A DNA stretch of 45,181 bases from a virus, in IMG/VR virus record IMGVR_UViG_3300043256_000195, positions 1 to 45,181 of that record. The stretch is one strand, 5' to 3'. The first letter of the stretch is position 1. Each line of letters opens with the position of its first letter. Positions 1-45,181 of this stretch are shown here, piece by piece. A program made the position numbers and the translations under genes. The notes under the pieces are model-generated. The model made no database searches, had not been told where the DNA came from, and saw only the letters and a program-made list of their open reading frames with translations.

Positions 1-127
1 TCTCTGACGGCGACGACACCGTGGCCGAGCTTCAGTACCTCGCGGAGATGGATCGCAGAAACGACAAGTGGGCCAAGCGACGCCGGGAGATGCAGTCCGA
101 GAGTACCCTGATCGCTGACATCCTCCG
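1..127. repeat. Terminal direct repeat marking circular closure
   Basis: These 127 bases are identical to 45055-45181. The length equals a common assembler k-mer, so this is most simply the overlap left when a circular (or circularly permuted) genome is linearised. A gene reads through the junction without interruption, which supports closure rather than a functional short terminal repeat. The other copy is the end of the window. Confidence 0.93.
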
Positions 128-269
128 ACAAGAGGAGCGCAAGATCGCCGAGCGACAGAACCGCAGCGTGTTTGGCCCCCATCACTCAGTCCAGCGCATT
201 GACTATCCAAGAGAGGCCGTAAAGGCCAAGCAGAAAGAGAGACGAAATGGCAGAAGCAACAATCACTGA
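1..269 (+). CDS. C-terminal part of a junction-spanning 148-aa hypothetical protein
   Basis: This is the 3' part of the gene that starts at ATG 44877; joined over the circular closure it encodes 148 residues. The part here is highly charged and helical (many Arg, Lys, Glu), with a basic tail. GTG at position 21 is an internal codon, not the likely start. It overlaps the next gene by 23 bases (247-269), which suggests translational coupling. It lies between capsid-region and fibre-region genes, so a small virion or assembly role is possible. No family was recognised. Confidence 0.8.
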   Translation, partial: SDGDDTVAELQYLAEMDRRNDKWAKRRREMQSESTLIADILRQEERKIAERQNRSVFGPHHSVQRIDYPREAVKAKQKERRNGRSNNH

Positions 270-864
270 GCGTGACCTTCGTCCGCAAACCTCTGGTCTG
301 GGCGGGTTGGAGAAGGATGTTCTCTTCCAGCACATTCGCACGGGCCAGAGCCCGGTCACGATCTGGGCTATGGCGGACGGCGAAGAGCTTGAGATTCCTG
401 AGCACATTGTGGCATCAGCAATGCAGAAGAGGGACGCTAAGGGCAACTGGATGTTCACCATGAGGAAAAAGGAGGCTCCGCCCTATGTGGGGGGTACGGT
501 ACTCTGCTTCCTCCATGCCGACAGCCCGGAGCGGGAGTCCGGCGTTCTTGACAAGATCGGGCTGGCTGGCAAGCAATGCCCGAAGGGCAACCTCGCCAGC
601 GCGCACTCCAAGCGCATCCACGCCGCCACTCGGCACGGCAAGGAGCAGGAAGCGTATCAAGACTATCTCGACAGGGAAGAGAAGCAGGAAGACCGTGCCG
701 CGCAGCGACAGCAGCTTGCTGCGACTCTGGCCCTCGCGGGGAAGGCTACTGGGCAAGTGAAACTCGTATCGTGCAGCGTTGAAGGCTGCGATTACGAGGG
801 CACGAAGCGACAGCTAGCTGGTCACAGGATGGGAGCACACAAGAGTGGCGACGTATCTGAGTGA
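247..864 (+). CDS. Hypothetical protein with C-terminal zinc-finger-like motif
   Basis: This 205-residue protein starts at ATG 247. The C-terminal 30 residues contain CSVEGC followed by two spaced histidines (C-x4-C-x12-H-x4-H), a plausible single C2H2-type zinc site. An earlier stretch at about residues 95-135 has scattered Cys and His and is rich in charged residues, and about residues 130-160 are probably coiled-coil. It sits at the start of the fibre/virion block and overlaps the following GTG start by 20 bases. Function is unknown; a virion-associated or regulatory role is equally possible. Confidence 0.8.
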   Translation: MAEATITERDLRPQTSGLGGLEKDVLFQHIRTGQSPVTIWAMADGEELEIPEHIVASAMQKRDAKGNWMFTMRKKEAPPYVGGTVLCFLHADSPERESGVLDKIGLAGKQCPKGNLASAHSKRIHAATRHGKEQEAYQDYLDREEKQEDRAAQRQQLAATLALAGKATGQVKLVSCSVEGCDYEGTKRQLAGHRMGAHKSGDVSE

Positions 865-1156
865 GAACCTGAATGAAGCCGAGGAGGTCTCTGGCCCCAC
901 GAAGCTCACAGGATACTCATTGACAAACACGGGCACGCAAGACCGCTACGTCGTTCTCAGGGGTGGCACTAAGAAGGTTACGTTGGTTGTGCCGCCCGGC
1001 GAAACGATAAACATGTCAGGGATGTCTGAGCCGTTCCCAGAGGGGATGACGATAGAATCCTTGGTGGGCGACGGCACACTGGTTGCCAACATCTTCCACG
1101 AAGAGATGGAGTCGGCGGTGTTCTTCGGTGATCTGTCGATTGAGGTAGCCGAGTAG
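845..1156 (+). CDS. Small beta-rich virion protein (hypothetical)
   Basis: This 103-residue protein uses GTG 845 inside the end of the previous gene. The sequence alternates hydrophobic and polar residues, with a VVPPGETINMSG turn and a PFPEGMTIES segment, which suggests a compact beta-sandwich. Such small all-beta proteins are common next to phage fibre genes as decoration or attachment proteins. Its stop shares one base with the next GTG start. No named family was recognised, and the structural role is inferred from context. Confidence 0.75.
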   Translation: MATYLSENLNEAEEVSGPTKLTGYSLTNTGTQDRYVVLRGGTKKVTLVVPPGETINMSGMSEPFPEGMTIESLVGDGTLVANIFHEEMESAVFFGDLSIEVAE

Positions 1157-2535
1157 TGACTGTTACTGATACGAGCCACAAGAACCCTACGCGCTTCTTC
1201 GGTCTATCTACGGACACGAAACCGACAAGCGCGATGGTTGACTCAACCTTCCTAGAAACGAACACTAAGAAGCGTTTCGTCTGGGACGGTTCTAGTTGGC
1301 GGCGCGATACGCTCCCCGTCCGGTATGCAGACGGGACGAACATGGATGCCTTCTCGCGGCTACGGGTATCTAACCCCCTGACGATATTTGACTCCAAGCA
1401 GATTTTCGACAACCAACCCCTGTTCTGGAGTGAGGCATTAGAGACGGGCGGAGGTATATCAAGTTCGTTTTCGGCGGACGAGGCGCAGACGACCATCACC
1501 TCAACGGACGCGACGGCGGGAAAGTTCACTCGCCAGACCTTCATGCGATTCAATTATCAATCGGGAAAATCACAGCTAATCACCATGACCGGCGTACTTG
1601 ATAAGAGCGGTGGTGGCACGGGTGTCCAGCGGAGGATTGGCCTCTTCGATGACAGCAACGGTTTCTTCTATGAGGATGACGAAGGGACGATAAAGGTCGT
1701 CCTCCGCAGTAATATTACTGGCTCTGTCGTGAATGACAAGGTGGCCCAGGCCGACTGGAACCTTGATACGATGGACGGCAACGGTGACAGTGGCATCAAC
1801 ATGGACTTCACCAAGGCCCACATCTGGTCGTTTGACTATGAGTGGCTGGGAGTGGGGCGGGCGCGGTTCGGAATGTTCCACAACGGAGAGCTGATTTACG
1901 CCCACCAGTTCCAGAATGACAATACCGTCGCCTCCGCGTATATGTCTACGCCAAACCTTCCGCTCCGCTATCAGATGATTACTACAGGTTCAAGCCCCGT
2001 CTCATCAATGTCCGCTATCTGTGGAACGGTTATCTCTGAGGGTGGGCGGTCTAACTTAGGAGTATTGCGGTATAAGAGTACTGAAGGCGCTCATGTAGAT
2101 ATGGCTAACGAGAACACCATCTATGCCATTGTGGGGATTCGGTTGAAGACCACTCATCTCGGCGCGGAAATAACACCCATCTCTGCCTCCATCGCGGAAT
2201 ATGCAGGTTCTAAAAAGATGGAGTGGATGATGGTTTTTAACCCAAGCATTGCGGGTGACGTAGCGTGGGCGAATGAGACAAACAGTGCCGTTCAGACGTT
2301 CAAGGGCATCTCCACTAACATTGTGACTAGCGGTGTCATTTTCGCAGGCGGGCACTTCGAGTCTGAAGGAGGCGGGTTAAAGGCGGGCTCCACAGCTGCT
2401 CCCCTTGTTAGTGCTCGGCACTTGGGCGCAACCGTGGGTGGCGTCGTGGACGAGATCGTACTGGCTGTCCGCCCCGTCAATGGTTCAACTGATATTGATA
2501 TAGAGGGCGCTTTAACCTGGCGGGAGGTGCCATGA
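1156..2535 (+). CDS. Virion structural protein, fibre-like (459 aa)
   Basis: This 459-residue protein starts at GTG 1156. Near residues 60-80 it carries MDAFSRLRVSNP and TIFDSKQ, a signature I associate with a widespread phage and marine-virus structural family that builds elongated beta-rich appendages. It is rich in Thr, Ser, Gly and Asn, typical of fibres or capsid appendages, and has no enzymatic motif. It is followed without a gap by minigenes and two small paralogous virion proteins. I read it as a minor structural or fibre protein; placement on head or tail is undetermined. Confidence 0.75.
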   Translation: MTVTDTSHKNPTRFFGLSTDTKPTSAMVDSTFLETNTKKRFVWDGSSWRRDTLPVRYADGTNMDAFSRLRVSNPLTIFDSKQIFDNQPLFWSEALETGGGISSSFSADEAQTTITSTDATAGKFTRQTFMRFNYQSGKSQLITMTGVLDKSGGGTGVQRRIGLFDDSNGFFYEDDEGTIKVVLRSNITGSVVNDKVAQADWNLDTMDGNGDSGINMDFTKAHIWSFDYEWLGVGRARFGMFHNGELIYAHQFQNDNTVASAYMSTPNLPLRYQMITTGSSPVSSMSAICGTVISEGGRSNLGVLRYKSTEGAHVDMANENTIYAIVGIRLKTTHLGAEITPISASIAEYAGSKKMEWMMVFNPSIAGDVAWANETNSAVQTFKGISTNIVTSGVIFAGGHFESEGGGLKAGSTAAPLVSARHLGATVGGVVDEIVLAVRPVNGSTDIDIEGALTWREVP

Positions 2536-2642
2536 AAATAGTCGCCAGCGGAAGTGAAGGGAGAATGAATTATGACTACGGAGTTAAGCGTTCCAAAGGG
2601 GCATGGGCTTGTCTGGGTAGCGCACAAGAGAGGGGCGCATAA
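2532..2642 (+). CDS. Possible 36-aa minigene
   Basis: ATG 2532 overlaps the previous stop as ATGA, and the TAA at 2640-2642 overlaps the next ATG. This tight spacing is typical of real genes in this phage. A competing frame starts at ATG 2572, behind GGGAG, and would give 29 residues ending at 2661. Both peptides are too short to judge by composition. One of the two probably exists, because otherwise this would be an unusual 106-bp gap in a compact operon. Confidence 0.35.
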   Translation: MKIVASGSEGRMNYDYGVKRSKGAWACLGSAQERGA

Positions 2643-2929
2643 TGGCGATTCGGCCCAGTAGAACTGACACCACATCAATCTTGACGTCTGACGCGGCGGT
2701 GAAGGCGGGGCCTGGCTTAGTGTTCTGGATTGCCGCCTCCGCAGCGGCCACGGGCGGAGCGTTTCAGATTTCCGACGCGTTGGATGACAGCAACGACGTC
2801 TTCAGCACGGTGATGCCCGCCAGCTCCGTCGTGTTCTTTGGCCCATTCGACCCTCCGATTGTGTGCGCTACGGGCATCTACGCTGACATCCCAGGCACGA
2901 ACGTAACTATCACCGTCGGGTATCAGTAA
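2642..2929 (+). CDS. Small virion protein, tandem paralogue 1
   Basis: This 95-residue protein resembles the next gene product over its whole length. Shared landmarks are an N-terminal R-x-S-x-T, a VFW-(I/L)-AA block, a central aspartate, MP before a phenylalanine, FDPP, an AT-x-I motif and a C-terminal GY. The predicted character is a small beta-sandwich. The pair looks like a tandem duplication of a decoration or fibre-accessory gene. The stop TAA and the next ATG overlap by one base. Confidence 0.82.
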   Translation: MAIRPSRTDTTSILTSDAAVKAGPGLVFWIAASAAATGGAFQISDALDDSNDVFSTVMPASSVVFFGPFDPPIVCATGIYADIPGTNVTITVGYQ

Positions 2930-3216
2930 TGATTCGAGCGTCCAAGACCGCTAAGACGTTCATCAAATCCGGCGTGGGTGGAGAGACGGTGAAGTCTACT
3001 GAGGGCAGAGTGTTTTGGTTGGCCGCGCATACCACGAGCAACCTGAATGTCGTGGTAATGAAGGATGGGGGGACGAGCGGCACCATTATGTATCAGACGT
3101 CAATGCCCGTGGACACGGCGAAATTCACACGGTTTGACCCGCCGCTTGAGTTTGCTACGGACATCTTCTTTACGTCTTCCATCGGCTCGCCTACATTCAC
3201 GTTGGGATACGAGTGA
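2929..3216 (+). CDS. Small virion protein, tandem paralogue 2
   Basis: Also 95 residues, this gene is a diverged duplicate of the preceding one, with the same VFW-x-AA, FDPP and terminal GY landmarks. Identity by eye is roughly a third, so the duplication is old or fast-evolving. No cysteines or enzymatic motifs are present. A strong Shine-Dalgarno (GAGAGGAG) appears only after this gene, before the basic peptide that follows. The structural role is inferred from position among virion genes. Confidence 0.82.
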   Translation: MIRASKTAKTFIKSGVGGETVKSTEGRVFWLAAHTTSNLNVVVMKDGGTSGTIMYQTSMPVDTAKFTRFDPPLEFATDIFFTSSIGSPTFTLGYE

Positions 3217-3237
3217 TTCTCTATAGAGAGGAGTGAC

Positions 3238-3381
3238 ATGCCAGCACACGGCCCCAAAGGAAACCCCCACAATAGGTTCGGCAAGAACGTCTCCGGCGCA
3301 GCCAAGAAAACCAAGGGCAGCAAGGGGAAGCAGAAGTCACGCTTCGGCAAGGCTATCAGTAGGACGGCGCGGAGCCGCTAG
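3238..3381 (+). CDS. 47-aa Lys/Arg-rich basic protein
   Basis: ATG 3238 follows the strong ribosome site GAGAGGAG. The 47-residue product is extremely basic (about 15 Lys/Arg) with Gly, Ser and Pro, has no acidic residue, and contains two RFGK-like blocks at about residues 13 and 35. That composition suggests nucleic-acid binding or charge neutralisation of packaged DNA, though this is inference only. Its TAG stop shares its last base with the next gene's GTG. Confidence 0.7.
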   Translation: MPAHGPKGNPHNRFGKNVSGAAKKTKGSKGKQKSRFGKAISRTARSR

Positions 3382-3509
3382 TGCCAGCCAAGACCGCCAA
3401 ACAAAGACGGGCGGCAGGAGCGGAGTTAGGCCGACGCAGAGCGGGGAAGAAACCCCGCTCTTTTAAGTCTCTAAGTACGGCGAAGCTCCGCCATTTCGCT
3501 CGCAAGTAG
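3381..3509 (+). CDS. 42-aa basic protein resembling the DUF3008 type
   Basis: This starts at GTG 3381 with MPAKTAKQRRAAGAEL and ends with a short S-x-x-x-LRHFARK helix. That start plus a terminal basic helix matches my memory of small DUF3008-like phage and bacterial proteins, whose function is unknown. Codons in its middle encode R-A-G-K-K-P-R-S-F-K through a perfect hairpin and T-run that reads as an intrinsic terminator, so the gene and the terminator occupy the same DNA. Coding status is likely but would depend on read-through. Confidence 0.6.
   Translation: MPAKTAKQRRAAGAELGRRRAGKKPRSFKSLSTAKLRHFARK
3439..3464 (+). terminator. Intrinsic terminator inside the basic-protein gene
   Basis: GAGCGGGG (3439-3446), a 6-nt loop AAGAAA and CCCCGCTC (3453-3460) form a perfect 8-bp stem followed by TTTT. 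This is a standard rho-independent terminator for the + strand. The opposite strand lacks a T-run. It lies within codons of the 42-residue gene and about 70 bp before the adaptor-like gene, separating two virion transcription units. Confidence 0.72.
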
Positions 3510-3534
3510 CCCACATCACGAAATGGAGTGACGC

Positions 3535-4767
3535 ATGGCAACCCTCATAATCATGGCTCGTGACCTGGCGCAGCGTCTCTACCGTGAGTCCCATTGGCCG
3601 GTCACGGGCTCGGCTACAGGCGGGGACACGACTTCTCTCATAGACACTACCGAACTGCTGTATTCCAGCGGTGACGCTAATGCCTGGGATAGGAAGTGGG
3701 TCTATCGGGAGACTAGCCCCAGCGACACCGTAACCTCCTCGCGGGTGACAGAAGGTGGCCTTAATGGAAGCGCGGGTGACCTGACACTCTCCCCCGCGCT
3801 CTCTAGTTCGTTTGCCAGCGGCAACAACTACATCATCACCGATCAGCACATCGACGTGCTGAAGAACGCCATCAATAATGTGCAAAAATCGACCTTCCTG
3901 GAGACGTTTTATCCACTCTCGCTGCACGTCATGGGGAACGACGCGAACGACATGGAGCCGTCCACGATAGCAACGGACTACTCTTCCACCAACGCCACTT
4001 TAGCCACGGAGTCCACCATCGTCTTCAACGGGGCGCAGTCACTTAAAATAACGGCGACTTCCGCAGGGGGCTACGCGAACACCGGCAATATCGGTGTCAG
4101 CGACAGCCAGAATCTCTACGCTGCCATGATGATGTACGTCACGTCAGGCGACTCGGCCACTTTCCGTGTCGTGGATGTGACTGACTCCAACGCCACCATC
4201 GAGGATGCCACCACGGATGAACCCTCATGGGTGGAGTTAGTCTACCCCTTCTCTGTTCCCACCGACTGTGAGCAAATAGACTTCCGCTTCATCGCGGACG
4301 CCAGCGGTGATATTATCTACGGTGACGACTTCCAGGTTTGGCGCAACGGCAGGCAAGTCTACTCCCTCCCGTCATGGATCACCCGCCCTGAGCAGCTATT
4401 GGACGTGCGGGCTTTCCCTCAAGGTGTCGGAGGCCCCACCTCAGACAACGACTACATCGCCAACGAGCGCCGTTCCAGACCTCTGTCCTACGGCTTTGAG
4501 AGCGTCGACAGGCGGGCCAACCTCCCATTACACATATGGGTGGACACAGGAAGCGCCCGCCCCTTCATTTACGCTCTGAGGCCGTTAGCCGAGCTTTCCG
4601 CCGATACCTCTAATTCAGTGGCGGAACAGGATTTCGTTGTGAGATGGGCGGAGAAGTTAGTTCGAGAGCCGGACAAGGCATCCGAGACGATGGCGCTTCT
4701 CAGGGCGATTCACTTCCAGAGAGTAACGACGGAGCTTCCGACTAGAATAGGGGTGTCGATGCGCTAG
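3535..4767 (+). CDS. Head-tail adaptor-like protein with inserted beta-sandwich domain
   Basis: This 410-residue protein starts at ATG 3535. The first about 140 residues (RDLAQRLYRES, then a Trp-rich strand, PALS, and HIDVLKNAINNVQ) have the layout of short phage adaptor or completion proteins that dock on the portal. Residues about 140-260 read as an inserted carbohydrate-binding-like beta-sandwich, with alternating Thr, Ser and Asn strands. The C-terminal part is again helical. The next + gene is a nozzle/hub-like protein, which fits. Convergent overlap: its TAG shares CTAG with the stop of the minus-strand lipoprotein gene. Function is inferred, not proven. Confidence 0.6.
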   Translation: MATLIIMARDLAQRLYRESHWPVTGSATGGDTTSLIDTTELLYSSGDANAWDRKWVYRETSPSDTVTSSRVTEGGLNGSAGDLTLSPALSSSFASGNNYIITDQHIDVLKNAINNVQKSTFLETFYPLSLHVMGNDANDMEPSTIATDYSSTNATLATESTIVFNGAQSLKITATSAGGYANTGNIGVSDSQNLYAAMMMYVTSGDSATFRVVDVTDSNATIEDATTDEPSWVELVYPFSVPTDCEQIDFRFIADASGDIIYGDDFQVWRNGRQVYSLPSWITRPEQLLDVRAFPQGVGGPTSDNDYIANERRSRPLSYGFESVDRRANLPLHIWVDTGSARPFIYALRPLAELSADTSNSVAEQDFVVRWAEKLVREPDKASETMALLRAIHFQRVTTELPTRIGVSMR

Positions 4768-5168
4768 TAGGCGCAGGCCCGCTGAAATTGCCGGACGATG
4801 CCCAGCCTTCGGTCATACACCGCTATCTTAGAGAGCTGTTCATCCCTACTGCCGATAGCGTTCTCAATCAAACCCTCCCCTAGCGGATTATCAAGCAGAT
4901 AATCGGCCCATGCCTGGTGCATTGCGCGGGCATCCTCTAAGCTCCAAATAAGCCAGTCAACCTCCGAGGCTGGGGGGCAATCGAGCGGAGCGACGGGGAC
5001 TTCGACAATCACCTCTATTGGTATCTCGGTGATGATAGGGATTTCTTTGACTACCTCGATAACGACAGGGACGCGGATGATCTCAGTCTCGATCTTGACC
5101 GCTGGCTCAGTCTGAGAACAGGCCAAAAACAAGATGGCGAGCGATATTGCGAAGGCTTTGACTAGCAT
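4764..5168 (-). CDS. Lone minus-strand lipoprotein (possible outer-membrane spanin or exclusion protein)
   Basis: This 134-residue protein begins MLVKAFAISLAILFLAC, a type II signal peptide with lipobox LFLAC and the modified Cys at residue 17. After it comes an unusual Val/Ile/Glu/Pro repeat (VPVVIEVV, then EIPI, EVIVEVPV) to about residue 60, and then a helical C-terminal domain. It is the only clear minus-strand gene in the virion block and has its own extended -10 promoter almost abutting the start. It could be a moron encoding surface exclusion, or an o-spanin-like lysis protein; the sequence does not decide. No Shine-Dalgarno is visible. Confidence 0.72.
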   Translation of the reverse strand: MLVKAFAISLAILFLACSQTEPAVKIETEIIRVPVVIEVVKEIPIITEIPIEVIVEVPVAPLDCPPASEVDWLIWSLEDARAMHQAWADYLLDNPLGEGLIENAIGSRDEQLSKIAVYDRRLGIVRQFQRACAY

Positions 5169-5180
5169 TATGAGGCAATT

Positions 5181-5189
5181 ATTCTACCA
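5181..5189 (-). promoter_or_regulatory. Extended -10 promoter for the lipoprotein gene
   Basis: On the minus strand the bases read TGG-TAGAAT, an extended -10 element matching TGnTATAAT at seven of eight fixed positions. Initiation about 7 nt downstream would place the transcript start only about 6 nt before the ATG at 5168, so the message would be nearly leaderless. That fits the absence of a Shine-Dalgarno. The same TGGTA-x-AAT core recurs at the HNH leaders (18844 and 22667). Confidence 0.5.
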
Positions 5190-5203
5190 CATGGAGAGCA
5201 TAA

Positions 5204-7144
5204 ATGGCACGCGCCCCATCTGACATTGGCGACGAACTTGGCGTCTCGGCGACGAGCGGTTCGGGGAAGATTTCCTACCCCCTGACTCGTGTCCCCAACA
5301 ACGTCTCCTACGAGACGGTATCAGAGCAGGCAGAGGCGGAGCCCAACCAGCCCTTGATTGTCCCCCTTAGCTTTCACGGCGGGCTTACCTATTCTCGCTA
5401 TGACCCGCGTACAGCCGGTTCGCTTACGGGCCACGGCGTACTTGGCCATCTGCCCAATGTACTCCATGCTGCACGCAACCCAACGGTCGTCACGCTGACA
5501 GGTGCCGCTAATCCTCCTAACTACTTCTTCGAGACGACGGTGAATGACGCTGGCGCAGACGATGGCCAACCCGTTCTCTACATTATTGCCAACGAAGCCG
5601 CCGAGATAAACGTCTACAAGGTCTCCCTTGATTCAGGCGACTTCGGGACGCTTCTCAATACAAAGACGTTTGCGATTACCCCCACTCAACCCTGCGGGAG
5701 GCCCGCTGAGTGGAACGACGGCTCGAACACCCGCTGGCTCGTACCCTTGGGAGACAACGGGTTCATCCAGAGGTTGGATTCAGTCGTGTCGGGTACTGCG
5801 TCTGATACCTGGACAGGGGACAACGCAGACGCCCGCCACCTAAAGGTTGTGGACAACCAGTTGATTCGTTCCACGAACGAGAACCAAATCTCCATTCTGT
5901 CACGCGGCACTTCCGCCATTGCGGAAGCGAACTACGGCGGCGATTTCTTCGCTGGCGACGTCAGCTCCAATATCACGGAATTGGGTGAGGCTAGCGGGCT
6001 AGGGTACATCGCCAAGGAAGACGGATTCTACGAATGGGACTTGGAGGGCGAAGCGGCAAACGTCTTCCCTGAAATCGGTGATATAACGCGCAACGGCCAG
6101 GGGATGGTTTATTGGCACGGGGGTTTTATGATCCCCTCAAATCAGCTCTGGTGGACGCGCACAGGTAAACCAGTCGGGCCTGACTCCAACCCCAACAATG
6201 AGGGGAACAGTTCGTCTCTGAGTTCTAACGTCTTCGTAAAACACGGGCGCTGGAACGGGCTTGCGCCCATAGGGGAGTACATCTATGCGCTATATGTTCC
6301 TTCTAGCGGTACGGCCTTCATCATGTGGGCTAGGGAGAGAGATGTTCACGACCCTGCTGGCTGGGGGCCGCTGATCTGGCACACCCTTGACCAACTAACA
6401 GGCGACTTTGACGACTTCCACGGCATTTTTATCACTGAGACTTCAGAGTTCTCATCTAGCGAATTGCGCCCCTGTTTATGGACTAGCACCAGCAACAACA
6501 TCGCTTATTACTTTCTTGACAAAAATGGGGCACCAACGTCGCGTCGCGGCAATATAGATGTTGCGACCACGGGCCAACTGCGTTCGGGGTTCATTGATGC
6601 TGGTTCTCCGCGAGTCTTGAAACAGCTTCAATACATTGATGGTTGGGCGGAGGACATGCAATCAGGCCACAGTTGGCAGCTATCGGTTTACCGAGACGGA
6701 GGCTCAAGTACCGGCGTAGGAAGCACTATCACAGAAGACGGGTACTTTCAGAGGTTCTGGACACAGGACACCGCTGATACGGCGCGGGGGTTCCTTTTTA
6801 TGGTGGATTGGGCGGCGACTGACAATCTAACAAGCCAGAACGGGCCTCTCTTGCGTGACCTCCAGGTTCATTTAGTTGCCCTCCCCAACGTCACCCGCGA
6901 GTGGACGTTCCTGTTCGCCGTAGAGGATGAACAGTCCAAGACCGCGAAGAAGATTCGCTCCGAACTAGAAGCCTACGTCGGCGATCTGAAGAAATACACT
7001 CTCCCCGATAGAGATGTCTTCAATGGCGTCATGGGGAGGCCGAGGATGCTCAGAGCCGACGAGATCAATAGACTAACACCGCGCAATCAGGAGCCGCCCC
7101 ATTACGTCATAGCGGCCTCTGTTAGGGAGATGTCAGGGTCATGA
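5204..7144 (+). CDS. Tail nozzle/hub-like protein (beta-propeller-like, 646 aa)
   Basis: This 646-residue protein starts at ATG 5204, after AGAGCATAA. The N-terminal about 90 residues are followed by a long region of repeating strand-turn units (YFFETTVND, VLYIIANEA, NQLIRSTNE, GLGYIAKEDGFYEW, YIYALYVPS) that reads like a beta-propeller. The C-terminal about 120 residues are mixed, with a WTFLFAVED strand and helices. Podovirus nozzle proteins (T7 gp12 class) are propeller-based and lie next to the adaptor gene, as here. No peptidase or glycosidase motif was seen. The assignment is by architecture and context only. Confidence 0.62.
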   Translation: MARAPSDIGDELGVSATSGSGKISYPLTRVPNNVSYETVSEQAEAEPNQPLIVPLSFHGGLTYSRYDPRTAGSLTGHGVLGHLPNVLHAARNPTVVTLTGAANPPNYFFETTVNDAGADDGQPVLYIIANEAAEINVYKVSLDSGDFGTLLNTKTFAITPTQPCGRPAEWNDGSNTRWLVPLGDNGFIQRLDSVVSGTASDTWTGDNADARHLKVVDNQLIRSTNENQISILSRGTSAIAEANYGGDFFAGDVSSNITELGEASGLGYIAKEDGFYEWDLEGEAANVFPEIGDITRNGQGMVYWHGGFMIPSNQLWWTRTGKPVGPDSNPNNEGNSSSLSSNVFVKHGRWNGLAPIGEYIYALYVPSSGTAFIMWARERDVHDPAGWGPLIWHTLDQLTGDFDDFHGIFITETSEFSSSELRPCLWTSTSNNIAYYFLDKNGAPTSRRGNIDVATTGQLRSGFIDAGSPRVLKQLQYIDGWAEDMQSGHSWQLSVYRDGGSSTGVGSTITEDGYFQRFWTQDTADTARGFLFMVDWAATDNLTSQNGPLLRDLQVHLVALPNVTREWTFLFAVEDEQSKTAKKIRSELEAYVGDLKKYTLPDRDVFNGVMGRPRMLRADEINRLTPRNQEPPHYVIAASVREMSGS

Positions 7145-7314
7145 GGATAGCTAAAATCATCACTGTCCACCCTGTCAATCAGCCTGACGATGTGAAGTAC
7201 ATCTTCGTCGGCGAGAATGAACGATTGGGCGAGGCGGGGCGGACTCTCAAAAAGGGCACCTACTACGAGGGAAGGGCGGGCAGGGCGCTAAGAGTTTTCC
7301 TAGAGAATCTGTAG
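7141..7314 (+). CDS. 57-aa hypothetical virion-block protein
   Basis: ATG 7141 overlaps the preceding stop (ATGA), and the TAG at 7312-7314 overlaps the next GTG. The product is 57 residues, basic, and predicted to be beta-rich (IAKIITVHPV, then VKYIFVGEN). Chained overlaps on both sides support expression. The family was not recognised; the position suggests a small tail or fibre accessory. Confidence 0.65.
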   Translation: MRIAKIITVHPVNQPDDVKYIFVGENERLGEAGRTLKKGTYYEGRAGRALRVFLENL

Positions 7315-7877
7315 TGCCCCACGACCACGAGTACGACCCCACGCTCCAATCGCCGTCCGAGCGGCGGAGTCTACTGAGCCAGGGCATACTGCGCCTGAGG
7401 CGGCTGTTCGTCCAGGTGGCGAACATCACGACCCTCCGCACGGACACCATCACTGAGCGGACCCCAGCGGCGGGAGTGACGATAGATGGACTGAAGATAA
7501 AGGATGGTGTCCCCCAAATAGTCGAGGTCATCAACTTCATCATCAATGGTGGTGGGTCGGAAATCACCACAGGTACTAAAGGCGACGTAATGGTAGAGTT
7601 TGCCTGTACGATAAACCGAGTCACGATGCTGGCCGACCAGTCAGGCTCTATCGTCGTGGACATCTGGAAGCAAGCGTACGCTGACTTTCCTCCCGAAGAT
7701 GCCAACTCTATCACGGCCAGCGCCGTGCCGACGATCTCAGGTGATACCGATTCCCAGGACGAGACCCTGACTGGCTGGACAACATCCATCGCAGCTGGGG
7801 ACACCCTTAGATACAACGTTGATTCAGTCGCAACCATTGAGCAGGTATCGGTCGTGCTGAAAGTGACGAGAATATGA
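7314..7877 (+). CDS. Fibre / receptor-binding-type virion protein
   Basis: This 187-residue protein starts at GTG 7314. An N-terminal basic helix (about residues 15-35) leads to TERTPAAGVTIDGL, a trimer-interface-like turn. The C-terminal half contains GSIVVDIWKQAYADFPP, SITASAVPTIS and LTGWTTSIAAGD, a set I recognise as a recurrent domain in phage tail-fibre tips. It likely contributes to host attachment. It overlaps the next gene by four bases. Confidence 0.75.
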   Translation: MPHDHEYDPTLQSPSERRSLLSQGILRLRRLFVQVANITTLRTDTITERTPAAGVTIDGLKIKDGVPQIVEVINFIINGGGSEITTGTKGDVMVEFACTINRVTMLADQSGSIVVDIWKQAYADFPPEDANSITASAVPTISGDTDSQDETLTGWTTSIAAGDTLRYNVDSVATIEQVSVVLKVTRI

Positions 7878-8650
7878 GAATAATCCACGAGAACGAAGAC
7901 CTGCGCGGGGTGGCGATCCGCAACCCTGGTTCCTTCCTCTACGTTGGAGGCTGCATCCAGGGCGAGAAGGGCGGGAAGCTAACGACGTACATAGGGGACT
8001 GCACCGCCGCCGACTACATCAACAACACCGGCCCCGCCGACTGGTCGCAAGCCGATACCTATGCTTCCTATTGGCGTGGAAACATTAACATGGAGGGATC
8101 GAAGATTCCTCTTAACATCGGTTATCTCCACCATGATCCAGTCGCGGAGGTGGCGCGTCAGGGCATCGCCAAGGTCACTAACTCTGTAGAGGTCGCTATC
8201 CTTAAGGGCTTACCGTCGTTCACTCTCGGGAACTATAGTTTCCACTCTTGGAGCACTTGTTGGGAGGAATACGCCAGCAAGATACCGGGGGCAACAAAGG
8301 AGTTGTTCATCTCCGCCATCACGGCAGCGTTCACGGGCTATCCCAGTTTAGAATCCCGCACAAAGAACCTCGCACGAGACCTGCTAAGTGGGAAGCTAGA
8401 GCCTTTAAAGAGTATGCCCGCAATTCGGGACGTTGAGTTCTTCGATGGCGTTAAGGTGTCTGTCGATTCCGACAATCTGCCAGCATTGCCACGCCTCAAT
8501 GACCGCTATGAGTTGGCCCGCAAGATAGAGGCTGACGCTGACGCTCTTAATGCCGAACCGCATTATGTGTTCGTCCATACGATTGACCCGCCAATCATCG
8601 CCCCGTTGCGTGATCCTGACGACTGGTTGCAGCGGAAGGCGGGCTTTTAG
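7874..8650 (+). CDS. Hypothetical protein in fibre cluster (258 aa)
   Basis: This 258-residue protein starts at ATG 7874 (ATGA overlap). It contains LHHDPVAEVARQG near residue 80 and several conserved-looking aromatics (YASYWRG, FHSWSTCWEEY). A mixed alpha/beta composition sets it apart from the all-beta fibres around it, so an enzyme or chaperone acting on fibres is conceivable. I cannot assign catalytic residues and recognise no family. It overlaps the next gene by one base. Confidence 0.7.
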   Translation: MRIIHENEDLRGVAIRNPGSFLYVGGCIQGEKGGKLTTYIGDCTAADYINNTGPADWSQADTYASYWRGNINMEGSKIPLNIGYLHHDPVAEVARQGIAKVTNSVEVAILKGLPSFTLGNYSFHSWSTCWEEYASKIPGATKELFISAITAAFTGYPSLESRTKNLARDLLSGKLEPLKSMPAIRDVEFFDGVKVSVDSDNLPALPRLNDRYELARKIEADADALNAEPHYVFVHTIDPPIIAPLRDPDDWLQRKAGF

Positions 8651-10062
8651 TGGCTGTCCGGGGCGCACCCTGTGGATGGGAGATGCCCAAGATAGAGGTC
8701 TCTGGCTTCTCCGGCATGGGGCAGGATGTTTGGGAGACGATCTTTGGCCGAGCATCTGAGCCTAGCACGACGCGGGTGCATAGTGGCAGCAAAAGCGTCC
8801 TTCTACTCAGCGGTGATGCGCTGTACCAGCAGCTTAACGCCCATGTTGAAGCGTTCAGCGGCTCAGCGACTAAGAAGTGGTGGACGGGATTCCACAGTCC
8901 TGATTCATTCGCCAACCCTGCTGTTGACGATGAGGTGTTCATCTGCCAGTTGACCGACAACGCAACTCTCATCAGCCCCCCTGACCGCAAGCACCTGGTA
9001 CTCGTTGGCCTCATGTCGGCTCCTGGTGGTGTCAACAAGTTCCAGTATCGTCTTAGTATTCTGGGCATCGTTAGTGGTACCCTCACTTTCACGACTCTGG
9101 TCACGGACTCCACCGCGATAGACCCCTCTGGCGTAGGCAACTCAGATATGTATATGTTCACGGTGCAGTACGATGCATCTACAGCCGAAGGCGGTGGTGG
9201 TGGGGCTGATGGAACCGTCGAATTGTTCATTGGCCTGAACGGTACAGCTACCTCAGTAGGTTCTCACGCGCTGTCATCAGGAGAGAAGTCGGGCCTACAG
9301 CTAGATTCCTTCATGTGCCCTGACACCCGTACTGGATCAGGCAAGGGTGCAACACAGCTCAAAGCCTACTTCGACGACCTGATCCCCAACGATGATGATG
9401 ACGCGCCAGCGACAGATGGGGGAGGGCTGAACGTCCGGCCCACGTTTGACATCGGCATCGTGCGGGCAACGGTCTGTGCCGACACCTCAGAGGACGACTG
9501 GACGGGCAACCCGGACACCTCAGACAAATACAAGAACTGGAATGACGATTCTGCGACGGACTTCAACGACCCCACCAGCACGACGAATCACCGCCAGGTG
9601 TCAGATGTGGAGGAGATTGATACTGGCACGGTCTACGGAATCCGGGTCGTATTCTCTACCGGACCCACAATCGGCCATGATGTGCGGTCAGGGTTATCTG
9701 GCTCATTCCGCACTTACAGCAGTGTGGGTAATGGGGACAATTCGGGCGCCGCTACATGGTGGGGGCGCACACTTGGCACGACTCCCGAAGCGACGCCGCA
9801 GGGATGGACTACGGCGCTATACAACACTCTAGGTGCAGGGGTGGAGGCTCTAAGCACCGATAGAGATGTCGATAGGCTTTGGGTCAACGTCATCGGGGAC
9901 GACCTGGTACTGGCGGGCTGTCCGGTGACAATACCAAATCGCATCTATGTGGTCGGACAGGTGGTCAGTCCAGTCGCTTTGGCCATGCCCATAATGAGAA
10001 CCATTCCGCTTGCCGTTGCACCACCAGCAGGCTTTCCATTTTCACAGGTAGTAATGACTTAG
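8650..10062 (+). CDS. Large fibre/lectin-like virion protein (470 aa)
   Basis: This 470-residue protein uses GTG 8650, preceded by GGAAGGCGGG; ATG 8683 is an alternative start. The first about 220 residues have the strand pattern of a concanavalin-like beta-sandwich, ending in a Gly-rich hinge (six glycines in EGGGGGADG). A second beta-rich domain follows and includes several Trp and Asp residues (DDWTG). It ends with a hydrophobic tail. This reads as a host-recognition or capsid-appendage protein; the binding target is unknown. Confidence 0.7.
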   Translation: MAVRGAPCGWEMPKIEVSGFSGMGQDVWETIFGRASEPSTTRVHSGSKSVLLLSGDALYQQLNAHVEAFSGSATKKWWTGFHSPDSFANPAVDDEVFICQLTDNATLISPPDRKHLVLVGLMSAPGGVNKFQYRLSILGIVSGTLTFTTLVTDSTAIDPSGVGNSDMYMFTVQYDASTAEGGGGGADGTVELFIGLNGTATSVGSHALSSGEKSGLQLDSFMCPDTRTGSGKGATQLKAYFDDLIPNDDDDAPATDGGGLNVRPTFDIGIVRATVCADTSEDDWTGNPDTSDKYKNWNDDSATDFNDPTSTTNHRQVSDVEEIDTGTVYGIRVVFSTGPTIGHDVRSGLSGSFRTYSSVGNGDNSGAATWWGRTLGTTPEATPQGWTTALYNTLGAGVEALSTDRDVDRLWVNVIGDDLVLAGCPVTIPNRIYVVGQVVSPVALAMPIMRTIPLAVAPPAGFPFSQVVMT

Positions 10063-10071
10063 GAGGTAGAC

Positions 10072-10599
10072 ATGGCAGGACAATACATGATCCCCAGCGG
10101 GGCTGCACCGACCACATCCTCATTCGTGGCTATCGCGTGTGGCACCAGCCTCCACACGCTGCTTCAGATACATCTAGGGGACAGTGCAACCGGAACGGCA
10201 GAGATTCTTCGGTGGGGTATCTCCTTTGATGCCTCTGCTGCTGCCACTCCTGGGATAGTTGAGTTGTTCGCCGCCACGGGGGCAGCGAGCGGAATGACGG
10301 CCCATGCGGCAACGTCCATAATCGACCTCAACGCCCATGCTCATCGCCATGACCCTAACACCGACAACAACCCGTTCGCCTACGGTACTGCGGAGACGGC
10401 GTTCAGTGATGGAACTGTTACAGAGGGTACACCTGCGGTCGTGCGTATGCTGGACGTGCAGCACATAGCGCCCACGAACCAGTACGTCATGCCGTTTTCA
10501 CCCCCGTACCCCCAGTTTGACCCCGACGACTTCGTGCGTATCCGTGTCAACATGACGGCAGCGGTGAACGCCATCTGTTACGTAGTAGTGAGAGTCTAA
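10072..10599 (+). CDS. Virion structural protein of a widespread 'WGISFDxSA' type
   Basis: This 175-residue protein has an excellent ribosome site (TTAGGAGGTAGAC) before ATG 10072. It contains ILRWGISFDASAA, PGIVELFAATGA, VRMLDVQHIAPTNQY and FVRIRVNMTAAVNA, a motif series I recall from many phage minor structural proteins of unknown exact location. All-beta, with no catalytic motif. It closes the virion block; the following 53-residue gene has its own strong Shine-Dalgarno. Confidence 0.76.
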   Translation: MAGQYMIPSGAAPTTSSFVAIACGTSLHTLLQIHLGDSATGTAEILRWGISFDASAAATPGIVELFAATGAASGMTAHAATSIIDLNAHAHRHDPNTDNNPFAYGTAETAFSDGTVTEGTPAVVRMLDVQHIAPTNQYVMPFSPPYPQFDPDDFVRIRVNMTAAVNAICYVVVRV

Positions 10600-10610
10600 G
10601 AGGAGAAACC

Positions 10611-10772
10611 ATGCAGTACGAACTAGCAGGACGGACACGGGAAGTCATCAAGTTGCTGGAAGAGTTCGAGAGCGAGCTACTGAAGGGCAAGCCGTTCACC
10701 TCTGGCGACGCGCTCCTGGCGTTGCAAGCGAAGACCGCGCTGGACAAGGTGATCCAGAAGTTGCAGAGCTAA
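10611..10772 (+). CDS. 53-aa helical protein
   Basis: ATG 10611 follows AGAGGAGAAACC, a strong ribosome site. The 53-residue product is almost wholly helical and amphipathic (VIKLLEEFESELL, then ALLALQAKTALDKVIQ), so it may form a two-helix or coiled-coil dimer. It is the last gene before the promoter at 10816. Function unknown. Confidence 0.65.
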   Translation: MQYELAGRTREVIKLLEEFESELLKGKPFTSGDALLALQAKTALDKVIQKLQS

Positions 10773-10815
10773 TGCTAGACACATTACGGACTTTCACATT
10801 TGCCCCTCAACCCCA

Positions 10816-10844
10816 TTGACTTTTGCCCGAGGTGCGCCTATGGT
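10816..10844 (+). promoter_or_regulatory. Sigma-70-type promoter starting the replication region
   Basis: TTGACT (10816-10821), a 17-bp spacer and TATGGT (10839-10844). The expected start point is about base 10851, which is exactly the A of the ATG of the first downstream gene. This implies a leaderless transcript. It lies in the only gap between the virion block and the replication block, a logical place for an early promoter. Confidence 0.6.
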
Positions 10845-10850
10845 AGGCGC

Positions 10851-10973
10851 ATGGTTACAGTGATAAAGGAGCTGACTTGTCTCCGGTGTGGTAAGAGGTG
10901 GTATCCTCGCCAGCCCGCAAAGCCGGTGATGTGCCCGAACTGCCGCTCGCGGAGATGGGATGAAGCCCCATGA
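10851..10973 (+). CDS. 40-aa zinc-ribbon protein
   Basis: Forty residues with CLRCGKRW and, after a Pro-rich turn, CPNCRSR, a classic two-knuckle zinc ribbon. It is the first gene of the replication block and may be translated from a leaderless message, because no Shine-Dalgarno is seen and the promoter start point coincides with ATG 10851. It overlaps the next gene as ATGA. Small zinc ribbons like this often bind nucleic acid or host proteins; the target is unknown. Confidence 0.65.
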   Translation: MVTVIKELTCLRCGKRWYPRQPAKPVMCPNCRSRRWDEAP

Positions 10974-11275
10974 TAACCCACCAGCTTCCCCTGACGGGCC
11001 TAGAGTTGAAGGAACAGGGCCAACAGTCGCTAGAGAGACATAGGTGGGTATATATTGCGCGTAATGCGGCTGTGGCACTTTGCCGACGCGACGGGCGGGT
11101 CACGTCCGACCTTATACATATCATGATGGAAGACAACAACTTCCTGCCGCCCCCGCACGACAACTGCTACGGAACAATCTTCCACGACAAGCGGTTCGTA
11201 GCTACCGGCGAGCGTGTCCGTTCCACCCGGCCCGAGGCGCACGGGCGCTGGATAGAAGTTTGGAGGCTGGCGTGA
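10970..11275 (+). CDS. Hypothetical protein, winged-helix-like (101 aa)
   Basis: This 101-residue protein starts at ATG 10970. The sequence ARNAAVALCRRDGRVTSDLIHIMM, then IFHDKRFVATGERVRSTRPEAHGRWIEVWRL, has the helix-helix-wing order seen in small phage DNA-binding or recombination-region proteins. The family is not named with confidence. It overlaps the next gene's GTG as GTGA. Confidence 0.65.
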   Translation: MITHQLPLTGLELKEQGQQSLERHRWVYIARNAAVALCRRDGRVTSDLIHIMMEDNNFLPPPHDNCYGTIFHDKRFVATGERVRSTRPEAHGRWIEVWRLA

Positions 11276-11541
11276 ATTTCCTCTCTAAGTTGGTTTACAA
11301 GTGCGATCCCCTTGATGAACTTGTCGCCGACCCAAGTGAGCTGGCAACTCTGAAGGCGTGGCATGAGGGTTACAGCAAGGGTAGTGAGAGCGTCGAGCGC
11401 GGGATAGGTGGCCGTAGTCAGACACGATTGCCCTGTGGGACATGCCATAAGGACACGGTGCATGGATTTGTCAGCGAGCCAGAAAACCTAGTTTATTGCT
11501 TCCGCTGCGGTGCTCGTAATTACAAAAGGCTTGACGATTGA
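11272..11541 (+). CDS. 89-aa zinc-binding protein
   Basis: The best start is GTG 11272, behind TGGAGG. The N-terminal half is helical and acidic (about residues 10-45). The C-terminal half has CGTCHK and CFRCGARNYK, a zinc ribbon. The stop TGA (11539-11541) touches the 5' arm of the large structured RNA that follows. Longer upstream frames exist but overlap the previous gene heavily and lack a ribosome site. Confidence 0.65.
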   Translation: MNFLSKLVYKCDPLDELVADPSELATLKAWHEGYSKGSESVERGIGGRSQTRLPCGTCHKDTVHGFVSEPENLVYCFRCGARNYKRLDD

Positions 11542-11779
11542 CTCAACATCTTCCGTCGCCGCACCCCTTTAGCGACTCGTCTCTCTGGACTAAGGAGAGT
11601 CCAGGGCGACGGAAGGCGCTGAGTTCAGAGTGGGTGAGATGAGGGCTGTTCATTGGCTACCTCCATTCGACGGTTGTTACCTCGTCTCACCTACCCTGCG
11701 CTCAGGGTTGCGCGGCGGTGCCGTTATACATCGTTAAGACATGTGCCCTGTCCCCGTACCCGCGCTAAACGGGGGCCGC
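11540..11779 (+). ncRNA. Candidate structured RNA or riboregulatory leader, multi-stem
   Basis: A 255-bp gap between genes holds dense, nested complementarity on the + strand. P0: 11540-11545 with 11620-11625. P1: 11550-11560 with 11605-11615, 11 perfect pairs. An inner hairpin: 11585-11591 with 11598-11604, 7 pairs. P3: 11630-11643 with 11681-11694, 14 pairs including two G-U. P4: 11696-11701 with 11710-11715. P5: 11752-11757 with 11769-11774. CTGAG 11619-11623 can instead pair with CTCAG 11701-11705, excluding P0 and P4, as in a switch. It lies directly upstream of a strong ribosome site (11786). A 32-codon ORF at 11639-11737 is possible inside. No known family was recognised. It could be a 5' leader element or a free-standing RNA. 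Confidence 0.6.
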
Positions 11780-11796
11780 AGGAATAGGAGGACTAG

Positions 11797-12096
11797 ATGG
11801 GCGAATTCTACGACCGAAAAGGGCGATCAATGGAACTGATGGATTGGGCGCGAGCCCTTGAAAGCGCGGACACCGTAGTCGGAAATGACACCATTGACGG
11901 CCAGCAAGTCTCTACGGTTTGGACTGGGATGGGTCGCCGCTTTCTCGAAGGCCCGCCGCTCATCTTCGAGACCATGATTTTCGGTGGCCCACATGACCAA
12001 TACTGCGACCGCTACTCAAACGAGGAAGCCGCCCTAGCTGGCCACAACCGGACAGTCGCCGCATTGCGTGATGGCCGCGACCCACAGGAGGACTAG
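11797..12096 (+). CDS. Conserved-type phage hypothetical protein (99 aa)
   Basis: This 99-residue protein starts at ATG 11797 behind AGGAGGACTAG. It has the pattern ETMIFGGPHDQYCDRYSNEEAALAGH, resembling small phage proteins in which a YxTEEEAxxGH-like motif recurs; function unknown. The 14-nt string AGGAGGACTAGATG at its start is repeated exactly at the next gene (12086-12099). It directly follows the structured RNA, so its translation may be controlled by it. Confidence 0.7.
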   Translation: MGEFYDRKGRSMELMDWARALESADTVVGNDTIDGQQVSTVWTGMGRRFLEGPPLIFETMIFGGPHDQYCDRYSNEEAALAGHNRTVAALRDGRDPQED

Positions 12097-12339
12097 ATGA
12101 CACTAGAGCAGAAGGCCGTCAAGGTAGATGAGGCGATAGTGCATAAAGAGAACCAGTTGTGGGCGCTTCATGGCGAGTTTCGAGTGGCTGCGGCTCGGCT
12201 CAATTACGTGGCGAATTGGCTTGAGAATACGTACGCGCCAGGAACTCAGAGTGCTACAGCGGCGCGGGGCTATGCGGATGCGGCGAAGGAAGTTCTGGAC
12301 AAAGGGCTCGACTGGCTTATCGAGCAACGGAGGTATTGA
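12097..12339 (+). CDS. 80-aa helical hypothetical protein
   Basis: ATG 12097 immediately follows the previous TAG and uses CAGGAGGACTAG as its ribosome site. The 80-residue product is predicted to be two or three helices (VDEAIVHKENQLWAL, then AAARLNYVANWLE). There are no cysteines, unlike most neighbours. Function unknown. Confidence 0.68.
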   Translation: MTLEQKAVKVDEAIVHKENQLWALHGEFRVAAARLNYVANWLENTYAPGTQSATAARGYADAAKEVLDKGLDWLIEQRRY

Positions 12340-12578
12340 TGACACTAGAACTAGCCAGAAAACGCCGTGACCAGGGTGACCTTATCCATGAGTTGGTGGA
12401 GGCGCTGAAGAAGATGGGCTCTGTACGATACGACGGCCTTTGGCACGCGTCGGGCTGTCACCCCATCGGCGATTGTCCCTGCGCTCCATGGTGCATCCAG
12501 GCCGTCACCGTCCTAGAGAAAGCCAAAGAGCACGACTGCATCCCGTGGGATGACGCGAGAGAGGTGGCCCAGCAATGA
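12339..12578 (+). CDS. 79-aa Cys/His-rich protein
   Basis: ATG 12339 overlaps the previous stop and follows GGAGG at ideal spacing. After an N-terminal amphipathic helix, a cluster CHPIGDCPCAPWC with nearby His could bind zinc. It overlaps the next gene by four bases (ATGA). Family not recognised. Confidence 0.66.
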   Translation: MTLELARKRRDQGDLIHELVEALKKMGSVRYDGLWHASGCHPIGDCPCAPWCIQAVTVLEKAKEHDCIPWDDAREVAQQ

Positions 12579-12769
12579 AAGACCCGTGGGAGAAGGCTTA
12601 CGTGTACGGGCGGGGAGTGCGTGGGCGAGTGGCGCACATTATCGAAGGTCGTGTGTACCCACTTTGCTGGGGCGTTCCCGTGAGGCATCTTAGCCGCACC
12701 CCCGACCCCTACCCCGTCTGCAAAAACTGCCTGAGAACGAAGCGAGCGAAGGAGCTGGGGCTGAAATGA
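12575..12769 (+). CDS. 64-aa zinc-binding hypothetical protein
   Basis: This 64-residue basic protein starts at ATG 12575. It has an HIIEGRVYPLCWG segment and a C-terminal CKNCLRTKRA, the H...C...CxxC order found in small phage zinc proteins encoded in replication regions. Probably monomeric and nucleic-acid-associated, by composition. It overlaps the next gene by four bases. Confidence 0.68.
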   Translation: MKDPWEKAYVYGRGVRGRVAHIIEGRVYPLCWGVPVRHLSRTPDPYPVCKNCLRTKRAKELGLK

Positions 12770-13002
12770 GCTATATTGGTGAAGCTGACGAAATGCTCTA
12801 CAAGCAGCAAGACCGTGAGGACAAGCGCCGCGAGTTCTTGGAACAGCGCTCAAGAATGGGCGGGCCGGAAGTGCCGGAGGCTTGTGAGACGTGCGAGGGC
12901 AAGGGCTATATTCCTTGCACCCATGACCGAGGGTGCTGCACTCCTGGTGAGTGTATGGGCGAGGAGTGTCCCCGCTGTCTCGGAACAGGAGTGCAGGCAT
13001 GA
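12766..13002 (+). CDS. DnaJ-zinc-finger-like small protein (78 aa)
   Basis: This 78-residue protein starts at ATG 12766. An acidic helical N-terminus (about residues 5-30) precedes CETCEGKGYIPC, CTPGEC and CPRCLGTG. The CxxCxGxG spacing is that of the DnaJ central zinc domain, which is often borrowed in tiny phage proteins. The J-domain is absent, so a chaperone role cannot be assumed. ATGA overlap with the nuclease gene suggests coupled translation. Confidence 0.72.
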   Translation: MSYIGEADEMLYKQQDREDKRREFLEQRSRMGGPEVPEACETCEGKGYIPCTHDRGCCTPGECMGEECPRCLGTGVQA

Positions 13003-13664
13003 CGCAAGAGATCGTGAAGAAAGCAAAGGCACACACCCGTTACACGCTAGAGGACGGCACCCGCGTTCCTGGCGTGACAACCATCCTGAACGTGATAGCG
13101 AAGCCAGCTTTAATCTCGTGGGCGAACCGGATGGGGCTGGACGGCATCAACACGTCCAAGCACGTGGACGAACTCGCCGACATCGGGACGCTGGCCCACG
13201 CGATGATAGCTCATTTCCTGGGCGGGCCTTCACCGGATCTGGACGACTACTCCAAGAACCAGATTGATAGGGCCGAGAACTCCGTCCTGTCCTTCCACGA
13301 ATGGGCGAAGGGGAAGACGATTCACACGCGGTTTAACGAGCGGCAGATGGTATCGAAGGCCCTGAAGTACGGCGGCACCTGTGACTGGATAGGGGTAATC
13401 GACGGCGAGATGACCCTACTAGACCTGAAGACTGGCAAGGCCATCTATGACGAAATGCTGTATCAGGTGGCGGCCTACTGGAATCTAACCGAAGAGAACG
13501 GCCCCCATATCGACGTAATCCGTATCCTCCAAGTAGGCCGGAGCGAGGACGAGGGGTTCTCGGAGAGGATCATCCTCGCCGCGTCGATACCAAAGTATTT
13601 CGCCGTTTTCACCGCCGCTCTGCACCTGTACGAGACGATCAAAGCAGCGAAGAGAGGGAGTTAA
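12999..13664 (+). CDS. PD-(D/E)XK nuclease (RecB/Cas4-like exonuclease fold)
   Basis: The preferred start is ATG 12999 (ATGA overlap), giving 221 residues. The nuclease core is at about residues 110-165: an upstream Glu-containing helix (FNERQMVS), GGTCDWIGVIDGE with the first metal-binding Asp, LLDLKTGK giving the D-x-K catalytic pair, and YQVAAYW as the helical Q-x-x-x-Y motif of the RecB family. Phage enzymes of this type process double-stranded ends for recombination or degrade host DNA. The adjacent OB-fold-type ssDNA-binding protein supports a recombination pair. Confidence 0.82.
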   Translation: MTQEIVKKAKAHTRYTLEDGTRVPGVTTILNVIAKPALISWANRMGLDGINTSKHVDELADIGTLAHAMIAHFLGGPSPDLDDYSKNQIDRAENSVLSFHEWAKGKTIHTRFNERQMVSKALKYGGTCDWIGVIDGEMTLLDLKTGKAIYDEMLYQVAAYWNLTEENGPHIDVIRILQVGRSEDEGFSERIILAASIPKYFAVFTAALHLYETIKAAKRGS

Positions 13665-14134
13665 TGCCTGAGCACAAAGGAACCGTCGTAGCCAAGTCCG
13701 AATACGGAATCAAGTTCTCAGAGAAGGCCCCGTGGTTCAACTGGGCGCGAGAGGACAAGCAAGGAACACCATTTCATGATGTCAGTAAGGGCGATAGCGT
13801 CCGCATGGAATATGACAGCTACGACAAAAAGGATGGAAGTAAGGGCTACAACGTCTACGTCATAGAGAATCTGTCGCGTTCTGGCGGTGTAGGCCCGCAA
13901 GCCGACGAGCCGTTCCCGCCGGACGAGGGGTTTCCAGGTGACGACGCCTTCCCCCCAGACGCGCCCAGTGAGCCGTCAGCAGCCGCCACGGACAAGGATA
14001 GGCTCATTGTCCGTCAAGTGTGCGTGAAGGCCGCCTGCGAAGCCCTGGCGATCTCTCCGCTAGGCGCGGAAGAGAAGGCGGGGCGGATAACTTACCTCGC
14101 TGGCGAGCTTGAGGACTGGATTTTCCGCTCGTGA
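13664..14134 (+). CDS. ssDNA-binding protein-like (OB-fold candidate)
   Basis: This 156-residue protein starts at ATG 13664. The first about 70 residues alternate strands with aromatic residues (GIKFSEKAPWFNWA, then VRMEYDSYDKKDG, then YNVYVIENL), consistent with a single OB-fold. An acidic Pro/Asp/Phe-rich linker (about residues 85-105) is followed by a short helical domain. It sits between the PD-(D/E)XK nuclease and other replication genes, so coating ssDNA during replication or recombination is the likely role. The usual acidic tip is internal rather than terminal. Confidence 0.6.
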   Translation: MPEHKGTVVAKSEYGIKFSEKAPWFNWAREDKQGTPFHDVSKGDSVRMEYDSYDKKDGSKGYNVYVIENLSRSGGVGPQADEPFPPDEGFPGDDAFPPDAPSEPSAAATDKDRLIVRQVCVKAACEALAISPLGAEEKAGRITYLAGELEDWIFRS

Positions 14135-14751
14135 CATTCCGAAAGAAGAAGCCTCCGCCTGACCCTCTGGTTGACCCGTTCGCTGCCTTGCAATTACCCA
14201 ACCCTCAGTCCATATCGGCCCTCGCCAACAGTTATGCCGCAATGTCGGGCTTCTCTAGCTCCATCGGCGGCGGCTTCCGCGCCCAGTTGATCGCCTCAAT
14301 GATGCCAGCAAAGGCTGCGCCAGAGCCGAAGGACGAGCCGAAGACAGTTGTTGGATTAACCGGCTACCGTCTCTACACCCTGGACAACGACCTGTATCTA
14401 TGCGGGCAACAAGGAAAGAAGCAGGAGGGGAGAGAGTCGGAGCAGGCTAAGCACGACGGAAGAATCGACACTCTTGGCCTCGACCCTGAGAGTCCCGTGA
14501 GTCATCCTGCGCCAGCGTGGGATTGCCTATGTGGATTCGCCGCCTTCTTCTGGCCCACGTCATTAAAGCAACCATCATGGAATGGCGTGTTGGCGGAGGT
14601 ACAGGCAGGCGGGCGGACAATCGTGTGCGAAACCGGATGGCGGGCGGAGCGTATCGCCCTGAGCAAATTGTGGATTGCCTGCCCCATCTTCCCTGACGCT
14701 GCTTTAGAAACCCTACGTGAACGCTACGAGATTCCGGTGGAGGTGCTATGA
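14131..14751 (+). CDS. Conserved-type phage hypothetical protein (206 aa)
   Basis: This 206-residue protein starts at GTG 14131 (GTGA overlap). A Pro-rich, low-complexity N-terminus (about 75 residues) precedes a domain with GYRLYTLDNDLYLCG, HPAPAWDCLCGFAAF and a final ETGWRAERIALSKLWIACP. The DCLCG-FAAF pattern occurs in phage proteins of unknown function that carry a Cys-x-Cys-Gly core. Possibly metal-binding. It overlaps the next small gene by four bases. Confidence 0.68.
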   Translation: MTFRKKKPPPDPLVDPFAALQLPNPQSISALANSYAAMSGFSSSIGGGFRAQLIASMMPAKAAPEPKDEPKTVVGLTGYRLYTLDNDLYLCGQQGKKQEGRESEQAKHDGRIDTLGLDPESPVSHPAPAWDCLCGFAAFFWPTSLKQPSWNGVLAEVQAGGRTIVCETGWRAERIALSKLWIACPIFPDAALETLRERYEIPVEVL

Positions 14752-14855
14752 ACGTCGGAAAGCCTGAGAAGGTTGTCATCGCCATCCCCGACAGGCAGCC
14801 AGCACGTGAGCCCGTAAGAGAGCCCGTCAAGGTAGCTGTGCGGAATCATGCCTAG
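14748..14855 (+). CDS. 35-aa minigene
   Basis: ATG 14748 overlaps the previous stop, and the TAG at 14853-14855 overlaps the next ATG at 14848. The 35-residue peptide is Val/Pro/Arg-rich with an REPV repeat (two copies). The overlap on both sides argues for translation, at least as a coupling device for the next gene. Function unknown. Confidence 0.5.
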   Translation: MNVGKPEKVVIAIPDRQPAREPVREPVKVAVRNHA

Positions 14856-15828
14856 CGTCACCCGCACTCCCGCCTGTCGCGTCAAGGGCTGCCCAGCCCC
14901 ACGTGACCCTGACTGGCACGTCCCCATCTGCGGCCACGGGCTAGAGGGCCATCACCACCACGTCACCAAGCGCTCTCAGGGAGGCAAGGACGGGCCGCAA
15001 GTGTTCATCTGCCCCGAATGTCATCACAACATAGACAACGGTGAGTGGGGCAACTCCATCGACGAAACCTTTGAGGACGGGAAACGGGTGACGATGTACC
15101 GTGCCTGGGACGTACACAACAAGACCGTCATTGAGCAAGTCATCGGAATCGCCACTAAGGAGGAAAGCGGTGAACGACAAGTACGCGATGCAGGAAGTGG
15201 AGAGGGCGTACCTGAAGGGGAAGCGCGAGGGGATACAGCTACGGGGAGGCCAGCGAGAGATGCTGCTGATAATCGGGATGGCGGCAGGGGTAGCCCTCTC
15301 GGTGCTCGTGGTGGCGGTGACGCTTCTCCTTCTCTAACCCATGAGCAGCGCGTCGCCATCGCGAGACATATCAAGGACGCGAAACAGCGATCCCCATTTT
15401 TCGCAGGTGATACGGCCAATCTCTGGGAAGAAGAACTAGGCGAGGACTTCTGGAACATCTACGCTAACGAGTTTGGCTACACCTACCCCTCGTTAAGAAA
15501 CGTCATGCGGGTGTGCAAGAAAATCCCGCCGGATCAGCGACATGATGAAATGTCATTCGCCCACCAGGAACTTCTCAAAAATACCGACATTGAGACGCGT
15601 GAGGCGTGGCTAGAGAGATCATTTGAGGAAGAGTGGCCGGTGAAGAGACTGCGGGAAGAGTTGGTAGCGGAGGGGTTGCTGACGGCGAAGCCGCGAGTCA
15701 AGCGGTGGAGCCTGGAAGAGTTGCGGGAGAAGGCGCGGGGGTGGCATGGGCAACACAGTTTCGCCCTGCCAAGCTGCCAGTCCTGCGAGGGTGCAAACGA
15801 GTTCGTGAGCTACTTGGAGGAGCAATGA
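14848..15828 (+). CDS. HNH endonuclease-like domain fused to a LmbU-type regulator domain
   Basis: This 326-residue protein starts at ATG 14848. Residues about 9-60 form an HNH/zinc nuclease core: C-x4-C, then C-x-x-x-x-x-GHHHHVTKRSQGG, then CPECHHNIDN. Residues about 108-165 are low-complexity Gly/Arg/Asp/Glu and contain another gene in a second frame. From about residue 165, LTHEQRVAIARHI, then FWNIYANEFGYTYPSLRNVMRVCKKIPP and MSFAHQELL, matches the helical domain I know from LmbU-like regulators and plasmid or phage proteins of actinobacterial type. No stop or good start separates the two parts, so a fusion is what the DNA shows. Confidence 0.7.
   Translation: MPSVTRTPACRVKGCPAPRDPDWHVPICGHGLEGHHHHVTKRSQGGKDGPQVFICPECHHNIDNGEWGNSIDETFEDGKRVTMYRAWDVHNKTVIEQVIGIATKEESGERQVRDAGSGEGVPEGEARGDTATGRPARDAADNRDGGRGSPLGARGGGDASPSLTHEQRVAIARHIKDAKQRSPFFAGDTANLWEEELGEDFWNIYANEFGYTYPSLRNVMRVCKKIPPDQRHDEMSFAHQELLKNTDIETREAWLERSFEEEWPVKRLREELVAEGLLTAKPRVKRWSLEELREKARGWHGQHSFALPSCQSCEGANEFVSYLEEQ
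15170..15337 (+). CDS. Nested 55-aa single-span membrane protein (out of frame in HNH fusion)
   Basis: GTG 15170 follows AAGGAGG (15157-15163) at a 6-nt spacing, one of the best ribosome sites in the genome. The 55 residues comprise a charged N-terminal half (KYAMQEVERAYLKGKREG) and a strongly hydrophobic C-terminal helix of about 23 residues (from LLIIGMAAG to VTLLLL). The other frame over the same bases is low-complexity linker, as expected when this frame is the one under selection. It could be a small holin- or pinholin-like or inner-membrane effector protein. Confidence 0.62.
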   Translation: MNDKYAMQEVERAYLKGKREGIQLRGGQREMLLIIGMAAGVALSVLVVAVTLLLL

Positions 15829-16094
15829 TTCTAACCCCGCGACGCAAGGCGATCCTGACGGCGATACACCAAGGCAACGGGCATCCGCCAAGTCTCCGCG
15901 AGGTGGGGCGGAAGGTGAATCTAGCGCAGTCGTGGGTGCATTACCACGTCAAAAAGCTGAAGTATCACGGCTACGTGAATCAAGTCAGTGGCCAGTGCCG
16001 CACCCTAACGCTGACCAGCAAGGGGCTGTTGGCCGCGCAAGGTTACGAGTTGCTGTACACCTGCGACCAGGACGGGATACATGAAGTCCGGTAA
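15825..16094 (+). CDS. LexA-type winged-helix DNA-binding protein
   Basis: ATG 15825 overlaps the previous stop; the product is 89 residues. MILTPRRKAILTAIHQGNGHPPSLREVGRKVNLAQSWVHYHVKKL follows the LexA N-terminal DNA-binding domain layout (Q-x-x-L-x-x-I, PPS-x-REI, then a recognition helix before a wing). There is no peptidase or dimerisation domain, so it is a stand-alone winged helix and a candidate transcription regulator of the replication region. It overlaps the following zinc minigene by 14 bases. Confidence 0.72.
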   Translation: MILTPRRKAILTAIHQGNGHPPSLREVGRKVNLAQSWVHYHVKKLKYHGYVNQVSGQCRTLTLTSKGLLAAQGYELLYTCDQDGIHEVR

Positions 16095-16182
16095 GGCGTC
16101 CGGCGTCCGCTGCCCCGCCTGCAACGGCTACTGCAAGGGCTACCCAGTGACGTGCCGCCACTGTGGGCGGAGGTTCGCGTGA
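16081..16182 (+). CDS. 33-aa zinc-ribbon minigene
   Basis: ATG 16081 lies within the end of the winged-helix gene. The 33 residues contain CPACNGYC and CRHCGRRF, two zinc knuckles in a basic peptide. It overlaps the methyltransferase start (GTGA at 16179). One of a notable series of tiny CxxC proteins in this genome. Confidence 0.55.
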   Translation: MKSGKASGVRCPACNGYCKGYPVTCRHCGRRFA

Positions 16183-16889
16183 GTAAGCCGCTCTTGCTCG
16201 ACTTGTTTTGTGGTGCCGGCGGGGCAGCGATGGGCTACCACCGGGCGGGCTTCCGAGTCGTTGGCGTGGATCATAAACCACAGCCGCACTATCCGTTCGA
16301 GTTCATCTTGGCCGACGCGATGACGTTCCCGCTGGAAGGCTTCGACGCGATTCACGCGAGTCCTCCATGTCAGGGCTATAGCATCATGCGGCATCTTCCC
16401 TGGCTCCGTGATAAGAAATATCCTCTTCTGATTGAACCAACGCGGGAACTATTGCTGGCGGCGAGAGTGCCTTACGTCATTGAGAACGTAACCGGAGCTC
16501 GCCGAAGCCGCTCTCGCCCGAATGGAATGCAGGCCGGTTGGCTCTGTGGCGGAATGTTCGATTTACCTTTCTACCGCCATCGCTACTTCGAGTCAGATTG
16601 GTTCTGGATGCAACCTGGGCACCCGCGTCACCGGCGAACGATACTAGCAGGAGGAATGTTAAAGGGACGTGCGCGGGTTGGCGTTTATCACCGCCCCGAC
16701 AGAACGGTGAGTACGCTAGCCAATTCTGCTGGGGCGCATCGTAGTAAGGCAGAGTTCGAGGCTACTTGTGCCGGAATGGGCATTGATTGGATGACGAGGA
16801 AAGAACTATCCCAAGCCATCCCTCCAGCCTACACAGAGTACATCGGGCGGCAACTTATCAGCGTTCTGAAAGCCCAGGCTGTGCTATAA
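16179..16889 (+). CDS. Orphan DNA (cytosine-5) methyltransferase
   Basis: The start is GTG 16179 behind GGCGGAGG, giving 236 residues. Motif I DLFCGAGGAAMG is at residues 8-19, motif IV SPPCQGYS at 61-68 with catalytic Cys 64, and motif VI ENV at 102-104; a late RxIPxAYTEYIG block matches the C-terminal motif X region. It is short for the family (usually over 300), with a small target-recognition region. It transfers methyl from S-adenosylmethionine to cytosine C5. With no restriction partner nearby, it probably protects phage DNA from host nucleases. Its TAA stop is part of a TATAAT promoter element. Confidence 0.88.
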   Translation: MSKPLLLDLFCGAGGAAMGYHRAGFRVVGVDHKPQPHYPFEFILADAMTFPLEGFDAIHASPPCQGYSIMRHLPWLRDKKYPLLIEPTRELLLAARVPYVIENVTGARRSRSRPNGMQAGWLCGGMFDLPFYRHRYFESDWFWMQPGHPRHRRTILAGGMLKGRARVGVYHRPDRTVSTLANSAGAHRSKAEFEATCAGMGIDWMTRKELSQAIPPAYTEYIGRQLISVLKAQAVL

Positions 16890-16890
16890 T
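16882..16890 (+). promoter_or_regulatory. Extended -10 promoter overlapping the methyltransferase stop
   Basis: TGC-TATAAT is a perfect -10 with extended TG; the TAA within it is the stop codon of the methyltransferase gene. Transcripts should begin near 16897, just before the 13-bp hairpin leader. The context GGCTGTG-x-TATAATGC is repeated at 22621-22636. Confidence 0.6.
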
Positions 16891-16896
16891 GCCAGT

Positions 16897-17012
16897 AGGA
16901 TCATGCAGCCGGTAAGCGTTTTCATACGCCAGTTAAATCTGGACAATTGGTTTCGGCTCGCCTGTGCTTACCGGCTGAAGGGCGGGCCGATTCCTTTTGT
17001 TTGGGAGCTGAC
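16897..17012 (+). promoter_or_regulatory. Structured 5' leader of the replication-initiator gene
   Basis: The roughly 116-nt leader contains CAGCCGGTAAGC (16906-16917) and its exact complement GCTTACCGGCTG (16966-16977). With one G-U pair this gives a 13-bp helix enclosing about 47 nt. Inside it, CCAG (16929-16932) pairs with CTGG (16939-16942). The helix ends 27 nt before the Shine-Dalgarno GGGAG (17004-17008). No known riboswitch class was recognised. It may control translation of the downstream gene, or the DNA hairpin may act at a replication origin. Confidence 0.55.
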
Positions 17013-17420
17013 ATGAAGTGGTTCCGGGTCTACTCTGAGGTGCTGCACGACCCGAAGGTCCGGCGACTCCCGTGTGGGCTGTTCAAGGACTGGGTACTGA
17101 TCCTCTGCATCGCCAACGAGGGCAAGCCGCGGGGTGTGCTGCCGTCTGTTGTGGACATCGCCTATCACTTCAACCGCTCCCCCGCGAAGGTGGAGGCTCT
17201 GTTGGCCGACTTGCTGGGGCGCGACCTCCTTGACGACGAGGACGGCACACTGAAGCCCCACAATTGGGACCAGCGGCAGTTCCTCAGCGATGACGTCGCG
17301 GCCCGCGTCAGGAAACACCGCAACGGCGTTACAGGAAACGTTACAGAGCCGTTACGTGTAACGCCCCCAGATACAGAAACAGAACAGACACAGAAAACAG
17401 AGGCAGAGGGCGATGCGTAG
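17013..17420 (+). CDS. Replication-initiator-like protein (N-terminal winged-helix type)
   Basis: ATG 17013 follows GGGAGCTGAC; the 135-residue product begins MKWFRVYSEVLHDPKVRRLP. The series WFRVYSEVLxDPK, FKDWVLILCIAN and LPSVVDIAYHFNRSPAKVEALLADLL is the conserved N-terminal winged-helix domain of phage replisome-organiser and initiator proteins (DnaD/O-protein-like region). After a short ARVRKHRNG segment the protein ends in Thr/Glu-rich low complexity. The helicase-loader half is missing, so the gene is shorter than typical (200-300 residues). No helicase or polymerase is encoded, so host enzymes are presumably recruited. Confidence 0.68.
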   Translation: MKWFRVYSEVLHDPKVRRLPCGLFKDWVLILCIANEGKPRGVLPSVVDIAYHFNRSPAKVEALLADLLGRDLLDDEDGTLKPHNWDQRQFLSDDVAARVRKHRNGVTGNVTEPLRVTPPDTETEQTQKTEAEGDA

Positions 17421-17513
17421 TTCTGTATTACCTATGGACTTGCTTAGTAGCACCAACGTTAATAGCCAATTTTTCGCTTCGATTTTCAATCGCACTCAAA
17501 AGTTGGCACTGGG
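17421..17513 (+). other. AT-rich intergenic island with hairpin
   Basis: This 93-bp stretch is clearly more AT-rich than its surroundings, with runs such as CAATTTTTCG. It contains the hairpin CGATT-TTC-AATCG (17480-17492) and flanking CCAAC (17453-17457) with complementary GTTGG (17502-17506). It lies directly after the initiator-like gene and is a reasonable place for an origin or a regulatory element. No ORF of interest was seen. Confidence 0.4.
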
Positions 17514-18638
17514 ATGACGGTCGACATCATCTGCGCCGACGCCTGCGACGCCCTGGGCGCGATGCCGGTGGGCTCGGTTCACGCCTGCATCACGTCCCCG
17601 CCCTACTGGGGGCTTCGAGACTACGGGCTGGAGCCTGGTGTGTGGGGCTCTGAGTGTGAGCACGAGTGGGGCGAGAGCATCGTCAGCAAGGCGAACGACA
17701 GCAATCGCGGCGATATGGAATGGACGACAGGGGGGCCACCAGGGGCGAAGGTGAAGGGTGAGCGTGTATCGCAAGGCGCTTTCTGCCGCCGCTGCAACGC
17801 CTGGCGCGGCTCGCTGGGTCTAGAGCCGACGCCGGAGTTGTACGTGGAGCATATCGTCCAGGTGATGCGCGAGATCCGGCGTGTGCTGCGCGACGATGGG
17901 ACGCTGTGGCTGAATCTCGGGGATTCCTACAGCAGCGGCGGACGCGATTATCGTGATCCTGGCAAGCGACTGAACAGCGACGGGCGGCTCGCTGGCCTTG
18001 AGAAGAAGGGGACCCGGCCGCCGACACCTGACGGCCTCAAGCCCAAGGATCTCGTGGGCGTCCCCTGGCGCGTGGCCTTCGCGCTGCAGGCGGACGGTTG
18101 GTGGCTGCGATCGGACATCATCTGGTCGAAGCCCAACCCCATGCCGGAGTCGGTGACGGACAGGCCGACGCGGAGCCACGAGTACCTGTTCCTGCTGAGT
18201 AAGAGCGCCCGCTACTACTACGATGCCGACGCGATACGGGAGCCGAAGGCTGAAGCCACCGTTGGAGATCCGCGCACGAATGAGAACGGCCATCGGCGTA
18301 AGCGAGGCTATCCCGGCGAGCCGTCTAAGGGCGGCACGAATCTTGGCGGTCCGCAAGGTGGCCGCAACCGCCGCTCCGTGTGGGAGATCGCGACGCAGCC
18401 CTACGCCAAAGCCCACTTCGCAACCTTCCCTGAGAAGTTGGTGGAGCCGTGCATCCTGGCGGGCTGTCCGGAGGGCGGTAAGGTGCTGGACCCGTTCGCC
18501 GGCTCAGGAACAGTGGGCTTGGTGGCCGAGCGGTTGGGCCGGCACTCGGTCCTGATCGACGCCAGCGAGGACTACTGCCGGATGGCGCGGGAGAGGACGG
18601 CGCAGATGGGATTAATGGAGCAGTCCGCACCACATTAG
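17514..18638 (+). CDS. DNA amino-methyltransferase (N4-C or N6-A, beta type)
   Basis: This 374-residue protein starts at ATG 17514. Motif IV TSPPYWGLRDYG is at residues 27-38, with catalytic SPPY, and motif I LDPFAGSGTVG is near residue 324. That order (IV before I) defines the beta class of amino methyltransferases. A Cys-rich insert (CEHEW, CRRCNAW) between about 49 and 100 may bind zinc. The C-terminal motif region FPEKLVEPCI is typical of N4/N6 enzymes. No cognate endonuclease is visible. It probably modifies phage DNA against host restriction or regulates replication timing. Confidence 0.88.
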   Translation: MTVDIICADACDALGAMPVGSVHACITSPPYWGLRDYGLEPGVWGSECEHEWGESIVSKANDSNRGDMEWTTGGPPGAKVKGERVSQGAFCRRCNAWRGSLGLEPTPELYVEHIVQVMREIRRVLRDDGTLWLNLGDSYSSGGRDYRDPGKRLNSDGRLAGLEKKGTRPPTPDGLKPKDLVGVPWRVAFALQADGWWLRSDIIWSKPNPMPESVTDRPTRSHEYLFLLSKSARYYYDADAIREPKAEATVGDPRTNENGHRRKRGYPGEPSKGGTNLGGPQGGRNRRSVWEIATQPYAKAHFATFPEKLVEPCILAGCPEGGKVLDPFAGSGTVGLVAERLGRHSVLIDASEDYCRMARERTAQMGLMEQSAPH

Positions 18639-18682
18639 ATTCTTAGTCCTGGCGGTTTTGGCCGTACTGATTGGAGGGACAG

Positions 18683-18832
18683 ATGACACACAGACACGAC
18701 TGGAAGAGGTGGATACTGAACGTTCAGCGCAAGCGGGTTCGGCGCTGTCCCTACTTCAAGATGAATTGGGACATCGAGCGGACTTGTCTTTGTGGGAAGG
18801 TGAAGCACGAACGCGGCGAGGCGCTGGCCTAG
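18683..18832 (+). CDS. 49-aa basic zinc-knuckle protein
   Basis: ATG 18683 follows TTGGAGGGACAG, a strong site. The 49 residues are very basic (HDWKRWILNVQRKRVRRCP), ending with CLCGK. Three cysteines in total (C-P-Y and C-x-C) may give an incomplete zinc site. It immediately precedes the HNH gene and its promoter. Function unknown. Confidence 0.6.
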   Translation: MTHRHDWKRWILNVQRKRVRRCPYFKMNWDIERTCLCGKVKHERGEALA

Positions 18833-18843
18833 ATGGAGGAATC

Positions 18844-18852
18844 TGGTACAAT
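18844..18852 (+). promoter_or_regulatory. Extended -10 promoter of HNH copy 1
   Basis: TGG-TACAAT matches the extended -10 consensus closely and is identical in copy 2 (22667-22675). Predicted initiation near 18859 gives an about 64-nt leader containing two conserved hairpins. No convincing -35 was seen, as expected for extended -10 sites. Confidence 0.5.
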
Positions 18853-18869
18853 GGTGGTAGATACAGAGC

Positions 18870-18922
18870 GGGGCCGCGACGCGGTAAACGTCCGACCCCC
18901 CGACACCGAAAGGTTGGTTTCG
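18870..18922 (+). promoter_or_regulatory. Conserved two-hairpin RNA leader of HNH copy 1
   Basis: Hairpin 1: GGGG (18870-18873) with CCCC (18896-18899), and inner GACG (18878-18881) with CGTC (18889-18892). Hairpin 2: CGAAA (18907-18911) with TTTCG (18918-18922). Hairpin 2 has a 6-nt loop that includes part of the AAAGG ribosome site and directly abuts ATG 18923. The same structure precedes HNH copy 2. A structure that hides the ribosome site in read-through transcripts is a known control for T4 homing endonucleases (I-TevI), and this looks analogous. Confidence 0.6.
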
Positions 18923-19390
18923 ATGCAGTTACAGTCTACCACTTCTCCCCTGTTTGGCGATGCCCGCCTACCTGCCCGTTTCTGGAAGAGAGTCGCGGTT
19001 CAGCCGAGCGGTTGCTGGCTCTGGCGCGGCGGGCGCTGGACGAGCAGGAGTGCCCAATATGGCAGCTTCTGGCTTTCAGGCAGCAAGGCAGTACGCGCCC
19101 ATCGCTGGATATACGAACACCTTGTAGCGCCCATACCAAAGGGCCTCTCTATCGACCACTTGTGCCGGGAGCCACTCTGTGTTCGGCCTGACCACCTTGA
19201 GGCGACGACTGACAGGGTTAATATTCTGCGGGGCACTTGTCCTGCGGCGAAGAACGCTCGCAAAACGCATTGTATTCGCGGCCACGCTTTTGACCTTCTC
19301 AACACTTATGTTTCAGGCAGGAAGCGATGGTGTAGGGAATGTCGGCGACAAGACAGCCGCGCCCGTCGCCTCGCCGCAAAGGAGGAATGA
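18923..19390 (+). CDS. HNH homing endonuclease, copy 1
   Basis: ATG 18923 gives 155 residues. The core AHRWIYEHL, then LSIDHLCREPLC, VRPDHLEATT and NILRG, is the HNH_3-type nuclease (His-Asp-His with a Cys pair). A second zinc motif, CIRGHAFD then CRECRR, follows, with a basic tail. It is paralogous to 22749-23180 over its whole length. Such genes are mobile, free-standing homing endonucleases that cut intron-less or genome-specific targets and spread into related phages. An upstream in-frame ATG at 18851 is disfavoured because the conserved leader changes frame between copies. The 3' end overlaps a lysozyme reading frame. Confidence 0.83.
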   Translation: MQLQSTTSPLFGDARLPARFWKRVAVQPSGCWLWRGGRWTSRSAQYGSFWLSGSKAVRAHRWIYEHLVAPIPKGLSIDHLCREPLCVRPDHLEATTDRVNILRGTCPAAKNARKTHCIRGHAFDLLNTYVSGRKRWCRECRRQDSRARRLAAKEE

Positions 19391-19874
19391 TGTTATCCCC
19401 CCTCAGATTATTCCATCGCTGGCTACACCGGAGACGATGCCGGAATTGTTGGGAGATACACCAAGCTCTCAAGGAGTTCGAGGCGAGACAGAAGAGGAGG
19501 CGATTGGAGCGGTTGGCGCTTATGGCGGAGATAAGGGCCAGTATACCTTCGATGCCCCTGATGGAGATAGACCCTTTCCGTCTCCCAGCACGCTCCCGTA
19601 TGTCACAGCCCCAAACTCCATCGAAGGAATCATCTGCGACAGATTCGGAGACGGCTGTGATTACTGGATCGCCGTCGCCCTCTGCGAGTCATCAATGCAC
19701 CCCGACGCTATCGGTTACGGGGGAGCCTACGTGGGTCTGTTCCAGGTGTGGCTTGGGCATGGGTACGGATATGACTGGCTTTTGGACCCGTGGAACAATG
19801 CCCTCGCAGCCTGGAAGCTATCTAGGGAAGGAACGGTGACTTCGCCGTGGCCGTACTGCCAGTGGGTGCCGTGA
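19179..19874 (+). CDS. Lytic transglycosylase / lysozyme-like endolysin (start uncertain)
   Basis: The open frame runs from ATG 19179 (231 codons), but the true start is unclear. The C-terminal about 85 residues carry the catalytic domain: CDRFGDGCDYWIAVALCESS with the likely catalytic Glu after LC, HPDAIGYGGAYVGLFQ and WNNALAAWKLS. This is the goose-type/SLT lysozyme layout used to cleave peptidoglycan glycan strands. Upstream, the frame offers a signal-anchor-like helix (RIVFAATLLTFSTLMF) that overlaps the HNH gene by 212 bases, and ATG 19437 with a weak site. The strongest ribosome site nearby (AAAGGAGG, 19378-19385) feeds a different frame (see 19387-19839). Confidence 0.72.
   Translation: MFGLTTLRRRLTGLIFCGALVLRRRTLAKRIVFAATLLTFSTLMFQAGSDGVGNVGDKTAAPVASPQRRNDVIPPQIIPSLATPETMPELLGDTPSSQGVRGETEEEAIGAVGAYGGDKGQYTFDAPDGDRPFPSPSTLPYVTAPNSIEGIICDRFGDGCDYWIAVALCESSMHPDAIGYGGAYVGLFQVWLGHGYGYDWLLDPWNNALAAWKLSREGTVTSPWPYCQWVP
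19387..19839 (+). CDS. Overlapping +1-frame ORF with strong ribosome site (possible N-terminus of the lysozyme)
   Basis: AAAGGAGG sits 1-4 bases before ATGATG (19387/19390). The first about 65 codons read like real protein: basic and coiled (RLFHRWLHRRRCRNC, then LKEFEARQKRRRLERLALMAEIRA). After about residue 65 the frame turns into Ser/Thr/Pro-rich shadow sequence, while the -1 frame becomes the lysozyme domain. A CCCTTTC heptamer at 19572-19578, in X-XXY-YYZ phase, lies just at this switch. Either a programmed -1 frameshift makes one lysozyme, or there are two overlapping genes, or a sequencing indel is present. Confidence 0.4.
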   Translation: MMLSPLRLFHRWLHRRRCRNCWEIHQALKEFEARQKRRRLERLALMAEIRASIPSMPLMEIDPFRLPARSRMSQPQTPSKESSATDSETAVITGSPSPSASHQCTPTLSVTGEPTWVCSRCGLGMGTDMTGFWTRGTMPSQPGSYLGKER

Positions 19875-20098
19875 GCGATAAAATCTACGAGGACAGCATC
19901 TCTGTGAGCGCTGGACGCTTCACCGTGCGTACAAATCAAGGCCCTGGCAAGATGGCGGGGAGTCGCACCGTCAGTCTTCTTCACAAAACGCTGGGCAGTC
20001 GGACGGTTGTGCGTTTCAACGGGCTTACGGACGCTGACCTCAAGGACTTGAACATGGCGCTCTGCGAGTACCTTCACATGGTGGGATTGAGCCAGTGA
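19871..20098 (+). CDS. 75-aa hypothetical protein
   Basis: GTG 19871 overlaps the lysozyme stop (GTGA) and gives 75 residues; GTG 19847 is a less likely start. A beta-rich N-terminal half (SISVSAGRFTVRTN, then SLLHKTLG) is followed by a helical end (DADLKDLNMALCEYLHMVG). Unknown function. Confidence 0.6.
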   Translation: MSDKIYEDSISVSAGRFTVRTNQGPGKMAGSRTVSLLHKTLGSRTVVRFNGLTDADLKDLNMALCEYLHMVGLSQ

Positions 20099-20122
20099 CA
20101 GTCGCAGTCCCCTGCAAGCGCG

Positions 20123-20479
20123 ATGATTAGGTACGAGTTCCCCTGGCCGCCGGCGGCGCTCAGCCCCAACTCGCGGGCCCACTGGCGACAAGTGGCGCGA
20201 ATGAAGGCGAACTACAAAGAGCATTGCGGCTGGATAATCAAGGGAGAGTGGGCGTCCCATGTGCCATCCCTCAAGCCCCCCGTGACGGCTCAGGTGACGT
20301 TCGTGTGCGACGCCCGGCGAAGAGACCCCGACAACCACATGGCGATGCTGAAGCCTTTGTGGGACGCCTTAGTGGAGATGGGGGTGCTGGAGGACGACTC
20401 GCACGACAAGCTCAAGATACTGACGCCGAAGTGGGAGCGCGGGGAGAAGAAGGTAATTGTGGAGTTGGAGGGATCATGA
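20123..20479 (+). CDS. rusA: RusA-type Holliday junction resolvase
   Basis: ATG 20123 gives 118 residues, the usual RusA length. The diagnostic RRRDPDNHMAMLKPLWDALVEMGVLEDDS carries the conserved Asp pair and Asn, with the metal-binding aspartates of the D-x-D-N and downstream D-D motifs, and a late Lys-rich strand (KWERGEKKVIVEL). The enzyme cuts four-way junctions symmetrically and resolves recombination or packaging intermediates. It overlaps the ASCH gene as ATGA. Confidence 0.9.
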   Translation: MIRYEFPWPPAALSPNSRAHWRQVARMKANYKEHCGWIIKGEWASHVPSLKPPVTAQVTFVCDARRRDPDNHMAMLKPLWDALVEMGVLEDDSHDKLKILTPKWERGEKKVIVELEGS

Positions 20480-20820
20480 TATTCGGCAAGGAGCTAATCG
20501 AGAAAGTCCTGTCCGGCGAGAAGATCGTCACGCGCCGCCGTTCGTCTCGGTATCAGGTGGGCAAGGTGTACGCGATCCAGCCCGGCCGGGGGAAGAAGCA
20601 CGTCGGGCACATCGAGATACTGAGCGTCCAGGAGCAGCGGTTGAGCATGGTCATGCGGCCAGGAGAGGTGCGGCGCGAGGGTTTCAGGCGCTATGGGGAT
20701 TTCGTCAACTATTGGGAGAAGTTGCACGGCCCCATCCAGTACCACGAGACGGTAGCTCGGATTGAGTTCAGGCTGGCCCGGTCCTGCAAGGAGTGTGTGG
20801 AGCTAGGGGGACGCGAGTGA
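20476..20820 (+). CDS. ASCH-domain protein
   Basis: ATG 20476 (ATGA overlap; GGAGGGATC upstream) gives 114 residues. FGKELIEKVLSGEKIVTRRRSSRYQVGKVYAIQPGRGKKHVGHIEIL is the ASCH fold: a helix ending in GxKxxTxR, then YxVGxxYxxxP and a strand. ASCH proteins are RNA- or nucleobase-binding; some are N4-acetylcytidine hydrolases. The target here is unknown. The C-terminal CKECVELGG adds two cysteines. Confidence 0.8.
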   Translation: MIFGKELIEKVLSGEKIVTRRRSSRYQVGKVYAIQPGRGKKHVGHIEILSVQEQRLSMVMRPGEVRREGFRRYGDFVNYWEKLHGPIQYHETVARIEFRLARSCKECVELGGRE

Positions 20821-21041
20821 GCGAATATCTGGACTTCGTTATGGTTCACGATACCGGCAAGACGAAGGTGTATAGCGTGGACTCCCGCTCTCAGGGTGCT
20901 CGCCTCGGCCTGTTGAAATGGTACGGGCCGTGGCGTCAATACACGCTGATGCCTGAGCCCGATACCGTCTGGAATAAAACTTGTTTGCTGGACATCACGG
21001 CCTTCATCGACGGGCTAATGAGGGAGCGCGCCCATGCTTAA
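20817..21041 (+). CDS. Conserved-type phage protein ('WYGPWRQYT', 74 aa)
   Basis: GTG 20817 (GTGA overlap) gives 74 residues. LGLLKWYGPWRQYTLMPEPDTVWNKTCLLDITAFIDGL matches a small family found in many siphophage and podophage genomes, in which a Trp-Tyr strand is followed by FNxxCLxDI. It has no assigned function. It overlaps the next ATG by eight bases. Confidence 0.78.
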   Translation: MSEYLDFVMVHDTGKTKVYSVDSRSQGARLGLLKWYGPWRQYTLMPEPDTVWNKTCLLDITAFIDGLMRERAHA

Positions 21042-21282
21042 CATCCCAGAGATAAAGGCGCGGTACGAGGCGGACGGCCCGCATGTGCAAAATGGCGCTT
21101 TCTGTCAGGGCTGTCTCTGTGTGTGGCCGTGCGGTGGCTCCTTCCTGGCCGCTCTTGTCACGGCACTAGAGGAGGCGCAGGAGAAGAGAGAACAGACAAT
21201 GACACTCTTACACACTCGGTCGGTTAACAAGGCTCCTGGTATCTGCAAGGCTATCGAGGACATTTGGGGAGAGAGCGAATGA
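21034..21282 (+). CDS. 82-aa Cys-rich hypothetical protein
   Basis: This 82-residue protein starts at ATG 21034. NGAFCQGCLCVWPCGG is a compact Cys cluster (C-x-x-C-x-C-x-x-x-C) preceded by His, plausibly a zinc site, and is followed by a helical half. Unknown function; chained overlaps with both neighbours. Confidence 0.65.
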   Translation: MLNIPEIKARYEADGPHVQNGAFCQGCLCVWPCGGSFLAALVTALEEAQEKREQTMTLLHTRSVNKAPGICKAIEDIWGESE

Positions 21283-21605
21283 GCGCAAACGACGAACTTG
21301 AACACTATATGGCTTCCTGTTCTAGGCTCAAGGCCGAGAACGCCCGCCTACAGGAGCGGGTGGAGGAGGCCGAGCAAGCGCTGCTCGCGGGCATAGATTT
21401 GGCAGCATTCTACCGGAATGAGCGCGACTGCTACAAGGCGCTGGCAGAGCGGCGGAAGGTGACGTTGGACGCTGGATGGCCGTTCCTCTGGCATACGAAG
21501 GATTGCGTATCTGTGGTCGGCCAAGTCGCGTCAGGGCACCCGTGCGACTGTGGCTTTACGGGGATGATTGAGTTGGTCAAGGAAGTGCGAGGTTCAGTAT
21601 GTTGA
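21279..21605 (+). CDS. Coiled-coil protein with C-terminal Cys/His motif (108 aa)
   Basis: The best start is ATG 21279 (ATGA overlap). Residues about 10-40 are a clear coiled coil (SRLKAENARLQERVEEAEQALL). The end has HTKDCVSVVGQ and HPCDCGFTG, a possible zinc knuckle. Unknown function. Confidence 0.65.
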   Translation: MSANDELEHYMASCSRLKAENARLQERVEEAEQALLAGIDLAAFYRNERDCYKALAERRKVTLDAGWPFLWHTKDCVSVVGQVASGHPCDCGFTGMIELVKEVRGSVC

Positions 21606-21633
21606 TAGCCTGTGCCGCCATCGAGGAGGGGAG

Positions 21634-21873
21634 ATGAGTATTCCATTCTGGACAGCCTGGCGAGAGCGTGAGAAAGCAAAGGCGCTGGCAAAAGAAGTTG
21701 CTCGCGAGCGCCACATTGGGCTTGACGAGTGGATAGACGAGTACCAGCGCCATGTCTTCAACGAGGAGACTGTACTTCCTGGCGATCCCCCCTACTACGA
21801 TTGTTGCCCAGGTGTTGGCGATGGTCATATCCACCTACTCCCGCGAAGTGCGATGCCGGAGGAGTCCCCATGA
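21634..21873 (+). CDS. 79-aa hypothetical protein
   Basis: ATG 21634 follows GAGGAGGGGAG, a very strong site. The 79-residue product has a basic helical first half (REREKAKALAKEVARERHIG) and a second half with PYYDCCPGVGDGHIH. Upstream codons in frame overlap the previous gene and lack a site. Function unknown. Confidence 0.65.
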   Translation: MSIPFWTAWREREKAKALAKEVARERHIGLDEWIDEYQRHVFNEETVLPGDPPYYDCCPGVGDGHIHLLPRSAMPEESP

Positions 21874-22484
21874 CGACATACAGGGGGCTACTGGAACGGA
21901 CACGTCTACACCTGAGAGCAACCGTTGCCGATGCGGACAGGCAGAAGGTGAGCCTTCCCAACGTCGTGATGGCCCTAGAGGACATCGACGCTTACTTGGC
22001 CCAGCCCATAACGACATCGGCGCTGCTGGATCAGGTACTTCCCGTGTTCAGCACGGCTAGGGACACAGAGGGGACGTGCAAAACGTGTGGCGTACTCGCA
22101 CCTGTAATGCACGACCCTAAGTGCGTTTGGCCGATTGCTTACGAGGCGCTTACTGCTTTGGACTCGTCCCGTGAGGGGGAGCTGGTGGCGGCGCTGGAGA
22201 AGCAGGAAACGTGTGGGAAATGTCGTCTTCACGGTCTTGTTTTCGCGGAGGCTAAGAGACATTTACAGGGTGCTGTGGGTTGGATGCCGGACAACGATGC
22301 CCGCCGCGAGGCAATGAGCTTCTTGCGTATGAGCGAGCGACAAGTCCGTGCCCTAGCCCAGCCGTGCGCGACGTGCGGGGGAAAGCAGAAGGCGTTTGGT
22401 ACGTGTGAGCACAACGTTCATCCACATCCCTGCTATCTTCAAGGCCCCTGCCCGGACTGTGTGCCCCAGGGGGAGAAGGAATGA
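21870..22484 (+). CDS. Multi-zinc-knuckle hypothetical protein (204 aa)
   Basis: ATG 21870 (ATGA overlap) gives 204 residues. Helical stretches alternate with Cys pairs: CKTCGVLAP-x-x-HDPKC, CGKCRLHG, CATCGGK and a C-terminal CYLQGPCPDC. Several independent zinc sites on a helical scaffold suggest a nucleic-acid or protein adaptor. Family not recognised. The open frame continues upstream, but there it overlaps the preceding gene. Confidence 0.66.
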   Translation: MTTYRGLLERTRLHLRATVADADRQKVSLPNVVMALEDIDAYLAQPITTSALLDQVLPVFSTARDTEGTCKTCGVLAPVMHDPKCVWPIAYEALTALDSSREGELVAALEKQETCGKCRLHGLVFAEAKRHLQGAVGWMPDNDARREAMSFLRMSERQVRALAQPCATCGGKQKAFGTCEHNVHPHPCYLQGPCPDCVPQGEKE

Positions 22485-22633
22485 GCTGGCAGGCGAACAA
22501 GGTCCATAACGATCACCGCTCGTACTGTGACCGTTGCGCTAGGACGGTGATGGTTTGCTACGCCTTACTGAAATCGAGGGAGAAGCGACGGCGCGTGGTG
22601 CATCTATTTAGGGAGAGCCTGGCTGTGATATAA
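22481..22633 (+). CDS. 50-aa basic protein
   Basis: ATG 22481 overlaps the previous stop (ATGA). The 50 residues are basic, with CDRCA near residue 17 and an LKSREKRRRVVHLF helix. Its TAA stop (22631-22633) is embedded in a TATAAT promoter element, exactly as at the cytosine methyltransferase end. Confidence 0.58.
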   Translation: MSWQANKVHNDHRSYCDRCARTVMVCYALLKSREKRRRVVHLFRESLAVI

Positions 22634-22634
22634 T
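22626..22634 (+). promoter_or_regulatory. Extended -10 promoter overlapping a stop codon
   Basis: TGA-TATAAT is a perfect -10 with extended TG, in the context GGCTGTG-x-TATAATGC that also occurs at 16877-16892. It lies 41 bp upstream of the HNH copy 2 promoter; the short interval contains a CGGC-TTA-GCCG hairpin (22650-22660). Confidence 0.58.
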
Positions 22635-22666
22635 GCACGACTGAGAGGGCGGCTTAGCCGTTAGGG

Positions 22667-22675
22667 TGGTACAAT
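22667..22675 (+). promoter_or_regulatory. Extended -10 promoter of HNH copy 2
   Basis: TGG-TACAAT, identical to the element at 18844-18852 before HNH copy 1. Predicted initiation is near 22682, giving a leader of about 67 nt. Confidence 0.5.
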
Positions 22676-22692
22676 GGTTGTAGCAATAGAAC

Positions 22693-22748
22693 GGGGCCGC
22701 GACGTGGCAACACGTCCGACCCCACGACAACGAAAGGCAAGTCTTTCG
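22693..22748 (+). promoter_or_regulatory. Conserved two-hairpin RNA leader of HNH copy 2
   Basis: Hairpin 1: GGGG (22693-22696) with CCCC (22720-22723), and inner GACGT (22701-22705) with ACGTC (22712-22716). Hairpin 2: CGAAAG (22731-22736) with CTTTCG (22743-22748), loop 6 nt, abutting ATG 22749. Compared with copy 1, one extra base lengthens the inner stem by a pair and two extra bases lengthen hairpin 2 by a pair while keeping its loop at 6 nt. Those indels change the reading frame between copies, so selection is on RNA. Confidence 0.62.
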
Positions 22749-23180
22749 ATGCAGCTACAGTTTACCACTTCTCCTGTCTTTGGCGATCCCCGTCTGCTTG
22801 CTCGGTTCTGGGATAAGGTTCACGTTCTCGATAACGGATGCTGGGAGTGGCAGGGCGGTAAAAGCAGAGGATACGGCTACTCTAGCTGGCGCGGGCGGAA
22901 CCACCAAGTACACCGCCTAGCGTTTGAGCGCTTGGTCGGGCCCATCCCTGAAGGTCTCACGATAGACCACCTCTGCCGCAATCGAGCGTGTGTTAACCCG
23001 GTGCACTTAGAGCCTGTAACTATGCGTGAGAACATCTTGCGGGGCGACGGGTTGGCGGCGAGAGAGGCGCGTCGCACTCACTGCGTTGAAGGGCATGAGT
23101 ACTCAGATGCGAACACCTATCGGAGTCGGGGGAAGCGCCTCTGTCGTGAATGTCGCAGGACGAAATACCGACGAAAGTAA
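22749..23180 (+). CDS. HNH homing endonuclease, copy 2
   Basis: ATG 22749 gives 143 residues. The N-terminal MQLQ-x-TTSP-x-FGD is shared with copy 1. The nuclease core has VHRLAFERLVGPIPEGLTIDHLCRNRAC, VNPVHLEPVT and NILRG, then CVEGHEYSDANTYRSRGKRLCRECRR as a second zinc site. About half the residues match copy 1 by eye. The two genes sit next to the two peptidoglycan-degrading genes. Likely a selfish free-standing endonuclease. Confidence 0.85.
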   Translation: MQLQFTTSPVFGDPRLLARFWDKVHVLDNGCWEWQGGKSRGYGYSSWRGRNHQVHRLAFERLVGPIPEGLTIDHLCRNRACVNPVHLEPVTMRENILRGDGLAAREARRTHCVEGHEYSDANTYRSRGKRLCRECRRTKYRRK

Positions 23181-23209
23181 ACGTGTGCTGGATTCTTCTG
23201 GGAGTCATC

Positions 23210-23443
23210 ATGGCGTGGGCTGACATCTACGGGACACCATTTCTCGATGAATCGGTCAGGGAGTTCTGCCGCGAGGTTGACGGCGACAAAGCACTGGACA
23301 TCCCCGAAACCGTCTCAGATAGCGAGTCGTATCTGGAAACCCGCGACATTCCCTGCGACATTCCGCCCATGTTCAAGCGGGACAAGGAAGCCGAGGCTAC
23401 GGCGAAGAAGGCCGACGTCTACGTGAGGTTCATGGCGAAGTGA
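23210..23443 (+). CDS. 77-aa acidic hypothetical protein
   Basis: The preferred start is ATG 23210 (after GGGAGTCATC). The 77-residue product is acidic, with PFLDESVREFCREVDG and repeated Asp/Ile/Pro turns (TRDIPCDIPP), ending in a Lys/Glu helix. It overlaps the amidase start (GTGA). Function unknown; it may form part of the lysis unit by position. Confidence 0.6.
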   Translation: MAWADIYGTPFLDESVREFCREVDGDKALDIPETVSDSESYLETRDIPCDIPPMFKRDKEAEATAKKADVYVRFMAK

Positions 23444-24144
23444 TCGCTACGCAGCAGATCGCGGGCAACGACAGTGGGCCGTTCCTCCGACAGCCGGAGA
23501 TCGTCGTCATGCACGCTACGCGCAGCACGATAGCGACTAAGACGGACGCGGAGGAGCTGCAATCCACCTTAAACTGGTTTGTCAACCCCGAGGGGGCGTC
23601 GTCTCATTGGGTGCTGAGTGAACTAGAGCGAGTCAGGGTCGTTCAGGACTCACTCATTGCCTGGCACTCCGCTTGGCTGAACGGGCGATCATGGAGCATA
23701 GAGATGACGCAGCCCACCATCGACAGAGACTTCACAGACGGCCACTACGCCAACGCTGCCTTGATAGGCCAGAACTACGTCAAGTTGGGTGTGACTCCTG
23801 TTTGGTTGGACTACTGGGACGGCGAGGATGGGAGCGGGTTTGTAGACCACGAGGACACAAAGCAGGGTCGGGAAGCGGGCAAGACGGATATTGGCCCGAA
23901 GTTCGACAGGGCGAGGTTCATTTCATCATTGGAGGACGGTATGGATGAAGCAACGGTACAGAAGATCGTGGGCAAGGCAATAGAGGCCAACAACAACTCT
24001 AAGTGGCGCTTCAAGCAGATTGCCGACAACCTACCAGCGTTGAATGCCCACCTGAGGAACATCGTGAACGGGCTGATTAAAGCGAGTGGGGGCGGAGGCT
24101 ACACAGACGAGCAGGCGGTCAAGGCCGTCAAGGACAAGTTGTAG
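23440..24144 (+). CDS. N-acetylmuramoyl-L-alanine amidase (Amidase_2 type endolysin)
   Basis: GTG 23440 gives 234 residues. IVVMHATRST carries the first zinc His (residue 25). Next come the conserved ASSHWVL (His 56) and IAWHSAWLNGRSWSIEM (His 76), and then VDHEDTKQGREAGKTDIGPKFD with the last His and the K-x-D-x-G-P motif. These are Amidase_2 hallmarks, cleaving the amide bond between N-acetylmuramic acid and L-Ala. The C-terminal about 75 residues (helices, KWRFKQIADNLPALNAHLRN) may bind the cell wall. It is followed by small membrane proteins, a typical lysis cassette. Confidence 0.88.
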   Translation: MIATQQIAGNDSGPFLRQPEIVVMHATRSTIATKTDAEELQSTLNWFVNPEGASSHWVLSELERVRVVQDSLIAWHSAWLNGRSWSIEMTQPTIDRDFTDGHYANAALIGQNYVKLGVTPVWLDYWDGEDGSGFVDHEDTKQGREAGKTDIGPKFDRARFISSLEDGMDEATVQKIVGKAIEANNNSKWRFKQIADNLPALNAHLRNIVNGLIKASGGGGYTDEQAVKAVKDKL

Positions 24145-24155
24145 TTGGGGAGATC

Positions 24156-24260
24156 GTGGTCATCATCGGCTGGGGCTTCGCGGCTGTCGCGGCATTCGGC
24201 GGCGTGGCGTTCCTAGCGAAGATGGCGTACTGGAAGCCGGAGAAACGGAGGCGACGATGA
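24156..24260 (+). CDS. 34-aa single-span membrane peptide
   Basis: GTG 24156 follows TTGGGGAGATC. The 34 residues are one hydrophobic helix (VVIIGWGFAAVAAFGGVAFLA) with a basic tail KPEKRRRR. Placed right after the amidase, it may be a holin partner or antiholin. It overlaps the next gene as ATGA. Confidence 0.55.
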   Translation: MVIIGWGFAAVAAFGGVAFLAKMAYWKPEKRRRR

Positions 24261-24439
24261 AGTGGCTTCGTGAGTGGCTGTTCAATCTGCGTCCTCCTGC
24301 GGTGGCTCGTACTGTGACCCGCGCCGAAGGAGAGAGGGCTAGGCGAGAGGCTGAGAGACGCTGGCAAGAAGAAGAACAGTGGAGGCTTGACCACCTTGAC
24401 GGCTGCCCGTGCGAGGCTACTGAACGGAGGCGACGATGA
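24257..24439 (+). CDS. 60-aa charged helical protein
   Basis: ATG 24257 (ATGA overlap; GGAGGCGACG upstream). The start MKWLREWLFNLRPP may be a short amphipathic membrane anchor, followed by an Arg/Glu-rich helix (RAEGERARREAERRWQEEEQ) and a CPC motif. The GGAGGCGACG before its start is repeated before the next gene (24425-24434). Possibly an inner-membrane lysis accessory; function not established. Confidence 0.58.
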   Translation: MKWLREWLFNLRPPAVARTVTRAEGERARREAERRWQEEEQWRLDHLDGCPCEATERRRR

Positions 24440-24618
24440 GCGAGATAATCAGGAGCTTGTTTTCAGAGGGCGGGGCGCTGAGAGTCCGCGCTATCTTGGC
24501 GTTCGTAATCGGCGGGGTGTACGCCTACCTAGCGATCACGGGTGAAATTCCCGCAGAGGACATCAAGGAAGTGACGCTATTAGTGATCGCCTTCTACTTC
24601 TTCACGAGGGCCAAGTGA
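24436..24618 (+). CDS. Holin candidate
   Basis: This 60-residue protein starts at ATG 24436 behind GGAGGCGACG. Two hydrophobic segments (about residues 18-34, ILAFVIGGVYAYLAITG, and 44-57, EVTLLVIAFYFFTR) are separated by an acidic loop, with a charged C-terminal end. Two-span small proteins just downstream of an endolysin are typical class II-like holins, which permeabilise the membrane at lysis. Sequence alone cannot prove pore function. It overlaps the next GTG start. Confidence 0.6.
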   Translation: MSEIIRSLFSEGGALRVRAILAFVIGGVYAYLAITGEIPAEDIKEVTLLVIAFYFFTRAK

Positions 24619-24824
24619 ACGCCCTAGACAAAAGCCTAGAGGAGGCGTGGCGGGGGTTAGTCTTCGATTCGGCCAGCACCGCTGCGAAGAAGAAAGCTAA
24701 TCTACACTGGCTGAAGAAGAGATTGGACGAGACGCGGCAGGCTGTTGCCGACACAAGGGCGAGGCTAATCTTCCAAGAGCTGCACTTGGCAGCCGGTGAG
24801 CGGGTGTTGAAAGAGTATGACTAG
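24615..24824 (+). CDS. 69-aa coiled-coil protein
   Basis: GTG 24615 (GTGA overlap). The 69-residue product is almost entirely helical and charged (KKKANLHWLKKRLDETRQAVADTRARL). It could be a soluble lysis accessory or unrelated. Function unknown. Confidence 0.6.
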   Translation: MNALDKSLEEAWRGLVFDSASTAAKKKANLHWLKKRLDETRQAVADTRARLIFQELHLAAGERVLKEYD

Positions 24825-25050
24825 CTGCCAACGCTGCGGGGTAGAGGCGGAGCTGGGCGAGTGCCCGTTCTGTCGCCGTCAGTTGTGCGTGACGTGCTAC
24901 GATGCCGATCAGGACTACCCATGCCGGTTGGCTCCCATTGAACTACGTGACGAGGCTATCAGGGCGTTACGTGGTGGGGGGATGTCGCGGAGCGAGGTAG
25001 CGGAGCGGTTCAGGTTGTCTACTGTGACGATCTCGCGGGTGATGCGGTGA
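24817..25050 (+). CDS. Zinc-finger plus helix-turn-helix DNA-binding protein
   Basis: This 77-residue protein starts at ATG 24817. The N-terminal half has CQRCGVEAELGECPFCRRQLCVTCYDAD, a cross-brace-like double zinc site. The C-terminal half is a resolvase/sigma-type HTH: ELRDEAIRALRGGGMSRSEVAERFRLSTVTISRVMR. The combination is unusual and points to a sequence-specific regulator, possibly of the late genes. It overlaps the next GTG. Confidence 0.7.
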   Translation: MTSCQRCGVEAELGECPFCRRQLCVTCYDADQDYPCRLAPIELRDEAIRALRGGGMSRSEVAERFRLSTVTISRVMR

Positions 25051-25292
25051 TACTCTTACAGGTAGCGGTGGACGGATATGTTATCCCTGGCATTGTCACG
25101 CTGGCGGTCATCGGCGTGGGCCAGGCCGTTGCTATGTGGGTCAACGTCGCCATCTTGAGGAGGGATATGAAAGAGCTACTTACCCTCCATCCCCGTCAAG
25201 GGAATCCCGGCGGGCTCACCCATGACCCGCACCAATTCTGCGCGAACTCGGATTGCTTGATGAAGGGCGACCAGCACGCGGAGGAGGGATAG
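25047..25292 (+). CDS. 81-aa membrane protein
   Basis: GTG 25047 (GTGA overlap). One long hydrophobic segment (about residues 10-35, VIPGIVTLAVIGVGQAVAMWVNVAIL) precedes a cytoplasmic-type basic region and HDPHQFCANSDC. It may join the lysis cassette as a holin or spanin-like part, but no family was recognised. Confidence 0.58.
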   Translation: MILLQVAVDGYVIPGIVTLAVIGVGQAVAMWVNVAILRRDMKELLTLHPRQGNPGGLTHDPHQFCANSDCLMKGDQHAEEG

Positions 25293-25294
25293 GC

Positions 25295-25480
25295 ATGAGG
25301 CTTCGGTTTGAGAGAGATATAGCGCGGCTCGTAACCATTGGTTCTGTGGAAGGGCGGCCCGAAGCCGTGAGGGAGTTCGATGATAGAGAGCTGTGGCCTT
25401 CCTCGTATTTAATTAAGGCTTGGATAGAAGAACTCAAGGAATATTTGGGCGAAGACGTGGAACAGGTTTGGCAGGGATGA
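25295..25480 (+). CDS. 61-aa hypothetical protein
   Basis: ATG 25295 follows GGAGGGATAGGC. The 61 residues are acidic and helical (SYLIKAWIEELKEYLGEDVEQVW). It overlaps the next ATG by four bases. Function unknown. Confidence 0.6.
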   Translation: MRLRFERDIARLVTIGSVEGRPEAVREFDDRELWPSSYLIKAWIEELKEYLGEDVEQVWQG

Positions 25481-25869
25481 CGTACACCACTGGCCTAGTG
25501 CGGGGCTACCTCTGCAACTACCAGAGACGCGCCATGGATACCCGTCCCCGCCCTCCGGACGATAAGCTGGCTGTTAGGGTGCCGCCCTTAGAAGAAGCCC
25601 CGTATGCGGCGACTAGCTGCGTCTGGGCGGACCTAGAGGGGGCGATGCGAAACTTGCCGTATAACTGGGAGAAGATCACCTTCGCCGTGCTGTGTTTGGG
25701 TGGGGGCAAAGAGGGGACGAGCTGGCGCAACGGAATGTCGGTATACAACTGGCGAGAGAAGGTTGGGGACTTCTGGGGGATAACCGCTGGGGAAGTGAAC
25801 AAGATAGAGAAAGCCGCCGTCCAGGAAATGACTGACTCACTGAACGGCGTCGCGGTCACTAACGGCTAG
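25477..25869 (+). CDS. Sigma-region-4-like or RinA/ArpU-like late regulator candidate
   Basis: ATG 25477 (ATGA overlap) gives 130 residues. The second half, WADLEGAMRNLPYNWEKITFAVLCLG then SVYNWREKVGDFWGITAGEVNKIEKAAVQEMTDSL, has the length and helix pattern of a sigma-70 region 4 or of phage late regulators of the ArpU/RinA type. An inserted Gly-rich loop precedes the putative recognition helix. It is the last + gene before the minus operon, a usual place for a late-transcription switch. Assignment is tentative. Confidence 0.45.
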   Translation: MTYTTGLVRGYLCNYQRRAMDTRPRPPDDKLAVRVPPLEEAPYAATSCVWADLEGAMRNLPYNWEKITFAVLCLGGGKEGTSWRNGMSVYNWREKVGDFWGITAGEVNKIEKAAVQEMTDSLNGVAVTNG

Positions 25870-26016
25870 GCGACGGGCTTTTGTCCTGTGACGAGAGTGT
25901 CTTAGTCCCGCCTTGCTATGGCGACTGCACCACCAGCGGCTATACTCAACGACAGAGGCTGGAATGAAGCATCGGCGGTTGCGGACGATTGCGGAGCACT
26001 GCTGCTTTTCATCCAT
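25837..26016 (-). CDS. Possible 59-aa minus-strand Cys/His-rich protein
   Basis: ATG at 26016 (minus) follows GGGAG at 7-nt spacing. The 59 residues begin MDEKQQCSAIVRNRRC and contain YSRWWCSRHSK, resembling small zinc peptides. It overlaps the 3' end of the + regulator gene by 33 bases and lies beyond the hairpin that probably ends the minus operon. A + frame (25918-26154) over the same DNA looks worse. Weakly supported. Confidence 0.28.
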   Translation of the reverse strand: MDEKQQCSAIVRNRRCFIPASVVEYSRWWCSRHSKAGLRHSRHRTKARRLAVSDRDAVQ

Positions 26017-26058
26017 TTGACGTCTCCCGTTCCTAGTGATACGCTTCTATGGTACGAT

Positions 26059-26080
26059 GAGCGTCCTTGCGGGGACGCTC
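26059..26080. terminator. Symmetric hairpin between converging transcription units
   Basis: GAGCGTCC (26059-26066), loop TTGCGG and GGACGCTC (26073-26080) form a perfect 8-bp stem immediately after the last well-supported minus-strand stop codon. Neither side has a T-run, so it may be a weak or factor-assisted bidirectional terminator. Confidence 0.45.
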
Positions 26081-26298
26081 TAAATGTTAGCCTTTGCACT
26101 ACACCGCTTGCAGATTTTCAATTCCTTAATGATGTAGCCGTTGTCCTGGAGTAGTTTGTCTGGATCGGCCATCATGGTCAGGCGGCGGTCGCAGAGTGAC
26201 ATGAAGCTCAAAGGTGTGCTTTCTAGGTGTAGGATGCCCGCAAACGCGACGCCCACAGGTACATGTGATTTGCCGACAAATCCGACGCGGCGCTTCAC
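26080..26298 (-). CDS. 72-aa hypothetical protein, end of minus operon
   Basis: The minus-strand GTG at 26298 overlaps the previous gene's stop (GTGA). The 72-residue product has HLESTPLSFMSLCDRRL and a C-terminal CKRCSAKA, suggesting a His/Cys zinc site. The last codons lead straight into the hairpin at 26059-26080. Function unknown. Confidence 0.6.
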   Translation of the reverse strand: MKRRVGFVGKSHVPVGVAFAGILHLESTPLSFMSLCDRRLTMMADPDKLLQDNGYIIKELKICKRCSAKANI

Positions 26299-26570
26299 TT
26301 CCTCGCCTCCTCAATGGCATCGCGGGCCTTCGCAACGATTATCTCCGAAACGTTCAGGCGTTCAGCGATAGTAGCCACTGAGATGTTCGCTGCTGTTGGG
26401 ACTATCGCTTCCAGCGCGGCTAGGAGCTTGGCGTTGATGGCGCGGAGCTTGCCCTTCTCGGTGGATGCCATGAACTGCAATTCGTTACGAGCGCGGGCTA
26501 GCTCTAGAGTCAGCCTTGCACCCTCTTCCTGGCAAGCAGGGCAATCGCCGTGTCCGAGTTTGTGTTCCAT
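26295..26570 (-). CDS. 91-aa Cys-knuckle plus helical protein
   Basis: The minus-strand ATG at 26570 follows GGAGGGAATT, an ideal site; an upstream in-frame ATG at 26645 lacks one and would give 116 residues. The start MEHKLGHGDCPACQEEGARL has a His/Cys knuckle, then a long helix (LELARARNELQFM) and an HTH-like end (ISVATIAERLNVSEIIVAKARDAI). A DNA-binding role is possible. Confidence 0.6.
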   Translation of the reverse strand: MEHKLGHGDCPACQEEGARLTLELARARNELQFMASTEKGKLRAINAKLLAALEAIVPTAANISVATIAERLNVSEIIVAKARDAIEEARK

Positions 26571-26654
26571 AATTCCCTCCATGAGTGCGTCTTTAGAGAA
26601 GACAGGTTCGCTGGTGTAGGTTAAGCGTTCGTGGTGTATCTCCATGACGAAATG

Positions 26655-26897
26655 CTAGGACTTGAGCCCGAGCCATACGTTGTTAGCGTCGGCCCAGTCG
26701 TACAGGCGCTCTAGTGCGTCGTCGCACTCTTCGACAGTCTGGATATCCTCAAAGTCGTCGATGATGTCAGCAAGATCAAACCCTGGGTCTGAGAACGCTG
26801 CAATGAGCTTGGCTTGGATGCGCCTAGCTACTACATCGGCGGGCTGAGTTGGGTCAATAAACGGTTTGATGTTGATTGTGTTAGTCCAACGTCTCAT
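26655..26897 (-). CDS. 80-aa acidic phage protein
   Basis: The minus-strand ATG at 26897 follows AGGAGGGGAACT. The 80-residue product is acidic and helical, with PADVVARRIQAKLIAAF, DLADIIDDFEDI and DDALERLYDWAD. Small acidic proteins in early operons often bind host nucleic-acid enzymes, but no target is evident. Confidence 0.65.
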   Translation of the reverse strand: MRRWTNTINIKPFIDPTQPADVVARRIQAKLIAAFSDPGFDLADIIDDFEDIQTVEECDDALERLYDWADANNVWLGLKS

Positions 26898-26907
26898 AGT
26901 TCCCCTC

Positions 26908-27072
26908 CTACCAACTGAGCATCCACGCAGCGAGGGCTACGGTAGCGAACACCCAGATGGCCGTATGAATGGTCCGGCGCAGGTTCTCGCGCAACTGAGC
27001 GCGTCTCTGGATACGTCGGGCCTGTTGCCGGCGGGCGCGGCCTAAGTCGCGGAGCATGGATTCGATCTTCAT
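26908..27072 (-). CDS. 54-aa basic single-span membrane protein
   Basis: The minus-strand ATG at 27072 follows AAAGGAGACTAACC. The N-terminal 33 residues are very basic (RARRQQARRIQRRAQLRENLRR), followed by a hydrophobic helix (TAIWVFATVALAAWMLSW) to the end. An N-in membrane peptide in the early operon; it could be a host-interaction or exclusion factor. Confidence 0.65.
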   Translation of the reverse strand: MKIESMLRDLGRARRQQARRIQRRAQLRENLRRTIHTAIWVFATVALAAWMLSW

Positions 27073-27092
27073 GGTTAGTCTCCTTTCGTCTA

Positions 27093-27668
27093 TTATGCGG
27101 CTAGCTTTGTCAGGCTGTTGGGCCGGTATACGCTTGGGGGTACTAAGACGGACGGGCGGATGACTTGCTTGCTTTGGGGATAGCCGCCGACGTGCTGGAC
27201 GGCCTGGGTGATGGCACTACAGACAGCCCACTCTTCGGCGGATATGGGAGCGTGGATCGAGTTACCCCAATAGGCGGTAGTCTTGCAGGTGCCGTTACGC
27301 TTGAACGTAGCCTTACCGTGAGTCCGGCGGTGATCCTTGCCAGGGGTAAGGTAGCGTGGGCGGAAGGTTGTGGCGGGCTCATGCCGTACAGGTGGCTTGT
27401 AGGGGCGCTTGATTGTGGTAGGGGTGGGTTTCGTATGGCCATTTCGTGATGCAGGGAGAAGGGTAGAGATAGCAGCCGCGATGTTACGGGCGTCATCTTC
27501 GCCGACGCGGACGCCGCGCTTAGTAGGATGCCACTCACCGTCAGGGGATCGCCAGTAGTTGCGAATGTCAACGTATCCCTTCTTCCGCCAGGTTCCGGCG
27601 CTGACGACTAGCTTAGAGTCGCCGCCGTTCTTAATCTCGCGGGACTGTGCTACGCTGTTTGTGGACAT
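27093..27668 (-). CDS. PC4-like ssDNA-binding transcription cofactor domain protein
   Basis: The minus-strand ATG at 27668 follows TAGGAGGTTCTACCG. Of 191 residues, about 20-70 (KLVVSAGTWRKKGYVDIRNYW, then GEWHPTKRGVRV, then DDARNIAAAI) match the PC4/Sub1 coactivator fold: two strands, the PTKxG turn and a closing helix. Phage PC4 proteins bind ssDNA and affect transcription or recombination. The C-terminal about 115 residues are basic and low-complexity, then a compact unknown region (THGKATFKRNG, HAPISAEEWAVCSAI). Confidence 0.7.
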   Translation of the reverse strand: MSTNSVAQSREIKNGGDSKLVVSAGTWRKKGYVDIRNYWRSPDGEWHPTKRGVRVGEDDARNIAAAISTLLPASRNGHTKPTPTTIKRPYKPPVRHEPATTFRPRYLTPGKDHRRTHGKATFKRNGTCKTTAYWGNSIHAPISAEEWAVCSAITQAVQHVGGYPQSKQVIRPSVLVPPSVYRPNSLTKLAA

Positions 27669-27725
27669 CGGTAGAACCTCCTATCGTGTCCGAATGGGGG
27701 TCAGTTTCGGCTGGCCCCTACTTGA

Positions 27726-27872
27726 TTAGGCTTCTTCGTCTTCGTCTTCGTCATCTTCTCGCGGCTCGAAGCAGATGCAATCGCAGCCATCCTCGAACTC
27801 GCACTCTGAGTCACCATTGCGGTGTTCCTCTGGAGTGTGGCCGCAGACGTAACAAGTTGGATCGTATGCCAC
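27726..27872 (-). CDS. 48-aa Cys-rich acidic-tail protein
   Basis: The minus-strand GTG at 27872 lies just after the previous gene's stop, with GGAGACTGAA upstream. It has CYVCGH, CEFEDGCDCIC and a C-terminal run of Asp/Glu (EDDEDEDEEA). Six cysteines and one or two histidines suggest zinc binding; the acidic tail may mimic DNA. Function unknown. Confidence 0.6.
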   Translation of the reverse strand: MAYDPTCYVCGHTPEEHRNGDSECEFEDGCDCICFEPREDDEDEDEEA

Positions 27873-27873
27873 T

Positions 27874-28008
27874 TCAGTCTCCTTCCCAGTCACGGGATTG
27901 GCACTTAGGATTTGGACATTGGACAGGCTTAGTGCGTCCTTGCTCTAGGCTTCCAGGTCTGGGCGTCCACTGATACTGGCAAACCTTACAAACGAACGTG
28001 GGTTTCAT
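27874..28008 (-). CDS. 44-aa zinc-ribbon protein
   Basis: The minus-strand ATG at 28008 follows AAAGGAGGCCGCGAA. It contains CKVCQYQWTPR and CPNPKCQSRDWEGD, the same ribbon plan as the 40-residue protein at 10851. It overlaps the upstream gene's last codon (28005-28008). Confidence 0.65.
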   Translation of the reverse strand: MKPTFVCKVCQYQWTPRPGSLEQGRTKPVQCPNPKCQSRDWEGD

Positions 28009-28322
28009 TTCGCGGCCTCCTTTAGGCCCTCGTCTATGATGTCTCGGCCCATATTGCCTATCAGGTGAAGGTAGTCGCTACCGATGCTGCCGGAGGCGGG
28101 CAGGATTCCACGAACTACGTTCAAGGTCTCCATCAGCTTCTCGATCACGTACCCACAGTCGCAGTCCTCCAGGCCACAGCGTGAGTTCATGGGGTTGCTG
28201 CTCTGTCCTCTCTGAGGGAAGGCGAGGTTTGCTTCTAGGATACTGAGGGTGTGGTCAATGTGGCAGTTGGGGTTTTGCCTCTCTGTGTTGCAGCGGCAAG
28301 GTTCGGGATTGGGATTACTCAT
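28005..28322 (-). CDS. 105-aa hypothetical protein
   Basis: The minus-strand ATG at 28322 follows GAGAGAGGTAAG; a longer frame to 28349 overlaps the previous gene. The N-terminal Pro/Cys segment (PEPCRCNTERQNPNCHIDH) may bind metal. A second Cys cluster (CGLEDCDCGYVIEKL) precedes a helical C-terminus. Function unknown. Confidence 0.62.
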   Translation of the reverse strand: MSNPNPEPCRCNTERQNPNCHIDHTLSILEANLAFPQRGQSSNPMNSRCGLEDCDCGYVIEKLMETLNVVRGILPASGSIGSDYLHLIGNMGRDIIDEGLKEAAK

Positions 28323-28323
28323 C

Positions 28324-28584
28324 TTACCTCTCTCCCTTCGCGGCCTCAATAGCGGCGCGGGCCTGGGGTATTGCTTCCGCGAACACGTCAGTCTCTATCG
28401 TATATTCCCAGTCCTTGCTGTTGCGAGGTTTGTTGGGGTTGTCTCGGAAGGCCCCCACGAGCCCTTCCAGCGCGGCCAGGAGCTTAGGCGCGGCGTAGTG
28501 GAGTGAGCAGATATACCACTCGTGGGTTCCTGAGTACACTGAGAGCGAACAGCCACAGTCTTGAGTGTAGCGGGATAGTTCCAT
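28324..28584 (-). CDS. 86-aa hypothetical protein
   Basis: The minus-strand ATG at 28584 follows AGAGAGGAGACGAGCAA. It has CGCSLSVYSGTHEWYICSLHYAAPKLLAALEGL, a possible zinc hairpin leading into a helix, and the common phage end AIPQARAAIEAAKG. Similar small proteins with a 'PxLLAALE' helix are frequent in phages but unassigned. Confidence 0.65.
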   Translation of the reverse strand: MELSRYTQDCGCSLSVYSGTHEWYICSLHYAAPKLLAALEGLVGAFRDNPNKPRNSKDWEYTIETDVFAEAIPQARAAIEAAKGER

Positions 28585-28614
28585 TTGCTCGTCTCCTCTC
28601 TATAATAAAATGGG

Positions 28615-28803
28615 CTAGGCGTCTGGAAGTAGCTTAGCCTCTCGGAGCCATCCTTGAATGAATCCCTGGGGGCCACCTATGGGTTTCTCGCCAGCCATGA
28701 GATCATCGACGGACTTGCGGCAGTATGCGAAGTCAACAGGGTAGCCGAACTCTTTCAGGGCGGTCATCATGTCGCGTACCTGTTCATCGGTGACTTTTGC
28801 CAT
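28615..28803 (-). CDS. 62-aa hypothetical protein
   Basis: The minus-strand ATG at 28803 follows GAAAGGAAGGGAATT. It is helical, with EQVRDMMTALKEFGYPVDFAYCRKSVDDLMAG. It is separated from the upstream gene by about 70 bp containing an imperfect inverted repeat (CCATCA at 28850 side with TGATGG), possibly an RNA element. Function unknown. Confidence 0.62.
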   Translation of the reverse strand: MAKVTDEQVRDMMTALKEFGYPVDFAYCRKSVDDLMAGEKPIGGPQGFIQGWLREAKLLPDA

Positions 28804-28873
28804 AATTCCCTTCCTTTCTTACTACTCCGTCCGGCATCGCGCCCATCATGTGATGGACGGGACGCTGGGGGGA

Positions 28874-29044
28874 CTAGGCTCCCCGTTCGGTCCTGACTAG
28901 GAGTGTTAGTGTCCCAGTCGCAGGGTGTTCATTGTTTGCGGGGCAGTCGTCCGATGGGCAGTTACCTCCCAACTTGATGTCAGCATCCGCCAGTGGATAA
29001 ACCCGCCCGCATTCAATGCACTGAATATGCGTTGCCATCTTCAT
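28874..29044 (-). CDS. 56-aa zinc-binding protein
   Basis: The minus-strand ATG at 29044 follows GAAAGGATC (alternative ATG two codons later). CIECGRVYPLADAD and CPSDDCPANNEH form a His/Cys zinc module. The short C-terminal strand is TLTLLVRTERG. Function unknown. Confidence 0.62.
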   Translation of the reverse strand: MKMATHIQCIECGRVYPLADADIKLGGNCPSDDCPANNEHPATGTLTLLVRTERGA

Positions 29045-29064
29045 GATCCTTTCTACTACTGAGG

Positions 29065-29286
29065 CTAGTGGCAATTGACGTGCGCGATAACGAGAGTGGT
29101 GGCTGGGATGGTGGACGGGCGGCCCTTAGCGTCAGTCTCGTGCGCTAGGGGAGTGTCCTTTGGGGAGCGCTGAGTGATAGCCGTTAGTTTGTGCATTGGG
29201 CTGCCCTCGCGATACTGGAAGCGCGTACCAGGCTCTAACTCGCTCAACGTGGTGATTTCCAGCTCTGCGGGCCTGTCGCACTTCAT
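29065..29286 (-). CDS. 73-aa first gene of the minus operon
   Basis: The minus-strand ATG at 29286 follows AAGGAGTAGGGAC, about 25 nt after the predicted transcript start. The 73-residue product is beta-rich (ELEPGTRFQYREGSP, then AKGRPSTIPATTLVIAH). Longer frames extend into the promoter and are rejected. Function unknown; as the promoter-proximal gene it should be expressed early. Confidence 0.65.
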   Translation of the reverse strand: MKCDRPAELEITTLSELEPGTRFQYREGSPMHKLTAITQRSPKDTPLAHETDAKGRPSTIPATTLVIAHVNCH

Positions 29287-29317
29287 GTCCCTACTCCTTA
29301 CTAATATGACTATGATG

Positions 29318-29346
29318 ATAGTACACCCTAAGAATAGGCTTGTCAA
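29318..29346 (-). promoter_or_regulatory. Near-consensus sigma-70 promoter of the minus operon
   Basis: Minus-strand TTGACA (29346-29341), 17-bp spacer and TACTAT (29323-29318). The -35 is perfect and the spacer optimal, making it the strongest conventional promoter seen in the window. Expected start is about 29311. It sits in the divergent gap with the terminase operon. Confidence 0.78.
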
Positions 29347-29393
29347 GATAGGAAGCTATAGAATGTACGGTGATTTTAGAGGGAGTGGTATAG

Positions 29394-29819
29394 ATGACTG
29401 AGCTAAGGCCGGTGCTGTTCGATAGGATGTACCCCAGCTACCCACGGGAGATTGTGGAACGTGCCCTAGAGCTAATGGAGGCGCACGGCACCGTCCACGG
29501 TGCGCACGTAGCGCTCAAGGCTGAGATGGCAGAGAAGGAACTCAAGGGCCCTAGCTACAACGCCCTCTGGCGCTGGGCCCAAGAGAAGGAGACGCTACTT
29601 GAACGCCTCCAAGGGGGACGGAAGGAACAACTAGTCGCTGTAGCCTCTGACGTGGCTATGAGAGCCTCTGAGCGGATGCTCACAGCCCTTGATGGTATCT
29701 CCGACAGTCAGGTGCCCGTAGCTTACGGTATTGCTATGCAGCGCCGTACAGACTGGGAGAAGGCTAACAGTAGCAGTAATCAGATGAACGTACAGTTTAA
29801 CCTGGTGACCCGTGACTAG
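29394..29819 (+). CDS. terS: Terminase small subunit
   Basis: This 141-residue protein starts at ATG 29394 (GGGAG upstream). An N-terminal HTH (YPREIVERALELMEAHGTVHGAHVALKAE, then YNALWRWAQE) is followed by a helical oligomerisation region and a C-terminal segment, the usual small-terminase plan. It recognises the packaging site and loads DNA onto the large subunit. Position at the head-module start, two kilobases before the large terminase, supports it. Similarity is by architecture rather than a signature motif. Confidence 0.62.
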   Translation: MTELRPVLFDRMYPSYPREIVERALELMEAHGTVHGAHVALKAEMAEKELKGPSYNALWRWAQEKETLLERLQGGRKEQLVAVASDVAMRASERMLTALDGISDSQVPVAYGIAMQRRTDWEKANSSSNQMNVQFNLVTRD

Positions 29820-29994
29820 TTGGCAGACTCTCCTAATGGTGCACCTAGTGCAAGGTAGATACGTGGCTACCCGGACTCCAACAGAGTATGACTGGTGGAC
29901 GTTGTGGGCGCTGGCTACGGCGGATAGTGTTAACTCTCCGATAGAGCCAGAAACAAAAGACACCAACACCCTCACGTCCACGTCAGCACCTTAG
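29812..29994 (+). CDS. 60-aa hypothetical protein
   Basis: GTG 29812 overlaps the small terminase stop. The 60-residue product starts SWQTLLMVHLVQGRYVATRTP, then EYDWWTLWALATADSV, and ends in Thr/Ser. The overlap supports translation, but composition is not decisive. It is followed by the 200-bp gap. Confidence 0.5.
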   Translation: MTSWQTLLMVHLVQGRYVATRTPTEYDWWTLWALATADSVNSPIEPETKDTNTLTSTSAP

Positions 29995-30197
29995 TTGCAT
30001 AGGTTCACACAGTCCATGATCCGTGCAACCCTCGCCATAACAAGTGTCAAGTGTGATTCTGTATCTGTGGGGACTTGACCTAAGACATATAGTGCGAACC
30101 AGGGGACGGGTTCCCGATTGGCGGTTCTCTGTATACCACTAGGGTATTGACTCCCAGACGCGGCCCCGTATTTGGACTATTGACATAAGGAGGCACC
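29995..30197 (+). other. Gene-free 200-bp region by the terminase genes
   Basis: No convincing ORF. Seen: an imperfect hairpin GTTGCA (29994-29999) with TGCAAC (30024-30029), GAACC (about 30096-30100) with GGTTC (30109-30113), a direct AAGTGT repeat near 30043-30055, and a possible promoter TTGACT (30147-30152)-N16-TATTTG (30169-30174). Being next to the small terminase, it is the best candidate for a packaging (pac/cos) or regulatory site, but nothing proves it. Confidence 0.45.
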
Positions 30198-30287
30198 ATG
30201 AAGCCTAAGATCACAAGGGCTCGGCTAGCTACAAAGGGACCTCCAATCCTATCTAGGCGAGGTGCGAAGAAGCGGTACTTGAAATGA
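30198..30287 (+). CDS. 29-aa basic minigene
   Basis: ATG 30198 follows TAAGGAGGCACC, an excellent site. The 29 residues are very basic (KPKITRARLATKG, then RRGAKKRYLK). Its stop overlaps the next ATG (ATGA), so it may start translation of the operon. It could be a tiny DNA- or RNA-binding peptide. Confidence 0.55.
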   Translation: MKPKITRARLATKGPPILSRRGAKKRYLK

Positions 30288-30568
30288 ACCCACGTACACA
30301 GCTAGTCATGGATAGACACCGAGAGTTAAAGGCCCGAGGAATGTCTGGGCTAGAGGCATCCAAGGTGGTACTTCAAGAGGCCCAGGCAGGGACGTTGGGC
30401 GTTACACAAGATGTCCCCACACCCGGTGTCCCCACTGGAGACAATGTCCCCATCGACAACATGTCAGGAAAACCTGATGTCTGCGAGTGTGGGAAGCCAA
30501 ATGAAACGGGGCGGAGCACATGCGCGGCCTGCCGGAAGCGGGCCTACAGGGAAAGGAGCAGGGGATGA
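30284..30568 (+). CDS. 94-aa protein with C-terminal zinc knuckle
   Basis: ATG 30284 (ATGA overlap). The helical start (QLVMDRHRELKARGMSGLEASKVVLQEAQ) resembles small HTH-like domains. A Val/Pro linker with three PT-x-G/VP repeats is followed by CECGKPNETGRSTCAACRKRAYRER, a zinc knuckle with basic tail typical of nucleic-acid contact. Coupled to packaging genes by position. Confidence 0.65.
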   Translation: MNPRTQLVMDRHRELKARGMSGLEASKVVLQEAQAGTLGVTQDVPTPGVPTGDNVPIDNMSGKPDVCECGKPNETGRSTCAACRKRAYRERSRG

Positions 30569-30708
30569 AAGTCAAAATCATCTACCCCACGGGAGAGACA
30601 GAGTTCGACATACCAGACTCTAAGGAGGAGTTGGTAAGGGCGCTTTTGTGGGAGTTAGCGACGGGGGCTAGCAGCGGCCCGCTCAGGGAGCGTTCCATCA
30701 CAAAATGA
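30565..30708 (+). CDS. 47-aa hypothetical protein
   Basis: ATG 30565 (ATGA overlap; AGGGG upstream). A ubiquitin-like beta start (MKVKIIYPTGETEFDIPD) is followed by a helix (KEELVRALLWELA). The last residues SITK and the 15 bases TCCATCACAAAATGA are repeated with one change at the end of the next gene. Confidence 0.58.
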   Translation: MKVKIIYPTGETEFDIPDSKEELVRALLWELATGASSGPLRERSITK

Positions 30709-31010
30709 GACAGAGGACGACGTGGCTATTCCGCCGCAGCTACAGAAACGGCTTCCTCCGAATTGGCTACGTCCACAACCTCAATCCTAAGAATGCCCGC
30801 ATAAGGGATGTAGTGAGGCTGGAATGGTGGAAGCAAGGAAAGCCCGACATCTTCTTCTACATGAGGCCGGATGAGGCGATGTCGATGGTGGTGGGGCTGA
30901 GTTGGGTAGTGGGGCAAGAGTGGGTTGGCGCACAAGAAGAAAAGGCCCAAAAGAAGGAGCGGGCTGAGGGGAAGCGCGACAGACGCACAGGAGAGTCCAT
31001 CACGAAATGA
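30705..31010 (+). CDS. 101-aa hypothetical protein before terminase
   Basis: ATG 30705 (ATGA overlap). A basic beta-rich half (RTTWLFRRSYRNGFLRIGYVH, then VVRLEWWKQGKPDIFFYMRPDEAM) precedes a Lys/Glu helix. It ends SITK with TCCATCACGAAATGA overlapping the large terminase start. The repeated ending suggests a local duplication of the junction. Confidence 0.65.
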   Translation: MRQRTTWLFRRSYRNGFLRIGYVHNLNPKNARIRDVVRLEWWKQGKPDIFFYMRPDEAMSMVVGLSWVVGQEWVGAQEEKAQKKERAEGKRDRRTGESITK

Positions 31011-32275
31011 CAACTGAAGTCGAAATCTCTCTGAACAAGGGAGCACAGGACGGGTTTGTGCGTTCCGAGGCCCCGTTTCCCGCGTTCATGGGGGGCCAAG
31101 GTTCGGGAAAAACAGCCGGTGGGGTGATTAAGTGCTGGATGTACACGATAGAGAACCCTGGCTCAAGGGGAGTCTGGACGGAACCGGTAGCGGCGATGTT
31201 CCAAGAATCGTGTCTCCCGACGCTGAGAACCTTCTTCGGGGAGTATGAGGGCTCGTTCTGGCAGGAACAAGGAAAGGGTGGCCCCAACCATCGGATTGAG
31301 TTCTCAAACGGCTGTGTGTGGATGCTCAAGGCTGCTGAGACGCCTGAGAGGTTGGTTGGGTTCGAGGTAGCTTGGGCTCTAATGAACGAGGCCGGATCGA
31401 CTGAACATGGAAGTCAGGAGCAGGCTTATTTAAATCTGGTCGGAAGGTTGAGGCAAAAAGGATTTCGTCACTGGTTAGGGGTGGCGACAACCCCTTCTGG
31501 ATACAACTGGCTGTGGCGAGAGTGGGTCGATTCCCCGACGGCGAAAGAAACCGGACATCTGCTGTTCCACGGTGCGACCACCGAGAATGAAGCTAACTTA
31601 CCAGAGGGGTACATCGAGAGGATGTCCCTCGCTTACATCCCCGGTACTCCGATGTACCGAGAAAGAGTCCTGGGCGAGTTCGTCCAGATGTCGGGACTAG
31701 TCATCCCCAACTTCGACGTTGATAAGCACGTCTCACCCTGGCCGGATACTTTGTTCATACGAAAAATAGCGGGCGTGGACTTCGGGGTGCAGAGTCCTAC
31801 CGCAATCGTGGAGTGCGCCGTCACCAATTCTGGGCATAGGTGGATGAAGGAATGGTTGTACCAAAGAGAGTGCGACGACGAGACGTTCGTAAAAGCGTGC
31901 GGGGACGCGATGGACGATGGGATAACTTTGTTCGTCTGCGACCCTTCGGGGAAAGACAGGATTAAGTGGATGAACGACAAGGGTATCCCCGCGATCAAGG
32001 CAAGATCAAACAGGATTGAATTAAGAGTGAAGGCGTGGCTGACCCCGCTGAGTCAGGGGATGCTGACGGTCTGTGACGAGTCTCACTTCCTCATCCGTGA
32101 GATTTTAGGACTGTCCTGGGCGAAACGAAGAGGAAGAGAGTTGGAGACGGATCGTTTTGATGTTAACACCCCCGATCATGCCGTGGACGCGGGCAGCGAT
32201 TGCCTTCAGGAGATAGAAGCGATGCCGATTGGATTCAAGCCCCCGGAGATAGTAGAGCATGGAGTCCTGGCGTGA
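31007..32275 (+). CDS. terL: Terminase large subunit (ATPase/nuclease)
   Basis: This 422-residue protein starts at ATG 31007. Walker A GGQGSGKT is at residues 29-36. The Walker B-like ALMNEAG is near residue 122, followed by the motif III region GVATTPSG. The nuclease domain has GVDFGVQSPTA (first metal Asp, about 254), VCDPSGK (about 308) and PDHAVDAGSDC (about 388), the three acidic sites of RNase H-fold terminases. It powers DNA translocation into the procapsid and cuts the concatemer. Length and motif order are normal for phage large terminases. Confidence 0.93.
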   Translation: MTTEVEISLNKGAQDGFVRSEAPFPAFMGGQGSGKTAGGVIKCWMYTIENPGSRGVWTEPVAAMFQESCLPTLRTFFGEYEGSFWQEQGKGGPNHRIEFSNGCVWMLKAAETPERLVGFEVAWALMNEAGSTEHGSQEQAYLNLVGRLRQKGFRHWLGVATTPSGYNWLWREWVDSPTAKETGHLLFHGATTENEANLPEGYIERMSLAYIPGTPMYRERVLGEFVQMSGLVIPNFDVDKHVSPWPDTLFIRKIAGVDFGVQSPTAIVECAVTNSGHRWMKEWLYQRECDDETFVKACGDAMDDGITLFVCDPSGKDRIKWMNDKGIPAIKARSNRIELRVKAWLTPLSQGMLTVCDESHFLIREILGLSWAKRRGRELETDRFDVNTPDHAVDAGSDCLQEIEAMPIGFKPPEIVEHGVLA

Positions 32276-34149
32276 GAACGGGCGAACTGACCGCTGAACA
32301 GATTGCAAAGAAGGCGGAGTCTCTGGAAAAAGATTCTGGCTCGCAGCGCACGCTAGACGACCAGGCGATTGACCAATACACACAGGATAGGGTTGTCGAG
32401 GCTTACGATCCCCGCCGAAAAGGCGTGAAGGGAGATTTCAAGCCTAAGCCCATCGGCACCGGCACGGTCGGGATGATGGTTGACCGCAACGTCAACGTTC
32501 TAAGACCGAAGCCGTTTTGCCGAGTCATCGCCTTCGGGGGGATAAAGGCCGAAGATCACGCCTCAGGGACGTTGGAGCCATGGCTGAACACTATCATCTG
32601 GGAAGCACAGGGTGACTTCGATGTCTGGAACACAGGGATTCTCGACCTGGACTTACTCGGCGAGGCGTGGTCGAAAGTCCTTCCCGCCCCTCAGTTCTGG
32701 AGCGATGACCAATACCAAGGCCTGGTTGATGCGTGGAACGCATTAGTCGCTGAAGGAGCCGACGTAAAAGAGGTCGAGAAGGCGAAAGAAAAAGCCCGCG
32801 TTTACCGCAGGGATAATTGCGCTATCGTGTGGAGGTACGTTGACCCGATTTCCGTATATCCCGTTTGGGACGAAAGAGGCATTGCGGAAATCTACGAAAT
32901 CCGCACCCTGACTAAGGGAGAAATCGAAGAACTCGGCGGCGATATTGGGAACAACAAAGACGCTAAAGTCATTGAGTGGGCAAATCACACTCACGTCGCC
33001 TCAGTATTGGGAAGCAGGGACGGGTTCGTCAACAAAGTCGCCGGAAAGGCGATAGAGCCCAAGTTCCTCAAGCAGCCGTGGAAGCACGGTTTAGGAACTT
33101 ACCCCTATGTCCGAATCCAGCGTGACCCCATCCGCAAGAACAAGTCCGGCCACAACCGAAGGGGGTCGTTTTATCATCTGAGGTTCATGTCCGAGAGCCT
33201 AGACGAGACGATTACTGACTGGCGCACCGTGATGAGAAAAGAGGTCGAGTCTCCTCCCATTATAAAGATGAACCCCAGGCTCAGGGCAGGCTTAGGGTTG
33301 GAGGAAAAAAGCATCGACGTGAGCCCCAACCAGCCTCTTATCCTCTATATGGACGAGAACGGGACGGAGGACGCGGGGAGATACCCCACCGCCACGGTTA
33401 ACCCTCAGCTGGGGGCGTACTTCTCGCTTGTTGCCACCTACGCCGACAGAGCTGGAGGTTGGAGGCCACAGGTCATAGGTCAGGGGCCGTCGGGGGAGAG
33501 CGCTGTTAGGTTTTCCGAAGGTAGGCAGGCCGCGTTGGGTGAATTAGGCGTCGCGCACGGAAATCTCGAAGAGGGGTTTGCACGGGTTGGGGAGTTGTTC
33601 TTCCGCTCGGTTCTTTCACTTGACCAAGAGGTCACCGTCAGGGGGGTAGGCAAGGATGGCAAGGGGAAGGAAATCACCGTTACCCCCGACGACATCAGGG
33701 AAAACGAGAGAATGACCAGAGGGAAAATCAAGCTTGGCCTCCCCGTGGATAAGGGTGGGGCAGTTATCAGGGCGACCGCCCTCACTGACCCTCAGCATCC
33801 TTTGGTCACGGACAACTACGCCCGAGAAGCTGAACTGGACATCGAGGCCCCGCAGGACATGGCTGACGCCCTGGCCGAACAGAAGATCGTCAACGCCATG
33901 ATTGAGATAGGTATACAGAAGCAGGTTCAGCGAGCGGCGCTGTCCGGCGCACGATTGACTCCCGCCGATGCGGAGGCTTTATTGAACGACCTCAAAGACA
34001 TGCCAGAACTCGCTCAGATGATCGCCGTGAGCGGGTTGGCGGAAGAAGATCGCTCCGCCCTCCTGGGGCAACTCTCTAGGGGCAACGCCAACAAGATGAG
34101 GGAAGGAACCCTCCAGCAAGAAAGCCAACTGGAGAGTCTCAGTGGCTAA
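32272..34149 (+). CDS. Portal protein
   Basis: GTG 32272 (GTGA overlap with the terminase) gives 625 residues; a longer upstream frame is rejected. The N-terminal helical clip/wing, an RKNKSGHNRRGSFYHLRFMSES segment, a long stem-like helix (ESPPIIKMNPRLRAG, then FSLVATYADRAGGW), an SGESAVRFSEGRQAALGELG crown region and a Gln/Leu-rich end fit the large portal proteins of podoviruses (usually 500-750 residues). As a dodecamer it forms the DNA entry and exit vertex. Identification rests on position right after the terminase, size and helix pattern. Confidence 0.8.
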   Translation: MRTGELTAEQIAKKAESLEKDSGSQRTLDDQAIDQYTQDRVVEAYDPRRKGVKGDFKPKPIGTGTVGMMVDRNVNVLRPKPFCRVIAFGGIKAEDHASGTLEPWLNTIIWEAQGDFDVWNTGILDLDLLGEAWSKVLPAPQFWSDDQYQGLVDAWNALVAEGADVKEVEKAKEKARVYRRDNCAIVWRYVDPISVYPVWDERGIAEIYEIRTLTKGEIEELGGDIGNNKDAKVIEWANHTHVASVLGSRDGFVNKVAGKAIEPKFLKQPWKHGLGTYPYVRIQRDPIRKNKSGHNRRGSFYHLRFMSESLDETITDWRTVMRKEVESPPIIKMNPRLRAGLGLEEKSIDVSPNQPLILYMDENGTEDAGRYPTATVNPQLGAYFSLVATYADRAGGWRPQVIGQGPSGESAVRFSEGRQAALGELGVAHGNLEEGFARVGELFFRSVLSLDQEVTVRGVGKDGKGKEITVTPDDIRENERMTRGKIKLGLPVDKGGAVIRATALTDPQHPLVTDNYAREAELDIEAPQDMADALAEQKIVNAMIEIGIQKQVQRAALSGARLTPADAEALLNDLKDMPELAQMIAVSGLAEEDRSALLGQLSRGNANKMREGTLQQESQLESLSG

Positions 34150-34393
34150 GTTTGATGAGATCATGGACAGAGCTGAGGAGTCCTTCAACCGCATCATGGG
34201 ACGGATTAGCACTCCCGCTCCTCCACCAGGCGCAACGGTGACATCCAGAGAGGATATGTTGACGGAATTTCGGACGATTGAGATAGACCCTGACGGCCTC
34301 ACCCTTAAAAGAGAGGAACTTGACCGCGCCCACGGCCCCGCCGAGGGGGCTAAGCAATTCACTAAATGGTATCGGGACATGATGAATGGTTAA
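34142..34393 (+). CDS. 83-aa head-module protein
   Basis: GTG 34142 overlaps the portal stop. Acidic helices (KFDEIMDRAEESFNRIMG, then TLKREELDRAHGPAEG) flank a Pro-rich turn. A small assembly factor is plausible. It overlaps the giant gene's ATG by eight bases. Confidence 0.6.
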   Translation: MAKFDEIMDRAEESFNRIMGRISTPAPPPGATVTSREDMLTEFRTIEIDPDGLTLKREELDRAHGPAEGAKQFTKWYRDMMNG

Positions 34394-37300
34394 GCTCTAC
34401 CAGTTCCAGACTCTCGATGCACGTCAGAGGCACACTGACTACGTCACCCAGCGCGAGTTTCAGCGCAAACTGAGACTCGACGCCGTGTTCAAGCAGAGAA
34501 GTGACGAAATTAAGCTACAGACAGAAGAACAGACGGCGCGGAAACTGCAACTAGACCAGGTGAGTTCCGTCAGAACGCAGATCGAAGAACAGCGAGCGAG
34601 AAGGTTAGAGTTGAGCAGGCGCATCCCTGAAGAGGCGCGACCGACGCCGGAGACGACGGCTGCGCGTAGAGGATTAGTGTCTCCCGACCCCGCGCTCGGC
34701 AGAGTTAGAGAGCCAGGCATACCGTCGCTCGTCGAGGACGTATTCCGTCAGGTGGGAAGGGTGGCTGGTGGGCCTGGCTTAGAAGAAGCCTTCCTGCCTG
34801 AGAACGTTGGAGGGTTAGCTCCGCGTATCCCGACATCCTTGATAAGTGAAGAGAACCGCAACAGAGCGCGTTTCCAGGAACTCTTGGAAGAAACGCGCCA
34901 GAGCTTTCCGTCAGGGACACCCCCTGGCACAACCCATGAGAGCATCGCCCTTGATAGGTTAGAGAAGGAACTCCAGGACGAGCGAGCGGCCCGCATAACT
35001 GAGGCCAGGGTGAGCCGTACCCCTTTGCCACCAGGGGGGGCTATCGCCCCGATACCGACCGACAGGCCAGGATTGCTTGCTCAGGGCTTAGAGGCTCTTG
35101 AAGCGACTCCCGCCGGAGGCCCGTTCTTCCGCCAGCCTGGAACTGGTAAGACAGCGTTCGAGGAAGGTGCAGAGATTAGTCGCCCCGTGGTGCGAGCTGT
35201 GCAGCCTATCGTTGCCGAGCCGTTCGAGCAAGTAGAGGCAGCGGGTATCCCCGTCGTGTCGCCTGCTGCTGGTGGTGTCGCCACGGCTATTGAAAGCAAG
35301 ATCGTTGAGGATATAGCGACTGAGGTAATTAACCCCGCCGCACTTGTGCTAGTTGCACCTATCGTGATGCAGGGAACGCAAGGGCTTCGGGGCGCGGCGC
35401 TGGCGGCGCAGATGTCATCTAACCTCTTGGCCACGGGGCTAGAGCCTGCCCTAGTGCGCGGTACACTACGGGGCCTTACGGCCATCGGGGCACGGGGCGC
35501 TGCTGCGGCACGGACTCTACCGCAAGCTGTCCGCGAAACCCCTATCATCCAGCAGGCGCTAAGGGGTATTCGTGAAGCGCCGGCGGCTGGCGGCGGGCGG
35601 CTGGCTGGCATGGGCAATCTCGATGAGTTTGGCCTCATAAGAGCGTACAAATCCACTGATGACCTCACCCTACGCGATGAGATAGCTAGGGAGATTCAGC
35701 GCCGCGCTTCTAACCGCTTCACACACCCAGAAGAGGCACGGACGCTCCGCAAGTTCATGGAGAGCGCCGAGTTTAAGCCTGGCGCTACTAGGCCCGTAGA
35801 GCCTCCTCCATTACGAGATGCCGAACCGAGCATCCCTCAACCTCTTGGCGATGAGACGCCCCCGACTCCCCCATTACGTGGTGGGGGCGCTCTGGACGAC
35901 TTGGCGCGACAGGCGCAGGACTTCGACATTCACACAGCGAAGGCTGACCCTGGCCCGCCGCCGAAGGGGCCGCCGCAAGAGCCGCCTGCCCCGAAACGTC
36001 CCAGCCCCGACGACCCTGAGTTTGACGACATCTTGGATGCTGCCATCAAAGGCGAACTGCCTGACCAGGCGCTCATGCGCCGCCACCAGGGGGTTATCGA
36101 CGCCAGGGCATCGCAACTCGCCGTTGAGGTGACTGACAACAATAAGGAGTTGGTGAGGATTGGGCTGGGGCAGGACTTCCGTGGCTCAGTTGTAGCTAAG
36201 ACGGAAGGTTCATTTGACGAGCTGAACAGCCTCTTGCACAACCCTGGCGCGGTCGCCAGAGGCGAACGAGTAGTCCCCGACGAGTTGCGCCCCATCTATG
36301 ACAAGCTCCGCGCTCAGACCGACTGGGAGCAGGCGGCGCGTATTGACTTCGATCCCAACCAAGCGTTGGTAGAGGACTACTTCTTCCGTGGCTGGAAACC
36401 TCCAGAGGGGCTATTCACGGGAGTACAGAGAGGTTCGTTGGGCCGCAACCCTGCGTTCAAGCTCCCTAGAGTTGACGCCACTTATGACGAGATGTTCGAG
36501 GCGGGGTTTAGGCCGATGTTTGAGAACCCTGCTGAACAGGCGCGGCACTCGCAGCTTATGGGCATAAAATACCGGGAGCAGTCGCGGCTTATTGTGAAGA
36601 TGCAGGCTTCAGAGATAGCTCAACCCGTTAAGGGTGGGCCGATACCTGAAGGTTGGCGAGTGCCAGAAGTCGGGCCTGCGTTCCAGGGCAAGCCTTACGC
36701 TAACGGGGCTGATGTTGCTTACACGCGACAGTGGGCCGTACCCGACTCGATGGCGAATCGCCTGGAGAATATCTACGGCAAAATGCCCAGACTGGGGAAG
36801 GGTGAGATACTCGGCAAGACCGTAGACTTCCAGAAGATGGTTGACTTCCTGACCTTCGTTCCCAAACGGGCTAAGCTGGTGGGGTCTGTATTCCAGCACC
36901 TCGATTTCCTGAGCCGCTCCGGTTTTGGGGCATGGACGGGATTTGTGGATGCAATCAGGCGGGGCGACCCCGCTGCTGGGGTAGTCCACCTTGCGAAATG
37001 GCCCAAGAGTGCTGTAGAGATTGTCCACTCTACCTTCAGCCCTGGTGCCCGCGCCCGGTTGGCGAAGTTGGGTGTTGACCCCAAACCGCTGTGGAAAGAC
37101 CGCCAAATCTCCAACCTGATGCTGCGGGAAGAGGGATTGAGTCTTCGAGACCCAACTCTGGGGATTGACCTTGATGATGTTATCCGGCAGGTGAAACAGG
37201 AGCCCCGAATAGTCAAATTGGGTAAGGCTCCAATACGGGCGCTGGATGCCTTGGAACGCCAGTGGCGTCAAGGCCTGTTTCAAGGCACCTACCCCGCCGC

Positions 37301-39122
37301 CATTTTGTCTGACGTGAAGAACAACATCGGCCCCATGGTAATACGGCAACACCCAGAAGCGACCGACCGCCAACTGGCAGGGATGATCGCCAAGGCGACC
37401 AATAAACTTTACTCCGTCGTCCCTGAATCTCAGAGCGTCATTCAGAATAAGCAAGCTCGGTGGTTCCTCACGCGTTTCCTCTTCAGCCTGGGCGAGAACG
37501 AAGGATTGCTCAGGTCGTTCACGGGTGCGATTAAGGGAGAGAACGCGGCCCTTTTCCGAACGCGCTTGCTGGGAACGTATCTCGGCTTGATGATGCTCGC
37601 AAGCACTATCCACTTCGCCTCTACGGGAAAGCCACTCCCGCTGGACAGGTTCTCCCCGGTCTCGAAAGACAAATTCGGCCCGCTACCCTTTGGCTACAAC
37701 ACTGACTTTGCCGCCCCTACACTACCCATCAAGGGTAGGGGGGATGTAGAGGTCACGCTTGACCTCGTTATGCAGCAGGACACGATATTCCGCATCCTCG
37801 ATCCCAAGAGTTTCCTGAACGCCCGCTTCAGTGTGCCCGTCTCGACTCTCAGGAATCAAATAACGGGGACGGACTTCTTTGGCGCTCCTATCGACAAGGT
37901 AGGCCCAGGGGGGATATTCTCCCGCACGTCTCAGCTCGTGCAAGACATGTTCGCCCCTATCGGGGCTGGACAGGCGGGGCTGGAAATCTTCCGTAACAAT
38001 GTTGAGGAGTCCGAAGGGCTTATCACTCCAGGCGAAGGTCGGTTAGGCACGGCGGGCCTGGGTATTCAAGCGGGAGGCGTCAACCTACGAGCGGAGCGTA
38101 CCCCCGAACTCGTTGATCGGACTCGCGGCGAGGTGTTGAGGGACAGAGGAATCGAAGAGACCTACGAGGTGATAGCGTCCACCGACTTACCCCTCAAAGC
38201 TGAGATAGACGATGAAGTGGAGGAGCGCATCGGCGCGGAGTTAGAGATACGAGGAGAGACGGTCAAGATCAGGGGCCAGCAGACTCCCCAATCTGAGGGG
38301 TTCGAGGCGCTGGAGGCCACCCGCGAAAGGCAGCAAGTTGAGCAGTTGGCCGACGACACCAAGCTGAACTCTAACCAGTGGTCAGGCGACGTGTGGCGGG
38401 AGAAGTACGCTGATCGCCAGCGACAGTTCTTCGCCAGCAAGGAACAGATTAAAGAAGACTTCCAGATCACGTTTGATGACAGGAAGGCTCCTCCGAAATC
38501 TGTTAACGCGGCTATTGACGCCTACTTCGATGTCAACGTAGACGACTACGCCCAGAGGGACGGGACTATCGACTGGGACAGGTTCTTTGACGCCAGAGAC
38601 GACGCTCTCAAGCCTTTGTCGGCTTCGGATAAGAAGAGAGTAGTGGGGTGGCTCCGCAAGTTCGACACCCCGACTGTGACGGAGTTTCGCAAGGCGAAGG
38701 ACGTTGTGGACGAAGTGTTCGAGACACCGAAGTACATCGGTCTTTCCCTTGAGGAGGGCGAAGAGGTAGACCGCATCCTGTTCGAGATCGTCCCGAAAAT
38801 GCAGACGGCTCAACTGCGCCAAGGGGTAGAGCTAGAACGAGGGCAGGCGGTCATGGCCGCAATATCGTTCGTTCAAGACCCTGACGTGGCTAGGTTTTTG
38901 CTGACTAACTTTGGCCCACGTCTCAGTGTTCGCCGCCGTAGGCGGAGAGGTAGGACTGTAACCCTGGCAGCCCCGAACGTCGTGAATCCCGAACGTGACG
39001 AAATTCTAATTGAAAACCAAGACTTGCTAGCTCTCTTCTACCCCGACCTTCTGGCACGGCAACTCAGCCGCGAGCAGGAAGCGGGGCTAGGGGAGCAAGC
39101 GTTCGCTGCGGTGCAGCGTTAA
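34386..39122 (+). CDS. Giant 1578-aa virion protein (internal/ejection-protein candidate)
   Basis: ATG 34386. A charged coiled-coil start (about residues 1-80) leads to an Ala/Gly-rich hydrophobic segment near 315-370 (AALVLVAPIVMQG). A Pro-rich linker near 475-540 follows. A large central region (about 560-1150) includes a hydrophobic helix near 1060 (YLGLMMLASTIHFA). A charged C-terminal region has six consecutive arginines near 1516. Layout resembles large polyvalent or ejected internal virion proteins of podoviruses. I could not find RNA polymerase, transglycosylase or protease signatures by eye. Its place between portal and scaffold argues against a tape measure. Confidence 0.6.
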   Translation: MVKLYQFQTLDARQRHTDYVTQREFQRKLRLDAVFKQRSDEIKLQTEEQTARKLQLDQVSSVRTQIEEQRARRLELSRRIPEEARPTPETTAARRGLVSPDPALGRVREPGIPSLVEDVFRQVGRVAGGPGLEEAFLPENVGGLAPRIPTSLISEENRNRARFQELLEETRQSFPSGTPPGTTHESIALDRLEKELQDERAARITEARVSRTPLPPGGAIAPIPTDRPGLLAQGLEALEATPAGGPFFRQPGTGKTAFEEGAEISRPVVRAVQPIVAEPFEQVEAAGIPVVSPAAGGVATAIESKIVEDIATEVINPAALVLVAPIVMQGTQGLRGAALAAQMSSNLLATGLEPALVRGTLRGLTAIGARGAAAARTLPQAVRETPIIQQALRGIREAPAAGGGRLAGMGNLDEFGLIRAYKSTDDLTLRDEIAREIQRRASNRFTHPEEARTLRKFMESAEFKPGATRPVEPPPLRDAEPSIPQPLGDETPPTPPLRGGGALDDLARQAQDFDIHTAKADPGPPPKGPPQEPPAPKRPSPDDPEFDDILDAAIKGELPDQALMRRHQGVIDARASQLAVEVTDNNKELVRIGLGQDFRGSVVAKTEGSFDELNSLLHNPGAVARGERVVPDELRPIYDKLRAQTDWEQAARIDFDPNQALVEDYFFRGWKPPEGLFTGVQRGSLGRNPAFKLPRVDATYDEMFEAGFRPMFENPAEQARHSQLMGIKYREQSRLIVKMQASEIAQPVKGGPIPEGWRVPEVGPAFQGKPYANGADVAYTRQWAVPDSMANRLENIYGKMPRLGKGEILGKTVDFQKMVDFLTFVPKRAKLVGSVFQHLDFLSRSGFGAWTGFVDAIRRGDPAAGVVHLAKWPKSAVEIVHSTFSPGARARLAKLGVDPKPLWKDRQISNLMLREEGLSLRDPTLGIDLDDVIRQVKQEPRIVKLGKAPIRALDALERQWRQGLFQGTYPAAILSDVKNNIGPMVIRQHPEATDRQLAGMIAKATNKLYSVVPESQSVIQNKQARWFLTRFLFSLGENEGLLRSFTGAIKGENAALFRTRLLGTYLGLMMLASTIHFASTGKPLPLDRFSPVSKDKFGPLPFGYNTDFAAPTLPIKGRGDVEVTLDLVMQQDTIFRILDPKSFLNARFSVPVSTLRNQITGTDFFGAPIDKVGPGGIFSRTSQLVQDMFAPIGAGQAGLEIFRNNVEESEGLITPGEGRLGTAGLGIQAGGVNLRAERTPELVDRTRGEVLRDRGIEETYEVIASTDLPLKAEIDDEVEERIGAELEIRGETVKIRGQQTPQSEGFEALEATRERQQVEQLADDTKLNSNQWSGDVWREKYADRQRQFFASKEQIKEDFQITFDDRKAPPKSVNAAIDAYFDVNVDDYAQRDGTIDWDRFFDARDDALKPLSASDKKRVVGWLRKFDTPTVTEFRKAKDVVDEVFETPKYIGLSLEEGEEVDRILFEIVPKMQTAQLRQGVELERGQAVMAAISFVQDPDVARFLLTNFGPRLSVRRRRRRGRTVTLAAPNVVNPERDEILIENQDLLALFYPDLLARQLSREQEAGLGEQAFAAVQR

Positions 39123-39196
39123 ATTCGGCCAGTGAGCACATACATGAGCATCATTGCCAGGATAAGCGCCCCGAAGAGTGAAATAAGAGTTCGCAC
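39119..39196 (-). CDS. Possible 25-aa minus-strand membrane micropeptide
   Basis: The minus-strand GTG at 39196 follows GGAGGACTAC. The 25 residues are one hydrophobic helix (LISLFGALILAMMLMYVL) after an Arg, ending GRI. Its stop overlaps the giant gene's stop, the same convergent layout as the lipoprotein at 4764-5168. It is very short, so it could be chance, but the ribosome site and pure membrane character are suggestive. Confidence 0.35.
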   Translation of the reverse strand: MRTLISLFGALILAMMLMYVLTGRI

Positions 39197-39225
39197 GTAG
39201 TCCTCCAGGCAATCTATTTTATCAT

Positions 39226-39244
39226 GGCCCGTCAAGGGCCTTTT
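39226..39244 (+). terminator. Intrinsic terminator after the giant gene
   Basis: GGCCC (39226-39230), loop GTCAA, GGGCC (39236-39240), then TTTT. A compact + strand terminator just upstream of the next gene's ribosome site (GGGAGAAAGAAG). Either transcription re-initiates for the scaffold/capsid block, or partial termination sets its level. Confidence 0.6.
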
Positions 39245-39261
39245 CTATTGGGAGAAAGAAG

Positions 39262-40908
39262 ATGCCACTACCAGGAGAAACGGGAGTCTCAGAGACGGGT
39301 GCGCTGATTGTGGGCGGGCGCACTACGCCTACTACCCTCCCAGAAGGCATTGATGGCGTCCCGATCATCGTCAACGGCCAGATCATCGGCTGGAACATCG
39401 GCGGCGAGTTCTTTACCCAGGCAGAGGTTGATTCCCTCATCGCCACAGGGAGCTTCCCCAAAGACCCTGCGACTGGTGGCGCGGCCCCGTCCTTCACCTC
39501 TACGCAGGCAGGGCTACAGCAGCAATTCACGAACGACCAGGCCCTACTAGCCCAGCGGCATGAGAATGAACTAGCGCAGCTCAACGCGCAACTCGCTAGC
39601 GCCTCCGGCATTAACGCCGCCAACATCCAGGCCCAGATCGACCTGGAGAACCTGAGACACGAGAACGACCTCGCGGAGATGGCTCTACAGTTCGAGAACC
39701 AGCTAAAGCAGACCACCCTCGGCGAGATTGGAGCCACAACCAGAACCCTTATTCAGGAGAAGGGCCAGGAGAGAGCGCGGCAGACAGAACTCGCAGGTAG
39801 GGACATCTTCAAGTTCACGGCCAATCTCAGGGGTCGTGCCGTCGGTTCCGCCCCAACTCCTATAGACATATTCAAGCAACAAGGGGCAGAGTTCATCAAT
39901 CGACCCCTACCCCAGGTTGACCCGAACGCTCCTCTCTCGGAGTTGCAGGCCGGATTGAGCGCCCTACAGAAACTAGAAGCCCCTCAAGGACAGGGAATAT
40001 TCGGGCTAGCTCACGGCGGGACGATCCAGATGGAGAGAGGGTCGGACGGTGCGTTCTCACAGAAGCGGGCGTTTTTCGTGGGCGAGAACCCTGACGGGAC
40101 GATTAACGACACGACCGAGATTCTGATTACCGGCGGGGGAAAGACGGAAGTTATCCCCCTTTCAGGTGGCGCTCAAGGCGGATTGGACATCCCTAATCTC
40201 GGCGGGTTTCCCGACTTACTAGACTTCCTGAGACGGAGTACGGGCTTAACAGCCCCATCCTTCTTCGACACGCCTGGAATAGACCGTATCGATGTGCGTG
40301 CCCCACTACTACGGCAGGATGCGGCGCGTCTAGGAGCTTTCCAGCGAGCGCCAGGGTCGCTGCTTGTGGGCGCGGAGAACTTCGGCGAGCCACGTTCGGG
40401 GCCGGTGTTCGTGGTGGACGAAAGTGGGAAGATTAGGCCCTTCACTAACAACCCTATCTTCCAGCAATCCGGTTTCCGTGGCGAGGACGTGCGGACGATT
40501 CCCTTCCACCAGCTCTCTCGCTTCCAGAAGGGGCCAGCCATCTCGAATGAGCCGTTCAGCCTTCCAGAGCGCGGGCCTGGGCCGTTACCTGAGTTCCAGG
40601 CGTTCGGGGAGCCGCTGAACATCTTACAGGGACTCTTTGATATAGCGAGGATCAACCCCGACTTCTCCAGAGCGGACGCGGCGAACCTTGCCAACCGGAT
40701 AGGGTTTCTCCCCGCACCAGCCAAGATAGCCCAACAGATCGGGATAGGCGGGGTGAACCTGGACGACGCTGAGATCGCGGGACTCATATCGCTGTACGGA
40801 CTAGCGGGAGTGCCAATGGAGACCATCTTCCGACAAGTAGAGGCCGCGACTCCAACGGGTCGCTTTAGCAGGCCACAAAGAATCGGGTTCCAAGGGGCTA
40901 GACTCTAG
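39262..40908 (+). CDS. 548-aa virion protein with coiled coil
   Basis: ATG 39262 follows GGGAGAAAGAAG. Residues about 80-155 form a strong coiled coil (QQQFTNDQALLAQRHENELAQ, then NLRHENDLAEMALQFENQLKQ). The rest is Gly/Pro-rich and mixed. It lies between the giant protein and the scaffold, so it may be a second internal/ejection protein or a tail-vertex component. Followed by a UUCG-capped terminator. No catalytic signature recognised. Confidence 0.6.
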   Translation: MPLPGETGVSETGALIVGGRTTPTTLPEGIDGVPIIVNGQIIGWNIGGEFFTQAEVDSLIATGSFPKDPATGGAAPSFTSTQAGLQQQFTNDQALLAQRHENELAQLNAQLASASGINAANIQAQIDLENLRHENDLAEMALQFENQLKQTTLGEIGATTRTLIQEKGQERARQTELAGRDIFKFTANLRGRAVGSAPTPIDIFKQQGAEFINRPLPQVDPNAPLSELQAGLSALQKLEAPQGQGIFGLAHGGTIQMERGSDGAFSQKRAFFVGENPDGTINDTTEILITGGGKTEVIPLSGGAQGGLDIPNLGGFPDLLDFLRRSTGLTAPSFFDTPGIDRIDVRAPLLRQDAARLGAFQRAPGSLLVGAENFGEPRSGPVFVVDESGKIRPFTNNPIFQQSGFRGEDVRTIPFHQLSRFQKGPAISNEPFSLPERGPGPLPEFQAFGEPLNILQGLFDIARINPDFSRADAANLANRIGFLPAPAKIAQQIGIGGVNLDDAEIAGLISLYGLAGVPMETIFRQVEAATPTGRFSRPQRIGFQGARL

Positions 40909-40926
40909 TCCCATTTCAACATGGAC

Positions 40927-40947
40927 GCCCCGCTTCGGCGGGGCTTT
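40927..40947 (+). terminator. UUCG-tetraloop intrinsic terminator
   Basis: GCCCCGC (40927-40933), loop TTCG, GCGGGGC (40938-40944), then TTTCTG. This is a classic efficient terminator for the + strand, between the 548-residue gene and the scaffold gene. Confidence 0.8.
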
Positions 40948-40965
40948 CTGATTTAGGAGGCGAAT

Positions 40966-41772
40966 ATGCCAGAAGATACACCGACTCTTGCTCCACCAGA
41001 GACGCCGATTCCGACAGAGGCACCCGTCCCCGAGACGGCAACGCCAGTATCGCCGGAACCCGCAGCGCAAGCCGAGGGCGTCGAGGAGAGCGTAGAGCCA
41101 ACGGTAGCATGGGCCGACACCCCTGACATCGATGGCCTGTTCGAGATCGAAGAGGTCAAGACAAGACACACGGAGGGGGTACAGGAGGCTCACGACCAAG
41201 CCTACTCAGAGATTCAGGGCCACATGCAGCCCGCTGTTCAGGCCAACAAGCAGACCCTCGACCAGATCAACGCAGCAACCGAGTCGATTAGAACCACACT
41301 TGACCGAGCCGCCGAGGATGGTGCGCTGGACAAGAGAGCGGTAGAAGACCTGCTACGGACACACCGTAGCGAGTTCGCCGCACTCAACCAGCAATACCAG
41401 ACCATAGGCTACTGGGAGGGTGTGAAACAGTACATCACTTCGTTGCTTGGCGATGCCGCCCCGAAGTTCCTAACCCGTATGGAGCGGATGCAGCAGAACG
41501 TCCCCGATCCGATGTTCTCTTCTGACATACAGAAGAATCTGCGAGCGCAGGGACACAAGGCTGGCTACGACGAGGGTTACAAGAAGGGCCTCCAAGAGAA
41601 TCGCGGCGCTGCCTCTGAGAGTAAGAAACTGGAAGACCGCAAGGGCAAGGGGGCGAACCTAACCCCAGGCAGTCCTGCGGGCGGGCGTAGTGATTCAGAG
41701 CGTTTGCTCGACCGCAGGACCCCAATATCGGAACTCAAAGAAATACGTGCTCGCCAGCAGGCGAGCAGATAG
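40966..41772 (+). CDS. Scaffolding protein
   Basis: ATG 40966 follows AGGAGGCGAAT. Of 268 residues, the first about 55 are Pro/Glu/Thr-rich and disordered. Then come long acidic and mixed helices (EVKTRHTEGVQEAHDQAYSE, TESIRTTLDRAAED) and a basic C-terminal end (KAGYDEGYKKGLQ, SKKLEDRKGKG, ELKEIRARQQ) that could bind the capsid interior. Such an acidic coiled protein with basic tail immediately before the capsid gene is the standard procapsid scaffold. No protease motif. Confidence 0.78.
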   Translation: MPEDTPTLAPPETPIPTEAPVPETATPVSPEPAAQAEGVEESVEPTVAWADTPDIDGLFEIEEVKTRHTEGVQEAHDQAYSEIQGHMQPAVQANKQTLDQINAATESIRTTLDRAAEDGALDKRAVEDLLRTHRSEFAALNQQYQTIGYWEGVKQYITSLLGDAAPKFLTRMERMQQNVPDPMFSSDIQKNLRAQGHKAGYDEGYKKGLQENRGAASESKKLEDRKGKGANLTPGSPAGGRSDSERLLDRRTPISELKEIRARQQASR

Positions 41773-41782
41773 GAGATAAACC

Positions 41783-42667
41783 ATGGCTGGAGAGACCACA
41801 ACTGGGAGTCTCAGTGACGCACTACCAGAGGTCGTTTCGGACGCCCGTATCAAGAGAGAGTATGAGGGCTCCTGGCGGCGAACCTGCGACATTAGGCAGC
41901 AGGAAGAGGGCACGGGTCTGAACTGGACAGAGTTTACTCTGGATCAGCTCTCACGGCAGGCGATCACAGAGACGGCTGATAACCGCAACTTCCAACAGCT
42001 TACAGGCTCGCTTCAGGCAATCGAGCCGACGATGAACCAAATCCTTATCAAGATCACAGACAGGACATATCGGAAGCTCGCCAAGATTGTAAGCAGCAAG
42101 TTCGGGGGCCTGGCTGGAAACGCGATGAACCGGGGCGACGATGAGGACTATCTTGCGACGTTCTCAACCTTCGCCACCACGAACTCACCGGGCGCGGGTA
42201 ACCCGATGGCCTTTGGTTACATAGCTTCAGCCGTAACCAACATTCAGGGCAACACAACGGAGCCCAGCATGGCTGAGGTTTTCAGTGTCCTGCACCCGTT
42301 CCAGAAGAAGGACATTCAGGATGAAGTCCTGGCTGGGGTTGGCACCTACACCATTCCTGTGGGCATGACAGCGGACACGTTCCGTAAGGGCTTCTCGGGC
42401 ACAGTGGCGGGCTCCAACCTGTTTACGGACGGGAACATCACCATTGACGCGTTGAGTGACGCTAACGGTGCTACACACTCTCGTGAGGGTGTCATCGCCG
42501 CTATCGGCATGGACATCAAGCATGAGGCAGACCGTGACATCTACTTCGGTGGTGGCGCGGACGTGATCTCGCTCACCAATGAGCTTGCTTTTGCAGAGCG
42601 CAAGAGCAGCGGAACCCAGGTCTGGGCATATCGGCACCTTTCGGACGCTACACAGCCCACGAGTTAG
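41783..42667 (+). CDS. Major capsid protein (HK97-fold candidate)
   Basis: ATG 41783 follows AGGAGATAAACC. It is 294 residues, in the normal size range after a scaffold gene. An N-terminal acidic arm (about 1-40) is followed by a long spine-like helix region (LSRQAITETADNRNFQQLT, then RTYRKLAKIVSSK). A central beta-rich P/A-domain-like part follows (TEPSMAEVFSVLHPFQKKDI, TYTIPVGMTADTFRKGFSG, NLFTDGNITIDA). The end ...FAERKSSGTQVWAYRHLSDATQPT is typical of an HK97-fold surface. Assignment is by position, size and pattern. Confidence 0.8.
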   Translation: MAGETTTGSLSDALPEVVSDARIKREYEGSWRRTCDIRQQEEGTGLNWTEFTLDQLSRQAITETADNRNFQQLTGSLQAIEPTMNQILIKITDRTYRKLAKIVSSKFGGLAGNAMNRGDDEDYLATFSTFATTNSPGAGNPMAFGYIASAVTNIQGNTTEPSMAEVFSVLHPFQKKDIQDEVLAGVGTYTIPVGMTADTFRKGFSGTVAGSNLFTDGNITIDALSDANGATHSREGVIAAIGMDIKHEADRDIYFGGGADVISLTNELAFAERKSSGTQVWAYRHLSDATQPTS

Positions 42668-42669
42668 TC

Positions 42670-42924
42670 ATGGATCATCAGGATATCGTTGATCTGATCT
42701 CGGCGGGCAAGTTCGAGAAAGCCGAGGAACTATTCCGCGAGAGAGACCGCAGGAGCGGCGTCTCGGGGCACGACGCCCAAATCATGCAGGCGGTGGAAAA
42801 GAAGGTTCGCGCAAGGCTGGCAGCCGAGCCTGTAGTGAAGACCCCGCCACTCCCAAAAGTCGCCAAGAAGGCGAAGAAACCCAGTAAGACTCCGGGCAGG
42901 AAGTCACGGAGAAAGGAAAAGTAA
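42670..42924 (+). CDS. 84-aa protein with basic tail
   Basis: ATG 42670 just after the capsid gene. An acidic helical start (IVDLISAGKFEKAEELFRERD) and a Lys/Pro/Ala-rich tail (KKAKKPSKTPGRKSRRKEK) give a bipolar small head protein, plausibly a DNA-binding or capsid-interior factor. The stop abuts the next ATG. Confidence 0.65.
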   Translation: MDHQDIVDLISAGKFEKAEELFRERDRRSGVSGHDAQIMQAVEKKVRARLAAEPVVKTPPLPKVAKKAKKPSKTPGRKSRRKEK

Positions 42925-43725
42925 ATGACTATCCAAAGCGATTATGGCCGAATTGGAACGTTCGAGGACTTCGGTGGCTTCGAGACCTCACAGTCGATCT
43001 CCGACGCGACCGTTGTTCGCGTCAAAGACCTGGCTCTCGTCGCTGTCAGCGGCAATACTACATACGTCAACACCGTTGACGAATCTGGCGGCGTGGCATC
43101 CTTCGTACCAGCGGCTGCTAATGCCGCTGATGGCATTGCCATCTACGGCGCACCATCAATTCCATCTAGCAACGGTACCCTACAGATGGAGGCGAGGTTC
43201 AAGGGCTCAATAGCCACTGACCTTCGCGTGTTCTGTGGGTGGCAGGAGACGGTCTCGGCGGCAGAGCCGATCAACCCGTTCACTTTGAGCGGCACGACCC
43301 TGACATCGAACAACGGCGGCAACGTGGTCGGCTTCTATACCGACACGTCAGCCGACACGGACGACTACAGGTTCCACGCCTCGCTGGACGGAACAGAGTT
43401 GACCACCGCCGCGCTGGGCTCGTCCATTGACGGCTCGACCACGCTGGGGGCGCTGGGCATCCGGGCCGTTGCCACCATTACAGCCAACTCGTGGGTTGTC
43501 GTCCGTGTCGAGATCAACGTGGCCGGTGGGGCCGAGGGTTGGTGTGGTGCGATTGGCATGGCCGACCAGAACGGCCTGTCACCGATTGCCCGCATGAACT
43601 CGGGCTCTCTCGACGCGGACGCGCTGTACTTCCCGATGCTCCAGCTCCTCGCTGCCTCGACAGGGACTCCCACTTTCAAGGTTGACTACTTCGCCTGGAA
43701 GGGCAGCCGCGACTGGAACTTCTAA
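42925..43725 (+). CDS. Capsid decoration-like protein (266 aa)
   Basis: ATG 42925. An all-beta sequence with regular strands (VVRVKDLALVAVSGNTTYV, LQMEARFKGSIATDLRVFCGW, WVVVRVEINVAGG, TFKVDYFAW) fits a jelly-roll or concanavalin-like sandwich. It is located directly after capsid genes, so a head decoration or vertex protein is likely. The strand pattern is similar in style to other beta proteins in the fibre block. Confidence 0.65.
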   Translation: MTIQSDYGRIGTFEDFGGFETSQSISDATVVRVKDLALVAVSGNTTYVNTVDESGGVASFVPAAANAADGIAIYGAPSIPSSNGTLQMEARFKGSIATDLRVFCGWQETVSAAEPINPFTLSGTTLTSNNGGNVVGFYTDTSADTDDYRFHASLDGTELTTAALGSSIDGSTTLGALGIRAVATITANSWVVVRVEINVAGGAEGWCGAIGMADQNGLSPIARMNSGSLDADALYFPMLQLLAASTGTPTFKVDYFAWKGSRDWNF

Positions 43726-43739
43726 ATAGCGGGGCTTTC

Positions 43740-43766
43740 GGTGGGTGCGCCCGTAAAGCACCCACC
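43740..43766 (+). terminator. Strong hairpin after the decoration gene
   Basis: GGTGGGTGC (43740-43748), 9-nt loop and GCACCCACC (43758-43766) form a perfect 9-bp stem, followed only by a short ACCTTTAG. Likely an attenuating terminator or mRNA-stabilising hairpin before the beta-helix gene. Confidence 0.5.
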
Positions 43767-43810
43767 ACCTTTAGTTCAGGTGCGGCCCCTGTCGCACTAG
43801 AGGAGATGAA

Positions 43811-44785
43811 ATGCCACCACCCGACAAGACCTTAATCACACGAGGCTGGCACTGGGATAAAAGCAGACAGGAACTTCAGGCTTACAACAACGGCGTGGAG
43901 ATCATCCAATACCCGCTGGGGAACATCTACTATGTGGATGGCACCAACGGTGCTGACACCAACTCTGGCACATCATGGACGGCATCATTCGCCACCATCC
44001 AGAAGGCATTTGACACGGCGGGGACGGCTGGCGGTCGAGGGCGATCCAAGATTTACGTTGCTCCCGCCGGGTACGCCGAAGACCTAACCACGCCACTGAA
44101 CGCAGCGGCTCCCTTCGGTGAACTGATCGCCGTGAACCCCACACCGGGTCGTTCGTTCGGCGCTGTGTGGCTAAGTCCTGCTACAGCGAGCACCCCAATT
44201 CTGACTGTTCAGGCAAGGGGTTGGCGAATCAGCGGCTTTGAATTTGACCCAAATGCAGGTGGAGCCGTCGTTATCGGCGGTACAACTAGTGGTAACAATG
44301 GCGCTGGCACCATTATTGAAGACTGCCTTTTCAATGGTGGTGGCGTGGCACTGTTCGGCATTGACTGGCAAAATGGCGTCAGTGGTAATCCCTTATGCAC
44401 TGTCCGCAATAACACATTCTACGACTTCAACCCAGGCACAACCGCTGCTTGTATTAAATGTAGCGAGAGTGGCATCGACCAGCCTAACCTTGCCCTCGTT
44501 GAGCATAATATCTTTGAGGGTTCTGACAACTACATCGACATGAATCCCAGAGGATTCAAGTCAGGCGTCATTCGTCACAACACCTTCTTCGCCGCAACCG
44601 CAGATGAGAAGTTTGATAACACGGGCGGCTCCAACTGTCAGGTCTACGGCAACGCTATGGGCGGGGCTTACACCCTCGCCGGTGGGTACGTCGCAGGCTC
44701 GGGCGATGACTGGTCGGGCAACATGGCAGAGGACGTCACCGGCGAAGCGGCCAACGGCTGGACTTTCGCAGTTCCGGCGTCGTAG
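43811..44785 (+). CDS. Right-handed beta-helix (pectate-lyase-fold) virion protein
   Basis: ATG 43811 follows AGAGGAGATGAA. Of 324 residues, the start NIYYVDGTNGADTNSGTSW-x-ASFATIQKAFDTA is the classic DUF1565/pectate-lyase entry motif. It is followed by about ten rungs with N-x-F, G-x-I patterns (GWRISGFEFDPNAGG, TIIEDCLFNGGG, TVRNNTFYDF, LVEHNIFEGSDN, VIRHNTFF). Phage proteins of this fold are tailspikes that bind or depolymerise surface sugars, or capsid fibres. Being next to capsid genes leaves both options open; catalytic residues are not identifiable by eye. Confidence 0.78.
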   Translation: MPPPDKTLITRGWHWDKSRQELQAYNNGVEIIQYPLGNIYYVDGTNGADTNSGTSWTASFATIQKAFDTAGTAGGRGRSKIYVAPAGYAEDLTTPLNAAAPFGELIAVNPTPGRSFGAVWLSPATASTPILTVQARGWRISGFEFDPNAGGAVVIGGTTSGNNGAGTIIEDCLFNGGGVALFGIDWQNGVSGNPLCTVRNNTFYDFNPGTTAACIKCSESGIDQPNLALVEHNIFEGSDNYIDMNPRGFKSGVIRHNTFFAATADEKFDNTGGSNCQVYGNAMGGAYTLAGGYVAGSGDDWSGNMAEDVTGEAANGWTFAVPAS

Positions 44786-44794
44786 AGAGAGTTA

Positions 44795-44893
44795 ATGTCC
44801 ATCACCCGATATCGCACCTGTAAGAAGTGTGGCGAGATGTTCACGGGGCCGACATGTCCTCGGTGCGGGGAGACCGATGCACGTAGTTGCTGA
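44795..44893 (+). CDS. 32-aa zinc-ribbon minigene
   Basis: ATG 44795 follows AGAGAGTTA. It contains CKKCGEMFTGPTCPRCGETDARSC, two zinc knuckles in a 32-residue peptide. It overlaps the next gene's ATG (44877) by 17 bases. Similar mini-ribbons recur elsewhere (10851, 16081, 27874). Confidence 0.6.
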   Translation: MSITRYRTCKKCGEMFTGPTCPRCGETDARSC

Positions 44894-45181
44894 CAGAATC
44901 TTCCCGGATGAACCTTGTTATGGGCTCATGGAGACCCGTGAAAGCGGTAGGTGGATACAGAGATTATGGGTTATCCGTGGCGACAGGAAGGCCAAGTATG
45001 AGACCGACATTGGCCCTGCCTCTGACTTTCCTGACGCCACGCCCATAATCTACATCTCTGACGGCGACGACACCGTGGCCGAGCTTCAGTACCTCGCGGA
45101 GATGGATCGCAGAAACGACAAGTGGGCCAAGCGACGCCGGGAGATGCAGTCCGAGAGTACCCTGATCGCTGACATCCTCCG
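44877..45181 (+). CDS. N-terminal part of the junction-spanning 148-aa hypothetical protein
   Basis: ATG 44877 opens a frame with no stop to the window end that continues at position 1 to 269 after circular joining (148 residues). It starts MHVVADRIFPDEPCYGLMETRESGRWIQRLW, a beta-rich domain, then turns to charged helices. Bases 45055-45181 duplicate 1-127. Confidence 0.78.
   Translation, partial: MHVVADRIFPDEPCYGLMETRESGRWIQRLWVIRGDRKAKYETDIGPASDFPDATPIIYISDGDDTVAELQYLAEMDRRNDKWAKRRREMQSESTLIADIL
45055..45181. repeat. Second copy of the closure repeat
   Basis: Identical to positions 1-127; see that entry. It should be removed when the genome is circularised (unit length 45,054). Confidence 0.93.

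Follow-up and report, generated by a model that had tools for sequence, protein, structure and literature searches.

An undescribed, narrow family of structured intercistronic RNA built of hairpin modules in a group of related phages

What occupies the gap at 11542-11796, where 255 bases without a credible gene separate two small genes of a phage operon? The window, that is the whole stretch of DNA analysed, is a 45,181-base virus record (IMGVR_UViG_3300043256_000195), in which tail genes up to about 10.6 kb are followed on the same strand by small early genes and by recombination and replication genes. A stop codon (TGA 11539-11541) and ATG 11797 bound the gap, which is the longest of its kind in the operon once the HNH genes are counted. 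The protein encoded upstream of it has no relative in viral contigs or in five related genomes, whether at the same position or elsewhere. The gene downstream has relatives at 55 viral loci, none of which carries a copy of the modules A or C defined below, and Pfam and PHROGs searches with its product were empty. The modules and the neighbouring genes are as follows.

11272-11541, plus strand: upstream gene, 89 aa, cysteine-rich and zinc-ribbon-like by eye, its stop codon overlapping the start of module A
11540-11625, plus strand: module A, Y-shaped, its basal helix (P1+P2) carrying a variable arm on the 5' side and a hairpin (P3) on the 3' side, found in 6/6 related genomes
11542-11560, plus strand: 5' strand of the P1+P2 helix, 19 columns, pairing with 11605-11623
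11605-11623, plus strand: 3' strand of the P1+P2 helix
11585-11604, plus strand: P3 hairpin (11585-11591/11598-11604) with the loop AAGGAG, read from the sequence
11578-11611, plus strand: alternative, extended P3 (11578-11591/11598-11611), which excludes the top of P2
11630-11694, plus strand: module C, a 15-bp hairpin (11630-11644/11680-11694) with two G-U pairs and a long variable loop
11698-11776, plus strand: modules D and E, stems 11698-11701/11710-11713 and 11750-11756/11770-11776
11786-11791, plus strand: strong Shine-Dalgarno sequence AGGAGG of the gene starting at ATG 11797
11797-12096, plus strand: downstream gene, 99 aa, a widespread small phage protein
12999-13664, same strand as the small early genes: exonuclease

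Elsewhere, the window codes for a C5 and an N6/N4 DNA methyltransferase, for two HNH endonucleases and for a PC4-like single-strand binding protein (together at 16152-16889, 17514-18638, 18833-19390, 22674-23180 and 27093-27668). A second long gap without a convincing gene (29820-30197) is not strongly structured, lies near the change of coding strand and is possibly a promoter or immunity region. The 14-base ribosome site and start AGGAGGACTAGATG occurs at 11786-11799 and again at 12086-12099, before two neighbouring genes, and in the relatives AGGAATAGGAGGATGAGATG stands before yet other genes. Small genes with a near-identical N-terminus (MTLELARKRRDQGDLIHELVEAL) and differing C-terminal parts were detected at 12339-12578 of the window, at L083 14090-14311 and at L087 8699-8460 (minus strand); this shared N-terminus with different C-termini is mosaicism inside a gene just downstream of the element.

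An earlier note, made from the letters of the window, had described the gap as one large, densely paired, probably non-coding RNA element running from a stop codon to a strong ribosome site, and both boundaries are as it placed them. The stretch 11540-11779 folds with -107.2 kcal/mol (z -4.0), which none of 200 shuffles matched, and 11501-11700 on the plus strand is the most extreme (z -4.5) of about 900 windows of 200 nt in a scan of both strands. Module A alone (11540-11625, z -4.25) and module C alone (11628-11697, z -4.97) were each matched by 0/1000 shuffles. After 11690 the structure is at chance level (z +0.5), so the two small stems that the note had listed behind module C receive no support from energy. 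A 240-nt fold with long-range pairs reaches -108.2 kcal/mol vs -103.1 for the modular fold, a gain of only 5 kcal/mol, and conservation was seen for the modular fold only. The conserved unit is a row of independent hairpin modules, their number varying among the phages, and not a single large element. The probably non-coding, densely paired RNA itself was borne out; as described below, it matches no Rfam family, and its stems covary in the related phages.

The perfect 11-bp stem reported at 11550-11560/11605-11615 is present, as is the inner 7-bp hairpin, here P3. The further 6 bp said to close the 11-bp stem do pair; they are part of the one 19-column helix, since the stem runs on down to 11542/11623. 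The stem given as 14 bp (11630-11643/11681-11694) exists with its two G-U pairs and is in fact 15 bp long.

A terminase search led to five related, uncultured IMG/VR phages (G001 to G005) with 71-89% identical terminase. BLAST against the window gave a match covering module A in G001 (81%) and one covering the 3' part with D and E in G005 (80%). In the syntenic gaps, module A was detected in G001, G003, G004 and G005, always one gene past a conserved 100-aa protein and beginning at the stop codon of the intervening gene. A covariance model built from the window and G001 only found a previously unseen copy in G002 (L086 8818-8908, E 5e-4), gave E 0.0085 for G003 and a weak match, E 0.26, for G005, and missed G004; its best E value on 503 kb of other phage loci was 3.1. 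The slot of the G002 copy is comparable, ahead of a gene whose relative comes after the element in G004, and module A is present as one copy per genome. As a side observation, the late regions of G002 and G005 appear nearly identical (the same window matches: L085/L090 and L058/L061), and their early regions differ (L084/L086).

Searches of the window and the relatives' regions against Rfam 15 gave no match at the gathering threshold, and at permissive thresholds the best hit (E 0.26) was a microRNA model far below threshold. No tRNA or tmRNA was found in the region, in agreement with the earlier note, which had recognised no riboswitch, tRNA-like RNA, group I intron or phage ornate RNA. Plain DNA similarity gave no match among 50,697 phage records, no exact 24-mers were shared with viral contigs, and genome-collection scans with the terminase and the conserved neighbour gene found no prophages. 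As far as the searches reach, the family is narrow, with six genomes among 2.9 million viral contigs, and it is an undescribed RNA family of a known broad kind, the structured intercistronic phage RNA.

The evidence for module A comes from its basal helix. A MAFFT alignment of the full module A sequences was misaligned, and RNAalifold on it yielded almost nothing; because the stems diverge, the stem strands were compared directly instead. In the window, P1+P2 has 16 Watson-Crick pairs, one G-U pair and two A-C mismatches, and across the genomes the helix is 19-21 bp with 2-3 mismatches, its length being kept at about 17-21 bp. All share a ladder with a near-constant base (CTC/GAG in 5/6 genomes), then short paired runs separated by single mismatches, then a variable top. 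P3 occurs in every genome at most 3 bases from the P2 3' strand, which it directly abuts in the window. In the four genomes that are in register, 88% of cells pair, and 11 of the 19 helix pairs changed on both sides. The covariation score, computed from the helix strands only, joined by an artificial linker, in four genomes of equal or nearly equal helix length and with the top pair of G005 omitted, is 0.684 vs 0.279 +/- 0.071 for shuffled strands; 0/500 shuffles and no slid register reach this value, and these controls correct only partly for the choice of the strands by eye from folds, which favours pairing. When the 5' and 3' strands of all six genomes were permuted, each genome's own pairing was the best among 720 assignments (-150.9 kcal/mol), and the bulged helices of G002 and G004 are covered by this permutation test only. 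Among the related phages, compensatory changes preserve the module A helix.

Module C is conserved in three genomes, with 97.8% of cells paired and three adjacent pairs doubly compensated; its covariation score was matched by 29/500 shuffles, as only three sequences are available. G004 has at this position a 13-bp hairpin analogue without evident sequence similarity, and the helix length among genomes is 13-16 bp. The structure in the covariance model of C was off by one column, so that its matches rest on sequence, and the correct register was counted separately. The loop of module C contains ACCTCC (11658-11663), complementary to the downstream Shine-Dalgarno sequence, and the G005 loop has CTCCT; this is probably chance, since nothing similar occurs in G003 and G004.

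An extra hairpin between A and C, module B, was detected in G003, G004 and G005, and the window and G001 are without it.

L084 7703-7640, minus strand: module B
L087 8863-8795, minus strand: module B
L088 6037-5969, minus strand: module B

Its core GGGGTTCGGYTCCCCCGTC is strictly kept, and it can fold two ways (GGGG/CCCC or CGG/CCG); in G005 the stem letters differ and the pairing is kept. The stability of module B is not above that of shuffles. A reading of GGGGTTCGGYTCCCCCGTC as a T-arm was rejected, as there is no A58 and the acceptor strands do not lie on the side required, and the only match to it outside the group (L099), with no other modules around, was judged to be chance. In D and E the sequence is conserved and the structure is putative: G005 is about 80% identical over 11690-11803, and E is nearly invariant.

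G-U oppositions can pair in the sense RNA only, and A-C oppositions are the reverse case. With G004 included, module C has 10 G-U vs 1 A-C (p 0.006, an optimistic value because the sequences are related), and this large excess indicates that the sense RNA folds. For C and B together the count is 14 vs 1, and for all modules 20 vs 5, or 19 vs 4 without G002, whose helix is out of register in this count and whose one G-U and one A-C are meaningless. Module A alone (6 vs 4) does not prove the folded strand.

With two coding genes as positive controls, we detected no codon-position bias in module A. Its differences fall evenly on the codon positions (9, 5, 7 and 6, 6, 7), and the frame is broken by 1-nt indels between the window and G001; the exonuclease control showed a strong third-position bias, with 26, 19 and 82 differences at the first, second and third codon positions. 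A and C do not evolve as protein. The earlier note had set against its own reading a conserved coding sequence without compensatory changes in the stems, and this check did not overturn it; the changes found here are even over codon positions and compensatory in the stems.

What does such an RNA do between two genes? Neither a terminator nor a promoter-like site was detected in the gap (11540-11796), and the accessibility of the next ribosome site did not differ from shuffled leaders in seven cases, which together argues against termination, initiation and simple control of the ribosome site. T7-like phages carry RNase III sites in the intercistronic gaps of their early polycistronic messages, irregular long hairpins in which structure counts more than sequence and which have no terminator. 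The present stretch shares with T7-type sites the intercistronic position, the co-directional operon and the lack of a terminator. By analogy with them we tentatively read 11540-11779, at somewhat less than even confidence, as a cis-acting intercistronic RNA spacer, probably a double-stranded processing or stability signal. Since shape and helix length persist through changes of loops and stem letters, the modules probably act as double-stranded structures and not as sequence-specific sites. A polycistronic early transcript would carry the plus-strand modules A and C and then the D/E tail up to the ribosome site; the co-directional gene order of the operon is observed, and its early, co-transcribed status we infer. 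The modules would be cut by host RNase III or would block exonucleases, and the upstream and downstream small genes would thereby get separate, stable mRNAs. Counting against this processing model, the C helix (13-16 bp) is under two turns, D and E are conserved more in sequence than in structure, and A shows recurrent, mutually exclusive helices that a pure processing signal could do without.

Those helices suggest another reading, which we consider possible but unlikely, namely a regulated switch or attenuator. The P2 3' strand would have two possible partners, the P2 5' strand and a duplicate of the P2 sequence beside P3 (11578-11583 in the window), and a protein, a ligand or the ribosome would decide between them and so control the next gene. 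All 6/6 genomes allow this exchange, with modest support (the sequences concerned are CGTCTCTCTGGACT for the window, another GCACGGC for G003, GCACGGCTC for G004 and GCTGCG for G005), each has a start codon overlapping the first bases of A, and in G004 the conformers are 0.6 kcal/mol apart, with 4/300 shuffles as good. However, outside G004 the alternative is 9-16 kcal/mol less favourable and is equalled by 11-79 of 300 shuffles, shuffled leaders hide or expose the ribosome site to the same degree, the gap is without a terminator, and no conserved loop offers a possible binding pocket. The switch of the earlier note, a pairing of CTGAG (11619-11623) with CTCAG (11701-11705), failed in the comparison: the CTCAG region is CCTGG in G005 and absent from G001-G004, and its partner is also unconserved. 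On the processing reading, A would exchange strands as a step of its folding during transcription and not as a regulated switch; a folding pathway may explain the exchange, and a real switch is less likely.

The gene content around the modules raises the question of recombination. The genes just upstream of A have no similarity across the six genomes (in G005 the gene is an HNH endonuclease), and those downstream are related only in part, so the hairpin modules stay and the cassettes change. G003 has a 71-aa gene between A and B with a direct repeat at both borders.

L087 near 9093-9079 and 8865-8850, minus strand: borders of the 71-aa gene in G003, direct repeat GAGAAAGGAGGCGGG

From its sequence, this cassette looks as if it had been acquired by recombination at the ribosome-site repeat. 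The hairpins might mark a boundary for cassette exchange, like the PeSL elements of T4-type phages, acting at the DNA level or via short homology, a reading that we regard as rather doubtful. It would fit the unrelated upstream genes, the partly related downstream genes, the constancy of A from the stop codon on and the GAGAAAGGAGGCGGG repeats around the extra gene. Against it, the stem letters differ greatly between genomes and so offer poor homology, the G-U excess of C fits an RNA, each genome has a single copy of A without a promoter or terminator of the PeSL kind (see below), and a tyrosine integrase was detected in only one of the six genomes (G002; L086 7954-8514, minus strand, just upstream of the element).

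A bolder proposal, for which we see quite a small chance, joins exchange of strands and exchange of genes: A would be the first known member of a strand-exchange RNA class, in which two copies of one sequence vie for pairing with a third, the outcome being decided by a factor of the phage or the host and thereby controlling a slot of rapidly swapped, probably host-takeover genes, with B and C as plug-in parts. Improbable in our view, and a little more so than that proposal, is a trans-acting small RNA cut from the operon, e.g., an antisense or decoy against host functions; the compact, stable, self-contained folds and variable loops would suit it, but no promoter-like site or terminator accompanies the element, the loops are unconserved even in close relatives, and the position is bound to one operon slot. 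Very improbable is a DNA element, a cruciform or a hairpin in single-stranded DNA that would serve, e.g., as origin, attC-like cassette site or packaging signal. The cassette-like placement after a stop codon and the lack of a clear G-U excess in A alone (6 vs 4) are in its favour, but C and B together show the excess of 14 vs 1, and, as regards integron attC sites, the cores RYYYAAC/GTTRRRY are unconserved across the six sequences and 5/6 genomes are without a tyrosine recombinase. A short translated gene (an ORF of 26-54 codons from A/T-TG at the first bases of A in 6/6 genomes) deserves hardly any credence, for although its start overlaps the upstream stop in all six genomes and G005 and G002 have a good ribosome site, its product is unconserved, its length is by estimate near random expectation for the composition, its differences fall evenly on the codon positions, and indels that separate the window from G001 break the frame.

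To our knowledge, few structured RNA families are known in phages, and the present one adds a family supported by covariation. Its evolution is unusual in that fold and slot are kept and stem letters and neighbouring genes turn over. If the modules are processing sites, they would explain how unrelated genes can be plugged into one operon and yet give separate, well-dosed messages, and the hairpins would be portable mRNA insulators. If instead the strand exchange is a switch, the phages would have in it a new regulator of their variable early genes.

Several known systems resemble the element in part. In cluster K mycobacteriophages, the ESAS inverted repeats of about 17 bp immediately precede translation starts, have a consensus sequence and many copies per genome, and are followed by a 13-bp start-associated repeat (PMC3203893); the present modules likewise stand as inverted repeats close upstream of phage gene starts, but A and C keep shape and not sequence. 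The PeSLs of T4-type phages (Arbiol 2010 and Comeau 2014, as cited in PMC4503421 and PMC5931544) each consist of an early promoter and a terminator stem-loop, and a genome has many of them. The likeness lies in stem-loops in the intergenic gaps of a gene-shuffling region, and the difference in a gap that has neither promoter nor terminator and in one copy of A per genome. Rfam phage RNAs including GOLLD and ROOL are also phage-borne, structured and non-coding, but GOLLD and ROOL are several times larger than the element here (PMC12286853). The RNase III sites of T7 share with the present modules irregular long hairpins in intercistronic gaps of early mRNA, shape over letters and no terminator; the phage group here is without evident kinship to T7, and cleavage by RNase III is here only predicted. 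Unlike the T7 sites, up to three modules stand in tandem, the first module is Y-shaped and the flanking genes are swapped. This modular build and the cassette turnover are the unusual features of the RNA family.
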